From contig JAURGZ010000001.1 of NCBI GenBank assembly GCA_030833525.1, positions 1 through 64,000 of the forward strand: DNA of 64,000 bases, written 5' to 3'. A program made the position numbers and the translations under genes. How positions within the stretch are numbered: position 1 is the stretch's first letter; every line of letters starts with the position of its first letter. This DNA is from Bacteroidota bacterium. Its GTDB lineage: Bacteria; Bacteroidota; Bacteroidia; NS11-12g; UBA955. Below are positions 1-64,000 of the stretch, one piece after another. The notes beneath the pieces are model-generated. The model was not told where the DNA came from. It worked only from the letters and a program-made list of their open reading frames with translations, and did no database searches.

Positions 1-2781
1 AAGCCCTTGCCATTGCTCAACATTGGCCCCGACCAGCGCATTTGTACGTACGAGAGCGTGGTGTTGGATGCGGGTCACAACGACACGGTGAAGTACTTGT
101 GGAGCACCATGGACACGACCCAAAAGATCGAGATCAACGTAGCGGGTAAATACTCGGTGCGCGTGACAGAGACCAAGTGGTTGTGCCAGAAGTGGGATAC
201 GATGGAGCTGTTTGTCAACGACACGGTCATCGCCAATGCGGGACCTGACGTGACGATCTGCCACTTGAAGAGCACCTTGCTGGCGGCCCAGCACGCCCCT
301 GTGAACCGCACGGCGAGCTACACCTGGTACGATTTGACCGGTGCCAAGACCTTGGGTAGCGACATGGGTTATACGGTATCACCGAAGAACACGAATACCC
401 CGGGCCAACCCGCTCAGAACTTCTACTACCGCTTGTATGCGAGTGTGACCCAAGGGGGCCATACCTGCGAAGACGACGATACGGTGAAGGTGAAGGTGAA
501 TACACTTCCCTTTGTGAAGTGGGATCCCAAGCCCTTGAAGGCCCAGTGCTACGACTACGGTGACATTGAGTTGAACAACTTCTTCAACCGCGGCAAAGAG
601 ACCGGCGTGCGCATGTGGGCGGGTTCTTTGTGGAAGCCGAACAACATGATCGACAGCATTCTGCCCGATCGCCACTTGTTCAAGACCACCTTGTTGGACA
701 ACAACTTGCTTCAGAACGGCAACAACCTGCAGATGAAGGTATACGGCTGGTACAAAGACACGAACGGCTGTATCAACATCGACTCAGTGGTTCAGCGCAT
801 CAACGGCAACCCCGTGGTGGTGCTGGATACGCTATCATACTGCCAAGACTTGGGTGAAGCCCTGATGGACAATAGCATGATTCGCCCCAAGGTAAAAGTG
901 GGTGTGAAGTTGGATTGGTCGGTGTTGGATTACCCCAACGGCGTAGACCCCAGCAGCATTTTGGTGAATAACAACCCCTGGGGTACCCCCGATTGGCGCT
1001 TCAAGTTTGGAGACCCCACCGAAGACTATTACCAGGGTCAGTATAAGTTCCAGCTCTGCGTGGAAGACCAATTGACGGGCTGCCGTACTTGTGATTCTAC
1101 GATCATTGACATTGTAGCCGAACCTACGGTGAAGGTGAAGTCACCCGACCCTGTCTGCGTGAACTGGAAGTTGATGGAATTGTACGATTACATCACAGTC
1201 AACGGCGTTCAAGCCCAAGACGGCGACGGTTCCTTGTACGAGATCATCGAGTACAACTACAACCGCAACGACCCGAAGGTGAAGAACACCAATTTGATTG
1301 GCGGTCACCAGTTCCTTCCTGCCTTTGGAACGGGTACCTGGTACATACGCTACAGCAACGCGGGAACGGGTTGCTTGAAGCAAGACAGTTTCTACATCTA
1401 CGTAAACGATACGCCCGATGCGGTGATGCAGCCCCCCATTACGGTGTGCAGCAGCTTGGGTGATTTGGACTTGACCACCCGCGTGGACAAGGCGAACACG
1501 AAGCCTGCCTCTGCGGTAGGGGTGTGGAGCGGCCCGAACGTGAACTCAGCAACCAGCAAGTTTACGCCGGTTACCAACAAGACGGCCAACATCGAAGGCC
1601 CCCGCATCTTGACCTATGTGCTGACCGATAACAACGGTTGTACCGATACAGAATCCTACAACGTGTTTGTACGAACCCAGCCCGAGGTGCAGATCACCAC
1701 GCAAAAGCCGGCTCAGGCCTGCGAACGCACTCCGTTTGCGATACAGAGCAGCAGCTTGTTCAGCGATGGCAAAGTGACTTGGACGCGCTTGAACGGCTCA
1801 GACGGTTCGATCGACAATGCGGCATCCGAGAACATCAGCTACCAGCATGGCTTGCAGGATAGCGCGAACAAAGGAGCGTATTTGAAGGTAACCACAGTGC
1901 CCATCGCCAACGATGTGTGCCCGCCGGCCTCAGATAGCATCGAGATCATCTTGCACCAGTACCCTGTGTTGACGCCATTGGCGCTGCAGACGGGATGTGT
2001 GCCCTTGCTGACTACATGGATGGCTGAAGAGAACAAGGGCATTCCTGCCTCTCAGTTGCAGTACCGCTGGACTTTTGGAAACGGCGATACCAGCAACTTG
2101 CAAAACCCCAGCATTACCTACAAACAGCAGGGCAAGTACGACGTGAGCTTGACGGTGATCAACACGGCAGGCCCCTGCGCAGCGACGACGAGTTTGCGTC
2201 CTGCGGTAGAAGCATACCCGATTCCTGTAGCGAAGTTCGTAACCGATCCTCCTTACAGCACGACGGTGGCTTTGCCGAAGTTCAAGATTACGAACATGAG
2301 CACGATCACCCAGAGCCCATTTGCGCCCACCTTGCGCTACAACTGGGATTTTGGAACCGGCAATGCCAACGATACATCTACGATGAAGGATCCCCGCTTT
2401 GCCTATGGCAAGGATACGGCGACCTACACGATTCGCTTGATCACCACCAGCAACCACGGCTGCAGCGACACGGCTGAACGCAAAGTGGTGGTTGGGCCTG
2501 ATATCATTGTATTCATTCCTGACGTGTTCACTCCTGATGGAGCGGGTCCTCAGCGCAACAACACCTTCAACGCAGTGGCTAGCAACTTTAAAGCCTACAA
2601 CATGCGCATCTACAACCGCTGGGGTGAAAAGTTGTTCGAGACTGATGACATCAACATCGGTTGGGACGGTACTGCCAACGGCGCCGAGTGCCAACAAGAT
2701 GTTTACGTGTATCACATTGAAGTGATTTCATTTGACGACAAACCCTATAAGTTCGATGGTACGGTTACGCTCTTGCGCTAA
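1..2781 (+). CDS. T9SS type B surface protein with PKD-like modules, 5' end outside window
   Basis: The frame is open from the first base, so the start lies upstream; at least 926 residues are visible. The protein is made of repeated beta-rich modules with Cys/Trp motifs (for example ICTYESVVLDAG near the start) and one clear PKD domain around residue 690-730 (FGNGDTSNLQNPS, then YDVSLTVINTAG). The last ~90 residues match the gliding-motility-associated C-terminal domain (type B sorting signal): FIPDVFTPDGAGPQ, MRIYNRWGEKLFET, GWDGTANG, DVYVYHIEV. Such domains direct export by the type IX secretion system and, with PorP/SprF-type partners, attachment at the surface, which is established for the family. 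The ligand or adhesive role cannot be read from sequence. A terminator follows 20 bases after the stop. No neighbour in the window shares its strand and function, so any PorP/SprF partner must lie upstream, outside the window. Confidence 0.9.
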   Translation, partial: KPLPLLNIGPDQRICTYESVVLDAGHNDTVKYLWSTMDTTQKIEINVAGKYSVRVTETKWLCQKWDTMELFVNDTVIANAGPDVTICHLKSTLLAAQHAPVNRTASYTWYDLTGAKTLGSDMGYTVSPKNTNTPGQPAQNFYYRLYASVTQGGHTCEDDDTVKVKVNTLPFVKWDPKPLKAQCYDYGDIELNNFFNRGKETGVRMWAGSLWKPNNMIDSILPDRHLFKTTLLDNNLLQNGNNLQMKVYGWYKDTNGCINIDSVVQRINGNPVVVLDTLSYCQDLGEALMDNSMIRPKVKVGVKLDWSVLDYPNGVDPSSILVNNNPWGTPDWRFKFGDPTEDYYQGQYKFQLCVEDQLTGCRTCDSTIIDIVAEPTVKVKSPDPVCVNWKLMELYDYITVNGVQAQDGDGSLYEIIEYNYNRNDPKVKNTNLIGGHQFLPAFGTGTWYIRYSNAGTGCLKQDSFYIYVNDTPDAVMQPPITVCSSLGDLDLTTRVDKANTKPASAVGVWSGPNVNSATSKFTPVTNKTANIEGPRILTYVLTDNNGCTDTESYNVFVRTQPEVQITTQKPAQACERTPFAIQSSSLFSDGKVTWTRLNGSDGSIDNAASENISYQHGLQDSANKGAYLKVTTVPIANDVCPPASDSIEIILHQYPVLTPLALQTGCVPLLTTWMAEENKGIPASQLQYRWTFGNGDTSNLQNPSITYKQQGKYDVSLTVINTAGPCAATTSLRPAVEAYPIPVAKFVTDPPYSTTVALPKFKITNMSTITQSPFAPTLRYNWDFGTGNANDTSTMKDPRFAYGKDTATYTIRLITTSNHGCSDTAERKVVVGPDIIVFIPDVFTPDGAGPQRNNTFNAVASNFKAYNMRIYNRWGEKLFETDDINIGWDGTANGAECQQDVYVYHIEVISFDDKPYKFDGTVTLLR

Positions 2782-2802
2782 CCACCGGCCATCTCTTTCA
2801 TA

Positions 2803-2833
2803 AAAAAAGCCCCGAATCTTCGGGGCTTTTTTT
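2803..2833. terminator. Bidirectional Rho-independent terminator
   Basis: A GC-rich stem (AGCCCCGAA pairing with TTCGGGGCT around a two-base loop) is flanked by seven A on the left and seven T on the right, so it can end transcription from the surface-protein gene on the plus strand and from rfaE1 on the minus strand. Confidence 0.9.
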
Positions 2834-3020
2834 ATGAATCATGGGGTTGAAAAACCCCAATGAAGAATTATAGTCATACTTGAATGCCTTCGTCTGAATT
2901 ATGAATCATGGGGTTGAAAAACCCCAATGAAGAATTATAGTCCTACTTGAATGCCTTCGTCTGAATCAGGGGGTTGAAAAAACCAATCAAGGATCAGAGT
3001 CCTACTCGAATGGCTTCGGC
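2832..3020. repeat. Tandem ~67-bp repeat derived from the 3' end of rfaE1
   Basis: Two nearly identical 67-bp units (2832-2898 and 2899-2965, differing at one base in the part compared, A/C at 2876/2943) are followed by a diverged third copy (about 2961-3020) that runs into the last codons and stop of the heptose kinase gene. Corresponding stretches are TCCTACTTGAATGCCTTCG at 2941 and TCCTACTCGAATGGCTTCG at 3000. Each of the two good units carries a 7-bp hairpin (TGGGGTT / AACCCCA, GAAA loop on the plus strand). The repeats lie in the predicted 3' untranslated region of rfaE1, before the terminator. Confidence 0.85.
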
Positions 3021-3983
3021 CAACAGACGATCGGCTTGAATGGGAACTACACCTGTTTCTTCACAAACCAGCCCCCCAGCGAGATTGCTTAAGGCAGCCA
3101 AGGTGTTCCAAGGGCATTTCTTGGCCAAACACAAGGCGGCCACGCTCACAACCGTGTCGCCCGCCCCGCTGACATCAGCGATGTTGCGAACATGAGCAGG
3201 CAGGAGGTATTCTTCTTCGCCGCACAAAAGGTATACGCCTTTTTCGCTCAGGGTTACCATGGTGGCTTGGTTGCGTAAGATGCCATTCAATTCATGAACA
3301 GCCGCTCGAATTTCGTCCATGCTCGACAGCGCCCCTTCTAAGTTCAGTCCCTCTCGAATCTCTTTGAGATTGGGTTTGAATAGGGTGGCCTTTTTATAGC
3401 TCAAGAAATTGGATTTTTTAGGATCTACAATGGTCGGAATGCCGTGCTTTTGACACAGCTCCAAAAAAGACTCGATGTTCAAGCCGTGCAATACACCCTT
3501 GTTGTAATCTTCAAAGATGACCACATCGGCATTGTCCAATTCGCGGCGAAAATGTTCTTCGAGCAAATACGAATCCAGGGTGTCCAGGTCGTCCTTTACT
3601 TCGTGGTCTATGCGCAGCAACTGGTGATTGTTGCCCAACACGCGTGTTTTGGTAGTGGTTTTGCGCTTGTCGCTAACCAGCAGAGCACGAGTGGTCATGC
3701 CGGCGTCTTCCAACAATCGTCGCAAGTCTTCCCCTTCTTTATCGCGGCCAATGGCCGAGCATAAAACGGGAATGGCCCCAAGGGCCTTGAGGTTTAAGGC
3801 TACGTTTCCGGCCCCTCCCAGTCGGCTGTCGAAGCGCTGAACGTCGACCACAGGAACAGGGGCTTCAGGGGAAACGCGATCTACTTTTCCAATGATGTAA
3901 TTGTCGACCATGACATCGCCCACAATGAGGACGCGCACGCCGTAAAAACTCTTCATCAAATCATCGATAGCAGTCTGTTGCAT
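2994..3983 (-). CDS. rfaE1: D-glycero-beta-D-manno-heptose-7-phosphate kinase (PfkB family)
   Basis: A 329-residue ribokinase/PfkB-family kinase corresponding to the N-terminal (kinase) half of HldE; the nucleotidyltransferase half is absent, so it is a stand-alone kinase. Expected role: ATP-dependent phosphorylation of heptose 7-phosphate on the route to ADP-heptose for lipopolysaccharide core. Visible motifs: VLIVGDVMVDNYIIGKVDRVSPEAP-type N terminus, the glycine pair RLGGAGNVALNL, and the PfkB signature DVSGAGDT at about residues 270-277 with the catalytic Asp. The start at 3983 was preferred to an upstream start at 4043 because the longer version would overlap the aminotransferase gene and because an exact TAnnTTTG box (3991-3998, minus) lies 7 bases before this ATG. 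It sits 20 bases downstream of the aminotransferase gene. Other PfkB sugar kinases are the alternative; the RVSPEAPVPV sequence favours RfaE/HldE. Confidence 0.85.
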   Translation of the reverse strand: MQQTAIDDLMKSFYGVRVLIVGDVMVDNYIIGKVDRVSPEAPVPVVDVQRFDSRLGGAGNVALNLKALGAIPVLCSAIGRDKEGEDLRRLLEDAGMTTRALLVSDKRKTTTKTRVLGNNHQLLRIDHEVKDDLDTLDSYLLEEHFRRELDNADVVIFEDYNKGVLHGLNIESFLELCQKHGIPTIVDPKKSNFLSYKKATLFKPNLKEIREGLNLEGALSSMDEIRAAVHELNGILRNQATMVTLSEKGVYLLCGEEEYLLPAHVRNIADVSGAGDTVVSVAALCLAKKCPWNTLAALSNLAGGLVCEETGVVPIQADRLLAEAIRVGL

Positions 3984-3990
3984 GTATGGG

Positions 3991-3998
3991 CAAAGGTA
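3991..3998 (-). promoter_or_regulatory. Putative promoter -7 box (TACCTTTG) for rfaE1
   Basis: An exact match to the Bacteroidota -7 consensus TAnnTTTG ends 7 bases before the rfaE1 ATG, within the gap after the aminotransferase gene. It implies an internal promoter and a very short or absent 5' leader. Confidence 0.55.
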
Positions 3999-4003
3999 AG
4001 GGT

Positions 4004-5200
4004 TTAATTCAGGGCCTCGAAGGCCAGTTTGAGTCGACGGCAAGCTTCGAGCAAGGATTCTTCAGCGGCCGCATAAGAGAGCCGTATGCAATTGGGGGCT
4101 CCGAATCCAGTTCCGGATACGCAGCTTACACCGGCTGATTCCAAAAGGTAAAGACACAGGTCCTCGCTGCTTTCCAAGCTATTTCCTTGTGGGTCAGACT
4201 TGCCCAGGTAATGGCTTACGTCGGGGAATACATAAAAAGCCCCGGCCGGTACCGGCATTTGAAGGTGGGGAATCTCGTTCATGGCCTTGATGACCAAATC
4301 GCGCCGAGATTGAAACCGGTCGCACATTTGACGCACCTCAGACTGATCACCATTTAGAGCGGCTACTCCTGCCCATTGGGCTACGCTGTTGGCTCCTGAG
4401 GTAAACAGGCCTTGAACCTTGTCACAGGCCGCTACCAAGTCTTTGGGACCGGCTAAGTAACCCAAGCGCCAACCGGTCATGGCGTAGCCTTTGCTAAAGC
4501 CATTCACGATGGCCAGTCGATTTTGCAAGGCCTCATGGGTAGCCAAACTGCTGTGCGGCCCCTCGTATTGAATGTGCTCGTAAATCTCGTCAGAAAGGAT
4601 GAACACCTGCGGATACCGCTCCAGGACCTCAGCCCAAGCGTCGAGTTCGGCCGGCGTCATAACGGCCCCTGAAGGGTTGCAAGGGGAAGAAAAGAGCAGC
4701 AAGCGAGTTTTATCGGTAATGGCTGACTCCAGCTGCTGGGCCGAAGCTTTGAAATCTTGGCTCGCATCGGTATACAGAGGTACCACTTTGCCCCCGGCAT
4801 ATTCTACCATGGTCGGATAGCTCACCCAATACGGGGCGGGCAAGATGACTTCGTCGCCTGGGTTTACCAAAGCCAATACGGCATTGATCAAACTTTGCTT
4901 GGCGCCGCTGCTGATGATGATTTGGTCAGCTTGGTATTGGACCTTGTTTTCACGCAGCAATTTGTCGCAAATGGCCTGTCGCAATTCAGGTATGCCCGAA
5001 ACAGGAGGGTAGTGGGTTTGCCCAGATTGGGCAGCTTCATGAGCCGCTTCGCAAATGAAAGCAGGGGTGTCAAAATCGGGCTCACCAATGCTCAAACTGA
5101 TGATGTCACGCCCGGCGGCTTTGAGTTCGCGGGCTTTCTTGGTCATGGCCAAGGTTTGGCTTTCCACAATATCGGCTATGCGCTGACTGATACGGGTCAT
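4004..5200 (-). CDS. Pyridoxal-phosphate aminotransferase, aspartate aminotransferase type (class I)
   Basis: A 398-residue fold-type I aminotransferase. The sequence carries ISLSIGEPDFDTP near the N terminus, the Asn of the PLP site in SPCNPSGAV, DEIYEHI, the Schiff-base Lys at about residue 237 in NGFSKGYAMTGWR, and the substrate-carboxylate Arg in NCIRLSYAAAEE. These fit the aspartate/prephenate aminotransferase subgroup (AspC/AatA). It transfers an amino group between aspartate (or a related amino acid) and 2-oxoglutarate in the cytoplasm; the exact acceptor is not determined here. The start at 5200 gives the usual N terminus (MTRISQRIADIVESQTLAM); longer in-frame starts up to 5290 would enter the divergent glycosyltransferase gene. 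A TATTTTTG box lies 3 bases before the start. Confidence 0.9.
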   Translation of the reverse strand: MTRISQRIADIVESQTLAMTKKARELKAAGRDIISLSIGEPDFDTPAFICEAAHEAAQSGQTHYPPVSGIPELRQAICDKLLRENKVQYQADQIIISSGAKQSLINAVLALVNPGDEVILPAPYWVSYPTMVEYAGGKVVPLYTDASQDFKASAQQLESAITDKTRLLLFSSPCNPSGAVMTPAELDAWAEVLERYPQVFILSDEIYEHIQYEGPHSSLATHEALQNRLAIVNGFSKGYAMTGWRLGYLAGPKDLVAACDKVQGLFTSGANSVAQWAGVAALNGDQSEVRQMCDRFQSRRDLVIKAMNEIPHLQMPVPAGAFYVFPDVSHYLGKSDPQGNSLESSEDLCLYLLESAGVSCVSGTGFGAPNCIRLSYAAAEESLLEACRRLKLAFEALN

Positions 5201-5202
5201 AC

Positions 5203-5244
5203 ACAAAAATACCGAATCGGGCCGGCAATTGCCCGTATTTTTGT
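5203..5244. promoter_or_regulatory. Divergent overlapping promoters (inverted repeat with two TATTTTTG boxes)
   Basis: The 47-base gap between the two divergent start codons holds a 10-bp inverted repeat (ACAAAAATAC at 5203-5212, GTATTTTTGT at 5235-5244). Each arm contains an exact -7 box TATTTTTG, 5204-5211 on the minus strand and 5236-5243 on the plus strand, placed 3 and 4 bases from the respective start codons. An inner GGGC/GCCC pair (5219-5222, 5231-5234) adds to the dyad. Confidence 0.6.
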
Positions 5245-5247
5245 TCG

Positions 5248-6459
5248 GTGAAGATTCTGTTTGTTGCCAACCGCATGCCTTACCCGCCATATCGGGGAGA
5301 CAAATTGAAAATCTTCAATTTGGCCAAGCAATTGGCCCCTTTTCACCGCCTTCATTTGTTGACCGTGGCTGAGTCTCACGAAGACATTGCCTACGGGGAA
5401 CAATTGAAAAAAATGACCCTCGACAATGGGTTGCCATTGTTTGAGCGCATCGATTGGGTGTACCGGCCCAAGTTGAAGTCCTACGGGGCCGCCTTGTTGG
5501 GGCTGTTGGGGAATAGGCCCTTGCAACTCGCATTTTTTCGATCCCGAGCCTTTCAAAAGCGCTTGAATTTTTTTCTCGGTGAATCGTACGACGCCATTCA
5601 CGTGCAACACTTGCGCATGGGGCAATATTTTGATGGTTCTGTTCCCGCTAATGCCGTTTTGGATTTGCCCGACGCGTTTAGCTTGTATTGGAAGCGCAGG
5701 CGCGACCAAGCTCGAAATCCCTTGCTCAAATGGTTCAATGCCATGGAATATCGACGCATGAAAATCTGGGAACAGCGATTGCTTCCTCAGTTTGCGTTGA
5801 ACTTGGTCTGTTCCCACGAAGACCGGGCCTATTTGCAAGAACATTGTGGTTTGGCTCAAGGCCAACTCAATATGCTTCCCAATGGAGTTGACACCGATGC
5901 TTTTGCACCCCAGTCGGTCGATTCACCGAGGGCTCAAGTCTTGTTTACCGGGAACATGGATTATGCTCCCAATGTAGATGCCGTTGCATGGTTCGCTGCT
6001 GAGATTTGGCCAGAGGTATTGAAACAAGTGCCCCACGCGAAATGGATCATAGCCGGTCAACGGCCGGTGGCCTCGGTGCGGGCTTTGGAAAGTGAATCCA
6101 TACAAGTGCTGGGTTTTGTGCCCCATTTGGCTGATGCCTACGCCCATGCTCAGGTGGTGATAAGCCCATTGCGTTTGGGTGCGGGTACTCAAAACAAGGT
6201 TTTGGAAGCCATGAGCATGGCCAAAGCGGTTGTGAGCAGTGAGGTTGGATTTTACGGATTGGGCATCGAATCTGGGCAAGGCGTGGTGTTGGCCAAGACG
6301 GCGGCTGAAATTGCCAAGGCCACCGTCGCGTTGTTGCAGAATCCTGATCAGGCTGTTGACATTGGCCAAAAAGGTTATGAGTTGGTTCAGTCTCGATTTG
6401 CTTGGAGGGTAGTAGCCAAGCAATTGGAAAATTATTTACAAGGCATTCGAAGGGATTAG
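5248..6459 (+). CDS. Glycosyltransferase family 4, PEP-CTERM/XrtA-type sugar transferase
   Basis: A 403-residue GT-B glycosyltransferase starting with GTG. The N terminus (KILFVANRMPYPPYRGDKLK) and the middle (LPNGVDTDAF, then VLFTGNMDYAPNVDAVAWF) are typical of the GT4 subgroup often annotated as TIGR03087-like glycosyltransferases; the nucleotide-sugar-binding region is near the C terminus (SPLRLGAGTQNKVLEAMSM, with the conserved Glu). It should transfer a sugar from a nucleotide donor to a lipid- or polysaccharide-linked acceptor at the inner face of the cytoplasmic membrane. The acceptor is unknown. The GTG start is fixed by the conserved N terminus and by a -7 promoter box only 4 bases upstream. 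No polysaccharide cluster surrounds it. Confidence 0.85.
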   Translation: MKILFVANRMPYPPYRGDKLKIFNLAKQLAPFHRLHLLTVAESHEDIAYGEQLKKMTLDNGLPLFERIDWVYRPKLKSYGAALLGLLGNRPLQLAFFRSRAFQKRLNFFLGESYDAIHVQHLRMGQYFDGSVPANAVLDLPDAFSLYWKRRRDQARNPLLKWFNAMEYRRMKIWEQRLLPQFALNLVCSHEDRAYLQEHCGLAQGQLNMLPNGVDTDAFAPQSVDSPRAQVLFTGNMDYAPNVDAVAWFAAEIWPEVLKQVPHAKWIIAGQRPVASVRALESESIQVLGFVPHLADAYAHAQVVISPLRLGAGTQNKVLEAMSMAKAVVSSEVGFYGLGIESGQGVVLAKTAAEIAKATVALLQNPDQAVDIGQKGYELVQSRFAWRVVAKQLENYLQGIRRD

Positions 6460-6485
6460 GGCACTCAAATCAGGCCCAGTACGTG

Positions 6486-6493
6486 TATATTTG
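6486..6493 (+). promoter_or_regulatory. Putative promoter -7 box (TATATTTG)
   Basis: Exact TAnnTTTG match ending 4 bases before the ATG at 6498; no clear TTG element about 19-21 bases upstream of it. Confidence 0.5.
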
Positions 6494-6497
6494 GGCT

Positions 6498-9400
6498 ATG
6501 AGAAAAGTGCTTTTTGTACTCTGTTCAATAGCCGCAATGACCTCGGGCATTGCGCAGTCAGGTGATTCCATGACCAAGCTTTTGCTCGGCCAAGTGAAGT
6601 TCAGAAACATTGGTCCAGCCAAGACAAGCGGTCGCGTGGTTGATTTTGCCGTTAATCCAGATCAACCTTCTCAATATTACGTAGCTACGGCCTACAGCGG
6701 CGTCTGGAAGACAGACAACAATGGCACTACTTTTCAACCCATTTTCGATCGTTATGGCACCCAGAGCATCGGGTGCGTGGCCATCAATCCGCAGAATGTC
6801 AACGAAATATTCGTAGGGACGGGCGAGAACAACAACCAACGCAGCGTGGGCTATGGAAATGGCCTGTACAAGAGCAGCGACGGGGGTAAGAATTTTCACC
6901 TCGTGGGCTTGAAAAACAGCGAACACATTGGCAATGTGGTGTTTCACCCCAGCGAAAAAGGCACCCTCTATGTGTCGGCCTACGGTCCTGTTTGGAGCAA
7001 AGGGGGAGAGCGAGGCGTTTACAAAAGCACCGACGGGGGTGAAACCTGGGTGCAGATGCACAAAGTTTCAGATTATACGGGTTGCAACGAAGTGCACATC
7101 GATCCCAGCAACCCTGCCATTGTTTATGCAGCCTATCACCAGCGCATGCGCCATGAATATACCTACCTGGGCGGTGGGCCTGAATCGGCGGTGTACCGTT
7201 CGATTGACGGTGGCAAAACCTGGAAAAAGCTAAACGGCGGCCTGCCAGGGGGTGATTTGGGAAGAATAGCCTTGGCCTTGCCCGCTGACCATAAGGGTTG
7301 GATTTACGCCATGGTAGAAGGTTCCAGTGACAAAGGGGGTATTTACCTATCAAAGGATTTCGGCGAAAGCTGGGTGAAGCAGAGCTCTTACCAGACTTCG
7401 GGGAATTACTACCAAGAATTGGTATTGGACCCCAATGACGGGGAGACGCTCTTCATGTTGGATACCTACCTTCACGGTTCAAGCGATGCTGGAAAAACAG
7501 TAAAACCGCTGTCTGAGACTTATAAACACGTAGATAACCACGCCCTGTGGGTAGACCCGTCGAACTCGAGCCATTGGTTGGCAGGTTGCGACGGCGGCAT
7601 CTATGAAACCTACGACAAAGGAGCGCAGTGGATTTTTAAGTCCAACCTGCCCATTACTCAGTTTTACCGGGTTTCGGTAGACAATTCAGAGCCTTTCTAT
7701 AACGTCTACGGTGGAACCCAAGACAACTACAGTTTGGGTGGCCCCAGCCGCAACAACAGCAACAACGGCATTGGCAGTGAAGAGTGGTTTGTGACGGTAG
7801 GGGGAGATGGTTTTAAATCTCAAATTGACCCCTACAATCCCAACATCGTATATGCGCAATGGCAGTACGGTGGGTTGATTCGTTTCGATCGCCAAACCGG
7901 TGAGGAGTTAGACATCAAACCCCATGTAGGGCCCGGGGAACCCGCATTGCGCTGGAATTGGGATGCGCCATTGCTGATTTCTCGTTACAACCCTGCTCGT
8001 TTGTATTTCGCAGCGAATCGCGTTTTTGTAAGCCCTGATCGCGGGAATTCATGGAAGGCCATTTCAGGGGATTTGAGCCAGCAAATCGACCGCAACAAGC
8101 TGCCCATCATGGATCAAATTTGGGGATTGGATGCGGTAGCCAAGAATCAGAGCACCAGTATTTACGGCAACATTACCTACTTGTGGGAGTCGTTTCACGA
8201 TTCCCTGACTTTGTTCGCGGGGACCGATGATGGGGTTGTACGCTATACCCAAGACGGGGGATTGAGCTGGAAAACCTGCAGCCAAAATTTCCCGGGTGCT
8301 CCGGCCAATACCTTTGTTTCCTCGATTTACAGTTCGCGATTCGACGCCCAAACGCTTTATGTCACCTTAGACAACCATCGCAGGGGAGATTACAAGCCTT
8401 ATGTGTTCAAGAGTACGAATTTGGGTAAGACTTGGGTAGCCATCAACACCGGCATTCCTGCCAATGCTCCCATCAAGTGCTTTTTGGAGGATTATAAAAA
8501 CAAGGATCTGCTGCTAGTCGGGCATGAGTTCGGTATGGTCATCAGTTTCAATGGAGGGAAGACTTGGTACAATTGGAACGGCGGCTTGCCGCCCATCGCC
8601 ATCAAGGATATGGTGTTTCAGGAGCGCGAAGATGATCTGGTAGTTGCCACTTTCGGCCGCGGATTCGCCGTGTGCGATGACTTTCATGTGCTGCGCGATT
8701 TGAGCGGAATCGGTCAATCAGCGGCATTGGCAACTATGACTGGTTCTTCAGCCAAGGCGAGCTCAGCCATATTGACGGTAGAAAAAGCCGATTTATTTGG
8801 AGAATCATCCCCTTTGGGTCGTCCCGGCAATGGATTTGTAGGCTCCACTCGTTATTTCGCTCCCAATCCCGATTTTGGGGCTCAAATCTATTTCTACAAT
8901 GCCGATGAGTATAAAAGCATTGAAGACCGCCGCCACGAGCGCGAAAAGGCGTTGGCAACAGATAAAATGGCCCAAGTTTATCCGCAGAAAGATTCCATTT
9001 ATTGGGAGTCGGTAGAGGCCTTGCCAGAGTATTTCATTCGCATTCGACTGTCTACGGGCACCCAATCGGTGGCCATGATTTCAGTGCCGTCTGGGGTTGG
9101 ATTCAAAAAAGTTTCATGGAACCTGCGCTATACAGACCGATCCGAATTGCCTTCAGGGAAAAATGGCAAGCCTGAATCGTCAGACTTTGTTCCCGAGGGT
9201 TTGTATGTCGCTGATTTGATGCGTTTGCATCAAGGTCAATGGATCACCTTAGCGACGGGCCAGCCATTTGAAGTTCGCCGCTTGTTTTCTTCCAGTTTGG
9301 CTCCCGCTTTGTCTCAGGCTGAACGTGAAATTTTCCAAGCTCGTGCAGCCGAAATTCGCAAGGAATTGTCTTTGATGCTTCGCCTGTTGAAAGAGTTGAA

Positions 9401-9767
9401 TGCAGGTTTGGAGGAGTTGAGCCATTTGGAATACGTACTCAAGCCCACTGACAAAGGAGATTTGAAAACGGTGGCCGAGTTGCAGAGTCAACGCTTAGCA
9501 CTGGATTTGGCCATTAACGGAAACCGTGCCTTGGCGGGTCATGAATTTGAAACGCCTGAATCCATTACAGAACGCGCAGGAAACCTTTGGTATTATGCCA
9601 ATAGCTCTACCTATGGCCCGACTCTGAGTCACCAACAAGCCTTGTCAGAGGTTGCGCAAGAAATGCAGCAGGTGAGAGTCGATATGGCAGCCGTTTTAAA
9701 GGCGTATGAAGAACTTGTGATGTCTTTGCGTGACAAAGGCTATCCGACGCCGGTATTGTTTCGCTAA
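6498..9767 (+). CDS. Secreted BNR/Asp-box beta-propeller protein (sortilin/VPS10-like, often annotated glycosyl hydrolase)
   Basis: A 1089-residue protein. The N terminus MRKVLFVLCSIAAMTSGIAQ is a signal peptide, so it is exported. It contains many Asp-box (BNR) repeats: SSDGGKNFH, STDGGETWVQM, SIDGGKTWKKL, SKDFGESWVKQ, SPDRGNSWKAI, TQDGGLSWKTC, SFNGGKTWYNW. These form beta-propellers like those of the sortilin N-terminal and Ycf48-like proteins. The last ~170 residues are alpha-helical and probably coiled coil, after a beta-rich linker. Related Bacteroidota proteins are labelled glycosyl hydrolases, but no catalytic residues can be assigned. No T9SS C-terminal sorting domain is seen (the protein ends GYPTPVLFR), suggesting a periplasmic location. 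The start at 6498 is chosen for the signal peptide; an upstream in-frame start at 6402 would overlap the glycosyltransferase gene. Confidence 0.85.
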   Translation: MRKVLFVLCSIAAMTSGIAQSGDSMTKLLLGQVKFRNIGPAKTSGRVVDFAVNPDQPSQYYVATAYSGVWKTDNNGTTFQPIFDRYGTQSIGCVAINPQNVNEIFVGTGENNNQRSVGYGNGLYKSSDGGKNFHLVGLKNSEHIGNVVFHPSEKGTLYVSAYGPVWSKGGERGVYKSTDGGETWVQMHKVSDYTGCNEVHIDPSNPAIVYAAYHQRMRHEYTYLGGGPESAVYRSIDGGKTWKKLNGGLPGGDLGRIALALPADHKGWIYAMVEGSSDKGGIYLSKDFGESWVKQSSYQTSGNYYQELVLDPNDGETLFMLDTYLHGSSDAGKTVKPLSETYKHVDNHALWVDPSNSSHWLAGCDGGIYETYDKGAQWIFKSNLPITQFYRVSVDNSEPFYNVYGGTQDNYSLGGPSRNNSNNGIGSEEWFVTVGGDGFKSQIDPYNPNIVYAQWQYGGLIRFDRQTGEELDIKPHVGPGEPALRWNWDAPLLISRYNPARLYFAANRVFVSPDRGNSWKAISGDLSQQIDRNKLPIMDQIWGLDAVAKNQSTSIYGNITYLWESFHDSLTLFAGTDDGVVRYTQDGGLSWKTCSQNFPGAPANTFVSSIYSSRFDAQTLYVTLDNHRRGDYKPYVFKSTNLGKTWVAINTGIPANAPIKCFLEDYKNKDLLLVGHEFGMVISFNGGKTWYNWNGGLPPIAIKDMVFQEREDDLVVATFGRGFAVCDDFHVLRDLSGIGQSAALATMTGSSAKASSAILTVEKADLFGESSPLGRPGNGFVGSTRYFAPNPDFGAQIYFYNADEYKSIEDRRHEREKALATDKMAQVYPQKDSIYWESVEALPEYFIRIRLSTGTQSVAMISVPSGVGFKKVSWNLRYTDRSELPSGKNGKPESSDFVPEGLYVADLMRLHQGQWITLATGQPFEVRRLFSSSLAPALSQAEREIFQARAAEIRKELSLMLRLLKELNAGLEELSHLEYVLKPTDKGDLKTVAELQSQRLALDLAINGNRALAGHEFETPESITERAGNLWYYANSSTYGPTLSHQQALSEVAQEMQQVRVDMAAVLKAYEELVMSLRDKGYPTPVLFR

Positions 9768-9775
9768 AAGGCTTT

Positions 9776-10147
9776 ATGGCGGCGAAATTGACTAGCGATG
9801 AACGCATCGCCCGAATGACCTTGTCTTCGGTGTATCCTTTGTATAGGCAAAAGGTAGAAAGAAAGGGGAGAGGCGAAGCCGAATTGAAAACAATCTTGGC
9901 TTGGTTCCTGGCTGTCCAGTTGGAAGAATTCGATGCTCTTTTGGCTGAGCCCATTTCCTTCGAAGCCCTATTTCAAAACCGCCAGCTATGCGCAGAAACG
10001 GAACTGGTTGGCGGTAGCATCTGCGGCATTCGCATTGCTGACATAGACAATGAACTCACTCAAAAGGTAAGGCGCTTGGATAAAATTGTAGATGAACTGG
10101 CGCAGGGTAAGGCGTTATCCAAAATCATGCGCAAGTTGGATGTATGA
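9776..10147 (+). CDS. DUF2200 family protein
   Basis: A 123-residue small soluble protein that I recognise as DUF2200: the typical pattern RIARMTLSSVYPLYRQKVERKGR, then ILAWFLAVQLEEF, GGSICGIRI, and the helical end RRLDKIVDELAQGKALSKI. Its biochemical function is unknown. The gene begins 8 bases after the BNR-protein stop, so the two are probably co-transcribed. It ends before a bidirectional terminator. No signal peptide or membrane segment is present, so it acts in the cytoplasm while its upstream partner is exported; a functional link is not implied. Confidence 0.85.
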   Translation: MAAKLTSDERIARMTLSSVYPLYRQKVERKGRGEAELKTILAWFLAVQLEEFDALLAEPISFEALFQNRQLCAETELVGGSICGIRIADIDNELTQKVRRLDKIVDELAQGKALSKIMRKLDV

Positions 10148-10183
10148 ATGCGTCGACGTTATTTGCCTGATGAGGCAAGGCAT

Positions 10184-10214
10184 AAAAAAAGCCCCGAGCA
10201 ATCGGGGCTTTTTT
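10184..10214. terminator. Bidirectional Rho-independent terminator
   Basis: A 7-bp stem GCCCCGA / TCGGGGC (10191-10197, 10202-10208, loop GCAA) has seven A before it and six T after it. It lies between the convergent DUF2200 gene and the pyrophosphatase gene and can serve both. Confidence 0.9.
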
Positions 10215-10230
10215 ATGGAGCAAGAATGGA

Positions 10231-12678
10231 TTATTCGTGCCCTTCTTTGTCTTTGCAGCATGCCTTGGGAGCTTCCTCTTTTTTCTTGCAGCAATCTTTT
10301 TCGTCTTTTTTACAGTCTTGGCCGCTCTTGCAGTCCTTAGCCGGTTGACAAGCTGCGGTGCAAGGCATCAAGGCTCCGGTAGAATCAAAGTGGCTCATGC
10401 AAGCGGCCATCTCTTCTTCAGAGCAACCTTTGGCTTCACACTTGGCTTTGCACTGATCAGCGGTCATGCCTTCTTCGATGCACTCGTGTGCGGCACACAT
10501 GCCTTTGCTGTCACATTGTTCGGTTTTGGCTTCGCAGCCATCCATGTCTTGGCATTCGCCAGCAGAAGCACCCGAGATGTAGGGAGCGATGATCAAGGAA
10601 ACAATGGAAGTCAATTTGATCAAAATGTTCATGGAAGGACCACTGGTGTCTTTGAAAGGATCACCAACCGTATCACCGGTTACAGAGGCCTTGTGAGGCT
10701 CTGACTTCTTGTAGTATGTCTCGCCGTCGATGACTACCCCTTTTTCAAAAGATTTCTTGGCGTTGTCCCAAGCACCGCCGGCATTGTTTTGGAAAATACC
10801 CATCAATACGCCGCTTACGGTAATGCCGGCCAACATGCCACCCAATACCTCGGGTCCAAACAAGAAACCAACCAATACGGGAGACAACAAGGCAATGGCG
10901 CCAGGAGCCAACATTTCGCGAATAGAAGCTTTGGTCGAAATTTCTACACACTTCTCATATTCGGGTTCTGCTTTGTATTCCATGATGCCGGGAATCTCTT
11001 TGAATTGACGGCGAACTTCTTTGACCATGTCCATAGCGGCACGGCCTACGGCTGAAATAGCCAAAGCTGAGAAGATGAACGGTATCATGGCTCCGATGAA
11101 CAAGCCAGATAATACGTCGGCTTTGTAAATGTCAATGCTGTCAATGCCCGCTACACCTACGAAGGCGGCAAACAAGGCCAATGAGGTCAAGGCCGCTGAA
11201 GCGATGGCAAAACCTTTACCAGTAGCAGCAGTAGTGTTGCCTACGGCATCCAAAATGTCGGTACGACCGCGAACCTCTTCGGGCAATTCGCTCATTTCAG
11301 CAATACCGCCGGCATTGTCAGCGATAGGGCCGAAGGCGTCAATAGCCAACTGCATGGCTGTAGTGGCCATCATGCCCGCAGCCGCAATGGCTACACCGTA
11401 CAAACCGGCGAAGGCAAATGAACCGTAAATACCCGCAGCCAAAACCAAAATGGGGATCACGGTTGATTCCATACCAATGGCCAATCCGCCGATGATGTTA
11501 GTAGCGTGACCGGTAGCCGATTGTTGAATGATGCTGTTGACAGGGCGCTTACCCATAGCGGTATAGTATTCGGTAACAATGCTCATCAAAGCACCCACTA
11601 CCAAACCGACCATAATGGCTCCAAAAACTTGGCCTGAAGTGAAGATCACTCCGCGCAGTTCCATTTCAGCGGGCAACATCCAATCTACGATGAAGTAACA
11701 GGCTATGCCGGTGAAAATGATGGAAGACCAGTTGCCCATGTTCAAGGCGTTTTGAACATTGCCATCTTCGCCTTTGATGCGCACAAACCAGGTGCCCATG
11801 ATGGAGAAAACAATGCCCAAACCGGCGATCAACATGGGGAGCAAAATGGGGGACAAGCCACCGAAATTGTCTACCACAATGATTTCGCGACCCAAAACCA
11901 TGGTAGCCAAAATGGTAGCCACGTATGAGCCAAACAAATCGGCACCCATACCCGCAACGTCACCTACGTTATCACCCACGTTATCGGCGATGGTTGCAGG
12001 GTTGCGTGGATCGTCTTCGGGAATGCCGGCTTCTACTTTTCCTACCAAGTCAGCTCCCACGTCAGCAGCTTTTGTATAAATACCGCCACCCACGCGAGCG
12101 AACAACGCAATGGATTCAGCACCCAACGAGAAACCCGTCAATACTTCGATCGTACGTTCCATGCCTTCGGTGCCCATGCCTTCTCCAAACATTTTGTAGA
12201 AAATGATGAACAAACCGCCCAAACCCAATACGGCCAAACCGGCAACACCCAGACCCATAACGGTTCCTCCATTGAAGGAAACACGCAATGCATTGGGCAA
12301 GCTCGTTTTAGCAGCTTGAGTGGTACGAACGTTCGCTTTGGTTGCGATGTTCATGCCAAAATAGCCAGCGGTGGCAGAGAAAAATGCACCGATCAAGAAG
12401 GCTACGGCAATCAGCCAATGCGAATGAATGGCACGACCGTTAACTTCGGTGATGGTACCGCTGTAAGCCAACAAAACGGCGGCTACAATGGCGAAATAGC
12501 TTAACACTTTCCACTCGGCGCGCAAGAAAGCCATGGCGCCTTTGGCAATTTTGGAGGCCAGGTTTTGCATTTTTTCATCACCGGCGTCTTGCTTGCCTAC
12601 CCATGCGCTTTTCAGGGCCATCACGACGAGGCCTAATACACCCAGGGCGGGAATCAAATAAAGAATCGAACTGTTCAT
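10231..12678 (-). CDS. hppA: Membrane ion-translocating pyrophosphatase with Cys-rich C-terminal extension
   Basis: An 815-residue integral membrane pyrophosphatase. It couples hydrolysis of pyrophosphate to pumping of H+ or Na+ across the cytoplasmic membrane. The family core (about 1-700, ~16 membrane spans) includes the pyrophosphate-binding Asp cluster [20 protein letters not shown] and [18 protein letters not shown]. The sequence [18 protein letters not shown] has Ala and Gly where K+-independent enzymes have Lys and Thr, so a K+-dependent enzyme is expected; H+ versus Na+ specificity is not decided. Residues 707-815 form an extra tail with 17 Cys and many Lys/Glu, not part of the canonical fold; known structures place the C terminus outside the cytoplasm, hence probably periplasmic here. 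Terminator-bounded single gene. The ~97-base gap to the next gene downstream of its start holds no gene; a weak TAATTTCG box is the only promoter candidate. Confidence 0.95.
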
Positions 12679-12775
12679 AAATCTTGGCTATATACTATAG
12701 TAAGGGGCGCGAAATTAACCCTTTGCAGTGAAAACGTAAAAGGTTTCCACCAATCAGCCGCTAAACTTTTTAGTC

Positions 12776-14812
12776 TTAAGGCGTTTGAATGATCAAAGGT
12801 TGGCTGAATCTCACAGAGCTGAGTTCAAGCGAAAGGGAATAAATTCCGGGGGAAACAGCCCATTTCAATTGAGCTTGGCCTGCCGCGGAATTGACCTTGC
12901 CTTGGTGCAGCATTCGACCACTTGCATCGAGCAGTTCCCAATTCCATGGCCCATCGATGGGTAATCCCGCGATTTGAATCTCGCCCTGACTAGGCTGGGG
13001 GTATATGGAGAGGCTGGGGGAGGCCCACTCTTCACCAGAGGCCATGCGGGTGCTTCCAAACTGGGCAGCACTGGTTTGCCAATAGGTTCCTGAACCGGTT
13101 TCTATGAGCTCCACGCTTCGCACGGCGTACAGGGTTCCTGCATCGATGAGCATTCGGTCTTCAAAAACCAACTCGGTCAAGGGTTCGCGATTCAATTGGT
13201 ACCAGATGCGATTGACGGTATCAACTCGGTAAACGTTGTAGCCGGCTACGGTTTCGCTGCAAGCGTCCCAGCGCAGCCAATTGGAGCCCAATTGGCGTTG
13301 AACCCTCAGGGCCCCAGGTCGGGGACTTGGACTCATTTCCAGGGTTGGGTCGCCCATAAGGGCGATGAAAACGCCTTTCCAAGAGCCGTTGAACGAGCCG
13401 TTGAAGTAATCATTGACATTGTTTTGAGTGATGCGAGCTCCGTAGCCCATGTGCATACCCATGCCCATGTGGTGTACATACCATTTGGGAATGCCGCCCC
13501 AAAAACAGCTCAAACTGCCGGCAGCCAAGGCTGAACGCATCAGGTTGTTTTTGATGTCCCAATCGCCAAAATAACTGCCTGCAAGCATGGTGAAAGCATT
13601 GAAGAAACTGTCTTTTTGTGCCGCAAATTGAGCCGAAGTTCCCACTCCGTTGCAGCTGGTGTAGCTGCCGGCTCCGCAGCCATAGCTCCACAAATAGGAC
13701 CGATTTTTTTGACTACTGAGGTAGTCAGCGGCATCGTTGGTGCTAGACAGGGGCAACAAAGCAGCAAAATTGTGGTAGCCGCTAGAGGCTAAATTCAAGC
13801 CTGTAAAGTTGTTGTCGATCAGCGCGATCTTCTCAAATTGAGAGCGCTTCAGGCCGTAATGCCAATCCATGCTGCGTCGCAAATATTGGCGAGTCAAGGC
13901 GGTGTCGTCCTTGTTAAAGGCATCCATTTGGTAGAAATCGGCTCGGCCCATGTCCAATTCTACTTGGTTGGCTATGACACTTTGGTCGAATTTGCCATCA
14001 CCCGGGACATTGTGATGCCGCGTTTGATTGCCGGTGGTGCAACTCACGGTTTCGTCTGTGTAATTGCCTTTCAAGTCGCCGTAATAAGCATCGGCAGGCC
14101 ATGCACCGGTATGGTTTCCAACCCCTTCTACGTGTCCATCTGGCGGCGGACGATCGCCCGAATTGGAAAAGTAGCCACTGTAGGGCACGGGAACATGGCC
14201 TATGATGTACAAAGCGCTGGGCTGGAATTTGCTTTGATTGCAAAAGGCGAGAATTCGGGTTTTTACAGCCGCGGCGCTTTCGCCTCTGCCGGCGTACAGG
14301 CAGTCAGAAAACCAACCTCGTGCCAAGAGGTTCTCACGCAGTTCTTGTATGTCCTGAGATAAGGCACCTATATAAGCACTGTCGATGAGCAATAACATGT
14401 GGCCTCGCTGCGCTCGGCCAAAAAACCATGAACTATCAGGTGCTACCCGAAAAGCCTCATTGCCCGCATAGGTAAATCCAAAGGCTTCGAACCCGCCGCT
14501 GGTATTCACTTTGGCCACCAAGTATTCCATGGCTTGACCGGGAAGCAAGTCGGGATCGGTCCATGAAGTGTCGCCAGAAGTCCCGGAAATGTTGATCAAG
14601 GGACTGCCCCAATCGCCGTTGGTATGAATCAAGTTGCGTTTGTAGATGCGAAAGGTGCCGCTGTAGGTCTCGGGTTTCCATTCCAAGCGCAAACCATTTT
14701 CGCCCAATGCCTCTGCATGGAAACGATGAACCTGAGTTTTGGCGACTTGGGCTAGGAGAGAAGAGCCTGCCAAAAGTGCCAGCAACGAGCAAATTCGTGG
14801 GTTAATATTCAT
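12776..14812 (-). CDS. T9SS type A cargo, C25 (gingipain)-like caspase-fold protein
   Basis: A 678-residue exported protein. It starts with a signal peptide (MNINPRICSLLALLAGSSLLAQ), then a fibronectin type III-like domain (~30-110), a large alpha/beta region (~120-500), a second FnIII-like domain (~505-600) and a type A T9SS sorting domain (LSIYPQPSQGEIQIAG, then SPGIYSLSLELS). The alpha/beta region recalls peptidase C25: ALYIIGHVPVPYSGYF, PADAYYGDLKG, a candidate Cys in YLWSYGCGAGSYTSC, and GVFIALMGDPTLEMSP like the C25 LGDPTL strand. The His-Gly usually found upstream of the Cys is not obvious, so peptidase activity is uncertain. The start at 14812 rather than 14830 gives the better signal peptide. 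A near-match -7 box (TATAATTG, 14820-14827 minus) lies 7 bases upstream. Divergent from nuoI. Confidence 0.75.
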   Translation of the reverse strand: MNINPRICSLLALLAGSSLLAQVAKTQVHRFHAEALGENGLRLEWKPETYSGTFRIYKRNLIHTNGDWGSPLINISGTSGDTSWTDPDLLPGQAMEYLVAKVNTSGGFEAFGFTYAGNEAFRVAPDSSWFFGRAQRGHMLLLIDSAYIGALSQDIQELRENLLARGWFSDCLYAGRGESAAAVKTRILAFCNQSKFQPSALYIIGHVPVPYSGYFSNSGDRPPPDGHVEGVGNHTGAWPADAYYGDLKGNYTDETVSCTTGNQTRHHNVPGDGKFDQSVIANQVELDMGRADFYQMDAFNKDDTALTRQYLRRSMDWHYGLKRSQFEKIALIDNNFTGLNLASSGYHNFAALLPLSSTNDAADYLSSQKNRSYLWSYGCGAGSYTSCNGVGTSAQFAAQKDSFFNAFTMLAGSYFGDWDIKNNLMRSALAAGSLSCFWGGIPKWYVHHMGMGMHMGYGARITQNNVNDYFNGSFNGSWKGVFIALMGDPTLEMSPSPRPGALRVQRQLGSNWLRWDACSETVAGYNVYRVDTVNRIWYQLNREPLTELVFEDRMLIDAGTLYAVRSVELIETGSGTYWQTSAAQFGSTRMASGEEWASPSLSIYPQPSQGEIQIAGLPIDGPWNWELLDASGRMLHQGKVNSAAGQAQLKWAVSPGIYSLSLELSSVRFSQPLIIQTP

Positions 14813-14831
14813 GGCACAGCAATTATACAAA

Positions 14832-14866
14832 TTGCCTGAGACAAACAGGGAAAAGCCTTAAATTTG
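14832..14866 (+). promoter_or_regulatory. Promoter of the nuoI-N operon
   Basis: TTG at 14832 and an exact TAAATTTG box at 14859-14866 have the spacing of Bacteroidota -33/-7 promoters (27 bases between first bases). The predicted start of transcription is near 14872, leaving a ~55-base leader before the nuoI ATG. Confidence 0.65.
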
Positions 14867-14927
14867 CGCCGCGCGGGTGTGTGCTGCGAGCACAAGAAAA
14901 ACCCAGCATAAAGGCCAACAGAATTCA

Positions 14928-15473
14928 ATGGAGAAACTGAGCAATCGATCTAAGTTGGTGGTCAACAAAGAGATGAGCTTTTCAGAGCGCATCTATTTGC
15001 CAGCCATCCTCAAAGGAATGGCGATTACCTTGAAGCATTTTTTCAAGCCCGCCGCCACGGTGAAATATCCTGAGCAAACGCGCCCTATGTCTTCCATATA
15101 CCGAGGACAACACGTGTTGAAGCGCGATGAATCGGGTCGTGAGCGTTGCACCGCCTGCGGTTTGTGTGCAGTGGCTTGTCCTGCAGAAGCCATCACCATG
15201 GTGGCCTCTGAGCGCGAAAAAGGCGAGGAACATTTGTACCGGGAAGAGAAATATGCATCGACTTATGAAATCAACATGCTTCGTTGCATTTTTTGCGGTC
15301 TATGCGAAGAAGCTTGCCCCAAGCAAGCCATTTTCTTGACCGATCGCATTGTCGATGCTGATTTTGGTCGTGGCGAATTCATATACGGCAAAGACCGATT
15401 GGTAGAGCCCGTAGACGAGCGAGTGGATGTCTCAAAGCGCCAAGTTTGGTCCTATAACAACGAAAACGCATGA
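14928..15473 (+). CDS. nuoI: NADH-quinone oxidoreductase subunit I (NuoI)
   Basis: A 181-residue peripheral subunit of complex I carrying two [4Fe-4S] clusters (N6a, N6b) that relay electrons toward cluster N2 and quinone. Both cluster motifs are intact: CTACGLCAVACP at about residues 75-86 and CIFCGLCEEACP at about 120-131. The N-terminal amphipathic region (AILKGMAITLKHFFKP) contacts the membrane arm. The ATG at 14928 is chosen over the GTG at 14877 because the family starts close to this Met. Its stop overlaps the nuoJ start by ATGA. It is the first gene of the local nuo block; nuoA-H are not in the window. Confidence 0.95.
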   Translation: MEKLSNRSKLVVNKEMSFSERIYLPAILKGMAITLKHFFKPAATVKYPEQTRPMSSIYRGQHVLKRDESGRERCTACGLCAVACPAEAITMVASEREKGEEHLYREEKYASTYEINMLRCIFCGLCEEACPKQAIFLTDRIVDADFGRGEFIYGKDRLVEPVDERVDVSKRQVWSYNNENA

Positions 15474-16015
15474 GTTCTTTGCCCATTCCTTTTTTGGTCT
15501 TGTCTTTTTTGACCATTCTCTGCGCCTTGTATGTGGTTTCGAGTAAGAACCCCGTGCACAGCGTGTTGGCCTTAATCGTGGCTTTCTTTAGCATTTCAGC
15601 GCATTATGTGTTGTTGAATGCTCAGTTCTTGGCCATTGTCAACCTCATGGTCTACGCCGGCGCCATCATGGTGCTCTTCTTGTTCGTGCTCATGCTCCTG
15701 AATTTGGGTAAAGCCGCTGAGCCCATCAAGTCCAATGCCTGGGCCATTTCGGCCGCCATCTCTGCCGGAAGCATTTTGTTGATTTTAACCGCAGCCTTTC
15801 AGCGCAGCGGTGAACAAGTGTATCGCAACCCCTCAGACTCGGTGGGTTTGGTGAAAAATTTGGGTAAGGTCTTATTCGGGGAGTATTTGATACCCTTTGA
15901 ATTGTCTGGGGCTTTGTTCATAGGCGCCATGGTAGGGGCTGTTCTGCTCGGCAAGCGCGATTCGGGTGATCACGAATCGGCGGCCTTGGCTGAAGAGAAA
16001 GGAGAAAACGCATGA
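15470..16015 (+). CDS. nuoJ: NADH-quinone oxidoreductase subunit J (NuoJ)
   Basis: A 181-residue, five-span membrane subunit of complex I (ND6 homologue). Recognised from VVSSKNPVHSVLALIVAFF and AIVNLMVYAGAIMVLFLFVLMLLN, the pi-bulge helix region linking the quinone site to the proton channels. It overlaps nuoI and nuoK by four bases (ATGA) at both ends, indicating translational coupling. The C-terminal segment after the last span is short and charged (KRDSGDHESAALAEEKGENA). Confidence 0.95.
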   Translation: MSSLPIPFLVLSFLTILCALYVVSSKNPVHSVLALIVAFFSISAHYVLLNAQFLAIVNLMVYAGAIMVLFLFVLMLLNLGKAAEPIKSNAWAISAAISAGSILLILTAAFQRSGEQVYRNPSDSVGLVKNLGKVLFGEYLIPFELSGALFIGAMVGAVLLGKRDSGDHESAALAEEKGENA

Positions 16016-16332
16016 ATACTGTTTTTCAACAGGTTGATATAAGCCATTACATTTACCTCAGCACGGTGCTTTTCTGCATTGGATTGTTCGGGGTTTTGTT
16101 TCGGCGCAATGCCATCGTGCTTTTGATGTGCATCGAACTGATGCTCAATTCGGTGAATTTGTTGTTGACCGCATTTTCGACCTACATGGGCGATTCGAGT
16201 GGTCAACTTTTTGTGTTCTTTATCATGGTAGTAGCCGCAGCTGAAGCCGCTGTGGGTCTGGCCATTTTGGTGATGATTTACCGAAATACGCGCAGTACGA
16301 CTGTCAACTTCTTAAGCAATTTGAAAGGCTAA
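16012..16332 (+). CDS. nuoK: NADH-quinone oxidoreductase subunit K (NuoK)
   Basis: A 106-residue, three-span subunit (ND4L homologue) with the conserved membrane Glu in MCIELMLNSVNLLL (second helix) and the second Glu in AAAEAAVGLAILV (third helix), both part of the proton path. Length is normal for the family. ATGA overlap with nuoJ; 2 bases separate it from nuoL. Confidence 0.95.
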   Translation: MNTVFQQVDISHYIYLSTVLFCIGLFGVLFRRNAIVLLMCIELMLNSVNLLLTAFSTYMGDSSGQLFVFFIMVVAAAEAAVGLAILVMIYRNTRSTTVNFLSNLKG

Positions 16333-16334
16333 TC

Positions 16335-18218
16335 ATGGGATTGTATGCATTGATATTGTGGCCCTTGTTGGGTTTTGCCATCAACGGTTTGTTGGGTTCT
16401 AAGTTGCCCAAAACAGTGGTGGGAATGATCGGTACAGCGGCTGTACTCATTCCTTTTGTGAGTGCGGTTTCCATGTGGGGAGCCGTTCAAGAAGGTGCTT
16501 TAGTTAGCCGGGCCTTTACATTTTTACAAGTGGGCGATTTGCACATAGAGTTCAAACTGCTGCTCGATCGCTTGAGCCTGGTGATGGCCTTGGTGATTAC
16601 CGGTATTGGCACCTTGATTCACCTGTATTCCATGGCTTACATGGCTGAAGATGCCGGTTTTTATAAGTTTTTCGCTTACCTAAACCTGTTTGTATTCAAC
16701 ATGTTGATTTTGGTTCTGGGAGCCAATTTCATGATGCTTTTCTTCGGCTGGGAAGGGGTAGGACTTTGCTCTTACTTGCTCATTGGCTTTTGGTACCACA
16801 ACCCCGAATTTGGTTATGCAGCTCGCAAAGCCTTTGTGATGAACCGCATAGGTGACTTGGGCTTGTTGTTGGGACTGTTTTTGGTGATCCAACATTTTGG
16901 TAGTCTGGACTATCAAGTGGTATTCAGCGAGGTAGCCAAGGTGTCGCATCCTCAGTGGGTGTACACGAGCATCGCTGTTTTGTTGTTTATAGGTGCCATG
17001 GGTAAGAGTGCTCAAATTCCTTTGTACACTTGGTTGCCCGATGCCATGGCGGGTCCAACCCCTGTGTCAGCCCTGATTCACGCCGCTACCATGGTAACAG
17101 CCGGTGTCTATTTGGTGGTTCGCAGCGAGGCTTTATACGCATTGGCGCCAGTGGCCCGCGATTTGATATTGTACATAGGCTTGGCAACAAGCTTGATGGC
17201 GGCCTTCATCGGTTTGAAACAAAACGACATCAAAAAGGTGCTGGCCTATTCAACGGTTTCTCAGCTGGGTTTGATGTTCATCGCTTTGGGTTGCGGGGCT
17301 TATTCAGCCGCCATGTTCCATTTGGTGACCCACGCCTTCTTCAAAGCCCTGTTGTTTTTGGGCTCGGGTTCGGTCATTCACGGCATGCACCACGAACAAG
17401 ACATTCGCCGCATGGGCGGTTTGCGCAAGGCCATGCCCTTGACCTATTGGACCTTCTTAATCGGTACGCTGGCCATCAGCGGTTTCCCCTTCTTGTCAGG
17501 ATTCTTTTCCAAAGACGAAATTTTGCTTCACACCTTCCAACACAGCCCAGTGGTTTATGCCTTGGCCGTGTTTTCGGCTGGTTTGACTGGAATTTACATG
17601 TTCCGCATGTTTTTCTTGACGTTCCACGGTACGTATCGCAATTCGCATTATCCCTTTGAAAAAGTGCACGAAAGCCCAGCCTTGATGACCATTCCTTTGG
17701 CCATTTTGGCGGTTTTGAGTGTATTGGGAGGTTTGTTGAATTTGCCTCATTACTTAACCCATAACATGGCTGAGGGCTTGGCTCATTGGTTGGCCCCCTT
17801 GTTTGTTTTCGGTGACGCTAGCGTTCATGTGGAGGCTTCCACTGAATGGGCATTGCTGGGCGTTGCCGTCTCTGTTTTTGCCATTGCCTTCTTTTGGATG
17901 CGCCATAAATACATCAGCCAGGGAGCTGTAGCCGAAGAAGATGCAGATATGCCTGCTTCTGGGTCTGTGCTGGCTCACAAGTTTTACGTAGACGAGTTGT
18001 ACGATAGTTTGTTTGCTCGCCCTTTGCAGCGTCTAGGCGAGTGGATGTACCGAGTCTTGGATCGCAAGGGCTTTGTTCAAGGAACCGATGCCTTGGGAGC
18101 CATTACCCTCTGGAAAGCTAGAGTGGCAGCCCGTCTTCAATCGGGTAACATAGAATTGTATTTGATTATCATGGTGCTGGCAGCGGCGCTGATGTTGGGC
18201 CTGGAAATGTTTGCATAA
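16335..18218 (+). CDS. nuoL: NADH-quinone oxidoreductase subunit L (NuoL)
   Basis: A 627-residue antiporter-like subunit (ND5 homologue) at the distal end of the membrane arm. Visible family features: the FFGWEGVGLCSYLLIGFWY helix with the conserved Glu, KSAQIPLYTWLPDAMAGPTPVSALIH-region with its Lys and the following ATMVTAGVYLVVR, KKVLAYSTVSQLGLMF with the Lys of the channel, and the long C-terminal lateral helix region with a final transmembrane anchor (YLIIMVLAAALMLGLEMF). Length and order are normal. It lies between nuoK and nuoM with minimal spacing. Confidence 0.95.
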   Translation: MGLYALILWPLLGFAINGLLGSKLPKTVVGMIGTAAVLIPFVSAVSMWGAVQEGALVSRAFTFLQVGDLHIEFKLLLDRLSLVMALVITGIGTLIHLYSMAYMAEDAGFYKFFAYLNLFVFNMLILVLGANFMMLFFGWEGVGLCSYLLIGFWYHNPEFGYAARKAFVMNRIGDLGLLLGLFLVIQHFGSLDYQVVFSEVAKVSHPQWVYTSIAVLLFIGAMGKSAQIPLYTWLPDAMAGPTPVSALIHAATMVTAGVYLVVRSEALYALAPVARDLILYIGLATSLMAAFIGLKQNDIKKVLAYSTVSQLGLMFIALGCGAYSAAMFHLVTHAFFKALLFLGSGSVIHGMHHEQDIRRMGGLRKAMPLTYWTFLIGTLAISGFPFLSGFFSKDEILLHTFQHSPVVYALAVFSAGLTGIYMFRMFFLTFHGTYRNSHYPFEKVHESPALMTIPLAILAVLSVLGGLLNLPHYLTHNMAEGLAHWLAPLFVFGDASVHVEASTEWALLGVAVSVFAIAFFWMRHKYISQGAVAEEDADMPASGSVLAHKFYVDELYDSLFARPLQRLGEWMYRVLDRKGFVQGTDALGAITLWKARVAARLQSGNIELYLIIMVLAAALMLGLEMFA

Positions 18219-18219
18219 T

Positions 18220-19674
18220 ATGGTATTGATTCTTCTGTCGCTCGCGACCGCTTTGTTGAGCTATTTGTTGGGTGCTCGATTGAACCGAATGACGGCCTTT
18301 GCTTTGGCCTTGTTGCCCGGTTTAGGAGCCTTGATTCTTGGAGTGGGTACCGTCGATCTCCCATGGTTCTCAGAGCACATTCGTTTGACATTGGCGCCCA
18401 ACCACTGGGGACTGGTTATGTTGGTTCTCACCAACGCCATGGTGCCCTTGATTGTCTTAGCCGGTTGGAGAGACGGTGTTCATTTCTCTTTGCAAGTAGC
18501 TTTGACCTTTTTCATGCAGGCAGCCTTGAACGGTGTGTTCATGGCCCAAGATGGATTGGCCTTTTACATTTTCTGGGAATTGGCATTGATACCCATTTAT
18601 TTCTTGGCCTTGCGCTTCAGTGAAGGCGATCGTTTTGCTGTTACCCTGAAGTTCTTCTTGTATACCTTCTTAGGTTCTTTGGCCATGTTGGCTTCTTTGT
18701 TCTATCTCTATAGCCAAACCGCTGTGGGAGATGACGGCCATCACAGTTTTGCTTATGCTGCCTTGCAAGCCGTTGAATTGAGCAGCACCGAGGGCTTTTG
18801 GGTAGGGCTGGGCTTGTTCTTGGCTTTCGCTGTCAAAATTCCCCTCATGCCTTTCCACGCTTGGCAGTCTGATACCTATACCCAAGCTCCAGCTGGAGGT
18901 ACCATGTTGCTTTCAGGCATCATGTTGAAAATGGGCTTGTATGGTTTGTTTGTGTGGTTCGTCGCCCTAGCACCAGAATCTTTGCGCTATGAATTCATTG
19001 CCGATTGGTTGAATTTCCGCGATCTGATTCTCATCATGGGTCTGGCCGGCATTTTGTATGGAGCTTTTATTGCCATGCGTCAAAACGATGCCAAGCGCTT
19101 GATCGCTTTTTCTTCTTTGTCGCACGTAGGCTTGATCGCCATGGCGCTGTTGACCTTGAAAAGCGATGGCACGAATGGAGCTGTTTTGCAGATGCTGGTG
19201 CACGGCATCAACGCCATAGGTTTGTTCATGGTCGTGGATATTGTGGAGCGTCGTCTGGGCCATCGCGATTTGACCCAAATGGGCGGATTCGCGAAATCAT
19301 CTCCCTTGTTCGCAGCTCTTACCTTGATCGTGGTATTGGGTACGGTGGCCGTTCCCTTGACCAATGGTTTTCCTGGAGAATTTCTCATGCTGAAAGCGGT
19401 ATACAATTCAGGAACCGGTGCCTGTGGCATTTTAGCCGCATTGACCATTGTTTTCTGTGCCGTTTACATGCTGCGATTCTTCCAGCTTTCGTTCATGGGT
19501 CCTGAAAAGCAAGTTTTAAGCCCTCTCAGCTGGAACGAAAAATGGGCATTGATGCTGATTGCAGGAATGGTTTTGTACTTAGGAGTTCAACCTCAAGTTG
19601 TTGTGGATTTTATACAGTCGAATACCGAACAATGGCTCAATGCCATTGCTGAAAGTGGAGGGATGTTGTCATGA
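18220..19674 (+). CDS. nuoM: NADH-quinone oxidoreductase subunit M (NuoM)
   Basis: A 484-residue antiporter-like proton-channel subunit (ND4 homologue). Markers: AFYIFWELALIPIYFLALRF with the conserved Glu, the Lys-containing VKIPLMPFHAWQSDTYTQAP, and DAKRLIAFSSLSHVGLIAM. The ATG at 18220, one base after the nuoL stop, is preferred to the TTG at 18211 inside nuoL. It is linked to nuoN by an ATGA overlap. Confidence 0.95.
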   Translation: MVLILLSLATALLSYLLGARLNRMTAFALALLPGLGALILGVGTVDLPWFSEHIRLTLAPNHWGLVMLVLTNAMVPLIVLAGWRDGVHFSLQVALTFFMQAALNGVFMAQDGLAFYIFWELALIPIYFLALRFSEGDRFAVTLKFFLYTFLGSLAMLASLFYLYSQTAVGDDGHHSFAYAALQAVELSSTEGFWVGLGLFLAFAVKIPLMPFHAWQSDTYTQAPAGGTMLLSGIMLKMGLYGLFVWFVALAPESLRYEFIADWLNFRDLILIMGLAGILYGAFIAMRQNDAKRLIAFSSLSHVGLIAMALLTLKSDGTNGAVLQMLVHGINAIGLFMVVDIVERRLGHRDLTQMGGFAKSSPLFAALTLIVVLGTVAVPLTNGFPGEFLMLKAVYNSGTGACGILAALTIVFCAVYMLRFFQLSFMGPEKQVLSPLSWNEKWALMLIAGMVLYLGVQPQVVVDFIQSNTEQWLNAIAESGGMLS

Positions 19675-21029
19675 GCGCGCTTCTGATTGTTTTTCTTGGC
19701 GCTATAGCCTTGTTGTTTGCGGGCATCAATCGCCCTGAAAAGGCCTTGAAATGGCCAGCAGTGGGCATTCTCTTGTTGGCGGCCGCCACGGCTTTTGCCA
19801 ACTGGGATTGGGTATCTTGGCTTGAATTGCCTGATACAATGATGGCCTATTCCAGCATGGATCAGATGTATGTCGCCTTGATTTGCTTAGTGGCCGCATT
19901 GGCCATAGCCGTATTTGAAGGTTTGGAAAGCCTAGGCAGCGATCGCTTGGGCTTGATGATGCTCAGCCTCAGCGGCGGCATCATGATCATTGGTCAAGAA
20001 AACTTGGTTATGTTGTTCTTGGGCATAGAGGTACTTTCCATACCCTTGTATGTATTGGCTGGCTCAGACAAGCGCAATTTGTTCGGCAACGAAGCCGCTA
20101 TCAAGTATTTCTTGATGGGCGCCTTCTCTACGGCTATTTTGTTACTTGGTTCTGCTTTTTTGTATGGTTCAACGGGAACTCTGGTGTTGAGCACCATGAC
20201 CAACAAGGCAAGCATGTATGCCCATTTCGGAGTTTACCCTCCCATGTTGACGGCTGGTTTGATCCTATTGGGGATTGGTTTGCTCTTCAAAATATCGGCT
20301 GTGCCTTTCCATTTTTGGGCTCCTGATGTCTATGAAGGCAGCCCCGCTCGAAGCACGGCCTTCATGGCAACTGTGGTCAAAATTGCGGGTTTTTCAGCGT
20401 TGGCAAGAGTGGCCTTGGCTTTTGAACCTATGGTGCTTTGGTTCCAGAGTTCAGTCGCCATCATAGCCGTATTGAGCATTTTGCTGGGCAATTTGTTGGC
20501 ACTGGTTCAGTCTTCACCCAAGCGAATGTTGGCCTATTCCAGTATCGCTCATGCGGGTTATATGATGCTAGCGCTTACTTTGGTTGGTCAGGCAGCTTTT
20601 TCGGTAGAATCCATCTTGTTCTTGTATTTGGCTTCTTACAGCTTGGCTAGCATTGCCGCCTTTGCTTGGGTGGAATGGGCTAGTGAACGCAGTGGCAAGG
20701 TAGACTTTAGCATGTTCCAGGGCCTTGGCCAAAATCCTTGGGTATCGGTGAATTTGGTATTGGTGTTTTTGTCGCTGGCAGGAATTCCCCTCACAGCGGG
20801 TTTCGCGGGTAAATACTATCTGTTTTCAGCAGCATTTGAGATCGCTCCTTGGGCGGTGGGATTGGCCCTGTTGGGTTCGTTCTTGAGCATTGCCTATTAC
20901 TTCCGTGCCTTTCAGCAGGCTTGGTCCCAGCAAGAAAATCAAGAGTCCATATCCATACCGGTGGGATTCGCCGTCATCTCAGCCTTGATTCTACTGGTAG
21001 GCTGCGCCCCCATGTGGTTCTTGCCCTAA
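19671..21029 (+). CDS. nuoN: NADH-quinone oxidoreductase subunit N (NuoN)
   Basis: A 452-residue antiporter-like subunit (ND2 homologue), last gene of the local nuo block. Motifs include LFLGIEVLSIPLYVLAG with the conserved Glu, FKISAVPFHFWAPDVYEGSP with the channel Lys, and SPKRMLAYSSIAHAGYMML. Its stop overlaps by four bases the stop of the convergent small outer-membrane protein gene, so there is no terminator hairpin between them. Confidence 0.95.
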   Translation: MSALLIVFLGAIALLFAGINRPEKALKWPAVGILLLAAATAFANWDWVSWLELPDTMMAYSSMDQMYVALICLVAALAIAVFEGLESLGSDRLGLMMLSLSGGIMIIGQENLVMLFLGIEVLSIPLYVLAGSDKRNLFGNEAAIKYFLMGAFSTAILLLGSAFLYGSTGTLVLSTMTNKASMYAHFGVYPPMLTAGLILLGIGLLFKISAVPFHFWAPDVYEGSPARSTAFMATVVKIAGFSALARVALAFEPMVLWFQSSVAIIAVLSILLGNLLALVQSSPKRMLAYSSIAHAGYMMLALTLVGQAAFSVESILFLYLASYSLASIAAFAWVEWASERSGKVDFSMFQGLGQNPWVSVNLVLVFLSLAGIPLTAGFAGKYYLFSAAFEIAPWAVGLALLGSFLSIAYYFRAFQQAWSQQENQESISIPVGFAVISALILLVGCAPMWFLP

Positions 21030-21595
21030 AAGCAGAAGCCGATTCGGTAAACAATTCGACCCAAAGGCATCAGGCTGCTTATTTCGCTGTTGGTGGCGAT
21101 TCCCACCATGACCCAAGAAGCCATGTTGGAGCCGTAGACGTATCCGATGCCAAAAATGGGAGAGGTAATGGTCTCTTTCTCCACTGTGCCCGTGTTTTGG
21201 GCCCGAATGATTTTGTATTCTCCCTGCAAGTAAAGGTTCTGTATCGACAGACGAGCAAAAACTTCACCTCCGAACTGAAGCTGGGCTCGTGGGCTCATGC
21301 CAGCGGCCGTTACCAATGCGAAGTGGGGTCCAATCCCGGCATAAAAGCGGTTTTGGACATTGTACAAGGCTATGGGGTATGCCTCGAGGTAAATGCCGTT
21401 GTACAAGGAGAAAATTTGAGTTTCGAGACCGTATTGCAGATGCTCCGTAAATGACAACTCAGACGATTTCTGATATTCATCGCTCGATTGACGTTCATTT
21501 GTGCGCATTCGACTGCTGTCCAGACCTTCGTATTGGCCAAATAAGGGTAGTGTACAAACGGCGATTAGGAAGCAAAAGGATTCTTTCAATTGCAT
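21026..21595 (-). CDS. Small predicted outer-membrane beta-barrel protein
   Basis: A 189-residue protein with a signal peptide (MQLKESFCFLIAVCTLPLFGQ) followed by a polar linker and alternating hydrophobic/aromatic strands (for example IYLEAYPIALYNVQNRFYAGI, LYLQGEYKII, IVYRIGFCF). The aromatic C-terminal residue and strand pattern suggest a small outer-membrane beta-barrel. I do not recognise a named family and give no function. It is divergent from serC with 48 bases between starts, and convergent with nuoN, sharing four bases at the stops. Confidence 0.6.
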   Translation of the reverse strand: MQLKESFCFLIAVCTLPLFGQYEGLDSSRMRTNERQSSDEYQKSSELSFTEHLQYGLETQIFSLYNGIYLEAYPIALYNVQNRFYAGIGPHFALVTAAGMSPRAQLQFGGEVFARLSIQNLYLQGEYKIIRAQNTGTVEKETITSPIFGIGYVYGSNMASWVMVGIATNSEISSLMPLGRIVYRIGFCF

Positions 21596-21643
21596 GAGAC
21601 TAGGCCTTGATTGCCCGCAATATTAGGCCTTAATTTGCAGTGC

Positions 21644-22720
21644 ATGACCAACAGCAGCAAGCGGGTTCACAATTTCTCAGCAGGACCCTCCATATTGGCC
21701 CAATCGGCCTTCGAAAAGAGCATTCAAGATATTCAAAACTTTGCGGGCACGGGTTTGTCTGTGCTGGAAGTATCGCACCGTGGCAAGGAGTTTCAAGCCG
21801 TAATGGACGAAGCACATGCCCTGGTGAAGCAAATTTTGGGGTTGGACGATGAGTGGGATGTGTTGTTCCTTCAAGGGGGGGCTAGCACCCAGTTCTTCCA
21901 AATTCCCATGAATTTCTTGCGCAGCAAAGCGGCTTATTTGAATACCGGTGTTTGGTCTAAAAAAGCCATCGCTGAAGCTAAAGGCTATGGAGCCGTTGAT
22001 GTCGTAGCGAGTAGCGCCGATACCAACTTCCATATCATTCCTTCGGCCTACAGCATTCCTGCCGATGCCGATTACTTTCACTGCACGAGCAACAATACGA
22101 TTTATGGCACTCAAATGCCTGATTTCCCAGATAGCCCAGTACCCATGGTTTGCGACATGAGCAGCGATATTTTCTCTCGCCCGGTTGATGTTTCGAAATT
22201 CTCCATGATTTATGCGGGTGCTCAAAAGAATATGGGACCTGCTGGCGTAACCCTGGTGGCCGTTCGCAAATCCTTGTACGCCCGTACAGCAGATCGACAC
22301 ATTCCCACTATGTTGCAGTATGCCGTACACGCCGAAAATGGCAGCATGTACAATACCCCTCCCGTATTCCCGATTTTGGTTTCCAAATACAATTTGGAAT
22401 GGGTGCGCGACATGGGCGGATTAACCGCCATGGAAGCTCGCAACCAATCGAAGGCTGACTTGCTTTACAAGGCCATTGATGATAGCCCGTTGTTCGAGGG
22501 TACCGCCGATAAGGGTTCTAGAAGCCGAATGAACGTTTGCTTTGTTCCCAAAGACAAAGAATCAGACCTCGAAGCCCGTTTTATGGCGGCTTGCAAAGAG
22601 GCAGGAATTAGCGGCATCAAAGGGCATCGTTCTGTGGGAGGGTTTAGAGCGTCTCTTTACAATGCCTTGCCGATTGAGAGTGTAGAAGCATTGGTTCAGG
22701 TCATACAATCTTTTTCGTAA
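21644..22720 (+). CDS. serC: Phosphoserine aminotransferase
   Basis: A 358-residue class V PLP aminotransferase that converts 3-phosphohydroxypyruvate and glutamate to phosphoserine and 2-oxoglutarate in serine synthesis. Signatures: RVHNFSAGPSILAQ at the start, LFLQGGASTQFF, the PLP Lys in MIYAGAQKNMGPAG, and the C-terminal GIKGHRSVGGFRASLYNA. The ATG at 21644 matches the family start; a near-consensus box TTAATTTG ends 6 bases before it. It is followed one base later by the serA-like gene, so this is a serine operon. A phosphoserine phosphatase (serB) is not in the window. Confidence 0.95.
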   Translation: MTNSSKRVHNFSAGPSILAQSAFEKSIQDIQNFAGTGLSVLEVSHRGKEFQAVMDEAHALVKQILGLDDEWDVLFLQGGASTQFFQIPMNFLRSKAAYLNTGVWSKKAIAEAKGYGAVDVVASSADTNFHIIPSAYSIPADADYFHCTSNNTIYGTQMPDFPDSPVPMVCDMSSDIFSRPVDVSKFSMIYAGAQKNMGPAGVTLVAVRKSLYARTADRHIPTMLQYAVHAENGSMYNTPPVFPILVSKYNLEWVRDMGGLTAMEARNQSKADLLYKAIDDSPLFEGTADKGSRSRMNVCFVPKDKESDLEARFMAACKEAGISGIKGHRSVGGFRASLYNALPIESVEALVQVIQSFS

Positions 22721-22721
22721 C

Positions 22722-23672
22722 ATGAGAATTCTAGCCAACGACGGCATCGATGCAGCTGGTAAATCCATTTTGGAAGCCGCTGGTTTCGAGGTCATCACAG
22801 ATAATATAGCCCAGGCTGATTTGGCAAGCCGAATCGCTGAATTTGACGCCTTGATTGTGCGCAGTGCCACCAAGGTAACGGCCGAAATCATGGATGCAGG
22901 TCAACTGAAACTCATTGCTCGTGCGGGTGTGGGTATGGACAACATCGACTTGAAGCATGCCGGTTCCAAAGGCATCGTCGTGGTCAATACGCCCAACGCA
23001 TCTTCGCGCAGCGTAGCCGAATTGGTGTTTGCCCATTTGTTTTCAGTGGCTCGTTACTTGCATGAATCGAATCGCAACATGCCCCAGCACGGCAAGGAAG
23101 ATTTTGCTTCCATGAAGAAAAAAGCCTCCAATGGTTTTGAACTCATGGGCAAGAAAATCGGGATTGTAGGCTTTGGCCGCATCGGCATCGAGGTGGCTAA
23201 AATGGCCATTGGTTTAGGCATGGAAGTACTGATTTACGACTACAAGGAACGCGAGTTCGAAGTGGTGGTTCAACACCATACGCCCTATCAGCAGCACAAT
23301 TTTCAAGTGGTGCTCAAAGGGCAGAAGTTGGAAAGCGTGTTGGCCCATTCTGATGTTGTAACGGTGCATACCCCTGGCAGTGCTGAAGTAATAGGTTCTG
23401 CTGAATTGGCACATATGAAATCAGGTTCTGTATTGATCAATTGCGCTCGCGGAGGAGTGGTCAATGAGCCTGCACTTCGTTCAGCCTTGGAATCAGGTCA
23501 TATCGCCTTTGCGGGTGTCGATGTTTTTGTGCAGGAGCCTCCTGTGAACGACGATTTGTTGCTGGCGCCCAATGTGAGTTTGTCTGCCCATGTTGGAGCC
23601 TCTACGCCAGAAGCCCAAGAGCGAGTGGGAATCGAGTTGGCCGAGCGCATTTGCCAACACTTGAAAGCTTAA
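22722..23672 (+). CDS. serA: D-3-phosphoglycerate dehydrogenase, short form
   Basis: A 316-residue D-2-hydroxyacid dehydrogenase that should oxidise 3-phosphoglycerate to 3-phosphohydroxypyruvate, the first step of serine synthesis. It shows ARAGVGMDNIDL, the NAD-binding GKKIGIVGFGRIGIEVAKMA, the catalytic Arg in NCARGGVVNEPAL, Glu in VQEPPVND and His in LSAHVGASTPEAQ. The regulatory ACT and intervening domains of E. coli SerA are missing, so serine feedback through ACT is not expected. Directly downstream of serC, which supports SerA over a generic hydroxyacid dehydrogenase. Confidence 0.9.
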   Translation: MRILANDGIDAAGKSILEAAGFEVITDNIAQADLASRIAEFDALIVRSATKVTAEIMDAGQLKLIARAGVGMDNIDLKHAGSKGIVVVNTPNASSRSVAELVFAHLFSVARYLHESNRNMPQHGKEDFASMKKKASNGFELMGKKIGIVGFGRIGIEVAKMAIGLGMEVLIYDYKEREFEVVVQHHTPYQQHNFQVVLKGQKLESVLAHSDVVTVHTPGSAEVIGSAELAHMKSGSVLINCARGGVVNEPALRSALESGHIAFAGVDVFVQEPPVNDDLLLAPNVSLSAHVGASTPEAQERVGIELAERICQHLKA

Positions 23673-23676
23673 CGCT

Positions 23677-24879
23677 GTGAAATTCTTTCCATTTCGATCG
23701 CTGGTACCTCGTTCAGATACCGCGGCTCAGGTTACTTCGTTGGGTTCGGGTAAAATGCCCTTGAAATGGCTTCAAAAGCGAGCTCAAGATAATGCTTTGA
23801 GTTATTTGCGTGTAGTTAAGCCTGAATACATTCAGCCTGAATTGGAAGCGGGTACCGATGCGTACTATGCGGCATCCAAGGCCAATTTCGATGCTTTGTT
23901 GAATGAGAATGCGCTCGAAGAATGGCCAGAAGGTCTTTGCTATTACCGTCAATCCAAACCCGATGGTTCGCATTACGAAGGGTGGATCGTAGGAGTAACA
24001 GCAGAAGGATATAGAAATGGTCGTATTGTTCGCCACGAGAATACCATCAAATCCAAAGAAAACCGACTGGTGAAATACCTGCAAACCCTGCATGCCATGG
24101 CCGAGCCCGTGTTGTTTACCCAAAAACTACCCGCAGCGGTATTGACTTTGGGCAAAGAACTGGGAAGCGGTGCACCCCGCCTTCATTATACCGATGCACA
24201 GGGTTTGGTGCACGAGCTGTTTCCGCTGCCCTGCACTGACCCTCGCTGTCAGCAAGTACTGGAATCGTTGATGCAACTTCCCAAGGTGTACATCGCTGAC
24301 GGGCACCATCGGGTAGCCGCTTGTTCCACTTTCTTAGAGGGTCAAGAAGATCAAGGTTTCATGGCCTTGTTGCTAGACGATGAAGAGCTGGCTATCAAAT
24401 CGTTTCACCGAGTATTCACAGACCCATCGTGGACACAGACTTTGGAACAGTTTCAGGCTGACTTGGAAGCTTTGGGATTGAATCCTAAGCCCTGTGTCAT
24501 GGAAGGGCTAGTCATTCAGCACGGAGAATGTGTCCTGATGCACCGCGAGGGAACTTTGAGAGTGCAACTGCTCAAACCCGAGTCGACCCAGGCCGATGAG
24601 TTATTGGACGTGCACCAAGCCGAAATACAAGTGCTCAAGCCCTTGTTTGACGTTCAAGACTCCAGCCACGATGCGCGAATGAGTTTCATGCGCGGGGATA
24701 CACCCATGAGCGAATTGCAAAAGCAGCTCAACGAGGGCTGCATCCAAATGGCCATGGTTTTGGCTCCTTGCAGCATAGACGAAGTAAAGCAAGTGGGCGA
24801 TCAGGGTTTGATCATGCCTCCCAAAAGCACCTGGATAGAACCCAAGATGCAAACGGGAATGATCACGCAACTGTTTTAA
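23677..24879 (+). CDS. DUF1015 family protein in the serine operon
   Basis: A 400-residue protein with GTG start that I recognise as DUF1015: [10 protein letters not shown] near the N terminus, FVTRQ-like [26 protein letters not shown], the His-rich [12 protein letters not shown] and a C-terminal PMPPKS-like [13 protein letters not shown]. The biochemical function is unknown; the DGHHR motif looks like a catalytic or metal/phosphate site, which is an inference. It follows the serA stop by 4 bases and is therefore probably co-transcribed with serC-serA, suggesting a role linked to serine or phospho-metabolite handling. Its stop overlaps that of the convergent ArsR gene (TTAA). Confidence 0.85.
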
Positions 24880-25205
24880 AACAAACTCAATTGTTTCTTC
24901 TCGGGCTTGATCCCGAAAACCTCACCCAGCGAATCTTGCAATTCGTTGAGTGATTCTTTGCGCAAAGAGTAAATGCTGGAGGTTTTGACCGGCTTCATGA
25001 GAATGTAACCACCTTCTTTGAGTTTTTGTAGATGACCAGATACCGTGCTTTGGCTATAGGGTAGGGCGTCTACTATGTCTTGGCAAGTACAAGCGCCTTG
25101 CTGCTTCAAATGCAAGAGAATCGCAATGCGAGCGGGGTGGCCAATGGCCTTGCTCAATCGAGCTAGGGCTTGTAAACTATCTTCAAATGAATCGGTCTTT
25201 CTCAT
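24876..25205 (-). CDS. ArsR-family winged-helix transcriptional regulator
   Basis: A 109-residue winged-helix repressor-type protein: [17 protein letters not shown] (helix 1), then the recognition helix [18 protein letters not shown] and the wing [17 protein letters not shown] pair in [12 protein letters not shown] sits where metal-sensing ArsR proteins carry their CxC site, but without further ligands metal sensing is uncertain. The target is unknown; neither adjacent gene is clearly a resistance gene. A near-consensus box (TATATTCG) lies about 20 bases upstream of the start. Confidence 0.85.
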
Positions 25206-25257
25206 GGCAATTTGAGGACCGCGAATATACGTTTATTCAAGTTTCAACTGAAAAAGG

Positions 25258-26163
25258 CTATGAAACTTTTTTGTGCTTCCATCGGCGATGACTCCAGAGC
25301 CAGTAAGCCGGTTGTTGGCGAATCTCGTTTTCGATGGCGGTGGCAATGGAATCGGTGATGGCACCCGTTGGTTCCAGAGACGGGTCTTGGCACAGCCAAT
25401 GCGTTCTGGCTTCATAGCGACTGCGTCCCACTTTTTGGCAGCTCAGGTAAACCAAACCGAGGTTCAATTTCTTGGCAATTTTTTCGGAACCCATCATAAA
25501 GGCCGTTTCTTGATTCAGGAAAGAAGTCCAATGGGCTCCTTTCCCCGAGGATGGACTTTGGTCGCCTATGAAGGCCGTGACCGTGCAATGCGCTTTGTTT
25601 TGGCTCATGATTCGCAGAATTTGCTCCATGGGCACAGCGTTAACCTGAAACCGAGTGCGCTGATGGAACATCAACCAATCAAAACCCGGGTTGCTCAGGG
25701 TTTTGTACACGCATTGAACCTTTTGCTCGCAGCTCAACTGGGACATGAGGCAAATCCATTCCCAATTTCCGCAATGACTCATGACGACAATGGCACTTCG
25801 TTGGTCGCGGTTCAATTCATCGTATATGGACTGGTCTACATTGACCATGCGTCGACTCAATTCTTCGGCTGAAATGCTGAGGCCCTTGATGGTTTCAACC
25901 AATACGTCGCAGAAGTGGCGATAAAATTCGCGTTCGATGGTTTTTCGATCTGCCGCCGATTTCTCAGGAAATGAATGGGCCAGATTTTCGCGCACCACCT
26001 TTTTGCGGTAACCGAACAGGCCATAAATCAAGACAAACAAGACATCTGAGATGCGGTGAAGCACCCAGAAAGGCAATAATGATAAGCCCTTGAATATGGG
26101 GTATACCAGCACGCGAAAGGCCCAAGGTGCGGGAGGTACGCTATGGCGCTGGTAATCTTCCAT
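25258..26163 (-). CDS. LpxL/HtrB-like lysophospholipid acyltransferase
   Basis: A 301-residue membrane-associated acyltransferase of the LpxL/LpxM (lipid A late acyltransferase) family. Features: N-terminal hydrophobic segment (LVYPIFKGLSLLPFWVL), RENLAHSFPEKS, the catalytic H-x4-E motif in SHCGNWEW, and AFIGDQSPSSGKGAHWTSFLN. It should add a secondary acyl chain to lipid A, or a related lipid, at the inner membrane. The acyl donor and position are not readable. Its start codon overlaps the stop of the upstream M42 peptidase gene (TAATG), so the two are translationally coupled. Confidence 0.85.
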   Translation of the reverse strand: MEDYQRHSVPPAPWAFRVLVYPIFKGLSLLPFWVLHRISDVLFVLIYGLFGYRKKVVRENLAHSFPEKSAADRKTIEREFYRHFCDVLVETIKGLSISAEELSRRMVNVDQSIYDELNRDQRSAIVVMSHCGNWEWICLMSQLSCEQKVQCVYKTLSNPGFDWLMFHQRTRFQVNAVPMEQILRIMSQNKAHCTVTAFIGDQSPSSGKGAHWTSFLNQETAFMMGSEKIAKKLNLGLVYLSCQKVGRSRYEARTHWLCQDPSLEPTGAITDSIATAIENEIRQQPAYWLWSHRRWKHKKVS

Positions 26164-27233
26164 TATTTGAAGTAGCTGAAGTCTTCGCCTGCGGGCAAGG
26201 ATTGCAAACTGGCGTACATCAAGTCAATGAACGATTGCACATCGTCAAACTGAACCATTTCTACGGTGGTATGCATGTACTTCAGGGGCAAGGAAATCAG
26301 GGCTGAGGCCACGCCCATGCCAGAATAGGCAAAACTATCGGTATCGGTGCCTGTGCTGCGGCTTACTGCATTTCGTTGAATGGCAATATCTTTTTGTTTA
26401 GCGGCTCCTATGATATGCTGTAGCAACTTGTTTTGAACCGCAGGGCCGTAGGTAACCACGGCTCCTTTTCCGCATTGGGTATCGCCTTGCAATTTCTTGT
26501 TGTAAAGAGGGGCATGGGTATCGTGGGTGACATCGGTGCAAATCGCCACGTTCGGATTGATGCGGCGGGAAATCATTTCGGCACCTCTGAGTCCAATTTC
26601 TTCTTGAACACTGTTGACCACATACAAGCTGAAGGGAAGAGCGAGTTTATCTTCTTTGATTTTGCGCGCCACTTCAGCAATCATAAAGCCGCCCATTCGA
26701 TTGTCTAAGGCACGGCCTACGATGTAACGGTCATTTAACACCTTCATGTCTGCCTCGAATACAACGACGGCTCCAATGTGCACTCCTTTGTCTAGAACCT
26801 CTTGTTTGTTGGAACAGCCCAAGTCTACGCAGATATTCTCGGGTTTGGTTTCGGGGTCTTTCCCCATGCGCACGTGTACGGCGGGCCACCCGAAGACACC
26901 GTCGACGATTTGACCGCCTTCGCAATGCACTTTGCAGCGCATGCTAGGAGCAATTTGCCAATCGCTACCCCCGTTTCGAATCACATACAAATAACCGTCG
27001 TCGCTGATGTAATTGACAAACCAAGAAATCTCATCGGCATGGGCTTCGATGACCACTTTGTAGTCGCAGCCAGGGTTGATAACCCCAACGGCAGTGCCAT
27101 AGGTGTCGGTAAAAGACTCATCGATGTAAGGCTGGAGATAGTCGAGCCAAATCTTTTGACCGCTGTGTTCAAAGCCTGTGGGGCTTACGTTGTTCAAGTA
27201 GGTTTCCAGGAAATCGAGTGATTCTTTGCGCAT
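26163..27233 (-). CDS. M42 family zinc aminopeptidase
   Basis: A 356-residue cytoplasmic metallopeptidase of the M42 family (glutamyl/deblocking aminopeptidase, FrvX/YsdC group). The dinuclear metal ligands and catalytic residues are visible: His in VIEAHADEISW, bridging Asp in GRALDNRMGGF, catalytic and ligand Glu in VQEEIGLRGAEM, Asp in CTDVTHDTHAP, and His near the C terminus in KYMHTTVEMVQ. It releases N-terminal residues from peptides. The start at 27233 gives the normal family N terminus; 27251 is also open. Coupled to the acyltransferase gene downstream. Confidence 0.9.
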   Translation of the reverse strand: MRKESLDFLETYLNNVSPTGFEHSGQKIWLDYLQPYIDESFTDTYGTAVGVINPGCDYKVVIEAHADEISWFVNYISDDGYLYVIRNGGSDWQIAPSMRCKVHCEGGQIVDGVFGWPAVHVRMGKDPETKPENICVDLGCSNKQEVLDKGVHIGAVVVFEADMKVLNDRYIVGRALDNRMGGFMIAEVARKIKEDKLALPFSLYVVNSVQEEIGLRGAEMISRRINPNVAICTDVTHDTHAPLYNKKLQGDTQCGKGAVVTYGPAVQNKLLQHIIGAAKQKDIAIQRNAVSRSTGTDTDSFAYSGMGVASALISLPLKYMHTTVEMVQFDDVQSFIDLMYASLQSLPAGEDFSYFK

Positions 27234-27345
27234 GACCACGAATGTCGCCAATTCGCCGATTTAGACGGCGCCGGGTTTTCAACTTTGTTTGCACCGATGG
27301 GCAAATTTTGGGCAAATGGCTTTGGGCTGAGTCGGAGCACCGGGA

Positions 27346-27369
27346 CTAGCTCGCCCTGCCGGGCTCGCT
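27346..27369 (+). repeat. Left arm of an inverted repeat flanking tRNA-Val
   Basis: The 24 bases (CTAGCTCGCC... to ...GGGCTCGCT) correspond, on the opposite strand, to the 20 bases at 27722-27741 (AGCGAGCCCGAGCGAGCTAG), with four extra bases in the left arm. The two copies bracket the tRNA-Val gene at a distance of about 350 bases. Confidence 0.55.
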
Positions 27370-27478
27370 GATCCCTAGAGGGGGGAGTCCCAAACACCTA
27401 AGCCCGCGGCGAAGCTGCGGGCCATTTTTATGCTCATCATCGCCTTGTATCCCTTCGGGCTTCGGCTCGTTTGAGCAT

Positions 27479-27504
27479 AAAAAAAGCCGCACATGGTGCG
27501 GCTT
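27479..27504 (-). terminator. Terminator of tRNA-Val
   Basis: A 9-bp stem (AAGCCGCAC 27484-27492, GTGCGGCTT 27496-27504, 3-base loop) followed on the minus strand by seven T, placed 7 bases beyond the CCA end of the tRNA. Confidence 0.85.
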
Positions 27505-27511
27505 GGGTGTT

Positions 27512-27589
27512 TGGTGGGAGCTGAGGGATTCGAACCCCCGACCCTCTGCTTGTAAGGCAGATGCTCTAAACCAACTGAGCTAAGCTCCC
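27512..27589 (-). tRNA. tRNA-Val (anticodon UAC)
   Basis: A complete cloverleaf can be drawn: acceptor GGGAGCT/AGCTCCC, D arm GCTC...GAGC, anticodon stem TCTGC/GCAGA with loop CTTACAA, T arm GGGGG/CCCTC with loop TTCGAAT. The anticodon is TAC (valine). The body is 75 nt (27515-27589) and CCA is encoded at 27512-27514. A TATATTTG promoter box (27616-27623, minus) lies 26 bases upstream and a terminator follows. Confidence 0.97.
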
Positions 27590-27615
27590 GAGGAATTTCT
27601 TCCCTTTCGGGGGTG

Positions 27616-27623
27616 CAAATATA
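27616..27623 (-). promoter_or_regulatory. Promoter -7 box (TATATTTG) of tRNA-Val
   Basis: Exact TAnnTTTG match on the minus strand, 26 bases before the mature tRNA 5' end; leaves room for a short 5' leader removed by RNase P. Confidence 0.6.
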
Positions 27624-27747
27624 GCAAGAGAATTGAACTGCGAATCGCACTCTGAAGAATTTTTTTTTTGAAAAACCACAAGTTGGGAACTTAAGTGAGT
27701 GAATGTAAAAGGGTTAAGTAAAGCGAGCCCGAGCGAGCTAGATGTAC
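27624..27747. other. Intergenic stretch before cbs
   Basis: Contains a 10-base T run at 27659-27669, an AT-rich part, and the right arm of the flanking inverted repeat at 27722-27741. No gene seen. Confidence 0.5.
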
Positions 27748-27755
27748 TACCTTTG
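27748..27755 (+). promoter_or_regulatory. Putative promoter -7 box (TACCTTTG) for cbs
   Basis: Exact TAnnTTTG match 7 bases before the cbs ATG, next to the right arm of the inverted repeat. Confidence 0.5.
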
Positions 27756-27762
27756 AAAGCGC

Positions 27763-29133
27763 ATGCAAGTAGCTCAAAATATCCTCGAAACCATAGGCAA
27801 TACGCCCATGGTCAAGTTGAATAAGTTGGTGGCAGGGTTGCCCTGCGAGGTGTACGCTAAAGTAGAGACCGTGAATCCCGGCAATTCGATCAAGGATCGC
27901 ATGGCCCTGAAGATGATCGAAGACGCTGAAAAATCGGGTGCTTTGAAACCGGGAGGGGTCATCATCGAGGGTACCAGTGGAAATACGGGTATGGGTTTGG
28001 CCATTGCGGCTGTGGTGAAAGGCTACCGCTGCATTTTTACTACCACCGACAAGCAGAGCAAAGAAAAAGTAGACGCCTTGAAGGCTTTTGGCGCTGAAGT
28101 CATTGTGTGCCCAACCGACGTGGATCCTGAAGATCCCCGTTCGTACTATTCGGTTTCGAGCCGCTTAGCGGCTGAGGTTCCCAATGCCTGGAAACCCAAT
28201 CAATACGACAATTTGAGCAATAGCCAGGCCCATTACGAGCAAACGGGTCCTGAGATTTGGGCACAAACCGAAGGCAAAATAACGCACCTGGTGGTTGGAG
28301 TGGGTACCGGTGGCACCCTGTGCGGAACCGGGCGCTTTTTGAAAGAACAGAATCCCCAGATTCAGCTACTGGGAATCGATACTTATGGTTCGATTTTCAA
28401 GAAATACAAAGAGACAGGGGAGTTTGATAAGAACGAGATTTACCCCTACATCACCGAAGGCATTGGCGAAGATTTCTTGCCGGCCAATGTTGATTTCTCG
28501 CTCATCGATCATTTTGAAAAGGTTACCGATGCCGATGCGGCTATCATGACACGCCGCATTCCCCGCGAAGAGGGGATTTTTGTGGGCAACAGCGCTGGCG
28601 CCGCCATGGCAGGTCTCATGCAAATGAAAGACCGATTCAAAAAGGGAGACGTGGTGGTGGTGATTTTCCACGACCACGGCACCCGGTATTTGGGTAAGAT
28701 GTTCAATGAAGACTGGATGCGCGACCGCGGATTCCTGGCGCCCAAAGCATTGACCACCGCCTTGGATTTGGTACAGAGTCATGTGCATCAGCCCTTGGTC
28801 ACGGCTCTCGATAGCGACAAAGCTGAGGCTGCTTTTGCCAAAATGCAGAAATACGGAATCAGCCAATTGCCGGTGAAAAACCAAGCCGGTGAATGGGTGG
28901 GGTCGCTTGAAGATGCTCGACTGTATTCGGCGATCTTGCAAGATTCCAACCGATTGAATGATTCGGTTTCGGCCTTGATGGGGCCCGCTTATCCGACGGT
29001 GGCCTTCAGCGCGGGAATCAAGGAAGTTTCGAATTTGATAAACAAAGAGAACCATGCGGTGTTAATGATGGATATGGGCGGCCATTGGCACATCATTACC
29101 CGACAGGATTTGATACAAGCCATCGCCCATTAA
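27763..29133 (+). CDS. cbs: Cystathionine beta-synthase (PLP domain plus CBS pair)
   Basis: A 456-residue enzyme. The N-terminal ~320 residues are a fold-type II PLP enzyme with the Schiff-base Lys in NPGNSIKDRMAL and the phosphate-cofactor loop EGTSGNTGMG; GVGTGGTLCGTGRFL is the glycine-rich PLP-phosphate loop. The C-terminal ~120 residues hold two CBS motifs (YGISQLPVKNQAGEWVGSL and ENHAVLMMDMGGHWHIITR) that bind adenosyl ligands in homologues. No N-terminal haem domain is present. It should condense serine and homocysteine to cystathionine, although a cysteine synthase role is possible. The product depends on serine, made by the nearby serC-serA operon, but the genes are not in one transcript. 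Followed by the BtuF-like gene 4 bases later. Confidence 0.9.
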   Translation: MQVAQNILETIGNTPMVKLNKLVAGLPCEVYAKVETVNPGNSIKDRMALKMIEDAEKSGALKPGGVIIEGTSGNTGMGLAIAAVVKGYRCIFTTTDKQSKEKVDALKAFGAEVIVCPTDVDPEDPRSYYSVSSRLAAEVPNAWKPNQYDNLSNSQAHYEQTGPEIWAQTEGKITHLVVGVGTGGTLCGTGRFLKEQNPQIQLLGIDTYGSIFKKYKETGEFDKNEIYPYITEGIGEDFLPANVDFSLIDHFEKVTDADAAIMTRRIPREEGIFVGNSAGAAMAGLMQMKDRFKKGDVVVVIFHDHGTRYLGKMFNEDWMRDRGFLAPKALTTALDLVQSHVHQPLVTALDSDKAEAAFAKMQKYGISQLPVKNQAGEWVGSLEDARLYSAILQDSNRLNDSVSALMGPAYPTVAFSAGIKEVSNLINKENHAVLMMDMGGHWHIITRQDLIQAIAH

Positions 29134-29137
29134 GGCC

Positions 29138-29926
29138 ATGCGCGAATGCATCGATATGCTCGGACGCGGCGTTCGGGTTCCTCACCGGGTGAGCCGCATT
29201 GTTTCGTTGGTTCCTTCTCAAACCGACCTGCTCTACCATTGGCTTCCGGCTGATACCATCGTGGGGCAGACCTTGTTCTGCGTGAACCCCGAGCGCCAAT
29301 GGGCCATCGATAAGAGTGTAGGGGGGACCAAAAAGGTCCATCTGGATAAAATTCGCCAGCTTCAGCCCGACTTGATCATTGCCAACAAAGAAGAGAACGA
29401 TAAGGAGCAAATCGAGGCCCTGGCCCAAGAATTTCCTGTATGGGTGAGCGACATCAAAACCTTGGACGATTTTGCAACTTTCGCCACCCAAATCGCCGAT
29501 GTTTTGCACATCCCGCAAAAAGCAGCAGATTTTTTGCAAAAACTGCAAAATGCCAAACAATCCTGGCCTGATTTTGAAGGTGCCACCTGCATGTATTTGA
29601 TCTGGAAAGACCCCTATATGGCGGCGGGAAAAGGAACCTTCATCGACAACATGTTGGGAGAATTGAATTTGAAAAATGTGGTTCAAGAGCCGCGATACCC
29701 CAGCTTGGATGAGTGGAAAGCCTTGCCCGAAACCCCCGACATTATCATGCTTTCTTCTGAGCCTTATCCCTTCAAACAGGAGCACATCGAAGCCCTAGAA
29801 GAACAGTTTCCATCGGCCTGGGTCTGTTTGGTTGACGGTGAACCTTTTAGCTGGTATGGCCCGCCCTTGTTGCGATTGGCCGATACGGCTAAGCGTTTGA
29901 AAGCAGAACTCGACGGGGCAGCCTGA
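29138..29926 (+). CDS. BtuF-like helical-backbone metal receptor without signal peptide
   Basis: A 262-residue member of the periplasmic-binding-protein type III family (vitamin B12/iron receptors): RIVSLVPSQTDLLYHW, VGQTLFCVNPE, VGGTKKVHLDKIRQLQPDLIIANKEEN, and AGKGTFIDNMLGELNLKNV. It aligns with cobalamin-binding BtuF over its length, but no signal peptide or lipobox precedes the domain, so it appears cytoplasmic as written. No permease or ATPase gene is adjacent. Starts at 29138 and 29156 are both possible. It is probably co-transcribed with cbs. Whether it binds B12, haem or another ligand is unknown. Confidence 0.8.
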   Translation: MRECIDMLGRGVRVPHRVSRIVSLVPSQTDLLYHWLPADTIVGQTLFCVNPERQWAIDKSVGGTKKVHLDKIRQLQPDLIIANKEENDKEQIEALAQEFPVWVSDIKTLDDFATFATQIADVLHIPQKAADFLQKLQNAKQSWPDFEGATCMYLIWKDPYMAAGKGTFIDNMLGELNLKNVVQEPRYPSLDEWKALPETPDIIMLSSEPYPFKQEHIEALEEQFPSAWVCLVDGEPFSWYGPPLLRLADTAKRLKAELDGAA

Positions 29927-29937
29927 GCCAATTGCCT

Positions 29938-29945
29938 TACCTTTG
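29938..29945 (+). promoter_or_regulatory. Putative promoter -7 box (TACCTTTG) for map
   Basis: Exact TAnnTTTG match 4 bases before the GTG at 29950; helps to choose that start. Confidence 0.5.
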
Positions 29946-29949
29946 CAGC

Positions 29950-30714
29950 GTGGGAATCATCATCAAGACACCCGAACAAATTGAGGGCATTCGCCGCAGC
30001 TCCCGATTGGCAGCTGAAACATTGAAATACTTAGAGCCCTTCGTGGTTCCCGGCGCCAAAACGGCTGATTTGGATCGCAAGGCAGAAGAGTTTGTGCGCG
30101 ACCATGGGGCGATTCCGGCTACCAAAGGGTATAAGGGCTATAAGCACGCCAGCTGCATTTCCCCCAACGATGTGGTGTGCCATGGGGTTCCCAATCAATA
30201 CGAACTGCAGTGGGGCGACATTGTCAACATTGACATCACTACCATTTTAGATGGATTTTACGGCGATACTTGCAAAATGTACAGCGTAGGGGAAATCAGC
30301 CCATACGCGCAGAAATTGGTCGATGTAACCCGCGAGTGTTTGCGATTGGGCATGCAAGAGTGCAAACCCGATGCTCGTTTGGGCAACGTGGGCTGGGCCA
30401 TTGCTGAACATGCCCACAAACACGGTTACACGGTGGTCTATGAATTCTGTGGTCACGGGGTAGGTTTGAAGTTTCACGAAGACCCCGAAGTGGCGCACAT
30501 TGCCGAAAAGGGCTCTGGCGTCTTGCTCAAGCCCGGCATGACCTTTACCATTGAGCCCATGATCAACGCCGGCAAGGCTCGCACCAAGGTAGATCGCAAA
30601 GACGGTTGGACCGCGCGCACCATTGATGGCAAATTGTCGGCTCAATTCGAGCACACCATTTTGATTACCGAAACAGGCTTCGAGGCCTTGACAGACGTAT
30701 ACGGAGACTTCTGA
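29950..30714 (+). CDS. map: Methionine aminopeptidase, type I
   Basis: A 254-residue M24 metallopeptidase that removes the N-terminal Met from nascent proteins. It starts IIIKTPEQIEGIRRSSRLAAETL and contains CISPNDVVCHGVP, the metal ligands Asp in NIDITTILDGFYGDTCKMY, His in GHGVGLKFHEDPEV, Glu in FTIEPMINAG and Glu in SAQFEHTILIT. There is no N-terminal SH3 extension. No ATG exists upstream in frame; the GTG at 29950 is preferred to the TTG at 29932 because a -7 box lies between them. Its stop overlaps the next start by one base (TGATG). Confidence 0.93.
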   Translation: MGIIIKTPEQIEGIRRSSRLAAETLKYLEPFVVPGAKTADLDRKAEEFVRDHGAIPATKGYKGYKHASCISPNDVVCHGVPNQYELQWGDIVNIDITTILDGFYGDTCKMYSVGEISPYAQKLVDVTRECLRLGMQECKPDARLGNVGWAIAEHAHKHGYTVVYEFCGHGVGLKFHEDPEVAHIAEKGSGVLLKPGMTFTIEPMINAGKARTKVDRKDGWTARTIDGKLSAQFEHTILITETGFEALTDVYGDF

Positions 30715-31538
30715 TGAAAATCACGCCCATTGCCACAGGTTTTTTCAAATTGGATGGAGGGGCCATGTTTGGCACCGTTCCCAAGAGCATTTGGAACAAA
30801 CTCAATCCCGCAGACGAAAACAACCTTTGCCAATGGGCGATGCGTTGTTTGCTCATTCAATACGGAGATCGAAACATATTAATCGATACAGGCATTGGGC
30901 GCAAACAGAGCGAGAAGTTCTTTTCTTTCTACCAGTTGAGCGGTGAAGACAGCCTGTTGAGTAGCCTGGATGCAGCGGGTCTGCAACCCTGCGATATCAC
31001 CGATTTGGTGTTGACGCACCTGCATTTTGATCACGTGGGTGGGGCCGTGAGCCGAGGCGAATCAGGTGAACTGCAACCCACCTTTGCCAATGCGGCCGTT
31101 CACGTAACCGAAGCTCAGTGGAAACACGCTCACAACAGCAATCCCCGCGAGAAAGCCTCATTCTTGGAAGAGAATTACCAAGCATTGGCAGACCGTTTGG
31201 TGATGGTTCAAGAAGGCCAAGAGTTTTTGCCGGGGCTTGAAGCTTGTGTATTTGATGGTCATACGCTGGGAATGCTGTGTCCCATGATTCACACGGCAGA
31301 AGGTCCCCTGTTGTACGCGGCTGATTTGTACCCTTCGGTGGCGCATATTCCCGCGAACTACGTCATGGGATATGACATACAGCCCTTGATCACCATGCAA
31401 GAACGCTCCCGAATGAATGAGAGAGCGGTCAGCGAAGGCATTCGGTTCTTCTTTGAACACGATGCACGCTGCATCTCAGCGGCCCTAACCCAAGATGAAC
31501 GAGGTCGCTTTGTGGCTTGCGACTCTGTTTTGCCCTAA
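30714..31538 (+). CDS. MBL-fold metallo-hydrolase
   Basis: A 274-residue metallo-beta-lactamase-fold hydrolase. The zinc motif is complete: LTHLHFDHVGG (HxHxDH), a later Asp in YAADLYPSVAHIP and His in FDGHTLGMLCP. The pattern resembles the lactonase/AttM-like branch, but the substrate cannot be told. No signal peptide, so cytoplasmic. It is translationally coupled to map (TGATG) and convergent with the large GT39-like gene, 13 bases away. Confidence 0.85.
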   Translation: MKITPIATGFFKLDGGAMFGTVPKSIWNKLNPADENNLCQWAMRCLLIQYGDRNILIDTGIGRKQSEKFFSFYQLSGEDSLLSSLDAAGLQPCDITDLVLTHLHFDHVGGAVSRGESGELQPTFANAAVHVTEAQWKHAHNSNPREKASFLEENYQALADRLVMVQEGQEFLPGLEACVFDGHTLGMLCPMIHTAEGPLLYAADLYPSVAHIPANYVMGYDIQPLITMQERSRMNERAVSEGIRFFFEHDARCISAALTQDERGRFVACDSVLP

Positions 31539-31551
31539 GGCTGAATGCCTG

Positions 31552-34338
31552 TTACTGGGCCAATCCGTATTTTTTCAAATCCAAGATTTCTCCCGTGGCC
31601 GTTTCGTACACGATGGCAATGCTTTGAATGCAGGCTTGCTGTTCAGCCGCGGTGGTAGCCGCCGAAAGCGAACCGGCACTGCGCCATTGCTTGCTGTTGT
31701 AAGCATCGCTCTTGGCTCCATACACTTGTGAACCCAATTGGTAGATGCGAGCATCTAAGGGATTGAGCTTCATGGATTCTGTCAGGCTAGCCAAGGATTC
31801 GTCGTATTGGCCTGCTGAGGCTTCATAAGCCGCGCGCATGTAATAGCCTTCAGCATCGCCGGGGCGGCTCTCGAGATACGTGTTCATGCAGGCTATGGCT
31901 TGGTCGAATTGGCGCAATCCGCCGTGAAACTCGGCTTTGGCAAACAAGGCCTTGCTGTATTCGGGAAACAGCTTCAAGCTGTTGTCCATGCAGATGATGG
32001 CTGAATCCATGTTCCCACTGTTGGCGTAGGCCATGCCCATGTAAAAATGGGTTTCGCTGTTGCGCGCATCGAGTTTGTGATAGGCTTTAAAATGCTCTAT
32101 GCCTTCAGCAAATCGACTGCTCATGACCGCTTGAATGCCCTTGAGGTCTTCGCGGCTTTTGCGCTCAATGACCCAGCCCATGGGTTTCCCATCTACCATT
32201 GGGCTGTACAGGGTTCCCCAAACGGGAATTTCGTTGTTCAATCGCGCTTCGTCGAAGTAGGCATTGTAAAAAATAGCGTAATCCCAATCTTTACCGGCCC
32301 GGTCGTCAAAACGCGTATAACCCACGTGAACGTTGCTATCGTGGCGCATGTAATACTTGACCTGGTCCATGCCGTAGGTCAATACGGTGTATTTCTTGTT
32401 GGGGTTCTTGCGGGCAATGTTCTCCAAAAACCATTCAGAAGATGGGCGCAAGCTGGCCAGGTAATAATCCATCTCGTATTTCCCATAGGCCCCTTGGGTT
32501 CCCCCCACGGTTTCGTTGAAGTACACGTAGCTCAAGGGGTGATTTTGAGCGACAAAACTGGCGGGAAGTGCGCATCCGGCCAGGGCCAAGCCTGGAACGG
32601 CAAACGCAGCCCAGCGGGCTTTCAAGGCTTTTTCCAAGGACCAGAATCCCACGGCAGCTCCCGCTACAAAGAGGGGAAGGGTGAAGAGGATTTGGCGCAA
32701 TCCGCCGTAGACCTGCGAATGGTTGTAGAAGATGTAGGCAATGGGGAAAATAGCGGCAAACAGAATCAAGCCTTGGCTGCCGTCTTTTTTCCAATAGCGG
32801 GGAAAGAACACCAAGAACAAGGCAAATCCCAACAGGCTGATCAAGGGTAAGGTGATGGCCACATACTGCATCAAATAGGTGCGGGGAAGCATGTTGGAAT
32901 CGTAAATGACACCGTCGAACAGCTGCCGAATGCTGCCCTGATAATTGGTAAAGGCTTCCAAGGCAGCGAAGGGATTGCTCAGCGGAGCATCCCAGCCATA
33001 GGGCCATGCATAGATGCCCATGAAGAAGGAAAGCAGGGCAAACAGCGCCAGGGCCACGATCCAGCGAAGTCCACCGGTCCATTTCAATCGCAAGAAGGAA
33101 CCCAGCTCAATGCGACGCACGTAGCTCAGCACCCCGTACAAACCAATGATGGCGATGGAAAGCAAACCTCCAATGCGAATGGAAATGCCCAATGCGGTGA
33201 AAAACACCAAGCCCAGGGCCGTCGAAGGCTGCACCCGGGGAAATTGGCGAAAGAATTTCACCGAGTAATACAAAGACGCTACATACCCCAAGGCGAAGGG
33301 AATGTCTTTGGGATTGTTCAGGGCTTCGCCCAGCAAGCGAGGGGTGAAAAACAGCAACAGCAGCGATATCCAGGCATATTTCCAAGATCCACCGGTCACT
33401 TGCCGAACCAACAATGCCCCAAAAAATAGGGTAAAGAAGCCAAACATGGCGTTCCACCAGTGCCGAAATTCCATGATGTCATCGGTGCCTACGGCATGCC
33501 CCAACAGGGTGGTAAAGGTGTCAAAACTGGACCCGTACAAGTGCATCAAACGCTCAGGGTCAACCAAAGTCGCAGTATTGGCGCCTTCCTGAGCATAGGC
33601 CCGCGCCAAGGTGTTCATTTTTTGCCCTTTCAAAGCCAGGGTATCTACGGGTATGCTCATGCCCACCTTGTCGAGCAAGTAATTGGCCGTGAGCTTGGAA
33701 TATTCGTACTGCGTGAATTCGTCACCCGAGATGGCGGCATCGCGGCTCATGGTCAACATGCCCACCAATAGCAGAAGGGCCAGGGTTAGAAAACCCGTGC
33801 GGTGCAAATTCCCGTCGACTTTTCCATAATAACGAAGGCTTCGACGGCATTTTTCGCTGAGCAGAGCCATGGCCGTGCTTTTGGAATTGGCTTTTCCCTG
33901 TTCAACTACGCGAATGGGAGCGGTTAATTTTCCTAAGGCATAATGCAAATCAGATTCAGTCGCAGGAGAGAATCCTTCTTCAGCAAAAGCCGCTGCGGCC
34001 TGAATGGGCATCCATGCCATGCGGGTATCTGAGGCGTCTTGCTCGCTGCCGTGAAACAGCGATTTCCAATCGAAACCCGGTACCAAACTGCCGGTTCGAA
34101 CCACTGCGTCACCCCGATAGGCTTCGCTCAGTTTATTGAAATCAGCTGCATTGGCCTGCCCGGTTGCAATGGCGTAAACCTCGCAGTTGGCGCTTTGAAT
34201 GGCGTTTTTCCATTCGCTTAAGCTGCGGTAAACCTGGACCTTCTCAGGCCACTGGGTCTGCGATTCGCTCAACAACCAAAGGGCCGTACTAGGGGTCTGA
34301 TTTGCGGTTGTCGCTTGGGATTTCTTGCTAGAAGCCAT
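31552..34338 (-). CDS. GT39-like polytopic glycosyltransferase with N-terminal soluble domain and C-terminal TPRs
   Basis: A 928-residue protein in three parts. Residues ~1-180 are soluble, Ala/Ser-rich and of no family I recognise. Residues ~183-620 carry about a dozen transmembrane segments (first FLTLALLLLVGMLTM) with an early acidic loop SGDEFTQYEY and RLLGEALNNPKDIPFALGY, which resemble the GT39/PMT and ArnT-type lipid-linked sugar transferases. Residues ~740-870 contain three or more TPRs (HFYMGMAYANSGNMDSAI, ALFAKAEFHGGLRQFDQAI, GYYMRAAYEASAGQYDESL). It probably transfers a sugar from a polyprenyl-phosphate donor to an envelope acceptor. A TAAGTTTG box ends 7 bases upstream. No adjacent pathway partner. 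Confidence 0.75.
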   Translation of the reverse strand: MASSKKSQATTANQTPSTALWLLSESQTQWPEKVQVYRSLSEWKNAIQSANCEVYAIATGQANAADFNKLSEAYRGDAVVRTGSLVPGFDWKSLFHGSEQDASDTRMAWMPIQAAAAFAEEGFSPATESDLHYALGKLTAPIRVVEQGKANSKSTAMALLSEKCRRSLRYYGKVDGNLHRTGFLTLALLLLVGMLTMSRDAAISGDEFTQYEYSKLTANYLLDKVGMSIPVDTLALKGQKMNTLARAYAQEGANTATLVDPERLMHLYGSSFDTFTTLLGHAVGTDDIMEFRHWWNAMFGFFTLFFGALLVRQVTGGSWKYAWISLLLLFFTPRLLGEALNNPKDIPFALGYVASLYYSVKFFRQFPRVQPSTALGLVFFTALGISIRIGGLLSIAIIGLYGVLSYVRRIELGSFLRLKWTGGLRWIVALALFALLSFFMGIYAWPYGWDAPLSNPFAALEAFTNYQGSIRQLFDGVIYDSNMLPRTYLMQYVAITLPLISLLGFALFLVFFPRYWKKDGSQGLILFAAIFPIAYIFYNHSQVYGGLRQILFTLPLFVAGAAVGFWSLEKALKARWAAFAVPGLALAGCALPASFVAQNHPLSYVYFNETVGGTQGAYGKYEMDYYLASLRPSSEWFLENIARKNPNKKYTVLTYGMDQVKYYMRHDSNVHVGYTRFDDRAGKDWDYAIFYNAYFDEARLNNEIPVWGTLYSPMVDGKPMGWVIERKSREDLKGIQAVMSSRFAEGIEHFKAYHKLDARNSETHFYMGMAYANSGNMDSAIICMDNSLKLFPEYSKALFAKAEFHGGLRQFDQAIACMNTYLESRPGDAEGYYMRAAYEASAGQYDESLASLTESMKLNPLDARIYQLGSQVYGAKSDAYNSKQWRSAGSLSAATTAAEQQACIQSIAIVYETATGEILDLKKYGLAQ

Positions 34339-34345
34339 AGAAAGG

Positions 34346-34353
34346 CAAACTTA
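34346..34353 (-). promoter_or_regulatory. Putative promoter -7 box (TAAGTTTG) of the GT39-like gene
   Basis: Exact TAnnTTTG match on the minus strand, 7 bases before the ATG at 34338; a TTG (34375-34377, minus) lies 22-24 bases further upstream. Confidence 0.55.
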
Positions 34354-34407
34354 ATTGACACAATTGGCAATTGGCAACTCCTTGTACAAGTTGTTTCTTT
34401 GCACTCA

Positions 34408-35418
34408 ATGCTAGGAATAGGAATAGTGGGCTTGGGTTACTGGGGTCCCAATTTGGTTCGCAATTTTTCAGCGGCTGCTGAAGCTGAGGTTCGCTGCGTG
34501 GCTGATCGCGACGCCGCCCGTCTTCAGAAGATTCACAGTTTGTACCCGGCGGTTGACCTGCTCAGCGAGGCCACCGAGGTCTTTCAGCGCAGCGACATCG
34601 ATGCCGTGGTGCTGGCTACGCCCATCAATACCCATTTCCCATTGGCGAAAATGGCTTTAGAAGCGGGCAAGCACGTGCTGGTAGAAAAGCCTTTGGCCAC
34701 AAGCCGTGCCGAAGTGTTGGAATTGATGGAAATTGCCGACCGCAAAGGCTTGCAACTCATGGTTGATCATACCTTCCTTTACACGGGGGCGGTTCAGAAA
34801 ATCAAGTCGCTGGTGGATTCTGGCGAATTGGGTGAACTGCAATACTTCGATTCTACGCGCATCAACTTGGGTTTGTTCAATCCCAATTGGAGTGTGATTT
34901 GGGACCTCGCGGTACACGACTTGTCCATTTTCGATTACATCTCATCGGGGAAAAAACCGGTTGCCGTAAGCGCTACGGGTATTTCCCATACCCAAATGGG
35001 CATTGAAGACATTGCCTACATTTCCCTGTTTTTCAACGATAGCACCATCGCTCATATCACCTCGAGCTGGATCAGCCCGGTGAAAATTCGAAAAACAATG
35101 ATCGGTGGTTCGAAAAAGATGGTGATTTACGATGACGTGGAGCCTACTGAGAAAATCAAAATTTACGACAGTGGTTTTTCTGTGAGCTCTCCCGAAGACA
35201 TGCACCGCTGGTTGGTCGATTACCGTTTTGGCGATATCGCCATTCCCAAAATTGCTCAAACCGAAGCCCTGCTTGGGGTTGCGCAAGATTTTGTGTCAGC
35301 CATTGTACGTGGGACTCGACCCATAAGCGACCGGGAAAGCGGGTTGAATGTGGTGACCATATTGGAAGCCGCCCAGCAAAGCGTCAAGCAGCGGGGGCAG
35401 ACGGTTTCGCTGGTATAG
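34408..35418 (+). CDS. Gfo/Idh/MocA-family NAD(P)-dependent oxidoreductase
   Basis: A 336-residue dehydrogenase. The N-terminal Rossmann domain has GIVGLGYWGPNLVRNF, then VVLATPINTHFPLAKMALEAGKHVLVEKP (family motif EKP) and the C-terminal Gfo/Idh/MocA domain with DLAVHDLSIFDYI. It oxidises or reduces a sugar or inositol derivative, often a nucleotide sugar in envelope polysaccharide synthesis; the substrate is not determinable. The ATG at 34408 precedes the Rossmann motif directly; a near-consensus box TTTCTTTG ends 6 bases upstream. Confidence 0.88.
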   Translation: MLGIGIVGLGYWGPNLVRNFSAAAEAEVRCVADRDAARLQKIHSLYPAVDLLSEATEVFQRSDIDAVVLATPINTHFPLAKMALEAGKHVLVEKPLATSRAEVLELMEIADRKGLQLMVDHTFLYTGAVQKIKSLVDSGELGELQYFDSTRINLGLFNPNWSVIWDLAVHDLSIFDYISSGKKPVAVSATGISHTQMGIEDIAYISLFFNDSTIAHITSSWISPVKIRKTMIGGSKKMVIYDDVEPTEKIKIYDSGFSVSSPEDMHRWLVDYRFGDIAIPKIAQTEALLGVAQDFVSAIVRGTRPISDRESGLNVVTILEAAQQSVKQRGQTVSLV

Positions 35419-35438
35419 GAAATTTGCATTCCGTATGC

Positions 35439-35446
35439 TAATTTTG
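35439..35446 (+). promoter_or_regulatory. Promoter -7 box (TAATTTTG) of rpsA
   Basis: Exact TAnnTTTG match 28 bases before the start codon, giving a leader of about 20 bases that includes a strong ribosome-binding site. Confidence 0.55.
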
Positions 35447-35456
35447 CCGCCCATTC

Positions 35457-35464
35457 AAAGGAGG
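35457..35464 (+). promoter_or_regulatory. Strong Shine-Dalgarno sequence of rpsA
   Basis: AAAGGAGG lies 10 bases before the TTG start. Bacteroidota genes rarely have Shine-Dalgarno sequences, so an extended one here is notable and supports the TTG start. Confidence 0.75.
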
Positions 35465-35474
35465 AACCTTTAAC

Positions 35475-37613
35475 TTGATTAACGAAGAAAACATTCAACA
35501 AACCGAAGAAGCTCCCGTAGTTTCTACCCCTGCGAAGGCCAAGAAGGCCGATGTACAGGTTGTGTCTGCCCACGATGATTTCGATTGGGACGCGGACGAC
35601 GCTGGATTCCAAACCTACAGCGCTACCGAGCGCCAAGCTTTGGCATCGGCTTACACCAACACCTTTAACCCCATTACCGAAAAACAGGTAGTGAAAGGCA
35701 AAGTAGTAGCCATCAACGACAAAGACGTAGTGGTGAACATCGGCTTCAAAAGCGACGGCATGGTGCCTCGCCAAGAATTCCGTGATGTGCCTGAGTTGGC
35801 CGTAGGGGATGACGTTGAAGTATTCATTGATATCGCTGAAGACCGCATGGGTCAATTGATTTTGAGCCGCCGCAAAGCTTTGCAAGAAACGGCTTGGGAT
35901 AAGATTGTAGAAGCCCACGAAAGCGACGCTATCGTAACTGGTTTCGTGCGTTCTCGCACCAAAGGCGGTTTGGTGGTTGATGTATTCGGGTTCGATACGT
36001 TCTTGCCCGGTTCTCAAATCGATACCAAGCCTGTTCGTGATTACGACCAGTATGTAGGTAAAAACATGGATTTCAAGATTGTGAAGATCAACGACGTTTA
36101 CAAAAACGTTGTGGTTTCTCACAAGGCCTTGATCGAAGACGATATTGAAGCGCAGAAATCTGAAATTTTGTCCAAGTTGGAAAAAGGACAAGTGATCGAG
36201 GGTGTCGTGAAGAACATGACCACCTTTGGTGTATTTGTTGACTTGGGTGGAATTGACGGTTTGTTGCACATCACCGATATCTCTTGGGGCCGCATCAATC
36301 ACCCTGAAGAGGTGTTGAAGTTGGACGAGAAGATCCAGGTAGTAATCTTGGATTACGACGATACCAAGAAGCGTATTTCTTTGGGATTGAAGCAGTTGAC
36401 TTCACATCCTTGGGACAATTTGGCCATCGATATTTCAGAAGGCTCCAAAGTAAAAGGCCGCGTAGTATCTGTAGCCGATTACGGAGCATTCGTAGAAATC
36501 ACCCCCGGTGTAGAAGGTTTGGTTCACGTAAGCGAAATGAGCTGGAGCTCTCACTTGCGCAACCCATCAGAATACTTGCAGGTTGGTGAGGAAATCGAAG
36601 CTGTCGTTATTTCTTTGGACCGCAACGAACACAAAATGAGCTTGGGCATCAAGCAGTTGACTCAAGATCCTTGGGTTGATATCGCCGCTCGTTACCCCAT
36701 CGATAGCAAGCACACCGGTTTGGTTAAGAATTTGACCTCATACGGCTTGTTCTTGGAATTGGAAGAGGGAATCGACGGTTTGGTTCACGTTTCAGATTTG
36801 AGCTGGAACAAGAAAATCAAGCACCCCAGCGAATTCACCAAGAAAGGTGAAAAGATGGAAGTGGTTGTATTGGAAGTGGACGAAGAAAACCGCCGCTTGA
36901 GCTTGGGTCACAAGCAATTGGAGGAGAATCCTTGGGAGACCTTCGAATCCATCTTTACGATCGGATCGGTTCACCAGGGTACATTGACCTCTATCAACGA
37001 CAAGGGCGCTACTGTTCAAATGCAGTATGGTGTAGAGGCATTTGCTCCTACTCGCCACTTGAAGAAAGAAGACAACAGCGCAGCCAAAGAAGACGAAGTG
37101 ATGGATTTCGAAATCATCGAGTTCAGCAAAGACGCCAAGCGCATCATCGTTTCTCACACGAATTTGTGGAAAGGTGCTGAGCGTGAGCGCGTAAAAGCTG
37201 ATAAAGATGGCAAAGACAAAGCCCGTCGCAGCGCTTCTAAAGCCGTTAAGAAAATCAATCAAACCCAAGAGCGTAGCACCATGGGTGAGTTGGATGCATT
37301 GGCCGAATTGCGTGCGCAGTTTGAAAAAGCCGAGCGTTCAGCCGCCGCTGCTGCTCCCAAAGCGGAGAAAGCCGCAGCCCCAAAGGCTGAAAAAGTGGCT
37401 CCCGCTAAGGAACAAGCTTCTGTTGAGCAGGGTGATTTGAAATCTTTGAGCGGTTTGGGTCCTGCTATGGAAAAGCGTTTGAAAGAACAAGGTGTAAACA
37501 GCGTAGCTGATTTGACTGCCTTGGACGAAGCTAAGATCGCGAGCATCGTGGAAGCCGATGCCAAAATCTCAGCTGACGCTTTGAACAAGTGGATCGCTGA
37601 AGCCAAAGGCTAA
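35475..37613 (+). CDS. rpsA: 30S ribosomal protein S1 with C-terminal helix-hairpin-helix extension
   Basis: A 712-residue protein starting with TTG. It has an acidic N-terminal segment containing FDWDADDAGF, six S1 RNA-binding domains (about 65-140, 150-225, 235-308, 320-392, 400-478, 490-565; for example GVVKNMTTFGVFVDLGGI and GRVVSVADYGAFVEITPG), then a basic/Ala-Lys-rich linker (~620-653). The last ~59 residues (LKSLSGLGPAMEKRLKEQG onward) look like a helix-hairpin-helix domain. S1 binds mRNA for translation initiation. No other start codon is available upstream in frame. The TTG start, strong SD and short leader suggest controlled translation. A strong terminator follows. Confidence 0.93.
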   Translation: MINEENIQQTEEAPVVSTPAKAKKADVQVVSAHDDFDWDADDAGFQTYSATERQALASAYTNTFNPITEKQVVKGKVVAINDKDVVVNIGFKSDGMVPRQEFRDVPELAVGDDVEVFIDIAEDRMGQLILSRRKALQETAWDKIVEAHESDAIVTGFVRSRTKGGLVVDVFGFDTFLPGSQIDTKPVRDYDQYVGKNMDFKIVKINDVYKNVVVSHKALIEDDIEAQKSEILSKLEKGQVIEGVVKNMTTFGVFVDLGGIDGLLHITDISWGRINHPEEVLKLDEKIQVVILDYDDTKKRISLGLKQLTSHPWDNLAIDISEGSKVKGRVVSVADYGAFVEITPGVEGLVHVSEMSWSSHLRNPSEYLQVGEEIEAVVISLDRNEHKMSLGIKQLTQDPWVDIAARYPIDSKHTGLVKNLTSYGLFLELEEGIDGLVHVSDLSWNKKIKHPSEFTKKGEKMEVVVLEVDEENRRLSLGHKQLEENPWETFESIFTIGSVHQGTLTSINDKGATVQMQYGVEAFAPTRHLKKEDNSAAKEDEVMDFEIIEFSKDAKRIIVSHTNLWKGAERERVKADKDGKDKARRSASKAVKKINQTQERSTMGELDALAELRAQFEKAERSAAAAAPKAEKAAAPKAEKVAPAKEQASVEQGDLKSLSGLGPAMEKRLKEQGVNSVADLTALDEAKIASIVEADAKISADALNKWIAEAKG

Positions 37614-37629
37614 TTAATTGCAATTTCTC

Positions 37630-37664
37630 AGAAAGCCCCGCCCATGGCGGGGCTTTCTTTTTTA
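37630..37664 (+). terminator. Rho-independent terminator of rpsA
   Basis: A 13-bp perfect stem (AGAAAGCCCCGCC 37630-37642, GGCGGGGCTTTCT 37646-37658, loop CAT) followed by a T run. Confidence 0.93.
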
Positions 37665-37705
37665 CCCCAATCCCCAATTCTGTTGTATTTTTACCTTTCC
37701 CATCC

Positions 37706-38350
37706 ATGAATGAGCAACTGTTAGCCGCCATCGCCCTGAGTTTGCTTCACGGTTTGATTCCGAGCCATTGGTTGCCCTTGTTGGCTCTGTCCAAAAAGCA
37801 AAAGTGGTCTTTGTCTAAAACCTTAAGCTACACCGCTATGGCGGGTATGGCCCATGCTGCCAGCACCATTTTGATTGGACTCGCTTTGATTTTTGGCTTT
37901 TCAGGCGCCTTGGTCTTTCTCAGCCAAGGTCAAGAGCCCTCCAATACGAGTTTGGTTCAAGGATTGGATTACTTGCCCGCCGTTTTGTTGATGGTGGTAG
38001 GGGGTGTTTTTTTATTCAAACATTACCGACATAAGCACTTTCACGTGCACGGCATCAATAGCGATAAGAGAGGCATTGGGTTTTTGTTGGCATTGCTATT
38101 GGCCATGTTCCTATCGCCTTGCTTGGAAATTGAAGTATTCTTCGTCACCTTGTTCGAACAACACGGTTTGTCTGCGGTTTATAAGCTCATCGCTGTTTAC
38201 GGTTTCAGTACCATTCTTTCCATGTGCACGGGGGTTTGGATCATGTACAAAGGCATAGAGCGCTTTGATTCGCACAAGATTGAGCACAACGCGGGTATGA
38301 TCAGCGGTTGGGTCTTGGTGCTCTCTGGTCTGATGATGTGGCCATTTTAA
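37706..38350 (+). CDS. NicO/UreH-like membrane transporter
   Basis: A 214-residue protein with about six membrane segments. HGLIPSHWLPLLALSKKQ in the first helix and the His-rich loop HYRHKHFHVHG recall the NicO/RcnA nickel-cobalt and UreH-like transporter superfamily; FLSPCLEIEVFF lies in a later helix. A role in divalent metal handling is inferred, not shown. A near-consensus box TACCTTTC ends 6 bases before the ATG. Its stop overlaps by four bases (TTAA) the stop of the convergent yhhQ gene. Confidence 0.65.
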   Translation: MNEQLLAAIALSLLHGLIPSHWLPLLALSKKQKWSLSKTLSYTAMAGMAHAASTILIGLALIFGFSGALVFLSQGQEPSNTSLVQGLDYLPAVLLMVVGGVFLFKHYRHKHFHVHGINSDKRGIGFLLALLLAMFLSPCLEIEVFFVTLFEQHGLSAVYKLIAVYGFSTILSMCTGVWIMYKGIERFDSHKIEHNAGMISGWVLVLSGLMMWPF

Positions 38351-39087
38351 TCTTCCGTTTGGCCGAGAAATCGATCAATCCAGGAATGGGCCAGGTACAA
38401 TAGGGGTAGCAGCACAACGGCCATGCCTACTTTGTAGAAATAATTCAAGGTACCTACTTGTAGAACCCATTTCAAGGGGAAACCTGCGCCCCACCAGAAG
38501 GCGATGACCAATACAACATAGCTGTCGATGAGCTGGCTAACCAGGGTTGACCCGGTGGCCCGAATCCAAATTTGATTGCTTGATTGGCTCGATTTCAATT
38601 TTTCAAATACGAAGGCATCGACCAATTGCCCCACTAAAAAGGCGACCAATGAACCCATGATGATGAACAGACCTTGCCCGAAAATCGCATTGAAGGCAGC
38701 GCTCATGTCGCTAAGTCCGCGGTTTTCGCCGCTATTGAGCCAAAAATCGGCCCCTTTGAGCTGCATGGCGATGCGCACCGTAATGAAGGCGTACACCAAC
38801 ATACCGGCGGCTAAGTAGCTCAAAAACTTCACGCCCTTTTTGCCGAAATATTCGTTGATCAAATCGGTCAAGATGAATACGAATGGCCAAAGTATCACCC
38901 CTGCGGTCATGTCGAAATTGAATGCGTCTCCAAAGAGGTTCCACTGAGCCGGTGCAATGCCCAAGGTCCCTTCCAAACTGAAGATTTTGGCTCCAATGAA
39001 TTCGGCTACCAGGGCATTGGTTAAAAACAAAAAGCCCAAAATCGTGAATAAAACTTGGCGTTTGGACAGGGTAGGAGTTGACTGCAT
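38347..39087 (-). CDS. yhhQ: Queuosine precursor transporter (YhhQ/DUF165 family)
   Basis: A 246-residue polytopic membrane protein of the vitamin-uptake-like DUF165 family. Hallmarks: NALVAEFIGAKIF, ILTDLINEYFGKKG, and ATGSTLVSQLIDSYVVLVIAF. E. coli YhhQ imports queuosine precursors (preQ0/preQ1). I looked for a preQ1 riboswitch in its 5' region and saw none. A TACCTTTG box (39104-39111, minus) lies 16 bases before the ATG. Convergent overlap with the NicO-like gene. Confidence 0.9.
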   Translation of the reverse strand: MQSTPTLSKRQVLFTILGFLFLTNALVAEFIGAKIFSLEGTLGIAPAQWNLFGDAFNFDMTAGVILWPFVFILTDLINEYFGKKGVKFLSYLAAGMLVYAFITVRIAMQLKGADFWLNSGENRGLSDMSAAFNAIFGQGLFIIMGSLVAFLVGQLVDAFVFEKLKSSQSSNQIWIRATGSTLVSQLIDSYVVLVIAFWWGAGFPLKWVLQVGTLNYFYKVGMAVVLLPLLYLAHSWIDRFLGQTED

Positions 39088-39103
39088 AGGGCGTTACAAA
39101 GCA

Positions 39104-39111
39104 CAAAGGTA
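39104..39111 (-). promoter_or_regulatory. Promoter -7 box (TACCTTTG) of yhhQ
   Basis: Exact TAnnTTTG match on the minus strand 16 bases before the start codon. Confidence 0.5.
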
Positions 39112-39189
39112 GCCCGTGCTCGTTTATGATAATAGACACCCGAAAAAGCGGGGGGTAGACTTTGTGTTTTTGGATTGATTTTTGAAATC

Positions 39190-40248
39190 ATGTGCCGAGT
39201 GAAAATTGTTGTCGTTAGTTTGTTCCTTTGGTTTGCGGGGCCTTTGTGGGCCCAGTCTTCAATTTCGGCTCAGATGAAGGAAGGGCAACGGCATTTTGAT
39301 GCGGGCCATTTCAAAGAGGCCTCTCTCTGTTTTTCCAAAGCCATTGAAAAATTGCCAGCTTCCAAACCGGGTCTTCAAAATCCTGAGTTGGCCATGGCCT
39401 ACTATGCCCGTGCCCTGTGCCTGTTGAAGCTCAAAGACAACGGTTCTGCGGTAGTGGATTTTAACAAATGCATTTTTCTAGACACTACTTTGCAGGAAGC
39501 CTATTACAACAGGGCCGTGGCCTATCATGCTACTCAGAACTACCACTTTGCCTTGGCTGATTTATCTCGTTTTTTAAGCTATCAACCAGCCGATACCTCG
39601 GCGCGTCAATTGCGCATGCGCATGGCTCAACAAATGAGTGAATTCGAATTGGCCGCCTCTGATGCTTGGTATTTGTACCGCTTGCAAGGGCAAGAACGCT
39701 TCTTTAAGGAATGGACCAACCACTGCTTGATGGGGGAATTATGGGGACGATATGTTCTGGGTTCTGATACGGCGTTGCTGGAGCATCCGCAGTGGACATG
39801 GATACACATGGACCGCGCTTGGGCCTTGCATGTTCAAGGTTCCTACGAGCAAAGCCAAGGGGAGATATCCCTTTACATGACAGGCCGCGACCGCGAATTC
39901 TCGGCTTATCACTTGCAGGCTGACAACTGCACCTACATGGGCGAGTACGAAAAGGCTCGGCAGATTTATTCAGAACTGATGGAAATGGAGCCCAATAACG
40001 CTGATTTATGGGTAGACGTGGCTCTGGTCTCATTGCAGGAAAAAGATTGGTCTCGGGCTGAAAAGGAGCTGACCAAGGCCATTTCAAGCAAGACCACGCT
40101 CTTGGCCTACGCATATTTATCTCGCGGAGTTGCGCGATACGAGGCTGGAAAGCGGGCAGAGGCTTGCCAAGATTGGAACCGGGGCCATATGCTGGGGGAT
40201 CCGGCGGCTGGTCATTATTTTCGAACCCGATGCAGCACACAACCATGA
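39190..40248 (+). CDS. Exported tetratricopeptide-repeat protein
   Basis: A 352-residue protein with signal peptide (MCRVKIVVVSLFLWFAGPLWAQ) and TPR helices across the rest: GQRHFDAGHFKEASLCFSKA, EAYYNRAVAYHATQNYHFAL, DNCTYMGEYEKARQIYSEL, DVALVSLQEKDWSRAEKEL, YLSRGVARYEAGKRAEACQ. TPRs mediate protein contacts; the partner is unknown. It shares an ATGA overlap with the downstream lytic transglycosylase, so a periplasmic role together with murein turnover is likely. The ATG at 39190 gives the signal peptide; an upstream in-frame TTG at 39175 is possible. Confidence 0.8.
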   Translation: MCRVKIVVVSLFLWFAGPLWAQSSISAQMKEGQRHFDAGHFKEASLCFSKAIEKLPASKPGLQNPELAMAYYARALCLLKLKDNGSAVVDFNKCIFLDTTLQEAYYNRAVAYHATQNYHFALADLSRFLSYQPADTSARQLRMRMAQQMSEFELAASDAWYLYRLQGQERFFKEWTNHCLMGELWGRYVLGSDTALLEHPQWTWIHMDRAWALHVQGSYEQSQGEISLYMTGRDREFSAYHLQADNCTYMGEYEKARQIYSELMEMEPNNADLWVDVALVSLQEKDWSRAEKELTKAISSKTTLLAYAYLSRGVARYEAGKRAEACQDWNRGHMLGDPAAGHYFRTRCSTQP

Positions 40249-41195
40249 AAAATAGAGGCATTCAGGTTTGGGCCTTGGTGGCTTTGTTGTTCGCAGGAGC
40301 TGCGCCGCTTGACATTGCGAAACCCTCCTCGCAGCTGGATTGGTCTGTTTACCAAGACTCTACTTTCGAAAAATGGGGGTCACGATTCGCTTTCTTAGCC
40401 TTGGACCCGGCTTCTTCCAAACAGTTGTGCCAGCAAGCAGGCCCTATGTTTTGGCGTCAAGTGTTGGATTTGAGCAAAGATTCTTCGGTGATAGTACACG
40501 TTCAAACCCGCCAAACCTTTGGAGTATTGCCCGCCAAATTCATCGATTCGTTGGAACACATTGGAAAGCTTGATTCTTTTGCCAAGGCCTTTCGCATGGC
40601 TTTGGGCTTTGATAGTTTGGCTCCCATTAAGTTCGTTCGAGGCAAATCGCAGTTTTTCCAATACCATAAAATCGGGCCTCTCATGAATGAGGCTTTTGCT
40701 GTATTCCGTCAACAAGGGTTGGACCCGCGCATTGCAGAAATGCTGTTGCTGATTGAAAGCCCCAATAACCCAGGGGGTGTTTCAAGTTCTGGCGCCGTGG
40801 GGCACTTTCAACTCATGCCGTTCGTAGCGAAGAAATACGGTTTGAGTGTTTCACCCGGCCACGATGAGCGCTTGGATTTTTCGCGCAGCGCCTACGCCGC
40901 GGCTCGCTTGATCAAAGAGTATGCAGAACCCAATGCCGATGCCATTTGTGTTGCTGCTGGGTTAGAGGTAGACCGCCAGGCTTTGTGGTATCAGATGCTC
41001 ATCTTGCACATATACAACGCCGGTGCAGCCAGCGTGAAAGAAGCCGCTGCAGTAATCGGTTCAGCCAGCGACCCGTATGAGTGGATTCAGCAGTTTTGGA
41101 AAACCAAAGCAGGTCGTTTTGGCAATCAATCCCAAAACTATTCTCAGGTGGCTTTGGCCTCTTATTGCAAGTACAGGGATTTCCTGTACCATTGA
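40245..41195 (+). CDS. Lytic murein transglycosylase (SLT domain, GH23-like)
   Basis: A 316-residue exported protein (hydrophobic N terminus IQVWALVALLFAGAAPLDI). The SLT domain spans about 150-300: the catalytic Glu in EMLLLIESPNNPGG, then SSSGAVGHFQLMPFVAKKYGL, DFSRSAYAAARLIKEYA and HIYNAGAASVKEAA. It should cleave the glycan strands of peptidoglycan with formation of 1,6-anhydro-muramic acid. A LysM domain is not present. It is translationally coupled to the TPR protein. The ATG at 40245 is chosen for the four-base overlap; upstream starts lie inside the TPR gene. Confidence 0.88.
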   Translation: MKNRGIQVWALVALLFAGAAPLDIAKPSSQLDWSVYQDSTFEKWGSRFAFLALDPASSKQLCQQAGPMFWRQVLDLSKDSSVIVHVQTRQTFGVLPAKFIDSLEHIGKLDSFAKAFRMALGFDSLAPIKFVRGKSQFFQYHKIGPLMNEAFAVFRQQGLDPRIAEMLLLIESPNNPGGVSSSGAVGHFQLMPFVAKKYGLSVSPGHDERLDFSRSAYAAARLIKEYAEPNADAICVAAGLEVDRQALWYQMLILHIYNAGAASVKEAAAVIGSASDPYEWIQQFWKTKAGRFGNQSQNYSQVALASYCKYRDFLYH

Positions 41196-41207
41196 TGGTT
41201 TCGGCAT

Positions 41208-41951
41208 CTAAGGCTTGAGAAAATCAGCCGTCCAAAGGCCCCACTTGTGCAGGCGGTACTGAAGGCTTACGCCAAGTACTCCCAGCCCATATTGAACACT
41301 GCGTCTGAAGTTGATGGAGCTGGCTTCGGGAAAATAACGGGTGGGACAGGAAATTTCACCCACTTTGAATCCGACAGCGAACAATTGAGCAATGATTTGA
41401 TTGTCGAATACAAAGTCATCTGAATTTTTATCGAAGTGTACCGTTTGTAAGACCTTTTTGTGATAAGCGCGATAACCTGTGTGGTACTCACTCAGGTGTT
41501 GCCCCATGATGGCGTTCTGCACGGCCGTCAACATTCGGTTGCTCCAGTATTTGTACCTAGGCATCCCTCCATCCAAAGCTCCTTTTCCCAGAATGCGAGA
41601 AGCAAAGGCTGCGTCGTAGACCCCGCTGGCCACCATGCTGACCAAGGCCTGAAGGAGTTTAGGGGTATACTGGTAATCGGGATGAACCATGACGATGATG
41701 TCGGCGTTCAGCGATAGGGCTTGGGTGTAGCAAGTTTTTTGATTGCCTCCATAGCCGCGGTTCAGAGGGTGAATCCAAATGTGTTCAATGCCCAAAGAAC
41801 GAGCCAATTCAGCCGTTTGGTCAGAACTGGCGTCGTCTACCAAAATGACATGGTCTACCCAAGCCCGGTCAATTTCTGAGACCGTTTGAGCCAATGTGGC
41901 CTGGGCGTTGTAGGCAGGCAACACCACCGCTATGCTTTGACCGTATATCAT
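41208..41951 (-). CDS. Glycosyltransferase family 2 (dolichyl/polyprenyl-phosphate sugar synthase-like)
   Basis: A 247-residue GT-A transferase: VVLPAYNAQATLAQTVSEID, ILVDDASSDQTAELA, NRGYGGNQKTCYTQAL, and VMVHPDYQYTPK (donor/metal site), with LSEYHTGYRAYHK. It resembles DPM1-type synthases that charge a polyprenyl phosphate with a sugar. Such a product could feed the GT39-like protein at 31552-34338, which is an inference. There is no C-terminal membrane anchor. A near-consensus box (CATTTTTG) ends 4 bases before the ATG. Confidence 0.87.
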   Translation of the reverse strand: MIYGQSIAVVLPAYNAQATLAQTVSEIDRAWVDHVILVDDASSDQTAELARSLGIEHIWIHPLNRGYGGNQKTCYTQALSLNADIIVMVHPDYQYTPKLLQALVSMVASGVYDAAFASRILGKGALDGGMPRYKYWSNRMLTAVQNAIMGQHLSEYHTGYRAYHKKVLQTVHFDKNSDDFVFDNQIIAQLFAVGFKVGEISCPTRYFPEASSINFRRSVQYGLGVLGVSLQYRLHKWGLWTADFLKP

Positions 41952-42115
41952 GAGGCAAAAATGACGCTGAACCGCTTGATTTAATCGACTAGAGTGTCAA
42001 GAAAACTAAACAAATGAAATCTGTTGCCCATTATCAAACGGCGTAAATCATTAATATATTGAGTAAATATAGGGCTAATTTAGACGCATTTTAAATTGAA
42101 TAACCTGTGTACAAA
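41952..42115. other. AT-rich intergenic region upstream of the act operon
   Basis: AT-rich (for example ATCATTAATATATTGAG near 42047), between the divergent GT2 gene and the act promoter. No gene seen; could hold regulator sites. Confidence 0.4.
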
Positions 42116-42150
42116 TTGTTCCCCACCTCTCAGGGGTCAATCTATATTTG
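42116..42150 (+). promoter_or_regulatory. Promoter of the act (alternative complex III) operon
   Basis: TTG at 42116-42118 and TATATTTG at 42143-42150 have consensus Bacteroidota spacing. An imperfect 13-bp palindrome ACCTCTCAGGGGT (42125-42137) lies in the spacer and could be an operator. The leader is about 25 bases. Confidence 0.75.
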
Positions 42151-42179
42151 CAGTGCGAAAAACCCCTTCGTAATCACAC

Positions 42180-43487
42180 ATGATCATTAAACATTTGAAA
42201 GGTTGGGCCCTCGCTGCCATTCTTGCAGTCTCGGCTCCAGTTCTCGCCCAGGATGCACCCAGTGCAGATGAAGGTAAAAAGCTCTACGAAGCCAACAATT
42301 GTGGAAGCTGTCACGCCCTAGACAAGAAAGTGGTAGGTCCCGCCCTGAGAGGGGTGACCGATCGCCGTTCTGAAGAATGGTTGATTCAGTGGATCCGTAA
42401 CAACGAAAAATTCCGCAAGAGCGGTGATGCCGATGCCAATGCTTTGTACGAAGAGTATGGTGGAGCAGCTATGAACATTTTCGAGAATTTGTCTCCTCTG
42501 CAGGTTCAGCACATTCTCGAATACATCAAAACGGCTCCTGCTCCCGTTCAGGAAAAGGCACAGACTACAGGTGTAACGGCTGAAGAAGACAACAGCAACA
42601 GCATCTACATTTTGTTGATTTTGGTCGCTGTATTCGCGGTGGTATTGTTGGTTTTATCAAAGGTTAAAAACACCTTGTTGCGCGTTGCCGCTGAACAAGA
42701 TCCTGAAACTTATGCCGAGCAAATGAACAAACTTCCTTTGTGGAAGCGTTTGTTGCCCAAGAAGTTGGCCAATATGAACACCACGGTTTTGAGTTTGTTC
42801 ATCACCTTGATCATTGGTCTTCCCATGGCAGGCTATGGATATAAGTTCTCCATTTCTGAAGTAGGGGTTCAGAAAGGGTACGCTCCCGAACAACCCATTG
42901 CGTTTTCTCACAAACTTCACGCCGGTGATTTGCAGTTGAATTGTCGCTATTGCCATAGCACAGTTGAAGAGAGCAAATCAGCGAGCATTCCTGCGTTGAA
43001 CACTTGTATGAACTGTCACAAGGGTGTTCAATTGACAGAAAAATACAACGGCAACGTGTCTCCTGAGATTCAGAAGATTTACGATGCCTTGGATTACGAT
43101 CCTGAAGCCAAACCCGGTGAAGAATTTGGCGACAATCCCAAACCCATTCGTTGGGTTCGCATTCACAACTTGCCCGACCACGCTTATTTCAACCACTCAC
43201 AGCACGTGAAAGTGGGCAAATTGGAATGCCAAACTTGCCACGGTCCCATTGAGCGCATGGAAAAGGTGCAGCAGTGGAACACCTTGCAAATGGGCTGGTG
43301 CATCGATTGCCACCGCAATGCAGGTATTGACGCAGCGAACAACAACTATTACGCTGCTTTGCACGCTAAAGCGGCCAGCGATTTGGAAAATAACGGCAAC
43401 AACAGCCAATACTTTGGACCTGATGGAAAAGTGCGCATTACTCCCGCTATGAACGGCGGATTGGAGTGTGCCAAGTGCCACTATTAA
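42180..43487 (+). CDS. actA: Alternative complex III subunit ActA, with fused N-terminal monohaem cytochrome c
   Basis: A 435-residue multihaem cytochrome. A signal-like segment (WALAAILAVSAPVLAQ) is followed by a class I cytochrome c domain (~28-120) with CGSCH at residue 41 and a candidate Met ligand in YGGAAMNIF, then two membrane helices (YILLILVAVFAVVLLVLS and TVLSLFITLIIGLPMAG), then five CxxCH motifs (CRYCH, CMNCH, CQTCH, CIDCH, CAKCH). That is six haem sites; the described ActA is pentahaem, so the N-terminal domain is an addition relative to that core. It passes electrons from the quinol-oxidising complex to cytochrome c or oxidase on the periplasmic face. First gene of the act operon. 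Confidence 0.93.
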   Translation: MIIKHLKGWALAAILAVSAPVLAQDAPSADEGKKLYEANNCGSCHALDKKVVGPALRGVTDRRSEEWLIQWIRNNEKFRKSGDADANALYEEYGGAAMNIFENLSPLQVQHILEYIKTAPAPVQEKAQTTGVTAEEDNSNSIYILLILVAVFAVVLLVLSKVKNTLLRVAAEQDPETYAEQMNKLPLWKRLLPKKLANMNTTVLSLFITLIIGLPMAGYGYKFSISEVGVQKGYAPEQPIAFSHKLHAGDLQLNCRYCHSTVEESKSASIPALNTCMNCHKGVQLTEKYNGNVSPEIQKIYDALDYDPEAKPGEEFGDNPKPIRWVRIHNLPDHAYFNHSQHVKVGKLECQTCHGPIERMEKVQQWNTLQMGWCIDCHRNAGIDAANNNYYAALHAKAASDLENNGNNSQYFGPDGKVRITPAMNGGLECAKCHY

Positions 43488-43507
43488 TTAGAAAAGAGAA
43501 AATCACC

Positions 43508-46500
43508 ATGTCAAACAATATGAAATATTGGAAAGGCGAGGAGGAGTTGAATAGAGATGCCCGCTTTTTGGCGGCTCAAAAAAACGAGTTCAACGAATCA
43601 TTGCCATTGGATGAAGTATTGAGCGAAGACGGATTCGAATTGAATTCCAATCGCCGAGACTTTTTGAAATATTTTGGTTTTAGTGTAACGGCCGTAACCT
43701 TGGCTGCTTGCTACAAGACCAACGTTCGTCACGCAGTTCCCTATTTGGTTAAGCCCGAAGAGGTGACTCCTGGTGTGGCCAACTATTACCGTTCTACCTG
43801 TGGCGCTTGCTCAGTGGGTTGCGGTATTGAAGTGAAAGTGCGTGAGGGTCGTCCCATCAAGGTAGATGGAAGTGCTGATTCTCCCATTTCTGGGGGTGGA
43901 TTGTGCGCTGCTGGTCAGGCATCCATTCTGTCTTTGTACGACACCGAGCGTTTGGCTAACCCCTTGCATTTGGGTGCTGAAGCCAAAGATTGGTCAGAGC
44001 TTGACAACGGTATCAAAGCCAAATTGGCTTCCATTAGCCAATCCGGTAAAGGAATCGCAGTGGTTTCAGGAACGGTACACGGTCCAACCACGTTGAAAGC
44101 CATTTCTGATTTCACGGCCGCATACCCCACCGCGAAGCACGTGATGTACGATGCGGTTTCATACAGTGGCATGTTGGACGCAAACGCGGCTGATTTTGGA
44201 ACCCGCGCCATTCCACGTTACGATTTTTCCAAAGCCAATGTCATTGTCAGTTTTGCCGCTGACTTTTTGGGAACCTGGGTTTCTCCCGTTGAATTCTCCA
44301 AGGCCTATGGTAAAAAGCGCCGTCCCGATGCCGAGGGAGGAATGAACCAGCATTTCCAATTTGAATCTGCATTGAGCATGACCGGCACCAATGCCGATCA
44401 CCGCTTCCCCATGAAGATGAGCCAAGAGCGTTTGTACTTGTCTTCTTTGTACAATTATCTCGCTCAGAAGGCTGGTGCTACTCAAATGCCAGTGGTAAAG
44501 CAAGGTGAATTGGCTGGAAACGCATTGAAATCGGCTGCCGAAGCTCTTTGGAATGCCAAAGGTGCTAGCATCGTGGTCAGCGGTAGCAATGATAAAGTGA
44601 GCCAGCAATTGGTGAACGCCATCAACGTTTTGTTGGGCAACTACGGCTCAACTCTGCACATGGATCAGCACAGCAAGCAGCACCAGGGTAGCGATAGCGA
44701 ATTGGCTGCTGTTTTGAAAGGCTTGAATGACAAGAGCATTGCCGCTGTGATTTTCTACGGTGCCAACCCCGTTTACAACCGCGGTCAAGAATGGCAGGCG
44801 GCCATTGCCAAAGCTGAGTTGTCTGTTTCATTTGCTGCCAGCAAAGATGAGACGGCTACGGTTTGCCAATACGTTTGCCCCGATAGTCACTATTTGGAAT
44901 CTTGGTCAGATGCTGAACCCCAAGCCGGTGTTTACCATTTGGGTCAGCCAACCATTACTCGAGTATTCAATACCCGCCAGGCTCAATTGTCTTTGTTGAC
45001 TTGGTCAGGAGCGGCTCCTCAAATCGACGCTGATCCCTTTGCTAAAAAAGGCATTTTGTCCCAGAAGTTTGAAGCCGATCCTTATTACATCTATTTGGCT
45101 AACAACTGGAAGTCTCAAGGCTTGAACGAAGCTGCTTGGACCAAAGCTTTGGAAATGGGTGTAGTAAGCGGTACCGCAAGTGCTGCTAGCATGGCCTATT
45201 CAGGCAATGCCGTAGCCTTGGCTAGTGAGGTAGCTTCTGTGAAAGCTGATAACGGCATCGAATTGAACTTCTACGCTCCTGTGGGCGTTCGCGACGGTGC
45301 GCATGGAAACAACCCTTGGTTGCATGAGATGCCCGACCCCGTGAGCAAGGTTTCTTGGGACAACTACGTGGCTTTGCCAAAGTCTTTGGCTTCTGAATTG
45401 GGAATCAAAGAGCGCGATACGGTGAACATCAAAGCCGGTGAGCTCATGTATCAAAACGTTCCCGCATTGATCCAGCCCGGTCAAGCCAATGGCACTTTGG
45501 CAATGGCTTTGGGTTATGGAAGAACGGCCGCCGGTAAAGTCGGGGGCTCCGTTGAAAAGGGATTTGAAACCATTGGATTCAACGCCTTCAATTTGGGCGG
45601 TGGCACTTCTACAGTGGTTGGAAATGTTGAAATCACCAAAGGTGATGCTCAATACCACTTGGCTCAAACCCAAACCCACCACAGCATTGAAGGTCGTGAC
45701 ATTGTTCGCGAAACCACCTTGGATGCCTTCAAGAAGAACCCCAAAGCAGGAAATGATAAGGCCGCTACCCATGTGTACACCATTTGGGAAAAGCGCGACT
45801 ACCGCAAGGACGGTTCCCCCAACCATTTATGGGGAATGGCCATCGACTTGAACGCTTGTACCGGTTGCGGTTCTTGCGTAGTGAGTTGCTCGATTGAAAA
45901 CAACGTACCCGTTGTGGGCCGCGATGAAATTCGTTTGCGTCGCGAGATGCACTGGATTCGCATCGATCGCTACTACAGCTTTGTTTCTGAAGAGTCTACC
46001 ATGACTCGCGAAGCCGATATTGCTACGGCTGATGCCGCCAACAAAGGCGAATACAGCCACTGGGAGAATGTACAAGTCATTCACCAGCCCATGATGTGCC
46101 AGCATTGTGCACAGGCTCCTTGTGAGACGGTTTGCCCAGTATTGGCAACTACTCACTCAAGCGAGGGTCTGAACCAAATGACCTACAACCGTTGCATTGG
46201 AACCAAATATTGCGGTAACAATTGCCCCTATAAGGTTCGTCGATTCAACTGGTTCCGCTACAACGACAACGATGCGTTCGATTTCCACTTCAACAACCCC
46301 TTGGGTAAGATGGTCATCAACCCTGATGTAACCGTTCGTACCCGCGGTGTGATGGAGAAGTGTTCTTTCTGCGTGCAGCGCATTCAGGAAGGCAAGCTGA
46401 AAGCCAAGCGTGCAGGTAAATCTCCCAATGAAGTTCAGGTGGAGACGGCTTGCCAACGCGCCTGCCCAAGCAACGCCATTGTTTTCGGTGATTTGCACAA

Positions 46501-46621
46501 TCCTGAGAGTGAAATTTCCAAGCTTTACCGCAACGAACGTGGTTTCCGAGTTTTGGATGAGATCAACGTACAATCTTCGGTTACTTACATGACCAAGGTT
46601 CGCAACACAACTAAGGCTTAA
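43508..46621 (+). CDS. actB: Alternative complex III subunit ActB (molybdopterin-like plus four-cluster ferredoxin domain)
   Basis: A 1037-residue iron-sulfur subunit. Near the N terminus is a Tat-type motif NRRDFLKYFGF followed by a lipobox-like TLAAC. The first ~720 residues resemble the catalytic domain of molybdopterin oxidoreductases, which in this complex has lost its cofactor; CGACSVGCG is present at the start of that region. The last ~300 residues are a four-cluster ferredoxin domain: CTGCGSCVVSC, CQHCAQAPCETVCP, CIGTKYCGNNCPYK, CSFCVQR and CQRACPSNA. It conducts electrons from quinol to ActA. The ATG at 43508 avoids overlap with actA and has 20 bases of spacing. Confidence 0.95.
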   Translation: MSNNMKYWKGEEELNRDARFLAAQKNEFNESLPLDEVLSEDGFELNSNRRDFLKYFGFSVTAVTLAACYKTNVRHAVPYLVKPEEVTPGVANYYRSTCGACSVGCGIEVKVREGRPIKVDGSADSPISGGGLCAAGQASILSLYDTERLANPLHLGAEAKDWSELDNGIKAKLASISQSGKGIAVVSGTVHGPTTLKAISDFTAAYPTAKHVMYDAVSYSGMLDANAADFGTRAIPRYDFSKANVIVSFAADFLGTWVSPVEFSKAYGKKRRPDAEGGMNQHFQFESALSMTGTNADHRFPMKMSQERLYLSSLYNYLAQKAGATQMPVVKQGELAGNALKSAAEALWNAKGASIVVSGSNDKVSQQLVNAINVLLGNYGSTLHMDQHSKQHQGSDSELAAVLKGLNDKSIAAVIFYGANPVYNRGQEWQAAIAKAELSVSFAASKDETATVCQYVCPDSHYLESWSDAEPQAGVYHLGQPTITRVFNTRQAQLSLLTWSGAAPQIDADPFAKKGILSQKFEADPYYIYLANNWKSQGLNEAAWTKALEMGVVSGTASAASMAYSGNAVALASEVASVKADNGIELNFYAPVGVRDGAHGNNPWLHEMPDPVSKVSWDNYVALPKSLASELGIKERDTVNIKAGELMYQNVPALIQPGQANGTLAMALGYGRTAAGKVGGSVEKGFETIGFNAFNLGGGTSTVVGNVEITKGDAQYHLAQTQTHHSIEGRDIVRETTLDAFKKNPKAGNDKAATHVYTIWEKRDYRKDGSPNHLWGMAIDLNACTGCGSCVVSCSIENNVPVVGRDEIRLRREMHWIRIDRYYSFVSEESTMTREADIATADAANKGEYSHWENVQVIHQPMMCQHCAQAPCETVCPVLATTHSSEGLNQMTYNRCIGTKYCGNNCPYKVRRFNWFRYNDNDAFDFHFNNPLGKMVINPDVTVRTRGVMEKCSFCVQRIQEGKLKAKRAGKSPNEVQVETACQRACPSNAIVFGDLHNPESEISKLYRNERGFRVLDEINVQSSVTYMTKVRNTTKA

Positions 46622-46642
46622 CCTACCTAAAAGAGTTAAAGA

Positions 46643-47992
46643 ATGATACACGATTCCATCATTAGAGAAAGGCTGGTAACGGGCGATAAGACTGCGGCAG
46701 ATGTAACCCGCGACATTGCTCGTCCCATTTTGAACCAACCCAGCACCGCCTGGAAGGTAGGCTTTACCCTTTCGGTCATTTTCTTGGGCATTTTTGCCTT
46801 GAGTTTGTTTTACACCCTGTGGACCGGTATTGGTGTTTGGAACATCAACAAATCGGTAATGTGGGGTTGGGATATCACGAACTTCGTATTTTGGGTAGGT
46901 ATTGGTCACGCCGGTACCTTGATTTCAGCGGTTCTGCTGCTTTTCCGTCAAAAATGGCGCATGAGTATCAACCGTTCAGCTGAGGCCATGACGATTTTCG
47001 CCGTTATCTGTGCCGCCATGTTCCCTGTGTTTCACATGGGTCGTGTTTGGGTTGGATACTGGGCTCTTCCTTTGCCAAACGGCTTTGGTTCCCTGTGGGT
47101 GAACTTCAACTCTCCCTTGTTGTGGGACGTATTCGCCATTTCGACGTACTTCTCTGTATCGTTGTTGTTCTGGTACATTGGTTTGATTCCTGATATCGCC
47201 ACGATTCGCGATAAGGTGACCACCAAGGGTGCCAAATTCTGGTACGGCTTGTTCTCCATGGGATGGACAGGTTCTACCCGAACTTGGGCTCGCTATGAAT
47301 TGATTTCGTTGATTTTGGCTGGTTTGAGTACTCCTCTGGTATTGTCTGTGCACACCATCGTATCGACTGACTTTGCTACCTCCGTGATTCCCGGTTGGCA
47401 CACGACCATTTTCCCTCCCTACTTTGTAGCGGGTGCTATTTTCTCTGGATTTGGCATGGTGGCTACCTTGTTGGTCGTGGCGCGCAAAGTGATGAACTAC
47501 GAAAACTACATCACCATTGGTCATTTGGAAGCCATGTGTAAGATCATCATGGTGACCGGTTCTTTGGTGGGTATCGCTTATTTGACTGAATTCTTCATTG
47601 CTTGGTATAGCGGTGTTGAATACGAACAATACGCGTTCTTGAACCGTGCTTTCGGTCCCTACTGGTGGGCTTACTGGAGCATGATGAGCTGCAACTTGAT
47701 TGCTCCTCAGGTTTTCTGGTTCAAATGGTGCCGCACGACTCCTTGGTTCATTTTCATCATGAGCATCGTGGTGAACGTGGGTATGTGGTTCGAGCGTTTC
47801 GTGATCATTGTAACCTCATTGCACCGCGATTATTTGCCCTCTAGCTGGGTAATGTACTCGGGTTCATTGACAGAGGTAGGTTTGTTCTTGGGTACCTTCG
47901 GTATCTTCTTTACCTGCTTCTTCTTGTTTGCTAAGTTCTTGCCTGTTATCAACATGGCTGAAGTTAAATCCATCTTGCGCAACCGCGAGTAA
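46643..47992 (+). CDS. actC: Alternative complex III subunit ActC (NrfD/PsrC-like quinol-oxidising membrane subunit)
   Basis: A 449-residue membrane protein with about ten helices, of the NrfD family. Visible family parts: [59 protein letters not shown], and [15 protein letters not shown]. It contains the quinol site and the putative proton path facing ActB. Starts 21 bases after actB. Confidence 0.95.
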
Positions 47993-48012
47993 TCAATTAG
48001 GAGAATTGCTGA

Positions 48013-48579
48013 ATGGCTATTTTAGATAAAAACCTCAGTCTGCGCAACCGCAACAAAATGCTGGTTGGCGTTTACGAAGACGAAGACAATGTGATGCACG
48101 CGACCCAGTCATTGGTCGACGCTGGCATCCGTGTTCACGACGTGTACACTCCTTATCCGGTGCACGGCTTGGACCGCATCATGGGCATTCGCCGTAGCCG
48201 TTTGGCTCGTGTGGCGTTTTTCTGTGGATTGACGGGCTTAAGCTTGGCTGTTACCATGATTTGGTATATGTACGTACACGATTGGCCAATGAACATCGGT
48301 AACAAGCCTGAGCGTTTTACGCCTAGCTGGATTCCCGTCATGTTTGAGGCTACCGTTTTGTGTACCGCATTCGGCATGGGCTTCTTCTTTTTCTGGAGAA
48401 ACCGCATGTTGCACGGAGTGAAGAACGAAGTGCTCGATTTGCGCCAAACAGACGACCGTATGATCATTGCCGTGGAGACTCAAGAGGGCATGGACGAGAA
48501 ATCGACCTTAGAACTCATGAAGAAGCACGGTGCAGTTGAATTGCGTGAATTCCACAATGGGGTTCAAACTATCTTATAA
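48013..48579 (+). CDS. actD: Alternative complex III subunit ActD (DUF3341)
   Basis: A 188-residue subunit with two membrane helices (VAFFCGLTGLSLAVTMIWYM and FEATVLCTAFGMGFFFFW) preceded by a soluble domain recalling VGVYEDEDNVMHATQSLVDAGI, the DUF3341 pattern. It clamps the membrane core in the solved complex and has no cofactor. Spacing of 9 bases to actE. Confidence 0.93.
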   Translation: MAILDKNLSLRNRNKMLVGVYEDEDNVMHATQSLVDAGIRVHDVYTPYPVHGLDRIMGIRRSRLARVAFFCGLTGLSLAVTMIWYMYVHDWPMNIGNKPERFTPSWIPVMFEATVLCTAFGMGFFFFWRNRMLHGVKNEVLDLRQTDDRMIIAVETQEGMDEKSTLELMKKHGAVELREFHNGVQTIL

Positions 48580-48588
48580 ATCAAGGAT

Positions 48589-49227
48589 ATGAAGAAAGTG
48601 AATCAGATTTTATTGTCGGCAACCTTGGCCTCTGCTCTTCTCGGCGGATGCGTAAGTCGTGGAAACGATCCGGGATGGGAATACGCCCCCGATATGTACT
48701 ATTCCAAGGGATATGAGCCTTATTCTCAGGCCGATTCTTCTGCCTTGAACCCCTATGGCATGAGCATGCGTACTCCTGCGGTAGGTTCGGTGGCCATGGG
48801 TAAGAGCGATTACGTGTATCCTTACGAAAACAACGGTGCTGGATATGAATTGGCTGGTGCAGAATTGACCATGCCTGAAGGATTCAGCGACGCCGATGGA
48901 CGCGGTCAGTATTTGTATGACATTTACTGCGCTCCTTGCCACGGCGCTAAGGGTAACAACGATGGAGCTGTGTTCCAGAAAGCGGCGAATTTGAAGCCTG
49001 CTTGGAAAGGATACAGCGACCCCTACATTCAAACCTTGCCTGTAGGTAAGATTTACCACACGTTAACCTACGGTAAAAACAACATGGGTAGCCACGCTTC
49101 GGTTTTGGCTCCTTTGGACCGCTGGAAAGTGATCAATTATGTAAAACAGCTTAGCATGCAATCGGCCGCTGCTCCTGCAGCATCGGCAACCGAGAATGCG
49201 GCATCAGAAATGGAAACTGCTAACTAA
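48589..49227 (+). CDS. actE: Alternative complex III subunit ActE (monohaem cytochrome c lipoprotein)
   Basis: A 212-residue lipoprotein: signal peptide ending in the lipobox LLGGC (Cys ~22), then GYEPYSQADSSALNPYG and a class I cytochrome c domain with CAPCHG (near residue 117) and a Met-containing KNNMGSHASVL segment as likely axial ligand. It carries electrons out of the complex. It ends in an Ala-rich tail. Confidence 0.93.
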   Translation: MKKVNQILLSATLASALLGGCVSRGNDPGWEYAPDMYYSKGYEPYSQADSSALNPYGMSMRTPAVGSVAMGKSDYVYPYENNGAGYELAGAELTMPEGFSDADGRGQYLYDIYCAPCHGAKGNNDGAVFQKAANLKPAWKGYSDPYIQTLPVGKIYHTLTYGKNNMGSHASVLAPLDRWKVINYVKQLSMQSAAAPAASATENAASEMETAN

Positions 49228-49231
49228 TACC

Positions 49232-50656
49232 ATGGGACACGGACATCACATTGAAATAAAACAAGAGAACTTTGTAGTTCCTGCTAAAGCCAAACGGTTT
49301 GCCATCCTCATGATGGTAATAGGCTTGGTATTGACGGGCATTGGTTTGGCCACTTTGGGTGGTTCCAATGCACATTCGCACGATGCAGTGGCTCATGAGA
49401 CAGAAGCCCATGCTGCTGAGTCTCATCAAGAGAACCACGGCGGCGAAACTGCTGCGGCTCATGAAAGTCATGAAGAAGCCCATGCTGAAGCCCATGGCAA
49501 TGTGGAAAATGAGAAATTTGGCCCTCGTGCTGCATTCCATGCAGAAGAAAAGCCTGCTATGACCCGTTTTTGGGCGAATTTGCTGGTGGCTGGATTTTAC
49601 TTCCTGATGATTTCGCTTTGCGCCCTTTTCTGGGTAGCAGTTCAATACGTAGCCAACGCCGGTTGGTCCACCGCCATCAAGCGCGTTCCCGAGGCCATGC
49701 TTACGTTCATCCCTGTGCCTTTTGTGGTATTGATGTTGGCCGTTTTGGTGGCCAAGACTGATTTGTACCACTGGGCTCATTATGAGCACTTGCACTTGGG
49801 ACCTGGAGATGCAGGTTATGACAAGGTATTGGACGGCAAGAGCGGTTTCTTGAATTCCACTATGTTGTTGGCTTTCCCCACCATTTTGGTAGCCATTTGG
49901 TACATGTTGGGTCGCAAACTTCGCAGTTTGTCAGCCCAAGAGGATCAAGCGACCAAAGGCGATGTAAGCTTCTTCAAGAAGAGCATTCGCTATTCAGCTG
50001 GCTTTGCAGTGTTGTTTGGTTTCACCATCAGCATCATTGTTTGGTTGTTTATCATGAGCGTTGATGCTCACTGGTATTCTACGATTTTTGGTGTTTACAA
50101 CTTCATTTCTACTTGGGTAACGGCCATATCCATCATTGCCTTGTTCGTGGTTTATTTGAAGAAAGAAGGCTATTTGGCCATTGTTTCTGACGAACACATC
50201 CATGACTTGGGTAAGTTCATGTTTGCCTTTACCATTTTCTGGGCTTACGTATGGTTGAGCCAGTACTTGTTGATTTGGTACGCGCACATTCCCGAAGAGA
50301 TGTACTACTATCAGATTCGATTTGAAGATTACAAGGCCAATTTCTTGGGTAACTTGATTTTGAACTTCTGCGTACCCTTCTTGTTCTTATTGATGCGTTC
50401 AGCGAAGCGTTTCCGCCCCTTGTTGGTGACCATCGCTGTGACCATGTGTTTGGCTCACTATCACGACATTTGGTTCAATGTGTTCCCCGGCGTTTTCGGC
50501 CCTGGAATGCAAATCGGAGTCATGGAAGTAGGTGTATACATGACCTTTGCTGGTCTGTTTATCTACTGGGTATTGACGGCGTTGACCAAACGCGGTTTGA
50601 TTGCCGTGAACCACCCCTACATCGAGGAATCTGCACACCACGACGTGGGAGTTTAA
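49232..50656 (+). CDS. actF: Alternative complex III subunit ActF (membrane) with His-rich loop
   Basis: A 474-residue membrane subunit with about ten helices (NrfD-like second half of the complex). The start at 49232 gives MGHGHHIEIKQENF. Between the first helix (ending ~43) and the second lies a loop with about ten His, many Glu and Ala (AHSHDAVAHETEAHAAESHQ and onward). The rest includes EAMLTFIPVPFVVLMLAVLV and FAFTIFWAYVWLSQYLLIWY. Last gene of the act operon; followed by a terminator. Cytochrome oxidase genes often found beyond act operons are absent here. Confidence 0.93.
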   Translation: MGHGHHIEIKQENFVVPAKAKRFAILMMVIGLVLTGIGLATLGGSNAHSHDAVAHETEAHAAESHQENHGGETAAAHESHEEAHAEAHGNVENEKFGPRAAFHAEEKPAMTRFWANLLVAGFYFLMISLCALFWVAVQYVANAGWSTAIKRVPEAMLTFIPVPFVVLMLAVLVAKTDLYHWAHYEHLHLGPGDAGYDKVLDGKSGFLNSTMLLAFPTILVAIWYMLGRKLRSLSAQEDQATKGDVSFFKKSIRYSAGFAVLFGFTISIIVWLFIMSVDAHWYSTIFGVYNFISTWVTAISIIALFVVYLKKEGYLAIVSDEHIHDLGKFMFAFTIFWAYVWLSQYLLIWYAHIPEEMYYYQIRFEDYKANFLGNLILNFCVPFLFLLMRSAKRFRPLLVTIAVTMCLAHYHDIWFNVFPGVFGPGMQIGVMEVGVYMTFAGLFIYWVLTALTKRGLIAVNHPYIEESAHHDVGV

Positions 50657-50675
50657 GACGCTCGAAATAAGCTTG

Positions 50676-50704
50676 AAAAAGGGCCACCATCGGTGGCCCT
50701 TTTT
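50676..50704 (+). terminator. Rho-independent terminator of the act operon
   Basis: Stem GGGCCACC/GGTGGCCC (50681-50688, 50692-50699, loop ATC) followed by five T. Confidence 0.92.
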
Positions 50705-50728
50705 CGTATCCAAGCCCTTGAAAAATCG

Positions 50729-50736
50729 TAATTTTG
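50729..50736 (+). promoter_or_regulatory. Putative promoter -7 box (TAATTTTG) of valS
   Basis: Exact TAnnTTTG match, ending 6 bases before the ATG at 50743. Confidence 0.55.
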
Positions 50737-50742
50737 CAGCGA

Positions 50743-53364
50743 ATGGAATTATCGGCGAAATACAGTCCCAATGAAATAGAAGGCAAGTGGTACAGCTATT
50801 GGCTGGAGCAGCGTTTGTTTGAATCAAAGCCCGATCATCGCAAACCCTACACCGTGGTGATACCCCCTCCCAATGTAACAGGGGTGTTGCACATGGGCCA
50901 TATGTTGAACAACACCATTCAAGATGTATTGGTTCGACGTGCGCGCATGAAGGGCTTCAATGCTTGTTGGGTGCCGGGAACCGATCATGCCAGCATTGCA
51001 ACAGAAGCCAAAGTTGTCAAGTTGTTGGCTTCGCAAGGCATTCAAAAGAAAGACCTCAGCCGTGAAGACTTTCTGAAACACGCCTGGGATTGGAAAGAGA
51101 AATACGGGGGCATCATTCTGGAACAGTTGAAAAAGTTGGGATCCAGCTGCGATTGGTCCCGCACACGCTTTACCATGGAGCCCAGTCTGTATCAAGCGGT
51201 GGTTGATGTTTTCGTTGATCTGTACCAAAAAGGGTTGATTTACCGCGGTACCAAAATGGTGAATTGGGATCCTGAGGGTTTGACCACATTAAGCGACGAA
51301 GAGGTTATTTTCAGAGAGCAGTACGACCAATTGTATTACGTCAAATACGAAGGTGTTGACTTTGATGGGTCGTTACAGGTTGCCACTGCTCGCCCCGAAA
51401 CCATAGCGGGCGACGTGGCAGTTTGCGTGCATCCCGAAGATGAACGCTACCAAAACTGGATCGGCAAAAAAGTACGGGTACCCCTGATCAATAGGGAAGT
51501 GGCTATCATAGCCGATGACTACATCGATCGCGAATTTGGAACCGGTGTTCTGAAAGTCACTCCGGCCCACGATATTCACGATTACGAAATCGGCCAGAAA
51601 TTCCAATTGCCCATCATCGATACCTTGACCGAAGATGGACGAATCTCTGAGGCGGGTGCACGTTGCATAGGAATGGATCGATTCGAAGCCCGAAAGGTTT
51701 GGGTCGAGGACCTGAAGGCAGCAGGGCTGTTGGAAAAGACCGAAGATTACACCCACAACGTGGGATTCTCCGAGCGCACCGATGCCGTCGTAGAGCCTCG
51801 AATTTCAACCCAGTGGTTCCTGGACATGAAGAAATTCATGGAAAAGAACCCCGAGGTGCTCAGTTCGGTGATGAGCGATGAGGTTCGATTCTTTCCTGAA
51901 AAATTGAAAAATACCTACCGCCATTGGATGGAGAATGTACGCGATTGGAACATTTCTCGTCAGTTGTGGTGGGGCCATCGCATTCCGGCCTGGTATAGTC
52001 CTGATGGGGAATTCGTGGTAGCGGCCACCGCTGAACAAGCTCAAGCTGAGTTTGCAAACAAAGGCAAGTCCATTCATGTCCATGATTTGGTTCAAGACCC
52101 CGATGTACTCGATACTTGGTTCAGCAGCTGGCTGTGGCCCATATCGGTATTCGATGGAATAGGAGCCAACGCTGACCGCAGCGAGCTCGATTATTATTAC
52201 CCCACCCAGGATTTGGTCACCGGGCCCGATATATTGTTCTTTTGGGTGGCTCGCATGATCATGGCCGGCTATGAGTTTGAAGGGAAGAAGCCTTTTGAAA
52301 ACGTGTATTTCACAGGTCTGATTCGCGATAAACAACGCCGCAAAATGTCCAAGAGTCTGGGCAACAGTCCCGATGCCTTGGAATTGATTGAACGCTTTGG
52401 CGCCGATGCCGTTCGAATGGGATTGCTTCTTTGTGCACCCGCTGGAAATGACATTTTGTTTGACGAGAGCCAGATTGAGCAGGGCCGAAATTTCTGCAAT
52501 AAAATTTGGAACGCGTATCGCTTGGTTGAGATGTGGGAGCCAGTTGAAGTGGCTCAACGACCTTACGAGAAAGAAGCGGGTGACTGGTTTGAGAAACGCT
52601 TGAATTCAGCCCTTGCAGAGAACGAGCATCACTTTGGTCAATTCCGCTTAAGCGATGCCTTGATGAATCTCTATAAATTGGTATGGGATGACTTCTGCTC
52701 CGTATACTTAGAGGCCATTAAACCGGCTTATGGGGAGCGAATTTCTGAAACCGCATGGAATCAAGCGAGAGCCTATTTCGCAACCTTGGTTCGAGCTTTG
52801 CATCCCTTCATGCCCTTCATTACCGAAGAGTTGCACCATGCCCTGCACGAGCAGAAACCCAGTGCAGCGTGTGCTGTGAGTGATTATCCGGTGGTGGAAG
52901 TACAGGTTCAAAACGACGCATTGGATCCCATGGCTATGGTGAGTGAAGTGCGAAATTTGCGGGCACAAAAGGGGATTTCACCCAAAGAAGCCCTGGAGAT
53001 TTGCATATTCGGGGATCCCGACCTCTTAAAAGGATACGGCCATATGGTCTCCAAGATGGCCAACTGCACGGCAGTTTGGAACCCCAGTGATCGCCCCACG
53101 GGCGCAGCCTCATTCTTGGTGGGAACCTTAGAGGTTCTGGTCGCCTTAGGTCAATCTTTGGATGTAGAAGGAGAGAAGGAACGCATTCTGCAGGAAATGA
53201 ATCGCTTGAAAGGCTTCTTGAAAGGAGTAGAATCCAAGCTCAACAACGAAAAGTTTGTTGCCAATGCCCAAGCTGATGTGGTGGAACGTGAGCGTCAAAA
53301 ACAAAGCGATACCCTCACCAAGTTGAAAAACCTAGAAGGTCAATTGGCCGCCTTGGGTTCCTAG
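50743..53364 (+). CDS. valS: Valyl-tRNA synthetase
   Basis: An 873-residue class I aminoacyl-tRNA synthetase that charges tRNA-Val. Class signatures are complete: the HIGH box as GVLHMGHML and the KMSKS box in KRKMSKSLGN-like RRKMSKSLGNSPDALE. The editing (CP1) domain is present (ARPETIAGDVAV). The anticodon-binding domain and a C-terminal coiled coil (EKERILQEMNRLKGFLKG) complete the ValRS-specific architecture. The ATG at 50743 is favoured over TTG 50734 by the -7 box spacing and by the family N terminus. A terminator follows the stop. Confidence 0.97.
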   Translation: MELSAKYSPNEIEGKWYSYWLEQRLFESKPDHRKPYTVVIPPPNVTGVLHMGHMLNNTIQDVLVRRARMKGFNACWVPGTDHASIATEAKVVKLLASQGIQKKDLSREDFLKHAWDWKEKYGGIILEQLKKLGSSCDWSRTRFTMEPSLYQAVVDVFVDLYQKGLIYRGTKMVNWDPEGLTTLSDEEVIFREQYDQLYYVKYEGVDFDGSLQVATARPETIAGDVAVCVHPEDERYQNWIGKKVRVPLINREVAIIADDYIDREFGTGVLKVTPAHDIHDYEIGQKFQLPIIDTLTEDGRISEAGARCIGMDRFEARKVWVEDLKAAGLLEKTEDYTHNVGFSERTDAVVEPRISTQWFLDMKKFMEKNPEVLSSVMSDEVRFFPEKLKNTYRHWMENVRDWNISRQLWWGHRIPAWYSPDGEFVVAATAEQAQAEFANKGKSIHVHDLVQDPDVLDTWFSSWLWPISVFDGIGANADRSELDYYYPTQDLVTGPDILFFWVARMIMAGYEFEGKKPFENVYFTGLIRDKQRRKMSKSLGNSPDALELIERFGADAVRMGLLLCAPAGNDILFDESQIEQGRNFCNKIWNAYRLVEMWEPVEVAQRPYEKEAGDWFEKRLNSALAENEHHFGQFRLSDALMNLYKLVWDDFCSVYLEAIKPAYGERISETAWNQARAYFATLVRALHPFMPFITEELHHALHEQKPSAACAVSDYPVVEVQVQNDALDPMAMVSEVRNLRAQKGISPKEALEICIFGDPDLLKGYGHMVSKMANCTAVWNPSDRPTGAASFLVGTLEVLVALGQSLDVEGEKERILQEMNRLKGFLKGVESKLNNEKFVANAQADVVERERQKQSDTLTKLKNLEGQLAALGS

Positions 53365-53367
53365 TAT

Positions 53368-53397
53368 AAAAAAAGGAGGGCAAAGCCCTCCTTTTTT
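53368..53397. terminator. Bidirectional Rho-independent terminator
   Basis: Stem GGAGGGC / GCCCTCC (53375-53381, 53385-53391, loop AAA) flanked by seven A and six T; between the convergent valS and haloperoxidase-like genes. Confidence 0.92.
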
Positions 53398-53415
53398 GCA
53401 ATACCATCCATATTG

Positions 53416-54750
53416 CTATTGCCGGGTTTGAAGATGGGCGATGTGGTATTCGCCTAATTTCATTCCCTGATCGCGTCCATGAACGATGGCATCGCGAAAG
53501 TGAATGCCTCCGTACAAACGGCTGAAGCAAGCTTCTTTGGCCGCTGCATGGAAATTGGCAAATGCTCGCGTTCCCAGTCCAAACTCCATTTCAGCGCTGT
53601 CAATGTAGCTGACTTCACCAAAAATATCGGTTAGAATGGTGGCGGCTGCACCAGATACCACACTGTGTGCACTGGGGTACTCAGGAAAAGAGGGTGTTTG
53701 AATGGCGGGAGACCAAGCCGAATCCCAATGGTTGCGAATGACGGTCTCAGGCCGAATGTACTCGTATTTGTATTTGGCTTTGAAAGCCATGATGAAGGCA
53801 TCGTACACAGCTGCAGACAATCGAACCATGCCTTCAGCCGATTCCATAAGAGTCAAGTGTTGGTTGCGCGCAACGGTGCTGTAAGTGGAAAGCCAATGAC
53901 CCAAAGGACTCACTTTCAATATGTTGATGGTGGCATGGCCGTAATGTACGGTGGCATTTGGGTTGTCGTCCCAGTATTTAGCCATGCGCAAGCCATTGCT
54001 GTCCAAATGAGAAACCGTGTCTTTTACTTCTTGTGCCTGCATCATGTAAGCCGAAGTTGGATCGGTTGAATAGGGTGCCGGTCCTGGCAGGGGAATGAAT
54101 TCAGCATCGGGAGCCAAGCTAGGCCTGATTTTGCCCCAGTTGGGTTCTACCGCGTCTGAAAAGTTGGGAGAGGTGGGTTGCCAGTATCCAGGAGCATTCT
54201 TGGCGAGGTAATATTCCTTGCCTCGGTAGTAGTTAAAAGAGTCGCTTTTTGACCATTCGACAATTTGTTTGCCTACTTCTTCTCCCCATGCCACAGAATT
54301 GTTGAACACTTTGGAACTCAATTGCTTTTTGTAGAAGGCGAGTTGCCGGTCTCTGAAATTGGCAATGCTGTCTTCTTTGTAGACCAAGGCCTTAGATGTA
54401 TAAGTATGGGCAGCTATGGCCACCAAATCCAAGCAAAAATCTTGACTGGTGTCCAAGCTTAGGTTTAGGGCGGGCAAATCGTGCAACTGACCGGCTAGGC
54501 TTTTTTGTTCAGGATAAAACGGCACCAATGATTCGTAAGCCGCGACGGCAGCATAGAAATAACGACGTCCACCCACGGGAGGGGGAACACGGTCTACTAC
54601 CACTGCATTTTGAATGGCGATGTTGCAATCGCTCAGGGCATCGTGGTTGAGAATAGATCGGTGTTCAGTAGGTTCTTGGTTGCAACTGGGCGCTAAAAAT
54701 GCCGCGCTCATGGCTAACAATAGGCCTAATCTGTATTGGAATTTCATCAT
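53416..54750 (-). CDS. Vanadium-dependent haloperoxidase / PAP2-type lipoprotein
   Basis: A 444-residue lipoprotein (signal peptide with lipobox APSC; MMKFQYRLGLLLAMSAAFLA). The C-terminal half carries the phosphatase/haloperoxidase vanadate or phosphate pocket: KYKYEYIRPETVI (Lys...Arg-Pro), FPEYPSAHSVVSG and SRLYGGIHFRDA with the catalytic His. It belongs to the VCPO-like group; whether it is a haloperoxidase or an acid phosphatase cannot be told. In Bacteroidota such genes often neighbour FG-GAP/ASPIC proteins, as here. Starts 54750 and 54747 are both possible. Confidence 0.85.
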   Translation of the reverse strand: MMKFQYRLGLLLAMSAAFLAPSCNQEPTEHRSILNHDALSDCNIAIQNAVVVDRVPPPVGGRRYFYAAVAAYESLVPFYPEQKSLAGQLHDLPALNLSLDTSQDFCLDLVAIAAHTYTSKALVYKEDSIANFRDRQLAFYKKQLSSKVFNNSVAWGEEVGKQIVEWSKSDSFNYYRGKEYYLAKNAPGYWQPTSPNFSDAVEPNWGKIRPSLAPDAEFIPLPGPAPYSTDPTSAYMMQAQEVKDTVSHLDSNGLRMAKYWDDNPNATVHYGHATINILKVSPLGHWLSTYSTVARNQHLTLMESAEGMVRLSAAVYDAFIMAFKAKYKYEYIRPETVIRNHWDSAWSPAIQTPSFPEYPSAHSVVSGAAATILTDIFGEVSYIDSAEMEFGLGTRAFANFHAAAKEACFSRLYGGIHFRDAIVHGRDQGMKLGEYHIAHLQTRQ

Positions 54751-54773
54751 AGGAACGTAAAAATACAACAATT

Positions 54774-54801
54774 AAAAAAGGCCTCAGCAATCGCTGAGGC
54801 C
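54774..54801 (-). terminator. Terminator of the 49-aa gene
   Basis: A 9-bp stem GGCCTCAGC/GCTGAGGCC (54780-54788, 54793-54801, loop AATC) followed on the minus strand by six T. Confidence 0.9.
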
Positions 54802-54836
54802 CTATTTGAAATTTGGTTTCGTTCTAAATTGCAGGA

Positions 54837-54986
54837 TTATGCCTGGTCTTCGATCACGATTCCTGACTCGCCTTTGTAGGGAGACTGAATCTGAACGAAC
54901 GTCTTAAGGCGCTTGATATCAGCAACTCGCTTAGAAGAGCGGCTGCGGTTTTTTGCTTCTTTTCTTTTCAAACGTGTAACGGCCAT
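54837..54986 (-). CDS. Small basic protein of unknown function (49 aa)
   Basis: A 49-residue open frame starting with ATG at 54986: MAVTRLKRKEAKNRSRSSKR then VADIKRLKTFVQIQSPYKGE and a short acidic end. The N-terminal part is very basic, as in nucleic-acid-binding or ribosome-associated small proteins; short Bacteroidota proteins with similar N termini (MAVTRLKRK...) exist as I recall, but I know no function. It has its own TATATTTG box 15 bases upstream and a strong terminator downstream, so it is independently transcribed. It sits between the haloperoxidase-like and FG-GAP genes on the same strand. Confidence 0.7.
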   Translation of the reverse strand: MAVTRLKRKEAKNRSRSSKRVADIKRLKTFVQIQSPYKGESGIVIEDQA

Positions 54987-55001
54987 AACCTTATTTTGGT
55001 G

Positions 55002-55009
55002 CAAATATA
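55002..55009 (-). promoter_or_regulatory. Promoter -7 box (TATATTTG) of the 49-aa gene
   Basis: Exact TAnnTTTG match on the minus strand, 15 bases before the ATG and just beyond the stop of the upstream FG-GAP gene. Confidence 0.6.
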
Positions 55010-55012
55010 GGG

Positions 55013-58000
55013 TCAATTCTTTACTGTGTCAAGTGTTTTGCCTTGAGCATTCACGAATTCTACCTTTTCCACGCTGGGATTGATCCAAACCCCAGGATAC
55101 GAGCTGCTGAGATAGCCATTGCCTGCACTCAAATTGACCTTTCTTTTGCCACCAACCTTCAGATAAACCCAAGCGTGTTGCGCATCTTTAGGTGCTCGTA
55201 AAAATCGATGAGTGCTTTTGGGACTCATGAAACTCAGCGCTTTGTTGTCGTTTTGGCCGGCCAGGAAAATAGGGCCGCTGGTACCGGGGACCACCAATAA
55301 ACTGCGTCCGTCACCCGGAACATAAAAGCCGCATTGGGCCCCATTTTCTGCAATCCACTGGGTTGGAGATTCTTGCTGATTCCACAATACAAAACCATTC
55401 AGGGCATCGTCCTTTCCGTGTTGGACTCGGGTAGAAGCATTGTTTCCAATGGCTAGAATATCTTCGAATCCGTCGGCATTCAAATCCAGGCTGGCCAGGC
55501 CATATAAAGGACCTGCTTGCGTCTCCCAAGGAAGCGATTCAATTCTGAATTTCCCACCCTCATTGACGGCCACAAAGTGGTCAAAATAATTGGCCAACTG
55601 ATATCGTTCCAGGTTTTCTTGGCCGAATATTTCCACAATGTCTTTGTTCGCGATGTCTTTGTAGGTGGTGAAATGCTTATTCATGAAGCCGGGATAAGCC
55701 CTAGCCATCTCCTCGAGTTGATACAGGGTATATTCCTTGCCTTGGCGCACTTTGCCAAAGAACATATCCATGCTGCCGTTTTGATCCAAATCGGTGTAAT
55801 ACACCTTCAAGGGTTCTTCTTGGGTAGCTTGTATGAAACTGTTTCGACCCTTATTGCCCACGACCACATCCAGATCTCCGTCGTTGTCAATGTCAATCGG
55901 CAATAGGCTATTGATCCAACCCGAATGCTGATCCAGGCCCCAGCTGGCGGTCGCGTTTTCAAAGCCATTACCCTTGTTGAGCAGCAGCACCAACGGGGTG
56001 TATTCCCCCGCTAATAACAAATCGAGTTTATTGTCTCCGTTGCAATCAGCAAAGGCGGCGGTGCAAACCATGCCTGCATTCGCCAGGGCAGGATACCAAG
56101 CTGAAGTCACATCGGTGAATCGACCTTGATCGTTTCTCAACAGGTAACTGCGAATGTCAATTTGGGGGTAGAAGCCAGGCATGACTCGGCCACCCACGAA
56201 CAGGTCCCAATCTCCATCGCCGTCCATGTCTCCCGAGATGACACAGGAGCCGCTGTTGAGCACGCGCGGAAGTCGCTCGCTTTGGTTGCTGAATTCACCA
56301 CGGCCATTGTTGATGTATAAGCGGTGAGCATACTGATCACTGGGCCAAGAATATTCGCTTCCACCTGCAGCCACGTAAAAATCAAGGTCGCCGTCGTTGT
56401 CAGCATCAAAGAAAAGGCATCCTGTAATGTCGACGTCCATGCCTTGCAACAGGGATTGTGCAGATTGCGCTTTGAACCGGCCACTTTTGTCTTGAATGAA
56501 GAAACTGGCTGCAGGTGCCTGATTGGGAACCCCGGTTCGGGCATTGGCAATGAAGATGTCTTCCAAACCGTCGCCATTGATGTCACCACTGCACATGCCA
56601 GGGCCGAGTCGTGTAAAACGATGGGGTAGCAAGGGCTCGCGTTTGAAATCGGGGTTTTCTTGTTCGCGGTGCCAGAATTCCAAGCCCAAATCAGCCGCCG
56701 TGAACCATTGATCACCTTGTTTTTCTCGGAATTCGCGTGGCTGTGCCTTGTCGTCGGTAACGGTCCAGAATCCTGAAGTTGGAATTTCTGAACTGCTCCA
56801 AGCACTTCCGTTGGGGAAAAAACAAACCACACTGTCAACCTGTACAGGGCTGATGAACAAACAGGGTTGTGAAGAACTTTGGTAGCCATGGGCCGAATTG
56901 AGCTCCATGATTTGTGTTTGATTGCCCCTGTGAATCAAAACTTTGGTTCCATAGCCCATGCGATTGCTCTTGCTCAAATTGAACTGGAGCTTGACCAAAG
57001 TGGGCTTGGGATTCAGGTTGTTTTGGTAAACCGACAATGGAGAACCTTGGTTGCAAATGATCAAATCAGCATCGCCATCTCCATCCAAATCTCCGTAAGC
57101 TGAACCGGTGCTCAAAGAGGGTTCTTCCAAACCCCAAGTTTCGGTGACTTTCTCAAATCCTTTACCTTTTTGGTTGAGGAAGGCATAGTTGCTGATCTTT
57201 TCAAAAGGCAACATGGACAAAAGCTCTTCATGCGTAACCCCTTTGCCCTCTTGCTGTTGTTTTCGGTTTTGAAACAGCATGAAGTCTTGGTCGGTAACGT
57301 CGCGGTAATAGCCATTGGTGATGTGCAAATCTTGGTAACCATCTCCGTCAAAGTCTACGAACAAGGGCGACCAACTCCAATCAGTTCTCGCGATGCCGAA
57401 TAAATAAGCTTCATCGCTGAATGCACCTTGCCCGTGGTTGATCTGCAGGGCGTTTTTCATATACTGATACCCATAGCCATTTTTAAAGCCCACCATGGTG
57501 TAGTCGTAATCTTTGGGCCCTCCCATGGTCATGAAACGGCGCTGGTCATCGGCGAGCATATCGACCGATAGAAAATCGAGTTTTCCATCGTTGTTGATGT
57601 CAGCTTGGTCGCTGCCCATGCTGTTGTTGCTCGTATGCTTGAAGCGTTGCGCATTTTCATCGACAAACCCACCCTGTTGGTTATTGATCAGCACGTAATC
57701 AGGAACATGGTAGTCGTTGCAGACGTATATGTCATCCCATCCGTCGGCGTTGATGTCAAAAACAGTAGCACTCAGTGCATACCCCATTGCTTTTACTCCC
57801 GCTTCTTCACTCACATCTTGGAAATGCCCGCCATCGTTTCGGTATAAATGCTGTTGGCTGTTGTCGTCCAATCGAAAGGTTTTGCTAAAACGAATGTCGA
57901 CATCGCTGAAAAACCGATCGGCGTGATTGGCCACATACAAATCCAAGTCGCCATCTCGATCGTAATCCAAAAAACTAGCCGTTGTGGCATTGCCTGGGTC

Positions 58001-58504
58001 ATCCAATCCATAGGCCTTGGCTTCTTCTTTGAAATTCAAGTTTCCCTGATTGACGAATAACAAATTCCTTTTTTTATCTCCATTTTGCGATGGCCCAGAT
58101 CGGCACACATAGATGTCCAATAAACCGTCGTTGTTGACATCGGCAAAACTCACACCTGTGCACCATTCAGAGGTGCTAACACCAGCGGCCTCTGTGATGT
58201 CTTCGAACTGCATGTTACCCTTGTTGCGATACAGTCGCGATGAACTTGAATTGCCGCTTACGAATACTTCGGGTAAGCCATCGTTGTCCAAATCACCAAT
58301 GCCTACACCATTGCCGTTGTACAAATAATGGTAGGTGAACTGGTTGAGGCTATCGTTTTCGGGAACTTCATTGGTGAAATCAATCCCCGTTTCGCTGGGA
58401 CTGAGCAGTTCAAAGCGACCCTCTAAAGACGGTGAACAACCTTGCATGCTCAACAGTCCCAGTGCCAGGGTACTGAGCAGGATGTGGGGTATATGTAGCT
58501 TCAT
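55013..58504 (-). CDS. FG-GAP/VCBS-repeat lipoprotein with two ASPIC/UnbV-like modules
   Basis: A 1163-residue lipoprotein (MKLHIPHILLSTLALGLLSM then QGC lipobox). It has numerous FG-GAP (integrin-type) repeats with Ca2+-binding DxDxDG loops (GIGDLDNDGLPEVFV, SFADVNNDGLLDIYVCR, FVDFDGDGYQDLHIT, YGDLDGDGDADLIIC, SGDINGDGLEDIFIA, ISGDMDGDGDWDLFVGG, PIDIDNDGDLDVVVG). A central ASPIC/UnbV-like domain has GYGTKVLIHRGNQTQIMELN and HGYQSSSQPCLFI; the C terminus repeats this (NGYLSSSYPGVWI). Beta-propeller and Ca2+-binding predictions are family knowledge; the ligand is unknown. Commonly paired with haloperoxidase-like genes. Confidence 0.88.
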   Translation of the reverse strand: MKLHIPHILLSTLALGLLSMQGCSPSLEGRFELLSPSETGIDFTNEVPENDSLNQFTYHYLYNGNGVGIGDLDNDGLPEVFVSGNSSSSRLYRNKGNMQFEDITEAAGVSTSEWCTGVSFADVNNDGLLDIYVCRSGPSQNGDKKRNLLFVNQGNLNFKEEAKAYGLDDPGNATTASFLDYDRDGDLDLYVANHADRFFSDVDIRFSKTFRLDDNSQQHLYRNDGGHFQDVSEEAGVKAMGYALSATVFDINADGWDDIYVCNDYHVPDYVLINNQQGGFVDENAQRFKHTSNNSMGSDQADINNDGKLDFLSVDMLADDQRRFMTMGGPKDYDYTMVGFKNGYGYQYMKNALQINHGQGAFSDEAYLFGIARTDWSWSPLFVDFDGDGYQDLHITNGYYRDVTDQDFMLFQNRKQQQEGKGVTHEELLSMLPFEKISNYAFLNQKGKGFEKVTETWGLEEPSLSTGSAYGDLDGDGDADLIICNQGSPLSVYQNNLNPKPTLVKLQFNLSKSNRMGYGTKVLIHRGNQTQIMELNSAHGYQSSSQPCLFISPVQVDSVVCFFPNGSAWSSSEIPTSGFWTVTDDKAQPREFREKQGDQWFTAADLGLEFWHREQENPDFKREPLLPHRFTRLGPGMCSGDINGDGLEDIFIANARTGVPNQAPAASFFIQDKSGRFKAQSAQSLLQGMDVDITGCLFFDADNDGDLDFYVAAGGSEYSWPSDQYAHRLYINNGRGEFSNQSERLPRVLNSGSCVISGDMDGDGDWDLFVGGRVMPGFYPQIDIRSYLLRNDQGRFTDVTSAWYPALANAGMVCTAAFADCNGDNKLDLLLAGEYTPLVLLLNKGNGFENATASWGLDQHSGWINSLLPIDIDNDGDLDVVVGNKGRNSFIQATQEEPLKVYYTDLDQNGSMDMFFGKVRQGKEYTLYQLEEMARAYPGFMNKHFTTYKDIANKDIVEIFGQENLERYQLANYFDHFVAVNEGGKFRIESLPWETQAGPLYGLASLDLNADGFEDILAIGNNASTRVQHGKDDALNGFVLWNQQESPTQWIAENGAQCGFYVPGDGRSLLVVPGTSGPIFLAGQNDNKALSFMSPKSTHRFLRAPKDAQHAWVYLKVGGKRKVNLSAGNGYLSSSYPGVWINPSVEKVEFVNAQGKTLDTVKN

Positions 58505-58527
58505 GTGGGTAATTTACAAAATGGAGG

Positions 58528-59790
58528 TTACATGCGCTTCTGATCCATGCGCAAAAACAGGAAAAGCAGCAAGGTAAAGGCCCATAAACTGCTACCTCCG
58601 GCCGAAATAAAGGGCAGAGGAATGCCTATGACCGGTACAATGCCTATGGTCATGCCGACATTGATGGCAAAGTGCACAAAGAATATGGAGGCGGCAGAAT
58701 AGCCCATGACGCGCGCTGCCGTGGTGGTTTGTCGTTCGCTCAGAAAAACCAAGCGCATCAGCAATGAGCCGTAAATGAAAAAGAAAACCAATACCCCTAG
58801 CAGGCCCCATTCTTCTCCAATGGTGCAAAAAATAAAGTCGGTATGCTGCTCAGGAACAAATCCCATCTTGGTTTGGGTGCCTTCCATGAATCCACGGCCG
58901 CTGAATTCGCCCGCACCAATGGCGATTTTACTTTGTTCCAAATTGAACCCAACTCCCAAACGATCTTCCTTCAATTGGAGGACCAATTCAATTCGATCGC
59001 GTTGATATTGCTGAAGAATTTGGTTGTAAAACCAACCAATGGTGGCCGAGTATACCAATGAAACCACGAGAATCATCAGGGTTAATCTCACTAGGTTCTT
59101 GTTTGATCGTGTAAAATAGATAAATAAGCTAGCCAGGCCAGCCAATATGCCATATTCGTACCAGTACGAGACCCCAAGGCTTTCCAAATAGATTTTGATG
59201 ATGGCCAGAAAGCCGAGCCAAACAGCCGAGATCAAGATGAATCCAGGAAGGCCTTCCCGATAGAGCATGAAAAAGAAAGCCGTGAATACCAAGGCACTAC
59301 CTGTATCGTTCTGTAGCAGAATCAGGCCCATGGGTAGCAAGAAAAGCAACAGGGCGATGGTAACGTTTTTCCACCCTTTGAAGCGCACCCCGTAGGTTCC
59401 CAAGAATTTGCTCAAAGCTAGGGCCGTGGCTACTTTGGCAAATTCAGAGGGCTGAATGCCGAAACCACCATATCCAAACCAACTTTTGGCTCCCGCTACC
59501 TCTTTGCCCAAAAACAAAACGGCAATGTTCAAGGCAATGGCCAAACCATAGAACCCGTAGGCGAAATAATCCATGAGCCTAACATTGGCATAAGCTATGA
59601 ACAAGGCCAGTAGGCCAGCAGAGGCTATAAAAACCAGTTGTTTGCGAGCCACAGTAGAAAGCGACAACCATTCTTGGTCAACACCGGCCGATGCCGAATA
59701 TATGTTGATGAATCCAATCAAAACCAACCCGATATACGCCAGCAGGGCGATGGGGTCCAAGCGATTCTCTATGCTTTGTTTGAAGGGCAT
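58528..59790 (-). CDS. rodA: RodA (SEDS peptidoglycan glycosyltransferase)
   Basis: A 420-residue SEDS-family membrane protein with about ten helices. Markers: GFGIQPSEFAKVATALALSKFLG, FLLPMGLILLQNDTGSALVF (with the conserved Asp in QNDTGSAL), GRGFMEGTQTKMGFVPEQHTDFIF and GEEWGLLGVLV, and the end GIVPVIGIPLPFISAGGSS. It polymerises lipid II into glycan strands together with PBP2 in the elongasome. Coupled to pbp2 by TAATG overlap. Confidence 0.95.
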   Translation of the reverse strand: MPFKQSIENRLDPIALLAYIGLVLIGFINIYSASAGVDQEWLSLSTVARKQLVFIASAGLLALFIAYANVRLMDYFAYGFYGLAIALNIAVLFLGKEVAGAKSWFGYGGFGIQPSEFAKVATALALSKFLGTYGVRFKGWKNVTIALLLFLLPMGLILLQNDTGSALVFTAFFFMLYREGLPGFILISAVWLGFLAIIKIYLESLGVSYWYEYGILAGLASLFIYFTRSNKNLVRLTLMILVVSLVYSATIGWFYNQILQQYQRDRIELVLQLKEDRLGVGFNLEQSKIAIGAGEFSGRGFMEGTQTKMGFVPEQHTDFIFCTIGEEWGLLGVLVFFFIYGSLLMRLVFLSERQTTTAARVMGYSAASIFFVHFAINVGMTIGIVPVIGIPLPFISAGGSSLWAFTLLLFLFLRMDQKRM

Positions 59791-61637
59791 TAGGGGGTTT
59801 CCAAACGGGCGTTAAACATGTTTTCCTTCATGTAGGGTTTTTTGGTGTCGCGCTCGGGATGTAAATAGCGCTCCATCAACAAACTGGCTATGGGAGCTGC
59901 ATAGGTAGCGCCGAATCCTGCATTTTCTACGATTACGGCAATGGCAATTTGGGGGTCATCTTTGGGGGCGAAAGCAATGAAGAGAGAGTGGTCCTTGCCA
60001 TGCGGATTTTGAGCGGTACCGGTTTTGGCACATACCACTACGCTATCCAAGGCGGCACCTCGGGCCGTGCCCCCGACTTGGGTTACCATTTCCATTCCCT
60101 GAATGACCGGGACAAAATGCCGGGGTTCAATGCCGGTATAATGAGCCGTTCTGAATCGACGGTCCCAAGCGGTATCGCTATAGCCCTCAATTTGTTTGAC
60201 CAAATGGGGGGTGTAATAATAGCCCCGGTTGGCGATGATGGCAGCTAAGTTGGCCAATTGAATGGGGGTGAGCAAGATTTCGCCCTGACCAATGCCCAAT
60301 GAAATGATCATGGAACTCCTCCATCGTTCACCGTGGCGTCGATCGAGCTGCGCCACACTGGGAATGTTTCCTCCCGATTCGCCCAACAGGTCAATTCCTG
60401 TGGGGCTTCCCAATCCAAAGCGTCTCCAATACGATTCGAGTATGGCATAGCCCTCCCTAACGTTTCCGTACTTGGGGGCATCGATGATGTCTCGAAACAA
60501 TTGGCAGTAATAGGCGTTGCAGCTGATTTGGATGGATTGAGCCAAGGCCAAAGGGCTTGGATGCGGGTGGCATCCTACCGTAATGGAGCCCATGTGATAC
60601 CCTCCGGCACAAGAATGCCGAGTCTCGGGAGTTAAAATACCCTCTTGCAGTCCTATCAGGGCCAATATGGGTTTTACCGTACTGCCTGGAGGATAAACCC
60701 CTTTTACAGCCCGGTTGTACAAGGGCTTTTTGGGGTCAATCAACAGCTTGCGAAATTCTTCGGTGCGCTGTTGACCCACTAGCAAATTCGGGTTGTAGTG
60801 TGGGCTGTTGTAAAAGGCCAGTACTTCGCCCGTTTTGGGTTCGATGGCTACAATGCTTCCTCTTTTTCCGGCCATCAAGGAGTCGGCGAGCAGCTGCAGA
60901 GCCATGTCCAGGCTGAGCTGCACATCAGGGCCGGCTATGGCGGGTTTGTTGAATGATTCATTCTTAACCGTGCCTTGCTCCACATAGGTTCGGTCTTGCC
61001 AAACCGTTTTGACTCCCTTGATGCCTCGAATTTGGTTTTCGTAGTATTTCTCAATGCCCGTAATGCCCACCAAATCACCGGGTTGGTAGTAAGGGTCAGA
61101 TTCGAGCATCTCTTCTGAAACCTCGCCCAAATAGCCAAAAGCATGGGCGCTACCGTTGAAGTTGTATAAGCGGTCGGTTTTCGGCTCTACGTAATAGGCC
61201 TTGAGTCGATAGAGGTTTTCTCGAATGATGGCATATTGTTCTGGACTGAGGTTGGAGAAAAAAACAGCCGATCGATCATAGGAATTGTTGCGTTGTCTCT
61301 TCTTGGAATTGATCCAAGCCAACAAAGTGCGCTGAGCAAAATCAGCTGAATCCAATCCCAAAATTTGGCATATCAGCACAGAATCGGCACTTCCCATTTT
61401 TTTGGGGAAAACCTTGAGGTCGTATGCGGGGGTGTTGCGCACCAATATGCGGCCGTTTCGGTCAAATAAAACCGATCGGCCCGGGTACAGGGTCACCTTG
61501 TTGAGGGCATTGTTGATGGCCATTTGCTCATAGGGCGTAGTTCCCAGTTGCAAACCCGCAATGCGCATCGCATACAGCAACAAAATGGCCGCGAAAGTCA
61601 AAATGTAAACCCAACGACGGTTGCTGTTCTGGTCCAT
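59790..61637 (-). CDS. mrdA: Penicillin-binding protein 2 (MrdA-type transpeptidase)
   Basis: A 615-residue class B PBP. N-terminal membrane anchor (WVYILTFAAILLLYAM), pedestal/dimerisation domain to ~240, and transpeptidase domain with the SxxK motif in GVYPPGSTVKPIL (catalytic Ser), SxN in QISCNAYYC, and KTGTAQNPHGKDHS. Cross-links peptidoglycan for lateral wall growth with RodA and MreBCD. The start at 61637 is near the mreD stop. Confidence 0.95.
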   Translation of the reverse strand: MDQNSNRRWVYILTFAAILLLYAMRIAGLQLGTTPYEQMAINNALNKVTLYPGRSVLFDRNGRILVRNTPAYDLKVFPKKMGSADSVLICQILGLDSADFAQRTLLAWINSKKRQRNNSYDRSAVFFSNLSPEQYAIIRENLYRLKAYYVEPKTDRLYNFNGSAHAFGYLGEVSEEMLESDPYYQPGDLVGITGIEKYYENQIRGIKGVKTVWQDRTYVEQGTVKNESFNKPAIAGPDVQLSLDMALQLLADSLMAGKRGSIVAIEPKTGEVLAFYNSPHYNPNLLVGQQRTEEFRKLLIDPKKPLYNRAVKGVYPPGSTVKPILALIGLQEGILTPETRHSCAGGYHMGSITVGCHPHPSPLALAQSIQISCNAYYCQLFRDIIDAPKYGNVREGYAILESYWRRFGLGSPTGIDLLGESGGNIPSVAQLDRRHGERWRSSMIISLGIGQGEILLTPIQLANLAAIIANRGYYYTPHLVKQIEGYSDTAWDRRFRTAHYTGIEPRHFVPVIQGMEMVTQVGGTARGAALDSVVVCAKTGTAQNPHGKDHSLFIAFAPKDDPQIAIAVIVENAGFGATYAAPIASLLMERYLHPERDTKKPYMKENMFNARLETP

Positions 61638-61639
61638 GG

Positions 61640-62149
61640 TTATTTCGTTGAGAATGAGGCGCGCAGCAACAGGAATAGCCCTATGGTTCCAGCGGTGCTA
61701 ATCAGGGATGTAAGCAAGATCGATCCCCAAGCAGAAGCTTTGAAGTAGTCCAAGGAGAAGAATACGACATGGTGAACGAAGGTCAAACTGCCTACGTAGC
61801 TCAAATAGCTGGGCCAACCTTTGGATTGGGGGGTCAAATATGCATCACCTTGCAGGAGCAGGCTATCGGTATCCAGTGCTTTTCGGTCGTAGAGGTCTTT
61901 GGCAAAAGCCAAGGAAACGCAAGCCCCGGTGTGCATGCCAAAACTGCCGCTGAGCAGGTCGATTAAAAAACCGAAAACGAAGGCTGAGGCCAAAACAATG
62001 AAGCGATTGGACTGAACATTCAAGACAAAAAATAGATAGACATAGGGAAGGGGCTTGAGCCAAACACCCATGTTGATTTCCTGGATTAGGTAGGCTTGCA
62101 AGAATGCCAGTAAAATCGCCGCTATGCTATACTTCAGTGCTTCAATCAT
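61640..62149 (-). CDS. mreD: Rod shape-determining protein MreD
   Basis: A 169-residue hydrophobic protein with 5-6 membrane helices (SIAAILLAFLQAYLIQEI, LPYVYLFFVLNV, FIVLASAFVFGFLIDLLSGSFG), between mreC and pbp2. The FLIDLLSGSFGMHT motif is typical of MreD. Overlaps the end of mreC by 8 bases. Confidence 0.9.
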   Translation of the reverse strand: MIEALKYSIAAILLAFLQAYLIQEINMGVWLKPLPYVYLFFVLNVQSNRFIVLASAFVFGFLIDLLSGSFGMHTGACVSLAFAKDLYDRKALDTDSLLLQGDAYLTPQSKGWPSYLSYVGSLTFVHHVVFFSLDYFKASAWGSILLTSLISTAGTIGLFLLLRASFSTK

Positions 62150-62996
62150 GATTTTGCATTTCTTGGTGGGCTTGCATCAGTTGAGTCTCTTCTTTTTCCA
62201 TGAGGTTTTCCACTATGCTGACATAGCGCAATCGCTCAAAGTCCACTCCAAGTGCGACGTCCAATTCTACGTAAGTGTTGTCTGCCGATTCGCGAATCTG
62301 AGAAACCCGACCAATGGGCAGTCCAGGCGGGAACAAGGTGCTGTAGTAGCTGGTTTGAACGTGCATGCCTTTGCGAATGCGTTCGGCTTTGTTGACTTCC
62401 ATGACCCGCACTCGGCTTGGGTCGCCGCCCGGCCAAGCCAGTACGCCTTGCTGCAATTGAACTTCTTTGAAATAGGGTGTTAATTCAAACTTGGAGTTCA
62501 ATACACTCATTACCAAGCTGTAATGCGCGCTTGTTTCGATCACAATGCCTACGATGCCATTGGGGGCAATGACACCCATATTGGGCCTGATTCCATCGTT
62601 TTGACCCTTGTCAATGATCAAAATGTTGTTGCGCAGGCGGGTGTTGCTACGTATGACTTTGGCCTGTCTGTATCGGTAATTCAGGGCCTTGTGATGTGCG
62701 CTGTCGTAGTGCGATTGGAGAAAGGTGCTATCGGGAGAGGCGCCGAACTGCTCCAATAGGTTGCGCAGACGCAAATTTTCCCGGGCCAATTGTTCGTTTT
62801 CAGCCCGCAGCCCGAAATAGTAATCTGAGTTGGATTTCCATTCATCCATCTGCCGGTAAAGGCCCAAGCTGGATTGAACGTAAAAACTGTGTTGATAGAG
62901 GTGAAACCGCATGACCTGATTGACCGAGAACCCCAGAAGGAGTATGGTCAAAAGCAAGTAGGATTGCTTCCGTATCCAACGGAATAGGATCCTCAT
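62142..62996 (-). CDS. mreC: Rod shape-determining protein MreC
   Basis: A 284-residue protein with a single N-terminal membrane helix (SYLLLTILLLGFSVNQV), a coiled-coil (ENEQLARENLRLRNLLEQF) and the periplasmic beta-barrel domain with the characteristic VIRSNTRLRNNILIIDKGQNDGI and GVIAPNGIVGIVIETSAHYS. It links MreB to the wall synthases. Located between mreB and mreD. Confidence 0.93.
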   Translation of the reverse strand: MRILFRWIRKQSYLLLTILLLGFSVNQVMRFHLYQHSFYVQSSLGLYRQMDEWKSNSDYYFGLRAENEQLARENLRLRNLLEQFGASPDSTFLQSHYDSAHHKALNYRYRQAKVIRSNTRLRNNILIIDKGQNDGIRPNMGVIAPNGIVGIVIETSAHYSLVMSVLNSKFELTPYFKEVQLQQGVLAWPGGDPSRVRVMEVNKAERIRKGMHVQTSYYSTLFPPGLPIGRVSQIRESADNTYVELDVALGVDFERLRYVSIVENLMEKEETQLMQAHQEMQNHD

Positions 62997-63006
62997 GGTC
63001 GATGGA

Positions 63007-64000
63007 TTAAGCGGTCATCAAAAACTTGAAACGCCCAATGTTCTTGAGTGCGGTTCCAGTGCCCCGAACAACGGCCCTCAAGGGGTCTTCGGCGATGTTT
63101 ACCTTCAACTTGGTTTTCGCTGAAACACGTTTATCCAAGCCGCGCAAAAGCGCTCCACCACCTGTGAGCCATATTCCATTGGTGAGAATGTCGGCGCTCA
63201 ATTCGGGGGGGGATTGCTCCAAGGCGCGAAGAATGGCTTCTTCGACTTTCATGATGCTTTTGTCTAGCGAACGTGCAATCTCGCTGTAACTGACCATGAT
63301 TTGCTTGGGAATACCCGTCATGAGGTCGCGACCGTATACGGCGTAATCATCTGGCGGATTTTCCAATTCCTGCAAAGCAGACCCAATGTGGATTTTGATT
63401 TTTTCAGCTGTGCGCTCTCCAATGAGCAAGTTGTGCTCCCGGCGCATGTATTCCAAAATGTCCAAGTTGAATTCATCTCCTGCCACTCGAATGCTCTCAT
63501 CACAGACGATTCCACCCAAAGCGATAATTGCAATCTCAGTGGTTCCGCCCCCGATATCAATGATCATATTGCCTTGTGGCTGAGTTACATCAATGCCAAT
63601 ACCAACCGCCGCTGCCATGGGTTCGTGAATGAGATACACCTCTTTGGCGCCGCTGCGTTCTGCACTGTCCTTAACCGCTCTTTTTTCCACTTCGGTAATG
63701 CCAGAAGGAATGCAAATGACCATTTTGAGTTGAGGGCTGATCCAATTTTGCTTTTGGTTCATCATTTTGATCATGCCTCGAATCATATGCTCGGCAGCTT
63801 GGAAATCTGCTATGACACCGTCTTTGAGAGGGCGAACCGTGCGAATGCCTTCGTTCTCTTTACCGTACATCTGCATGGCCTCTGAACCAATGGCTATCAC
63901 ATTGCCAGTATTTCGTTCCAGTGCAATGATAGACGGTTCGTCTACCACTACTTTATCCTTGTAAATGATCAAGGTATTGGCAGTGCCCAAATCGATGGCA
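63007..64000 (-). CDS. mreB: Rod shape-determining protein MreB (5' end beyond window)
   Basis: The C-terminal 330 or so residues of an actin-like protein that polymerises under the membrane. The frame is open to the last base; the first visible codons read AIDLGTANT, the phosphate-1 loop, which is near the normal N terminus, so only about ten residues are missing. Further motifs: KMVICIPSGITEVEKRAV, MIIDIGGGTTEIAIIALGG (phosphate 2) and GIWLTGGGALLRGLD (adenosine). First gene of the mreBCD-pbp2-rodA operon. Confidence 0.97.
   Translation of the reverse strand, partial: AIDLGTANTLIIYKDKVVVDEPSIIALERNTGNVIAIGSEAMQMYGKENEGIRTVRPLKDGVIADFQAAEHMIRGMIKMMNQKQNWISPQLKMVICIPSGITEVEKRAVKDSAERSGAKEVYLIHEPMAAAVGIGIDVTQPQGNMIIDIGGGTTEIAIIALGGIVCDESIRVAGDEFNLDILEYMRREHNLLIGERTAEKIKIHIGSALQELENPPDDYAVYGRDLMTGIPKQIMVSYSEIARSLDKSIMKVEEAILRALEQSPPELSADILTNGIWLTGGGALLRGLDKRVSAKTKLKVNIAEDPLRAVVRGTGTALKNIGRFKFLMTA

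Follow-up and report, generated by a model that had tools for sequence, protein, structure and literature searches.

The window, a stretch of 64,000 nucleotides from a Bacteroidota bacterium contig, carries on its minus strand a gene with an ATG start for a basic protein of 49 amino acids, MAVTRLKRKEAKNRSRSSKRVADIKRLKTFVQIQSPYKGESGIVIEDQA. The small gene lies between two much larger genes of the same strand, for an FG-GAP repeat protein upstream, whose stop codon occupies positions 55013-55015, and for a haloperoxidase-like protein downstream (Table 1). In an earlier note on this DNA, these flanks had been described as two secreted-protein genes, and this is supported by Pfam matches for both and by lipoprotein-type signals as judged by eye. 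Both genes flank the small gene in nearly all relatives from the window's family in which the contig reaches far enough, and their conservation as neighbours is confined to that family. In the assembly containing the window (G000, about 94% complete), the gene for ribosomal protein uL14 was not found, and that part of the genome is thus probably missing.

Table 1 Features of the small gene and its surroundings. Positions refer to the window; for the helix-hairpin-helix tail, locus identifiers are given instead.
Feature	Position	Strand	Basis and remarks
49-aa basic protein gene, ATG to stop TAA	54837..54986	(-)	Translation; conserved single copy; 12 silent versus 1 amino-acid-changing codon within the genus
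Codons 5-28, predicted basic helix with most of the nearly invariant block VTRLKRK..N	54903..54974	(-)	AlphaFold2 and conservation
Codons 35-43, SPYKGESGI motif of the C-terminal half	54858..54884	(-)	Alignments; coil of low confidence in the model
-7 promoter box TATATTTGC	55001..55009	(-)	TAnnTTTG kept upstream of homologues
-33 TTG, inside the end of the FG-GAP gene	55030..55032	(-)	Alone not above chance
Intrinsic terminator AGGGCCTCAGCGATTGCTGAGGCCTT, followed by T run	54778..54803	(-)	Comparable hairpin and T run after most relatives' genes
Downstream neighbour, PAP2/vanadium-haloperoxidase-like lipoprotein	53416..54750	(-)	PF01569; context, not a family member
Upstream neighbour, FG-GAP/ASPIC-UnbV repeat lipoprotein	55013..58504	(-)	PF13517; context, not a family member
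Helix-hairpin-helix tail (L21 of G082, four f2 small proteins, G024 remnant)	L216-L219, L206/L220, L114 (6001 onward)

Between the window gene and that of a relative from the same genus, 13 codons differ, only one of which changes the protein, and none of the differences falls on a second codon position. Judged by this codon comparison, strong purifying selection maintains the reading frame and extends over the entire amino-acid sequence. One copy of the gene was detected in 36 of the 38 relatives searched, and exactly one copy in each of the 32 relatives with a completeness of at least 90% and no more than 5% contamination. The earlier note had proposed a genuine 49-residue gene and had suggested a search for homologues with its MAVTRLKRK start; the frame and this start are indeed kept in every near-complete relative searched, and the start was found far beyond these, across many families, with the reading frame conserved.

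The wider distribution was assessed with sequence profiles. With a profile built from the close relatives, other families of the class were matched at the N-terminus, and the profile broadened by these matches had strong hits in 92 of the 396 Bacteroidia genomes sampled, some of them from Cytophagales (counted at E <= 3e-6; 11 further genomes with E > 0.002 were left out). When the phylum as a whole was sampled, strong matches (E 1.5e-13 or better) were confined to the class Bacteroidia, and no convincing member was found outside of it, the best match there having an E value of 0.003. Carriers known by name include Pontibacter, Fulvivirga, Marinoscillum and Jiulongibacter. The gene was not found in the sampled genomes of genus g24, nor in many other Bacteroidia. 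Since the L21 of one g24 genome (G058) differs from the Flavobacterium johnsoniae chain 7jil_R in only 1 of 101 residues, this genus is Flavobacterium or very close to it. These absences imply that the small protein is not universally needed. We regard the gene and the family as certain.

Members of the family are 45-60 residues long. Their residues 1-13, with the consensus MxVTRLKRKxRxN, are nearly invariant; R8 and K9 are identical in all aligned members, and V3, T4, L6 and K25 are near-invariant. The protein has a pI of 10.7, with 12 K/R and 2 D/E among residues 1-28. In the AlphaFold2 model, a single helix is predicted for residues 5-28 (pLDDT of 85-95 for the nearly invariant block), followed by a coil of low confidence. 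The C-terminal half is not basic and comes in clade-specific versions. In the order of the window it reads SPYKGESGIILED, and a related form with SPNK or SPYK occurs in families f68 and f87; the SPYKGESGI motif is retained by the window's order and by two more families, and others have a different sequence in its place. The respective half reads KPVIKNVDVEELKASF in Cytophagales and ELGSRSxxxxxxQIAKNNAVL in family f3.

The box TATATTTGC, a -7 element of the Bacteroidota type, is separated from the ATG of the small gene by 14 bp. This 9-mer occurs three times in the window compared to 0.28 expected by chance, the other exact copies being located at 27615-27623 on the minus strand and 42143-42151 on the plus strand. 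The TTG at -33 lies 20 nt upstream of the box, and the full pattern TTG-N20-TAnnTTTG, at 55002-55032, is found once in the window versus 0.98 times expected and is thus not above chance. The promoter stands out from chance through its conservation: at 69 of 78 homologous loci taken from public genomes, TAnnTTTG is present in the 60 bp preceding the gene, in most cases at a distance of 23-28 bp from the ATG, compared to 3.1% of background 60-mers. As far as can be judged from the motif, the promoter fits a strong housekeeping type in nearly all lineages. The terminator hairpin consists of 11 pairs, 7 of which are G-C. Accordingly, the -7 box and the strong terminator that the earlier note had assigned to the small gene both hold, and similar elements accompany most of its relatives. 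The independent transcription claimed on their basis holds only in part, since no terminator was detected in a scan of the region that separates the small gene from the FG-GAP gene, which makes read-through from the latter possible, and since in family f3 the gene appears to share its transcript with a tRNA.

In this family, a tRNA-Cys gene is located directly upstream of the small gene on the same strand at 11 of 11 loci (L033-L043), and the -7 box precedes the tRNA-Cys gene in all four loci inspected, which implies one transcript for both. Such an apparently common promoter and transcript of a tRNA and a protein gene represents an uncommon mixed tRNA-mRNA unit. At loci L018 and L019, genes for tRNA-Gly and tRNA-Leu directly follow the small gene on the same strand, and in 16 loci, all or nearly all from Cytophagales, the small gene is arranged head-to-head with hisS. 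Since the contexts differ in other lineages, the association with translation genes is recurrent but not tied to one fixed operon; placement of the small gene in a ribosomal protein operon was not seen in any clade inspected.

Synonymous codon choice of the small gene, analysed in 20 genomes, was far closer to that of the ribosomal proteins of the S10 region than to that of the neighbouring genes. The summed log ratio was +37.9, compared to expectations of -76 +/- 13 for background and +66 +/- 11 for ribosomal-protein usage. The z-score was above background in 20 out of 20 genomes with a pooled z of 8.7, a value inflated by the kinship of the genomes, and the pooled codon value stayed below the full ribosomal-protein bias (z of -2.3). 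Composition is controlled in this analysis, as the null was simulated with identical amino acids. Codon bias is a proxy for high expression and not for function. The earlier suggestion that RNA or ribosome binding would suit the basic N-terminal half gains indirect support from this codon usage, from the linkage to tRNA genes and hisS and from the predicted basic helix.

In four genomes of family f2, the small protein bears an additional helix-hairpin-helix tail of 82 residues. A homologous tail is found on the L21 of a genome without the small gene (G082), and the L21 of the f2 carriers is tail-less; genome G024 has a broken remnant of the tail behind the stop codon of the small gene. NCBIfam models matched by the tail include those of L21 and S2, but also of NuoE and phasin. 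A membrane-anchored coiled-coil protein of about 225-290 amino acids in f2 ends in the same tail (L222-L228). In view of this protein and of the NuoE and phasin matches, the tail is not ribosome-specific and counts as supportive evidence only.

The co-transcription with tRNA-Cys, the pairing with hisS, the codon usage resembling that of ribosomal proteins and the L21-like tail make a role of the small protein in translation likely. The best single reading, towards which the sequences and the structural model incline us, is that the small protein belongs to the ribosome of Bacteroidia, either as a lineage-specific ribosomal protein or as an assembly factor bound tightly to it. In such a scenario, a strong housekeeping promoter of its own would drive production of the small protein, its basic N-terminal helix (residues 5-28, carrying most of the MxVTRLKRKxRxN block) would dock in a groove of the rRNA, and the C-terminal half would run as an extended strand or tail over a neighbouring ribosomal protein or rRNA. 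This latter contact may be less constrained, and the C-terminal half would have diverged or been replaced between clades for this reason. The rRNA binding, the ribosomal location and the structural role are all inferred. We lean only slightly towards the more specific proposal that only part of the Bacteroidia have the protein as a ribosomal component, its N-terminal helix being fixed and rRNA-binding and its C-terminal half having been exchanged between clades, so that ribosome composition would vary between major groups of the class.

Some of the same evidence could also be accounted for by a non-stoichiometric translation factor, i.e. a small protein for hibernation or rescue, or a chaperone of rRNA or tRNA, bound to the ribosome or tRNA under certain conditions only. 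Linkage to tRNA genes and hisS and a basic helix would be expected of such a protein, and accessory factors are often missing from some lineages, but the housekeeping-type promoter box and the near ribosomal-protein codon bias fit constant high production better, and no known factor family was matched in Pfam or NCBIfam; we therefore consider such a factor unlikely. Still less probable is a function in RNA or DNA binding unrelated to translation, for example as a nucleoid protein of small size or as an RNA chaperone. DNA or mRNA would also be bound by a short basic helix that carries a flexible tail, and the K/A/P-rich tails of some members resemble those of nucleoid proteins, but the repeated, independent linkage to tRNA and tRNA-synthetase genes and the L21-like tail speak against it.

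The order small gene, terminator and haloperoxidase-like gene, which is conserved in the window's family, would also suit a leader peptide or attenuator that governs the haloperoxidase-like gene via the intervening terminator. We reject this very improbable reading, as the protein is conserved without that downstream gene: in other lineages, the small gene precedes unrelated genes or tRNAs, and selection acts on the amino-acid sequence over the full length. Short open reading frames are common in any sequence, but a chance frame is contradicted by the conservation of this one across many families and by the predominantly silent changes in it, and for a non-coding RNA gene, no Rfam family reached the gathering score at the locus; we give these two possibilities practically no weight.

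The preferred reading as a ribosomal or tightly ribosome-bound protein would add to what is known of Bacteroidia ribosomes, in which the anti-Shine-Dalgarno sequence is sequestered (PMC9976891) and of which bL38 is a further unusual feature. The small gene is missing from the genus that supplied the solved Flavobacterium ribosome. If the small protein is ribosomal, the Flavobacterium ribosome model misses a component for much of the class, including the cultured Cytophagales Pontibacter, Fulvivirga and Marinoscillum. Because of the short length of its product and the lack of a Pfam or NCBIfam model, the gene is easily missed by annotation; the conserved profile makes the family findable and directly testable. 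The neighbours and the codon usage of the gene suggest that the family is an overlooked and previously undescribed small part of the protein-making machinery.

In comparisons with known proteins, neither the window protein nor the family members were credibly matched by a family in Pfam, NCBIfam or PHROGs, three family profiles found no credible chain in the PDB, and searches of the literature, by sequence and more widely, found no paper on such a protein. One known protein of similar character is bL38 (DUF4295, PF14128), a Bacteroidota-specific protein of the 50S subunit that was recognised only once a Bacteroidota ribosome had been solved; it is discussed in PMC10618245. Like bL38, the small protein has about 50 amino acids and is basic, single-copy and restricted to Bacteroidota, but the two have no sequence similarity. 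Identity with bL38 was rejected, since there was no DUF4295 match in Pfam and the window's genome has a separate bL38 gene (G000:C29:11027-11167), which matches chain 4 of PDB 7jil, the chain named L38; bL38 was present in 14 of 14 genomes searched, some of them from lineages without the small protein. Another similar case is the ribosomal protein bS22 of Flavobacterium, Borrelia and mycobacteria, which is very small, very basic, helical and often overlooked by annotation (PMC10618245). The small protein shares these four properties but differs in its non-basic C-terminal half, and Flavobacterium has bS22 (PMC10618245) but lacks the present family. No match to bS22/COX24_C (PF08213) was obtained in Pfam, which weighs little as PF08213 itself misses the Bacteroidota bS22, and no PDB chain matched the family profiles. 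With the tailed bL21, the small proteins of the four f2 genomes share the homologous helix-hairpin-helix tail, but the core domains are unrelated and most family members are tail-less. In ArfA-type rescue factors, a basic tail at the C-terminus serves the mRNA channel, and the transcript stops short of the stop codon. This type was rejected as well, since the basic residues of the small protein lie in its N-terminal part and its terminator is located only after the stop codon. In its general features, the protein corresponds to a lineage-specific small ribosomal protein, being small, strongly basic, encoded in single copy and vertically conserved.
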